From positions 1 to 13,166 of the forward strand of contig CAMGTS010000017.1 of the NCBI GenBank assembly GCA_946062035.1: a stretch of 13,166 nucleotides of DNA. The letters run 5' to 3'. This document shows, piece after piece, positions 1 through 13,166 of the stretch. The position numbers and the translations under genes were made by a program. Origin of the DNA: an uncultured Bacteroidales bacterium (GTDB lineage: Bacteria; Bacteroidota; Bacteroidia; Bacteroidales; UBA932). The notes beneath the pieces are model-generated. The model saw only the letters and a list, made by a program, of their open reading frames with translations, searched no databases and had not been told where the DNA came from. Numbering within the stretch: position 1 is the stretch's first letter; the number at the start of each line of letters is the position of its first letter.

Positions 1-135
1 CGTTCCGACATTTTTTCAGCCGAGACGCAGCGTTTATATGACGAAGTATAAAATAAACAGCAAGTCGAGGGCAGAAAAAGCGTTCCGACATTTTTTCAGC
101 CGAGACGCAGCGTTTATATGACGAAGTATAAAATA
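1..135. repeat. Tandem direct repeat, 80-bp period, two copies
   Basis: Positions 1-55 and 81-135 are identical over 55 bp, offset by 80 bp; the 25-bp spacer (56-80) ends in GCAGAAAAAG, which belongs to the second unit by comparison with the related copy at 9906-9955. The first unit is cut by the window edge, so the array may be longer. Each unit can fold: GCAGAAAAA (71-79) pairs with TTTTTCAGC (92-100) with one mismatch, and TTTATA (113-118) pairs with TATAAA (127-132) around an 8-nt loop. The array lies immediately 3' of the deoxynucleoside kinase stop codon. I see no gene here. Function unknown; it may be a dispersed REP-like or promoter-associated repeat. Confidence 0.9.
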
Positions 136-158
136 TCAGAACAAACCGTTCAGTTCTG
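127..158 (-). terminator. Weak terminator-like hairpin at the 3' end of the dNK gene
   Basis: Read on the minus strand, CAGAAC (158-153), a 10-nt loop and GTTCTG (142-137) form a 6-bp stem that overlaps the dNK stop codon. It is followed by an A/T-rich stretch, ATATTTTATA (136-127). The stem is short and the tail is not a clean U run, so this is only a candidate terminator. The TTTATA/TATAAA stem in the adjacent repeat could add to it. Confidence 0.22.
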
Positions 159-750
159 CCTGAATGAGGTCGATGATGTGGCTCAGATCTTTCGGATTGT
201 TCTCAAAATCGAGTTTGTCTACATCGATTATAAGCATCTTGCCATCCTTGTATGTCTTTGACCAGTTCTCATAGAGATCGTTAAGCCCTTTGAGATAGTC
301 GAGCCTTATCTCTTCCTCGAATTTTCTGCCCCTTTTCTGGATATTCCCTACAAGGTGTTCGATTGATGAGCGGAGATAGATCATCAAGTCGGGAGCCTGG
401 ACAAGAGAAACCATAAGTGAGAACAACTCTTTATATGTCTCATAGTCTCTCGTGGTCATCAGTCCCATATTATGCAGGTTCGGGGCGAAGATGCAGGAAT
501 CCTCATATATAGTCCTGTCCTGGACGACATTATCGTTGGACTTGCGGATATTCACAACCTCCTGAAAACGCCTGTTCAAGAAAAATATCTGGATATTAAA
601 AGACCAGCGGGTCATGTCTTTGTAAAAATCAGACAAATACGGGTTGTCATCCACCGCCTCGTACTTTGCTGTCCATCCGCAACTTTTTGCCAATAATCTC
701 GTTAAGGTGGTTTTTCCACTACCAATATTTCCTGCGATGCCTATGTGCAT
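136..750 (-). CDS. Deoxynucleoside kinase (dNK/dGK/dCK family)
   Basis: A 204-residue cytosolic P-loop kinase predicted to phosphorylate a deoxynucleoside at the 5' position with ATP, a salvage step toward dNTPs. The visible motifs follow family order: P-loop G7-NIGSGKTT-15, the conserved glutamate region YEAVDDNPYL (E31, likely catalytic base), DRTIYED (D78-R79, substrate and phosphate binding) and an arginine-rich LID around QKRGRKFEEE (138-147). Length is normal for bacterial dNKs (about 200-220). The frame is open upstream to 1020, but that extension runs antisense through pcm and does not fit; the start at 750 puts the P-loop at the normal N-terminal place. It is divergent from pcm and followed by the tandem repeat. 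Whether the substrate is dA, dG or dC cannot be told from sequence. Confidence 0.93.
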   Translation of the reverse strand: MHIGIAGNIGSGKTTLTRLLAKSCGWTAKYEAVDDNPYLSDFYKDMTRWSFNIQIFFLNRRFQEVVNIRKSNDNVVQDRTIYEDSCIFAPNLHNMGLMTTRDYETYKELFSLMVSLVQAPDLMIYLRSSIEHLVGNIQKRGRKFEEEIRLDYLKGLNDLYENWSKTYKDGKMLIIDVDKLDFENNPKDLSHIIDLIQAELNGLF

Positions 751-812
751 AATGTTTCGTTTAAATGTCCGTTTTTTTGCCGGAACCGACTTTGTTAATG
801 AATTTCCAAATT

Positions 813-820
813 CAAAAGTA
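813..820 (-). promoter_or_regulatory. Candidate Bacteroidota -7 box for the dNK gene
   Basis: The minus strand reads TACTTTTG, matching the Bacteroidota -7 consensus TAnnTTTG. Transcription would start near 808, leaving a leader of nearly 60 nt before the ATG at 750. No clear TTTG -33 element is seen about 19-21 nt upstream, so support rests on one motif in the right region. Confidence 0.35.
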
Positions 821-832
821 GTAATATTCTTG

Positions 833-840
833 TAATTTTG
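833..840 (+). promoter_or_regulatory. Candidate -7 box (TAATTTTG) directly before pcm ATG
   Basis: TAATTTTG matches TAnnTTTG and ends only 4 nt before the pcm ATG at 845. Start sites usually fall a few bases after this box, so the mRNA would begin at or within the start codon (leaderless or nearly so). The box also contains an in-frame TAA (833-835), which rules out an upstream extension of pcm. No convincing -33 TTTG is present. Confidence 0.42.
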
Positions 841-844
841 CCAT

Positions 845-1552
845 ATGACAAAAGATAGCTTAGATACCTCGCTGACCATCGGCAGACGACTGCGCCTCGT
901 TAAAAGCCTGCGTAATAAAGGCAACTTTTCCGAGGCTGTCTTGGATGCTATAAAAGCCATACCGAGGCATATTTTCGTTGAACGTGGACTGGAAGATTTC
1001 GCATACGAGAATACCCCCATCGCTATCGGTAACGGGCAGACTATATCCCAACCGGAGACAGTCGCTCTTCAGACCCAGCTGCTCGCCCCTCAAAAGGGGA
1101 GTAAAGTCTTGGAAATCGGGACGGGATGCGGATATCAAAGTGCGATCCTCCGTTATTTGGGAGTCAGGCTTTTTACGATTGAAAGACAGAAGGAGTTGTG
1201 CCTTGCAGCCAAAGGCAATCTCGGGAAACTTGGCTATTCGGATATTTATATGAAGTGGGGAGATGGCTTTGAAGGACTGCCTGAGTTCGCCCCTTTCGAC
1301 GGGATAATCGTAACTTGCGGTGCCCCTGATGTTCCCGAAAACCTGCTCAAACAATTGAATGTTGGGGGAAAGATGGTGATTCCTGTTGATATCGCCCAAG
1401 CTAAAGGTCAGCAGTTGCAAGTACTTACAAGAAATAGCGCGACGGAGTTCACTCGTAAGATATTAGGAACCGTTGATTTCGTCCCGATGCTCAAAGGGAA
1501 AACTTCACAAGGAACCAATCCTACAACAATAAGAAACAAGAAATCATTATGA
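845..1552 (+). CDS. pcm: Protein-L-isoaspartate O-methyltransferase
   Basis: A 235-residue SAM-dependent methyltransferase that methylates L-isoaspartyl residues formed by protein ageing, starting their repair to aspartate. Family motifs are clear: GNGQTISQP (62-70), SAM-binding motif I VLEIGTGCGYQSA (88-100), motif II-like FTIER (110-114), GDGFEGLPEFAPFDGIIVT (139-157), and VDFVPM (210-215) matching the family's VRFVPL. It aligns with E. coli Pcm (about 208 aa) apart from roughly 12 extra N-terminal residues and a basic C-terminal tail of about 18. The start is fixed by an in-frame TAA at 833. It is first in a plus-strand operon; its TGA overlaps the ATG of the next gene (ATGA), indicating translational coupling. 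Confidence in family is very high. Confidence 0.97.
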   Translation: MTKDSLDTSLTIGRRLRLVKSLRNKGNFSEAVLDAIKAIPRHIFVERGLEDFAYENTPIAIGNGQTISQPETVALQTQLLAPQKGSKVLEIGTGCGYQSAILRYLGVRLFTIERQKELCLAAKGNLGKLGYSDIYMKWGDGFEGLPEFAPFDGIIVTCGAPDVPENLLKQLNVGGKMVIPVDIAQAKGQQLQVLTRNSATEFTRKILGTVDFVPMLKGKTSQGTNPTTIRNKKSL

Positions 1553-2205
1553 TAACAGTAAAGACATTTTATCTCAATGAATTACGCGAATGCTGCCATA
1601 TTCTTTCAGATGAAACGGGTGAATGCCTCATCGTAGATCCGGGCATTTGCTCTCAGAGCGAACAACAGCGTATAACGAAATACATTTCGGATAACGGACT
1701 CAAGCCGGTAAAGCTCCTGAACACCCACGGGCACTTCGACCATGTAATGGGTAATTCCTTTATTACAGCCACTTATAATATCCCTACATATATTCATGCA
1801 GCAGATAAAGAACTTCTGCATCATGTGAAAAACACCTGCAGGATGTTTGGCTACGAAATAGAGAATCCAAGTGATGATATTGTTGAATTATCAGAAAAAG
1901 AACCTGTTACATTCGGTAATTCATCACTGGATGTCATTCACACTCCAGGGCACACGTGGGGTAGCGTATGCTTCTATTCCGAAAATGAAAAACTTTGCCT
2001 CAGCGGAGACACCTTATTCGCCGGGAGTTGCGGACGCACTGACCTTCCTGAGGGAGATACTCATGCGATGATAGATTCGCTCATCAATAAGTTGGTCAAG
2101 ATCATCAAACCTGAGACCCGCATTCTTCCGGGACACGGAACAGAGACCACTATGCTTGAGGAACTTGCCCACAATCCTTATCTGAGAAGTTCAAATTGGT
2201 TATAG
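1549..2205 (+). CDS. Metallo-beta-lactamase fold hydrolase, glyoxalase II-like
   Basis: A 218-residue cytosolic MBL-fold protein of the YcbL/glyoxalase-II type, predicted to hydrolyse a thioester or related ester with a binuclear metal site. The complete ligand set is visible: THGHFDH (H60, H62, D64, H65), TPGHT (H135), SGDTLF (D154) and PGHG (H196). The length matches single-domain YcbL-like proteins, which lack the long C-terminal glutathione-binding domain of classical glyoxalase II, so the true substrate is uncertain. The ATG overlaps the pcm stop by 4 bp. uvrA starts 21 bp downstream in the same frame. The neighbourhood of two repair proteins suggests a protective or detoxifying role; that is inference. 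Confidence 0.93.
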   Translation: MITVKTFYLNELRECCHILSDETGECLIVDPGICSQSEQQRITKYISDNGLKPVKLLNTHGHFDHVMGNSFITATYNIPTYIHAADKELLHHVKNTCRMFGYEIENPSDDIVELSEKEPVTFGNSSLDVIHTPGHTWGSVCFYSENEKLCLSGDTLFAGSCGRTDLPEGDTHAMIDSLINKLVKIIKPETRILPGHGTETTMLEELAHNPYLRSSNWL

Positions 2206-2226
2206 AGAATATTAATACACAGGCAA

Positions 2227-5097
2227 TTGGATAAGATAGAAATCACAGGAGCGAGCGAGCACAATCTCAAAAGGATAGACCTGACGATACCGAGAGGTAA
2301 GTTCGTGGTAGTGACCGGGTTGTCGGGAAGCGGCAAGTCATCCCTTGCCTTTGACACGATTTACGCCGAGGGACAACGACGGTATATGGAGACCCTTTCT
2401 CCGTATGCACGGCATTTCATCGGCATTTTGGAACGGCCTGCGGTTGAGAGTATTAACGGGTTGAGTCCGATTATCGCCATTGAGCAGAAAACAACCGGCA
2501 ACAATCCACGCTCTACAGTAGGAACGATTACGGAAGTGTATGACTTTCTGCGATTGCTGTATGCGAGGGCCGCTTACGCCTATTCTCCTGTTACGGGGAA
2601 ACCCATGATAAAATATACAGGAGAACAGATAACCAGACTTATCATAAAAGAATATAAAGGGACAAAATGTCTGCTGCTCGCCCCGCTTGTGGTCGGCAGG
2701 AAAGGTCATTATAAAGAGCTGTTCGACAATCTCTTACGCAAAGGATACCAACAAGTGAGAGTTGACGGGGAGATTGTTCAGGTGGCCGATGCCGCACCTT
2801 TGGACCGATACAAAACACACTTTATCGAGCTTGTCGTAGACAAACTCATACCGTCGGAAGAGGATTACAAACGAATCCACGACTCCGTCGGTAACGCCCT
2901 TGAACGTGGTAAGGGTACTGTAGCGATTCTGACACAGGGCAATGCTGATAAATATAAAAACGGACAAAGCGCAGAAAAAGGGTTGAGGTTTTTCTCAAAA
3001 CATCTGATGGATCCGGATACGGGGATGTCGCTTCCGGAACCTGCTCCGTTTACTTTCTCTTTCAATTCGCCGCAAGGCGCCTGCCCGCATTGTAAGGGGC
3101 TTGGGTTTATCACGAAGGTAGACATGGCGCATATTATCCCCGATACAGAAAAATCCATTTTCTCCGGGGGAATTATACCGCTTGGAAAATACAGAGACAC
3201 AGATCTTTTCCGCATTTTGGACAGCATGGCGAAAAAATACGGTTTTTCGCTTAACACAAAAATCAGCGAATTGCCGGAAGAGATTCTCAGTATGATTCTG
3301 TACGGAACGGGCGAGCTTTTCAGGGTGAACCTCTCCGACGGCACTTTGCTGTCTCCTTTTCCCGGGGTCGTCTCAAAATTTTTGGAAACGGATGAAAACG
3401 ATGAGTCCGCTTCAAAGAAAACGTCTAAAGCGTCAAAAGAAAATTATACAGAGAATATAGTATGCCCTGAATGCAACGGCACACGACTCAGAAAAGAGGC
3501 TCTATACTTCAAGATTGATGGATATACAATTGCGGAAGTCGCTGATATGGACATAGATACCCTTCAGGATTTTTTCACGGGTCTTCCTGAAAAGTTGGAT
3601 AAGAGGCAGAATGCGATTGCAAGAGATATACTCAAAGAACTCAACGATAGAGTAGGATTCCTGCGGGCTGTAGGACTTAACTATCTGTCTCTCAGTCGCT
3701 CTACAGGGACATTAAGCGGAGGTGAAAGCCAGAGGATCAGGCTCGCCACACAGATAGGAAGCAAGCTCGTAAACGTGCTTTATATTCTCGACGAGCCGAG
3801 CATCGGGCTTCACCAGAGGGACAATGTCAAGCTCATCAACTCACTCAAACGGCTCAGGGATGAGGGCAATTCGGTAATGGTAGTGGAGCATGACATGGAG
3901 ACCATGCAGAGTGCAGATTGGCTTATAGATCTCGGTCCGGGTGCCGGAGACAAGGGGGGCGAACTGCTCTATAATGACTCACCGGGCAAGCTTATGAAAA
4001 TGAGCGACAAGGAGATCAAAAAATTGGGCAGTCTGACGGCGGAATACCTTAAAGGAATTAAAAAGATAGAAACACCTCAGCATAGAAGAACCGGTAACGG
4101 ATTGTTCCTCAGGCTCTCAGGAGCATCAGGCAATAACCTTAAAAAGGTTAATCTCACTATTCCGTTGGGCGCTCTTGTCGGAATCAGTGGAGTCAGTGGC
4201 AGCGGAAAATCCACGCTTATAAACGAGACTCTAAGGCCTATCATAAGCAACGCCCTGTACCGCTCCTTGGACCGTCCGTTGCCATACGTAAGGTTCGAAG
4301 GGCTTGAGAATATCGACAAGCTTATCGTTGTAGACCAGACACCTATCGGACGCTCTCCGAGAAGCAATCCTGCGACTTACACCAATGTTTTCACCGAGAT
4401 ACGAAAACTGTTCGAGAAGTCTCCTGACGCTCAGATCCGAGGATTCAAGCAGGGAAGATTTTCATTCAATGTGAAGGGCGGCAGATGCGAAACCTGCAAG
4501 GGCGCAGGGGTACAGACAATCGAAATGAATTATCTTCCAAGCGTTTACGTTACCTGCAAGGAGTGTAACGGCAGACGGTATAATGCCGAAACATTAGAGG
4601 TGAAGTACAAGGGAAAGAATATTTATGAGGTACTGGAAATGACAATCTCCCAGGCGGTAGAATTTTTCGAACATATACCTTCTATCCTGCCCAAACTAAA
4701 GGCGTTGGAAGATGTAGGGCTTGGGTATATCAAGCTCGGCCAACCGTCCACCACACTCAGCGGCGGGGAAAGCCAAAGGGTGAAGTTGGCCGCCGAACTT
4801 GCAAGGAAAGAGACCGGTAACTCCCTGTTTATATTGGACGAACCGACAACGGGGCTTCATTTCGAAGATATAAAGGTACTTCTTGGCATTTTCCAGAGAT
4901 TGGTAGACAAGGGAAATACCATCATAGTAATCGAACATAATTTGGATGTATTGAAATCTGTTGATTATCTGATTGATATGGGACCTGAAGGGGGACGAGG
5001 CGGTGGAATGATTATTGCAGAAGGTACACCCGAACAAGTAGCCGGATGCAAGGATTCTTACACCGGTCAATTCCTGAGGGAAATACTTGGGAAGTGA
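2227..5097 (+). CDS. uvrA: UvrABC excinuclease subunit A, TTG start
   Basis: A 956-residue class I UvrA, the ABC-type damage sensor that loads UvrB in nucleotide excision repair. The product begins MDKIEI like E. coli UvrA, and TTG at 2227 is the only plausible start, since the frame is closed by the TAG at 2203-2205. Visible elements: Walker A GLSGSGKSS (31-39), a UvrB-binding region (about 130-245, including GRKGHYKELF), CPHC (286-289), CPEC (413-416), ABC signature LSGGE (496-500), Walker B ILDEP (520-524), second Walker A GVSGSGKST (655-663), zinc module CETC-X19-CKEC (754-780), second LSGGE (844-848) and ILDEP (869-873). Oddity: the first CX2C of zinc module 1 reads DPDT (262-265). A Lys/Ser-rich stretch (about 388-407) precedes CPEC. 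It sits in an operon between the MBL hydrolase and the nucleoside kinase. Confidence 0.98.
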   Translation: MDKIEITGASEHNLKRIDLTIPRGKFVVVTGLSGSGKSSLAFDTIYAEGQRRYMETLSPYARHFIGILERPAVESINGLSPIIAIEQKTTGNNPRSTVGTITEVYDFLRLLYARAAYAYSPVTGKPMIKYTGEQITRLIIKEYKGTKCLLLAPLVVGRKGHYKELFDNLLRKGYQQVRVDGEIVQVADAAPLDRYKTHFIELVVDKLIPSEEDYKRIHDSVGNALERGKGTVAILTQGNADKYKNGQSAEKGLRFFSKHLMDPDTGMSLPEPAPFTFSFNSPQGACPHCKGLGFITKVDMAHIIPDTEKSIFSGGIIPLGKYRDTDLFRILDSMAKKYGFSLNTKISELPEEILSMILYGTGELFRVNLSDGTLLSPFPGVVSKFLETDENDESASKKTSKASKENYTENIVCPECNGTRLRKEALYFKIDGYTIAEVADMDIDTLQDFFTGLPEKLDKRQNAIARDILKELNDRVGFLRAVGLNYLSLSRSTGTLSGGESQRIRLATQIGSKLVNVLYILDEPSIGLHQRDNVKLINSLKRLRDEGNSVMVVEHDMETMQSADWLIDLGPGAGDKGGELLYNDSPGKLMKMSDKEIKKLGSLTAEYLKGIKKIETPQHRRTGNGLFLRLSGASGNNLKKVNLTIPLGALVGISGVSGSGKSTLINETLRPIISNALYRSLDRPLPYVRFEGLENIDKLIVVDQTPIGRSPRSNPATYTNVFTEIRKLFEKSPDAQIRGFKQGRFSFNVKGGRCETCKGAGVQTIEMNYLPSVYVTCKECNGRRYNAETLEVKYKGKNIYEVLEMTISQAVEFFEHIPSILPKLKALEDVGLGYIKLGQPSTTLSGGESQRVKLAAELARKETGNSLFILDEPTTGLHFEDIKVLLGIFQRLVDKGNTIIVIEHNLDVLKSVDYLIDMGPEGGRGGGMIIAEGTPEQVAGCKDSYTGQFLREILGK

Positions 5098-5117
5098 AAA
5101 CGATTAAGCTCGAAAGC

Positions 5118-6809
5118 ATGGAAAAGATCAGGATTTTTTGCAAAAACACAAACAGGAACTACGAGGTCAATCCCGGAACAACCGTAGAGGACTTCATGAA
5201 AAACATCAACTACGATGATGGTAACATGAGAGTACTTGCCGCTTATGTCAACAACGAACTCAAGGAGTTGAGCTTCGAGATATATCTGGCTTCCACAATA
5301 GAGTTCCTCACATACGCCGATTCAGATGGTAGGAGGACCTATATGCGTTCTCTCAACTTTCTGCTGCAGAGGGCGATATATGACCTGTTCCCTAACCGCA
5401 AACTGATCCTTTCATATAATCTCCCGAACGGACAGTATGGCGAACTCCGCGATATTGAAGATTCCACACTCACATATTCTGTCAGTGAGGAGGACATCGC
5501 ACAGATAAAGGCGAGAATGCAGTCACTTGTAGATGCGGATACAAAGATCATCAAGACAAAGAAAAGCAATGCGGAGGCGAAAAGGTTGTTTTTGGAACAC
5601 AACCAGAAAGATAAGGCAAGGTTATTGGAATCTATCGGCGCGTTCTTTACAAGTGTTTATTACATAGACGGATACGGAGATACATTCTATGGCCCGATGC
5701 TCCCTTCTACGGGTTATTTGGACAGGTGGGATATTTTCAAATACAACGCAGGATTCTGTCTGAGATCTCCTGATAAATATGCGCCATACCATCTTGCGCC
5801 TCAGACTATCCAGTCCAAGCTATACGACATTTTTCAGGAAAACGGCAGTTGGTGCGAAGTTCTCGGAGCACGTGATATCGGAACTATCAACAAGGCCATA
5901 ACAAGCGGACATGCCAAAGAGGTGATCAACATCGCCGAGGCTCTCCATTCCCGCAAATACGCTCATATAGCGGACCTTATTTATCAGAAGAAGGACAAGA
6001 TAAAACTCGTCCTTATCGCAGGTCCGTCGAGCAGCGGAAAGACAACCACTTCAAAACGTATTGCCTTGCAGACCAAGGTGTTGGGACTCAATCCGATTGT
6101 GATCGCGATGGACGATTACTTTGTGGACAGAGAACTTACCCCGAAGGACGAAAATGGAAATTACGATTTTGAATCGGTGTATGCAATGAACCTCGAATTG
6201 CTGAATGACCACCTTACAAAGCTCTTTGCAGGAGAGGAAGTCACATTGCCGAAATTTGATTTCGCACAAGGCAAGGGGACTCTTACCGGAGACACTATCA
6301 GGATGCACAAAGATGATATCCTGATTATGGAGGGAATACACGCCCTTAACCCGGCACTTACAGCTAAGATAGATGACTCTCTGAAATTCAAGGTGTACGC
6401 TTCGGCCCTTACCTCTCTTTCAATAGACGAGAACAATGCGATTTCGACAACTGACAATCGCAAACTACGTAGAATGGTGAGAGATAATAACTTCAGAGGC
6501 ATGGGCGCTGAAGAGACATTGCTCAGATGGGATAGTGTTGTCGCAGGTGAAAACAGAAACATCTTTCCGTTCCAGGAAAACGCTGATATAATGTTCAATT
6601 CATCTCTGATCTACGAACTGCCCATGCTTAAATATTTTGCTGAGCCACTGCTTCGAAGAATCTCTCCAGCGAGCCCGGCTTACGCCGAGAGCCTGAGACT
6701 TCTGAAGTTCCTGAGTTATATTGTTCCATTGAATCCTGATGAGCAGAGTGCGATTCCTCCGACTTCAATAATGAGGGAGTTTATAGGCGGAAGTTCTTTC
6801 AAGTATTGA
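5118..6809 (+). CDS. Nucleoside kinase with TGS, SAD-like and uridine kinase domains
   Basis: A 563-residue fusion typical of Bacteroidota and related bacteria, usually annotated nucleoside or uridine kinase. Residues 1-65 form a TGS/ubiquitin-like domain (starts MEKIRIFCKN). About 70-225 resemble the second additional domain of threonyl-tRNA synthetase and carry the family stretch YGPMLPSTGYL (191-201). About 295-500 are a PRK/URK P-loop kinase with GPSSSGKTT (302-310), MDDYF (331-335) and EGIHALNP (405-412). The C-terminus, REFIGGSSFKY, matches family members. Predicted role: ATP- or GTP-dependent phosphorylation of a pyrimidine nucleoside; the purpose of the tRNA-synthetase-like half is unknown. 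I chose ATG 5118, 20 bp after uvrA. A GTG at 5094, overlapping the uvrA stop as GTGA, would add 8 residues and cannot be excluded. Confidence 0.93.
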   Translation: MEKIRIFCKNTNRNYEVNPGTTVEDFMKNINYDDGNMRVLAAYVNNELKELSFEIYLASTIEFLTYADSDGRRTYMRSLNFLLQRAIYDLFPNRKLILSYNLPNGQYGELRDIEDSTLTYSVSEEDIAQIKARMQSLVDADTKIIKTKKSNAEAKRLFLEHNQKDKARLLESIGAFFTSVYYIDGYGDTFYGPMLPSTGYLDRWDIFKYNAGFCLRSPDKYAPYHLAPQTIQSKLYDIFQENGSWCEVLGARDIGTINKAITSGHAKEVINIAEALHSRKYAHIADLIYQKKDKIKLVLIAGPSSSGKTTTSKRIALQTKVLGLNPIVIAMDDYFVDRELTPKDENGNYDFESVYAMNLELLNDHLTKLFAGEEVTLPKFDFAQGKGTLTGDTIRMHKDDILIMEGIHALNPALTAKIDDSLKFKVYASALTSLSIDENNAISTTDNRKLRRMVRDNNFRGMGAEETLLRWDSVVAGENRNIFPFQENADIMFNSSLIYELPMLKYFAEPLLRRISPASPAYAESLRLLKFLSYIVPLNPDEQSAIPPTSIMREFIGGSSFKY

Positions 6810-6827
6810 TTTGAATAGGGTGGATGA

Positions 6828-7505
6828 CTATTTGGTCTCTTTCAGAACTATCCCGGTCTTGCGGATAATCTCTATTGATACAGACGGGTCGCCTTTTAGG
6901 GCGCGGCGAAGCTTATCTACTTGAACATCAAGATTATGTGAATTATATTCATTCTCGGCATCACCCCATACCGTGCCGAGAATCTTCTTGCGCTCTACGC
7001 ACTGGCCTTTCTCCTTGCAAAGCATCTCCAAAATCCTTGCGGCAGTTGGCGGAACAAGTTGCTCCAGAGGCTCTATATCGTTTAATACCAATGTTCTGCG
7101 GGCAGGTTCAAAAATATATTTTCCTATTTTGTATGTACCGCCCGACTCACCTGATTCTGAATAATTAAGAAGCGCCTTTATGTTGAGGTCGAGTTGTCGC
7201 ACATCAAAAGGCTTTGTAAGATAAGCGTTCGCACCTGTGGCCCTCAGCAGATCGGCCCTGCCTGTCAGTACAATCACAGGAGTATCGTTCTTTCGCCTGC
7301 GAATCTCCTCAACCATTGCGTTACCGTCCATTTTGTTCATTTCCAAATCGGTAACAATTATATCCGGACGGAAGTTCGTAAGAGCTTTAAGCCCCATTTC
7401 GCCATCGGAGGCTGCTTCGATTTTGTAACTGCCTAATTTACCGAGCCTTAACTTTATCATAAGGCTGAGGTTAGCGTCATCTTCTACTATCAGGACTTTT
7501 ATCAT
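6828..7505 (-). CDS. OmpR/PhoB-family response regulator
   Basis: A 225-residue transcription factor. The receiver (1-115) has the acidic pair D9-D10, phospho-acceptor D53 (VTDLEM), T81 and K98 in TKPF. The winged-helix DNA-binding domain (about 125-224) has WGD and LDVQVDKLRRAL, typical of OmpR-type recognition helices. Two departures are seen. Only 16 residues lie between T81 and K98, where about 21 is usual, so the beta4-alpha4 region looks about five residues short. The final wing ends RKTGIVLKE in place of the usual GxGY. It follows the histidine kinase by 12 bp on the same strand and is presumably its partner. Its stop faces the nucleoside kinase stop across 18 bp. Target genes cannot be inferred. 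Confidence 0.95.
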   Translation of the reverse strand: MIKVLIVEDDANLSLMIKLRLGKLGSYKIEAASDGEMGLKALTNFRPDIIVTDLEMNKMDGNAMVEEIRRRKNDTPVIVLTGRADLLRATGANAYLTKPFDVRQLDLNIKALLNYSESGESGGTYKIGKYIFEPARRTLVLNDIEPLEQLVPPTAARILEMLCKEKGQCVERKKILGTVWGDAENEYNSHNLDVQVDKLRRALKGDPSVSIEIIRKTGIVLKETK

Positions 7506-7517
7506 ACTCCACTGCGA

Positions 7518-8849
7518 TTAATATTTCGGTTCGACAGGAAATCCGAGAATCACTTCGGTATAATCGTTTAACCTACTGATTATCTTGATATATCCCTTGA
7601 ATCCTCGCATGAGTTGATAGACATAATGAAGCCCCATTCCGTGCCCTCCCATGCCGACAGTGTTCTCTCCTCTCTCAAACTTGCCGAAGAGCCTTTTGGT
7701 CATATCCTCAGAAATTCCTATCCCATTATCTCTGAGATGAATTTCCACATATTTACCCTTGCCCGGCGATTTCGGTTTCAGCATTGAGGAGAATGATATT
7801 TGCACGCTCTCTCCCGAATATTTGATGGAATTGTCTATCAGGTTATTGACGATTTCCGTAAGATACAGTCGGTCAGCGATGACTTCACCGCACTTCCAAT
7901 CGCCCAAAACAAAATCCACATCCTTCTCTGTAACAGATGAATACAATCTCGCCACATCGCTGAAAAAATCACTTAACACGATTTCTTCATAGTTGAATTT
8001 GAGTTTCTTCTGCTCCAACTTCGCCACGGCGATTATCTGATCGCACATTTTGTTGATGTGTCTGCTCTCCTGCTTCAGGATTCTCAGTTCTTCCGCAAGT
8101 TGCGGATTGTTCTGTGTACTTTCTTCTGATTCAAGATCTTCTGCAATAAGAGTAATAGTTGAAAGAGGAGTCCTCATGTCGTGAATCATAGAATACGTAT
8201 GATCCTGACGCATCTTGCTCAGACGACTCAGCCTTCCAAGAGTATTGGAAAACCTGAACAGGCAGAATACGACGAAAAGCGAAAGGGCAAGAGAAAGGAT
8301 TGTAAGTATTAACACATTGGAAATAAGCAGCTTGTAGGGATTGTTCACAATGGCCCGTAATCCGCTTGTCAAATCGGAAGTAACAGGCACAACATGGGTG
8401 CTTAACTCTTTCCATGTATATTTGACGAAACTGTCATCCCTTGTGAAGTCTGATACGGAGCGGATATTTGTCGTATCAATGGTTTCCAATACAATTTTAT
8501 ACTCTAACTCCTGCAGTCCGTTTTCAGAAAGTTTTCTCGAAAAAATCTCTTTTAAAGAGTCCCAATCCATGAAGATTCCGTCTGACTGCATCTTGTCATT
8601 AAGTGCGAGAACTATAGTATGTGATATCTGGCTTGTGACCTTTCCGACTTCAAGATGTGTCTCATTTGCGGCCTGATACTCCTCAGCACGGACAAGAATC
8701 TCCTCTTCCACACTTTGAGTAAAGCTTAGGTCTATTTTCGAATAAAGGTTTTCCGCAAGCGAATCGTAGAAGTTCGCAAGAAGGAAATATTGAAGCGGTA
8801 TTATCGCAAGAACCGCTATTATCGCTATTATTCTGAAATAGAGCTTCAC
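7518..8849 (-). CDS. Membrane sensor histidine kinase
   Basis: A 443-residue inner-membrane kinase. TM1 is about 6-25 and TM2 about 174-198, enclosing a periplasmic sensor of about 148 residues with no recognisable PAS or other named domain. TM2 leads directly to the dimerisation box HDMRTPL (phospho-accepting H223) after about 24 residues, so a full HAMP domain is not evident. The catalytic domain has the N box NNLIDNSIKYS (335-345), G1 DNGIGIS (374-380), the F box LFGKFERG (387-394) and G2 GHGMGLH (402-408). All residues needed for autophosphorylation appear present. It starts 10 bp after the PfkB kinase stop and ends 12 bp before the response regulator, so the three form one transcription unit. 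The signal is unknown. Confidence 0.95.
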   Translation of the reverse strand: MKLYFRIIAIIAVLAIIPLQYFLLANFYDSLAENLYSKIDLSFTQSVEEEILVRAEEYQAANETHLEVGKVTSQISHTIVLALNDKMQSDGIFMDWDSLKEIFSRKLSENGLQELEYKIVLETIDTTNIRSVSDFTRDDSFVKYTWKELSTHVVPVTSDLTSGLRAIVNNPYKLLISNVLILTILSLALSLFVVFCLFRFSNTLGRLSRLSKMRQDHTYSMIHDMRTPLSTITLIAEDLESEESTQNNPQLAEELRILKQESRHINKMCDQIIAVAKLEQKKLKFNYEEIVLSDFFSDVARLYSSVTEKDVDFVLGDWKCGEVIADRLYLTEIVNNLIDNSIKYSGESVQISFSSMLKPKSPGKGKYVEIHLRDNGIGISEDMTKRLFGKFERGENTVGMGGHGMGLHYVYQLMRGFKGYIKIISRLNDYTEVILGFPVEPKY

Positions 8850-8859
8850 AACGACCGCA

Positions 8860-9864
8860 TTAAGGGATATATTTTCCAGTAGATCGCATCAGCGCCTTAA
8901 TCTCTGTTTTAGCCGCTTTCCAACGTGGAACATCGATTTTCGGTCCTACAACCTCTACAACTTTTGAAGAGATTATAGACCCTACGTTTCCACAAATTTC
9001 AAGTGGCATATCGTATGCGTAAGCATAGAGGAATCCCGCAGCATACAAGTCTCCCGCACCTGTGGCGTCAACTGTCTTAGCCGGATATGAATCAATCTTC
9101 AACGACTCCGCACCGCTTTGGATAAGAGACCCTTCCGGTCCCAACTTGACGACGGCGATCTTACACATCTTCGCGATCTCGTTTACCGCAAGCTCAGGTC
9201 TCATTTTTGTAAAGCTCTTGGCCTCAGTCTCGTTAGCAAAGACTATATCGACATAATTCCTGATTATATCATGCAGGAAGGCGTTGTTGCTCTCAACCAC
9301 ATTATAGCTTGCGAGGTCGATTGATATTGTCATGCCGAAATTTTTGCCAAGTTCTACCGCCCTGCGGACAAGATTTTGATTTTGAACAAGATATCCCTCA
9401 ATATGCAGAATATCATATCCTTCGAAATATTCTGGCAGCAAATCATCAGGAGATAGCTCCAATGCCGCACCCAAATAATCAGCGAATGTTCTCTCACTGT
9501 TAGGAGGGGTTATAAACACCATTGCACGGCCACTTGCAGCCTTGCCTGTCAGCAATTTCGGTTTGATGCCGTTCTGCTCCTGTCCGCTTGCGAACAGACG
9601 TCCGAGTTCGTCATCGCCGACTTTGCCGATAAAACCGCTCTTCAGACCGAAAATCGCAGTGCCGGATATTGTGTTAGCTGCGGAGCCGCCAGGTACATAC
9701 TGCACCCCTTGCTCTTTTAGAATTTGCCAAATACTGTTCCCCGTCTCTTCGTCTACAAGTTGCATACTCCCTATAGGAAGGTGGAATTTCTTAAGAAGCA
9801 TATCGTCAGGCAAAACTGCCAATATATCGGTAAGCGCATTACCTATGCCCAAAATGGATTTCAT
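8860..9864 (-). CDS. PfkB-family kinase, adenosine kinase-like
   Basis: A 334-residue ribokinase-fold kinase. It has GNALTDI near the N-terminus (D13, substrate ribose or sugar contact), PGGSAANT (58-65), GFIGKVGDDELG (77-88; PfkB signature 1 region) and DATGAGD (266-272; signature 2, with anion-hole glycines and catalytic base D272). In Bacteroidota such proteins are usually annotated adenosine or carbohydrate kinase; the overall pattern favours adenosine kinase, but inosine-guanosine or sugar substrates are possible. The frame is open to 9924, but the extra 20 residues run through the promoter and repeat region; the ATG at 9864 gives the family N-terminus MKSILGIGNA. It is the first gene of the operon with the two-component system. 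Confidence 0.93.
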   Translation of the reverse strand: MKSILGIGNALTDILAVLPDDMLLKKFHLPIGSMQLVDEETGNSIWQILKEQGVQYVPGGSAANTISGTAIFGLKSGFIGKVGDDELGRLFASGQEQNGIKPKLLTGKAASGRAMVFITPPNSERTFADYLGAALELSPDDLLPEYFEGYDILHIEGYLVQNQNLVRRAVELGKNFGMTISIDLASYNVVESNNAFLHDIIRNYVDIVFANETEAKSFTKMRPELAVNEIAKMCKIAVVKLGPEGSLIQSGAESLKIDSYPAKTVDATGAGDLYAAGFLYAYAYDMPLEICGNVGSIISSKVVEVVGPKIDVPRWKAAKTEIKALMRSTGKYIP

Positions 9865-9884
9865 CTGAATGGATTTATATAGCG

Positions 9885-9892
9885 CAAATATA
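9885..9892 (-). promoter_or_regulatory. Candidate promoter of the PfkB-HK-RR operon
   Basis: On the minus strand the -7 box TATATTTG is preceded by TCGGTTTGCAG. From memory, TCGGTTTGCA-type sequences ahead of TAnnTTTG recur at Bacteroidales promoters. Predicted start is near 9879, giving a leader of about 15 nt before the ATG at 9864. An exact TTTG about 19 nt upstream is absent; a run of T occupies that spot, which is one arm of the repeat hairpin. Confidence 0.5.
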
Positions 9893-9905
9893 CTGCAAAC
9901 CGAAA

Positions 9906-9955
9906 GCAGAAAAAGCGTCGCCACATTTTTTCTGCTGAGGTGCAGCGTATATATG
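9906..9955. repeat. Diverged third copy of the terminal repeat, with perfect hairpin
   Basis: By eye 42 of 50 positions match the repeat unit beginning at 71 (GCAGAAAAAG through CGTTTATATG). Here the inverted repeat is perfect: GCAGAAAAA (9906-9914) pairs with TTTTTCTGC (9927-9935) across a 12-nt loop, whereas the copies at 1-135 have one mismatch. It lies in the divergent intergenic region between the PfkB operon promoter and the YbhN promoter. Weak similarity to the tandem copies continues on the PfkB side (TCGGTTTGCAG here, TCGACTTGCTG there, minus strand), so the repeat may include promoter sequence. Confidence 0.75.
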
Positions 9956-9985
9956 CTTACAGCACAAAGGTATTACAAATTTGAT

Positions 9986-9993
9986 TATTTTTG
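9986..9993 (+). promoter_or_regulatory. Candidate -7 box (TATTTTTG) directly before the ybhN-like ATG
   Basis: TATTTTTG fits TAnnTTTG and ends 6 nt before the ATG at 10000. As for pcm, the predicted transcript would start at or next to the start codon. No clear -33 TTTG is found. The TTG at 9991, a possible alternative start, lies inside this box, which argues against it. Confidence 0.42.
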
Positions 9994-9999
9994 CTTTCG

Positions 10000-11073
10000 A
10001 TGCAAACAAATCGGAATCCACATCCAACAGACCTCAGAAGTCCGCGCAAACGATTGTCCGCCAAAAGTGTTATTGTCTATCTCGCAATGCTTGTGCTGAC
10101 GATAGCGCTTCTCTATCTGAGTTTTAGAGGGGTCAAGTGGGATGAGTTCGCAGACGGGCTTTCAAATTGCCGCTGGGAATGGATAGCGTTGTCGATGGGA
10201 TTCGGTGTGGCAGGATTCGCCATAAGGGCTTTAAGATGGAAAATGCTGCTTTTGCAATTAGATAAAAAAGCATCCTTCATATCCGCATATCAAGGTGTTA
10301 CAATCGGTAATCTCGCAAACTTCGCACTGCCACGTGTTGGAGAGATAGTACGTTGCGGAGTCGCATCCAAAGCTAAAAAAAGTGACATCACTATAGAGGG
10401 TGCCATAGGAACGGTAATAGTTGAAAGGACATGGGATTTGTTGTGCCTTGTGATTCTATCGGTGTTATTCGTATTCTTCTCTTGGAATAAATTCGGAGAA
10501 TTCATCAAAGCTCAGATATTCAATACATCCCGTTCGGCTGACGGAACTTCGGCTGTATGGCTCGTTGTGATGCTGACAGCTGCTGTAATATTGGCGGTCG
10601 CATTTATAGTTTCCATTTATGCTTACCGGAAAAAAATCGAGAAATGGAAGCTCGGCGCTAAATTGTTGGGATTTTGCAGAAAACTTTGGGATGGAATAAC
10701 AGCGGCGTTCAGGATGAAAAACAAATCTGCTTTCTTTATCCTGACAATACTTTTATGGGGAAGTTTCCTGGTCACAAGCGTATGCACCATCAAGGCTTTT
10801 CCTGCATTTGCCGGATTGAATTGGAGCGACGCTTTGTTTTTAATGATCGCAGGCAGTTTAGGATGGGCTGTCCCGGTTCAGGGCGGTATAGGTTCCTATC
10901 ATTTTATCGTGAGCCTTGCGCTTGTTCAGGTTTATGCCACAACCCAATCGGACGGACTCGTATTCGCTACCATATCACACGAGAGTCAGGCGGTTGTAAT
11001 GATACTGTGCGGAGCCGTATCTCTGATACATTTTCTTTTAAAAAACAGAACTTTGACCAAACCTACAGAGTAA
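10000..11073 (+). CDS. YbhN / LPG-synthase-TM-type integral membrane protein
   Basis: A 357-residue polytopic inner-membrane protein of the lysylphosphatidylglycerol synthase transmembrane (YbhN/UPF0104) family. About seven to nine hydrophobic segments are seen (roughly 22-42, 58-78, 91-112, 140-161, 185-207, 243-263, 276-295, 299-317, 327-347). Family-like conserved stretches are RALRWKMLL (76-84), GNLANFALPRVGEIVR (103-118), VERTWDLL (141-148) and GGIGSYH (295-301). There is no cytosolic aminoacyl-transferase domain, so it is not an MprF-type aminoacyl-PG synthase; members are thought to move or handle lipids, with no function established for this one. ATG 10000 is preferred over TTG 9991, which lies in the -7 box. 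Its stop is 1 bp before the GH77 gene, implying co-transcription. Confidence 0.88.
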   Translation: MQTNRNPHPTDLRSPRKRLSAKSVIVYLAMLVLTIALLYLSFRGVKWDEFADGLSNCRWEWIALSMGFGVAGFAIRALRWKMLLLQLDKKASFISAYQGVTIGNLANFALPRVGEIVRCGVASKAKKSDITIEGAIGTVIVERTWDLLCLVILSVLFVFFSWNKFGEFIKAQIFNTSRSADGTSAVWLVVMLTAAVILAVAFIVSIYAYRKKIEKWKLGAKLLGFCRKLWDGITAAFRMKNKSAFFILTILLWGSFLVTSVCTIKAFPAFAGLNWSDALFLMIAGSLGWAVPVQGGIGSYHFIVSLALVQVYATTQSDGLVFATISHESQAVVMILCGAVSLIHFLLKNRTLTKPTE

Positions 11074-11074
11074 C

Positions 11075-13166
11075 ATGAATATCAAATTCAGGGTGAACAT
11101 CGACGTTGCCGAGGGCGAGCAGGCATATCTGACCGGCTCATCGCCGGTACTTGGAAAATACGATCCCGATAAGGCTTACAAACTTTTGAAAGCCGAGGGC
11201 GATAACAACTCCTCATATTGGAGTGCTGACATCTCATTTGACACCCAATTCGAAAGAATCCTTTTTTATAAATATTTTGTCAAAGACGCTTCGGGAACAA
11301 TAAGATATGAAGCCGGCGGAGGAAGAAGGCTCGCATTGAACTCTTCCGTCAGAAATGTCGAGACTCACGATGAATGGCAGCTCTGTACAAAAGAGAGCCC
11401 ATTCCTTACGGACCCTTTCGCCCATGTATTCTATGGAGCCAAATTCAGCCCTTATACCCAAACCCATAAACGTTCCTACGAACTCATAGTCAGGGCTGTA
11501 GTTCCTAATATTCCGGAGGGATACAGCATCGTGATGTGCGGAGATACCAAGGAACTTGGTAAGGGTAATCCTTCCAAAGGCGTGAAGATGAGTAGATTAA
11601 AAGGTTTGAAATGGATCGCCCACTTTCAGATAGACGGTATGGAGGGCAAGACATGGAACTACCGTTTTGTGAAGATTTGCGATGCGACTGGTGAGGCTGA
11701 GTTTGAAAAAAATGAAAAAAGGACTCTTACTCTGCCTAAGGTTGACAAATACGACACATACATTACGGAACACACAGATATTTGTTTCGCCCCGCATCAC
11801 CCGCACTATGCAGGTTGCACCATCCCTCTCTTTGCGCTGAGAAGCAAAGAGAGCTGCGGTATAGGAGAAATAGGAGATATCAAGCTGCTCGTCGATTGGG
11901 CGAAAAATTGCGGAATACGTATTCTTAATATCCTGCCCCTAAATGACACGTTGCAGCACTTCAATAGTTCCGATTCTTCTCCGTATAACGGTATATCTTC
12001 TTTCGGGCTGAATCCTATATACTTGTCACTTAAACCGTTAGGGACTTTGCGGGACGAGGCGAAAGCTAAAGAGGCGGCGGAAGAGATGCGTTCGCTTAAC
12101 CACCGTGCGATGGTTGACTATGAGGATGTCATAACTTTCAAGATGAGCTATCTGAAAGCCCTTTACAAAGAGCAGGGAATTGATGCCTCATCACAGCCGG
12201 GCTATTATAAATTTGTCAAGGAGAACAAAAACTGGCTTTTCTCGTATGCTACTTTCAGTGCGCTAAGAGACAGATACAAGACCGCTGATTTCAGAAAGTG
12301 GGGCGAACACTCTGTCTATAATCAGGAATTTGTGGAAAGTCTGTACAAAGGTCTCTCAAAAGACAAAGAGTTGGAGGACAGTTTCAGATTCTATATTTAT
12401 CTGCAATACAACCTTTACAATCAGATGGTTGAGGCTATAGGCCATGCTCATAAACAGGGAATCGCTCTCAAAGGGGAATTCCCTATGAATGTTTCCCCGA
12501 ATAGTGTTCCGGCTTGGAAATATCCTCATTATTTCAAATTCGGCACGAACTCTCCAGAAGAGCGATTATCTATTGAAATGTCTTCATGTACAGGAGCTTC
12601 CGCCCCTGTATTCAATTGGGAGGAGATGTCTCACGACAATTTTAAATGGTGGAGGAACAGGCTTCGTGCGATGACGGACTATTATGATCTGTATAGCATC
12701 GGGCGTATCGGCAAAGAGAGCGGCACGGCTGAGAATCCGTTTATAACAAAACTTCTCACCCAACTTGTAGCATCCTCAAGCATGATGGCCTGTGGAAAAT
12801 ATTCGATATCAGAAGAGAATGCGGAAATGTCCGAATTAGCGGGAGAATCCGAAATTGTGATGAAATCCAGAAGTATCCGCAAACAGTTGGAAGATCTTAA
12901 TGTACTCTCTTTAGAGGTGCCTACAGGGAAAATAGAAAACGACAATTATATAGGGAATGTCAACCCTCCGTATTTCAGCATATTCTCGACTTCGACCTGT
13001 AACAGCAAGACGCTGAGAATGTGGCTCGGGAAGGAGCTGAAAAGTAATTACTACAAGTCAGAAGATACAGGGGAATCATCATTCGACGCATCTGCGAAAG
13101 ATTGCGAGACAGCCATAAGGCAAGCTCTTGCGACTGAATCCATGTTCGTCATTATTCCTGTGCAGG
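11075..13166 (+). CDS. GH77 4-alpha-glucanotransferase homologue (malQ/DPE2-like), probable pseudoenzyme; 3' end outside window
   Basis: Open for 697 codons to the window edge. Domains: CBM20-like 1 (about 1-100; GSSPVLGKY 21-29, YEAGGGRR 78-85), CBM20-like 2 (about 132-222) and a GH77 barrel from about 247. Retained GH77 features are CGIGEIGDIKLLVDW (261-275), LPLNDT (287-292), SPYNGISSFGLNPIYL (302-317), KGEFP (466-470) and FNWEEM (513-518). The family normally disproportionates malto-oligosaccharides or maltose in the cytosol. Here the three expected catalytic carboxylates are gone: RIDH is SIGR (541-544), CGEDLG is CGKYSI (573-578), STHD is STCN (640-643). The usual segment of roughly 200 residues between the first two is missing. 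Activity as a transferase is therefore unlikely; a carbohydrate-binding or regulatory role is possible. It follows ybhN by 1 bp. No frameshift or stop is seen, so it is not an ordinary pseudogene. Confidence 0.9.
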   Translation, partial: MNIKFRVNIDVAEGEQAYLTGSSPVLGKYDPDKAYKLLKAEGDNNSSYWSADISFDTQFERILFYKYFVKDASGTIRYEAGGGRRLALNSSVRNVETHDEWQLCTKESPFLTDPFAHVFYGAKFSPYTQTHKRSYELIVRAVVPNIPEGYSIVMCGDTKELGKGNPSKGVKMSRLKGLKWIAHFQIDGMEGKTWNYRFVKICDATGEAEFEKNEKRTLTLPKVDKYDTYITEHTDICFAPHHPHYAGCTIPLFALRSKESCGIGEIGDIKLLVDWAKNCGIRILNILPLNDTLQHFNSSDSSPYNGISSFGLNPIYLSLKPLGTLRDEAKAKEAAEEMRSLNHRAMVDYEDVITFKMSYLKALYKEQGIDASSQPGYYKFVKENKNWLFSYATFSALRDRYKTADFRKWGEHSVYNQEFVESLYKGLSKDKELEDSFRFYIYLQYNLYNQMVEAIGHAHKQGIALKGEFPMNVSPNSVPAWKYPHYFKFGTNSPEERLSIEMSSCTGASAPVFNWEEMSHDNFKWWRNRLRAMTDYYDLYSIGRIGKESGTAENPFITKLLTQLVASSSMMACGKYSISEENAEMSELAGESEIVMKSRSIRKQLEDLNVLSLEVPTGKIENDNYIGNVNPPYFSIFSTSTCNSKTLRMWLGKELKSNYYKSEDTGESSFDASAKDCETAIRQALATESMFVIIPVQ

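Follow-up and report, generated by a model that had tools for sequence, protein, structure and literature searches.

The stretch of DNA analysed here, referred to as the window, comprises 13,166 nucleotides from an uncultured member of the Bacteroidales and ends within a gene of the GH77 family. The residues on which catalysis by GH77 enzymes depends appear to have been replaced in the encoded protein. This raises the question whether the gene is decaying, codes for an unusual enzyme or is maintained for a function other than catalysis.

Domain organisation and catalytic positions

The window is the entire contig C17 of genome G000, an incomplete MAG of 1.33 Mb and 208 contigs with a completeness of 74%. 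The GH77 reading frame (11075-13165, forward strand) is open for 697 codons, as the preliminary description of this DNA had stated, and is then cut by the contig end. The complete protein has 757 residues, as known from P0016, which matches the window part at 100% identity; P0017-P0019 are also of 757 residues each and share 75-85% identity with the window protein. The Pfam GH77 profile (PF02446) matches the window protein with 225.4 bits against a cut-off of 25. The Pfam CBM20 profile scores 86.1 bits, and the two CBM20 stretches at the N-terminus give the protein a domain organisation of the DPE2 type. None of the 8 NCBIfam models listed for the window protein reaches its cut-off. The intact relative L034 also scores below its 9, so these cut-offs are uninformative on the distinction between intact and non-catalytic proteins. 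The features of the locus are as follows.

9991..11073, forward strand: gene of an LPG_synthase_TM (flippase-like) membrane protein (Pfam PF03706, 107.8 bits), directly upstream of the GH77 gene
11075..13166, forward strand: non-catalytic CBM20-CBM20-GH77 gene, ending at the contig end with 697 of 757 codons
11078..11362, forward strand: CBM20-1, residues 2-96, the better conserved CBM20, with Y29, K66, Y78 and G82-R85
11384..11470, forward strand: linker, residues 104-132, FLTDPFAHVFYG..FSPYTQTH, the most constrained segment (dN/dS 0.012)
11471..11779, forward strand: CBM20-2, residues 133-235, with a degenerate starch-binding site and weaker profile scores
11822..13165, forward strand: GH77 domain, residues 250-697
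12476..12478, forward strand: E468, occupying the position of the invariant Asp in GDxP (Glu in 40/40 non-catalytic sequences)
12518..12520, forward strand: K482 (38/40 K, 2 R), fixed in the non-catalytic clade only
12695..12706, forward strand: S541-I-G543-R544, replacing the nucleophile motif RIDH (from alignment)
12707..12790, forward strand: stretch shortened to about 30 residues by deletion of a DPE2-type insertion, against 110-133 in intact genus genomes
12791..12799, forward strand: C573-G-K575, replacing the acid/base motif CGE (from alignment)
12998..13003, forward strand: C642-N643, replacing the third motif HD (from alignment)

The catalytic triad of GH77 consists of an Asp nucleophile, a Glu acid/base and a further Asp, according to the available part of PMC8465469. 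In a MAFFT alignment the triad of E. coli MalQ (L066), D448/E496/D548, falls on G543/K575/N643, and the window protein thus lacks the triad of an active GH77 enzyme. The preliminary description had proposed this loss of all three carboxylates and had placed the motifs correctly, with S541 beginning at 12695 and N643 finishing at 13003. The triple loss is borne out for the window protein but does not extend to every member of its clade. Residues were counted over 40 non-catalytic, 32 intact (8 sister and 24 other) and 30 outgroup rows, G017 and its twin P0010 being left out because of their altered C-terminus. The nucleophile column holds Asp in 32/32 intact and 0/40 non-catalytic sequences, a contrast that chance does not explain, and the Arg and the His beside it are each found in 0/40 of the latter. 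The acid/base column of the non-catalytic rows retains a carboxylate in 15/40 (E in 6/40, D in 9/40) and the third catalytic column in 9/40 (D in 8/40, E in 1/40). Many different residues fill the former catalytic columns in this clade.

The motif reading of the preliminary description was sound, but it overlooked the deletion of an insertion between the nucleophile and the acid/base residue. In DPE2 the insertion is located between the first two catalytic residues. Between these two positions the 17 non-catalytic genomes of the genus have 28-30 residues, against 110-133 in the 19 intact ones, and P0022 has 36; about 80-105 residues are absent from the non-catalytic protein. Arabidopsis DPE2, a GH77 protein with two CBM20 domains and an insertion of about 170 residues, requires both the triad and the insertion for activity, as reported in the available part of PMC3789958. 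The window protein has the same domain order as DPE2 but has neither the triad nor the insertion.

The comparison with a predicted structure, which the preliminary description had recommended, indicates that the GH77 fold is kept. An AlphaFold model of the truncated window protein, built on an alignment of 17 rows, reached a pLDDT of 61.9 and is not used for the conclusion on the fold. The window protein is non-catalytic in sequence with a GH77 fold that is predicted to be retained. Alignment and predicted structure together give the combination of kept fold and lost catalytic residues by which a pseudoenzyme is recognised.

Distribution, ancestry and loss of the glycogen enzymes

GH77 genes have been identified in 36 of the 39 genomes of the genus, one copy in each. 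Nineteen are of the intact type and 17 are non-catalytic, and three genomes are without the gene. Orthologues sharing the non-catalytic state, for which the preliminary description had asked, are thus found in 17 genomes of the genus and make up 42 rows of the protein tree. The GH77 proteins of G008 (618 aa) and G036 (running off its contig, with the third motif outside the visible part) are short and of the intact type, and no CBM20 match was obtained in either. CBM20 matches occur in 34/39 genomes of the genus, every one of them inside the GH77 gene.

In a tree of 84 proteins obtained by a quick search, all 42 non-catalytic rows form one clade (SH-aLRT 100). The sister group consists of 8 intact rows (G035, G001, P0025-P0029 and P0031; support 93), and the fork joining the two is supported at 100. 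G008, G036, E. coli MalQ and P0051-P0074 were left out of this tree, and it contains some nearly identical rows, two of which do not differ at all. Sequencing or assembly error is ruled out, as 17 genomes and one clade of 42 rows share the non-catalytic state. Across 247 evenly sampled genomes of the order, 117 of which gave a match, none of the matches listed was by score of the same protein type; the best match outside the genome of the window reached 324.2 bits, against 1018.6 bits for the window. Of 17 related loci, which correspond to 16 non-catalytic genomes and the intact G001, eight are recorded from goat, yak or water-buffalo forestomach, and RUG is read as rumen.

The non-catalytic state in this genus coincides with the absence of glycogen enzymes. 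The phosphorylase GT35 (PF00343), GDE_C (PF06202) and GH13 (PF00128) are each encoded in 19/39 genomes of the genus, all with intact GH77. GH57 (PF03065) is encoded in 18/39, again all with intact GH77, and is missing from the intact G005. Profile searches of the same 39 genomes detected GT35, GDE, GH13 and GH57 in 0/17 non-catalytic and 0/3 gene-less genomes. A second GT5-like reading frame of greater length (431-471 aa; 285 in G005) occurs in the 19 intact genomes and in no others, and a short GT5 reading frame, mostly of 279 aa, occurs in 39/39. Members of the four glycogen families and the GT lie within about 10 kb in G035 (1113233-1123266), so that a single deletion could have taken out much of the pathway.

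The 20 genomes without glycogen enzymes form one clade (97/95) and require one change in a tree of four flanking genes from 38 genomes, 11 rows of which cover under half of the columns. The pathway was lost once and the non-catalytic change took place once, followed by three losses of the GH77 gene. Since pathway loss and loss of catalysis are one event each on the tree, the link between them lies beyond statistical test.

The search for a second, intact malQ, also recommended earlier, gave none with the PF02446 profile in the 17 non-catalytic genomes (73-96% complete) among the 39 of the genus. A missed malQ would have to be absent from all 17 incomplete genomes. The earlier suggestion that the protein might regulate a true MalQ is not supported: each genome carries one GH77 gene only, none of intact type was found in these 17 genomes, and a true MalQ to act on thus appears to be lacking. 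The protein has outlived its pathway.

The flippase-like gene LPG_synthase_TM is found upstream of GH77 in 17/17 non-catalytic and 16/19 intact loci. Among the remaining three it is situated elsewhere in G008 and G036, and the locus of G005 lies on a short contig. In 14/17 non-catalytic loci its stop codon and the GH77 start overlap over 4 nt, and in the window the two genes are separated by a 1-nt gap. Outside the genus the arrangement was found in 0/9 outgroup loci; the upstream DNA available amounted to about 1.1-1.5 kb in eight of these and was nil in the ninth (L102). The flippase-like gene was already the neighbour of GH77 before catalysis was lost. In G061, G013 and G024 the GH77 gene is cleanly absent, and a Peptidase_C26 gene comes immediately after the upstream gene. 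These absences represent three separate losses within the glycogen-less clade, from which it follows that the non-catalytic gene is useful but not essential. In G034, the nearest kin of the gene-less G061, about 27 additional residues have been inserted and the 4-nt overlap is gone, and the C-terminal end of the protein is altered in G017.

Selection and conserved residues

The non-catalytic genes are under purifying selection of the same order as the intact ones. The median NG86 dN/dS is 0.082 over 19 non-catalytic pairs, against 0.101 over 8 intact pairs; the pairs, which are mutually non-independent, were restricted to dS of 0.1-1.5, and the other 101/120 non-catalytic pairs lie outside this range. 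Under the maximum likelihood codon model, omega is 0.097 in non-catalytic GH77 genes and 0.094 in intact ones. The flippase-like neighbour has a dN/dS of 0.097 in non-catalytic and 0.096 in intact loci. The members of the clade have diverged widely, with a median difference at fourfold sites of 0.62 over the 120 non-catalytic pairs, none of which is below 0.20.

The gene does not show the marks of a pseudogene, as no stop is found within the match in 17/17 genomes and omega is near 0.1, the altered end of G017 being the sole disturbance. Recent decay is rejected on an omega near 0.1 in both the pairwise and the maximum likelihood estimates. The gene is therefore maintained by selection (NG86 0.082; ML 0.097). 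The proposal of a maintained pseudoenzyme in the preliminary description is thus upheld by the 42 rows in one clade, the omega of about 0.1 and the freedom from in-frame stops in 17/17 genomes. That description had also held that orthologues with intact motifs in close relatives would point to sequence error or recent decay. The outcome of this check is mixed: such orthologues do exist, at 53-54% identity, but the loss dates far back, is common to the clade and goes with purifying selection.

The regional distribution of constraint has been compared by pooling 8 non-catalytic and 7 intact pairs, hand-picked for moderate dS. Omega in the non-catalytic and the intact genes, respectively, is 0.054 and 0.096 in CBM20-1, 0.012 and 0.045 in the linker, and 0.083 and 0.120 in CBM20-2. 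Within the GH77 domain the values are 0.095 and 0.099 in the first part, 0.103 and 0.047 in the middle, and 0.121 and 0.091 after the nucleophile. The mean identity of residues 541-640 is 0.43. Constraint has been relocated, CBM20-1 and the linker being tighter and the C-terminal half of GH77 looser than in the intact enzyme.

The two CBM20 domains differ in what has been preserved. Site 1 of CBM20-2 comprises Trp, Lys, Trp and Asn, which we assign on the assumption that it corresponds to that of glucoamylase. This W-K-W-N site is complete in 32/32 intact sequences, and in the window it reads G164, R197, F210 and K215. Over the non-catalytic rows the first Trp is present in 29/40, the Lys in 14/40, the second Trp in 0/40 and the Asn in 1/40; with the first Trp and the Lys kept to this extent, the decay of CBM20-2 is partial. 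The site of CBM20-1 comprises Y29 (39/40), K66 (40/40), Y/F78 (40/40) and G83, so that the aromatic residues and the Lys are kept and Trp does not occur.

A set of N-terminal residues is common to the non-catalytic clade and its intact sister. In the counts that follow the order is non-catalytic (40), sister intact (8), other intact (24) and outgroup (30) rows.
G82: 39/40, 8/8, 0/24, 0/30
R85: 40/40, 8/8, 0/24, 2/30
D113: 40/40, 8/8, 0/24, 0/30
H117: 38/40, 8/8, 0/24, 1/30
G121: 40/40, 8/8, 0/24, 0/30
K176: 40/40, 8/8, 1/24, 1/30
Y29: 39/40, 6/8, 2/24, 0/30

A helix is predicted at 113-119, and D113 and H117 are separated by one turn of it. The sharing of these residues between the sister clades probably reflects in part common descent, and their invariance across a diverged clade is read as a sign of constraint. 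Judging from the predicted structure, the fixed N-terminal residues could be structural. In the GH77 domain, E468 (40/40), M471 (39/40), K482 (38/40) and S541 (38/40) are characteristic of the non-catalytic rows and occur in 0/62 of the others. Tyr304 of the SPY-loop is kept in 40/40 non-catalytic rows.

Possible function of the non-catalytic protein

These observations suggest that the sole GH77 of this glycogen-less clade of rumen Bacteroidales is a maintained pseudoenzyme that probably acts as a non-catalytic binding or adaptor protein. Its ancestor was a DPE2-like GH77 enzyme of the active type, situated at this locus. The intact GH77 of the genus (G035, G001) and of other Bacteroidales has, like the window protein, the order CBM20-CBM20-GH77, and in 16/19 genomes of the genus it has the same place beside the LPG_synthase_TM gene. 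Unlike the window protein, the intact genus enzymes possess R-I-D-H, G-E-D and H-D, the insertion, the W-K-W-N of CBM20-2 and the accompanying glycogen enzymes.

The business end of the binding protein would be CBM20-1 with the linker to CBM20-2, for which we infer the binding. The old GH77 barrel may be retained as a folded platform, its cleft refitted with the fixed E468, M471, K482 and S541. The binding job may have started while the enzyme was still active and become the sole job once glycogen was lost; that it is older than the loss of catalysis is suggested by the N-terminal residues whose fixation is shared by the intact sister clade. The first candidate partner would be the flippase-like membrane protein encoded by the translationally coupled gene. 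We tentatively propose, as a possible history, an exaptation in which the binding job of CBM20-1 and the linker was gained while the protein was catalytic, a state kept in the G035/G001 clade; glycogen was then lost, and catalysis, the insertion and the glucan site were shed. If so, a GH77 protein would have acquired a new function not concerned with glucans, possibly exerted at the membrane alongside the flippase-like protein that is co-translated with it.

Other explanations have to be weighed against a binding or adaptor protein. The GH77 cleft, opened by the loss of the insertion, could have been refitted for a new non-glucan ligand or reaction. The switch and fixation of E468, M471, K482 and S541 in cleft motifs of the non-catalytic clade alone, the invariant Tyr304 and the predicted intact fold are in keeping with this. 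The segment after the nucleophile is, however, the least constrained (omega 0.121; identity 0.43 at 541-640), the variable catalytic columns are unfavourable to a precise new active site, and the switched residues may merely pack the vacated pocket, which together make a new cleft rather unlikely. A glucanotransferase still active through other carboxylates of the cleft is scarcely conceivable. The kept fold, the invariant E468 and the carboxylates remaining at the acid/base (15/40) and third (D in 8/40) positions would be compatible with it, but the nucleophile, its Arg and its His are each at 0/40 and no alpha-glucan partner enzymes were found (GT35, GDE, GH13, GH57). The insertion is also gone, and in the available part of PMC3789958 DPE2 minus the insertion is inactive and probably unfolded, and the triad is required.

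The glucan sensor proposed in the preliminary description would bind, through CBM20-1, alpha-glucan or maltodextrin that is either imported or produced outside, and signal its presence. This is weakened by our results, and we regard it as unlikely. In its favour, CBM20-1 retains the aromatic-Lys-aromatic set Y29, K66 and Y/F78, glucan binding by Arabidopsis DPE2 takes place via CBM20-1 and not CBM20-2 (available part of PMC3789958), and BAM9 offers the precedent of a non-enzymatic regulator of starch breakdown (available part of PMC8774843). But the canonical Trp pair of CBM20 is missing from CBM20-1 and broken in CBM20-2, where the second Trp is at 0/40, and with no match to GT35, GDE, GH13 or GH57 none of the enzymes sought remains to be regulated. 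A slowly decaying relic, whose function went with glycogen and whose gene is drifting out, could explain the three gene losses within the glycogen-less clade, the looser C-terminal half of GH77, the insert and lost overlap of G034 and the altered end of G017. It is nevertheless very improbable in view of an omega near 0.1 by both methods despite the wide divergence of the members, the 17/17 genomes without an in-frame stop and a more strongly constrained N-terminal part than that of the intact enzyme.

Most pseudoenzymes known are paralogues that aid an active sister, and ISA2 of plants is a non-catalytic partner of ISA1. Plant BAM4/BAM9 and ISA2 have, as in the window protein, folds of carbohydrate enzymes without the activity. 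They act beside active paralogues in a living starch pathway, whereas in the clade of the window neither a paralogue nor any of the pathway enzymes sought was found; here it is the sole copy that lost catalysis and persisted beyond its pathway. In plants, starch-enzyme relatives devoid of catalysis are already known, BAM9 being described as a non-enzymatic regulator in the available part of PMC8774843. No non-catalytic GH77 or amylomaltase pseudoenzyme is named among the papers listed from the open-licence literature searched. The occurrence of intact, non-catalytic and gene-less states within one genus makes this a clean case for other roles of a glycogen enzyme. Annotation by the family name (4-alpha-glucanotransferase) would wrongly assign maltodextrin metabolism to these rumen bacteria.

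A leftover of glycogen metabolism retained in Bacteroidetes, the GlgA-GT5 fragment, has been described in the available part of PMC11046441. It resembles the window protein in being a kept leftover, and the short GT5 reading frame noted above is found in every genome of the genus. Unlike the window protein, it is a piece of a glycosyltransferase, is situated at another locus and is present also beside intact glycogen enzymes.

Loci without the GH77 gene and unusual non-catalytic copies

The GH77 gene is cleanly missing between the genes for LPG_synthase_TM, the flippase-like membrane protein usually encoded upstream of it, and Peptidase_C26 at three loci of the genus, namely L089 (genome G061), L090 (G013) and L091 (G024). 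The locus of G061 shares 92-96% identity over five flanking proteins and Peptidase_C26 with that of G034, which retains its GH77 gene. Two of the retained non-catalytic genes are unusual:

L037:7268-9532, non-catalytic GH77 gene of G034
L040:7632-9695, non-catalytic GH77 gene of G017

At the deletion site, the stretch between the nucleophile and acid/base positions that is shortened in the non-catalytic type, the G034 protein carries an additional insert, about 27 residues long, in which T, S, H and Q are abundant. Its gene is separated from the upstream gene by a gap of 28 nt, with no overlap. The C-terminal end of the G017 protein is changed relative to its close relative G027, which may reflect a real frame change or an assembly fault.

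Spacing and neighbours of the intact genes

The intact GH77 gene lies 635-669 nt away from the LPG_synthase_TM gene in L056 (G016), L058 (G025) and L060 (G023); other members differ. In G008 (L064) and G036 (L065), of the intact type, the two genes are not neighbours, and a search of the GH77 genes of these two genomes for CBM20 gave no match. The G008 ORF is shortened, with 618 aa.

Other glycogen- and starch-related genes

The N-terminal domain of GT5 starch synthase occurs alone in a short ORF, mostly of 279 aa, in all 39 genomes of the genus, including the 20 that lack the other glycogen enzymes sought. Several additional strong-scoring GH13 genes have been identified in G002 only.

G000:C93:5232-5708 (L094), short GT5 ORF of the window's genome
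L095:6834-7658, short GT5 ORF, example from the genus
G002:C52:4032-8411 and G002:C31:8965-10329, extra GH13 genes of G002

The ORF of the window's genome is below the usual size, with 170 codons and a stop about 30 nt short of the contig end. The additional GH13 genes of G002 possibly form a starch-use cluster.
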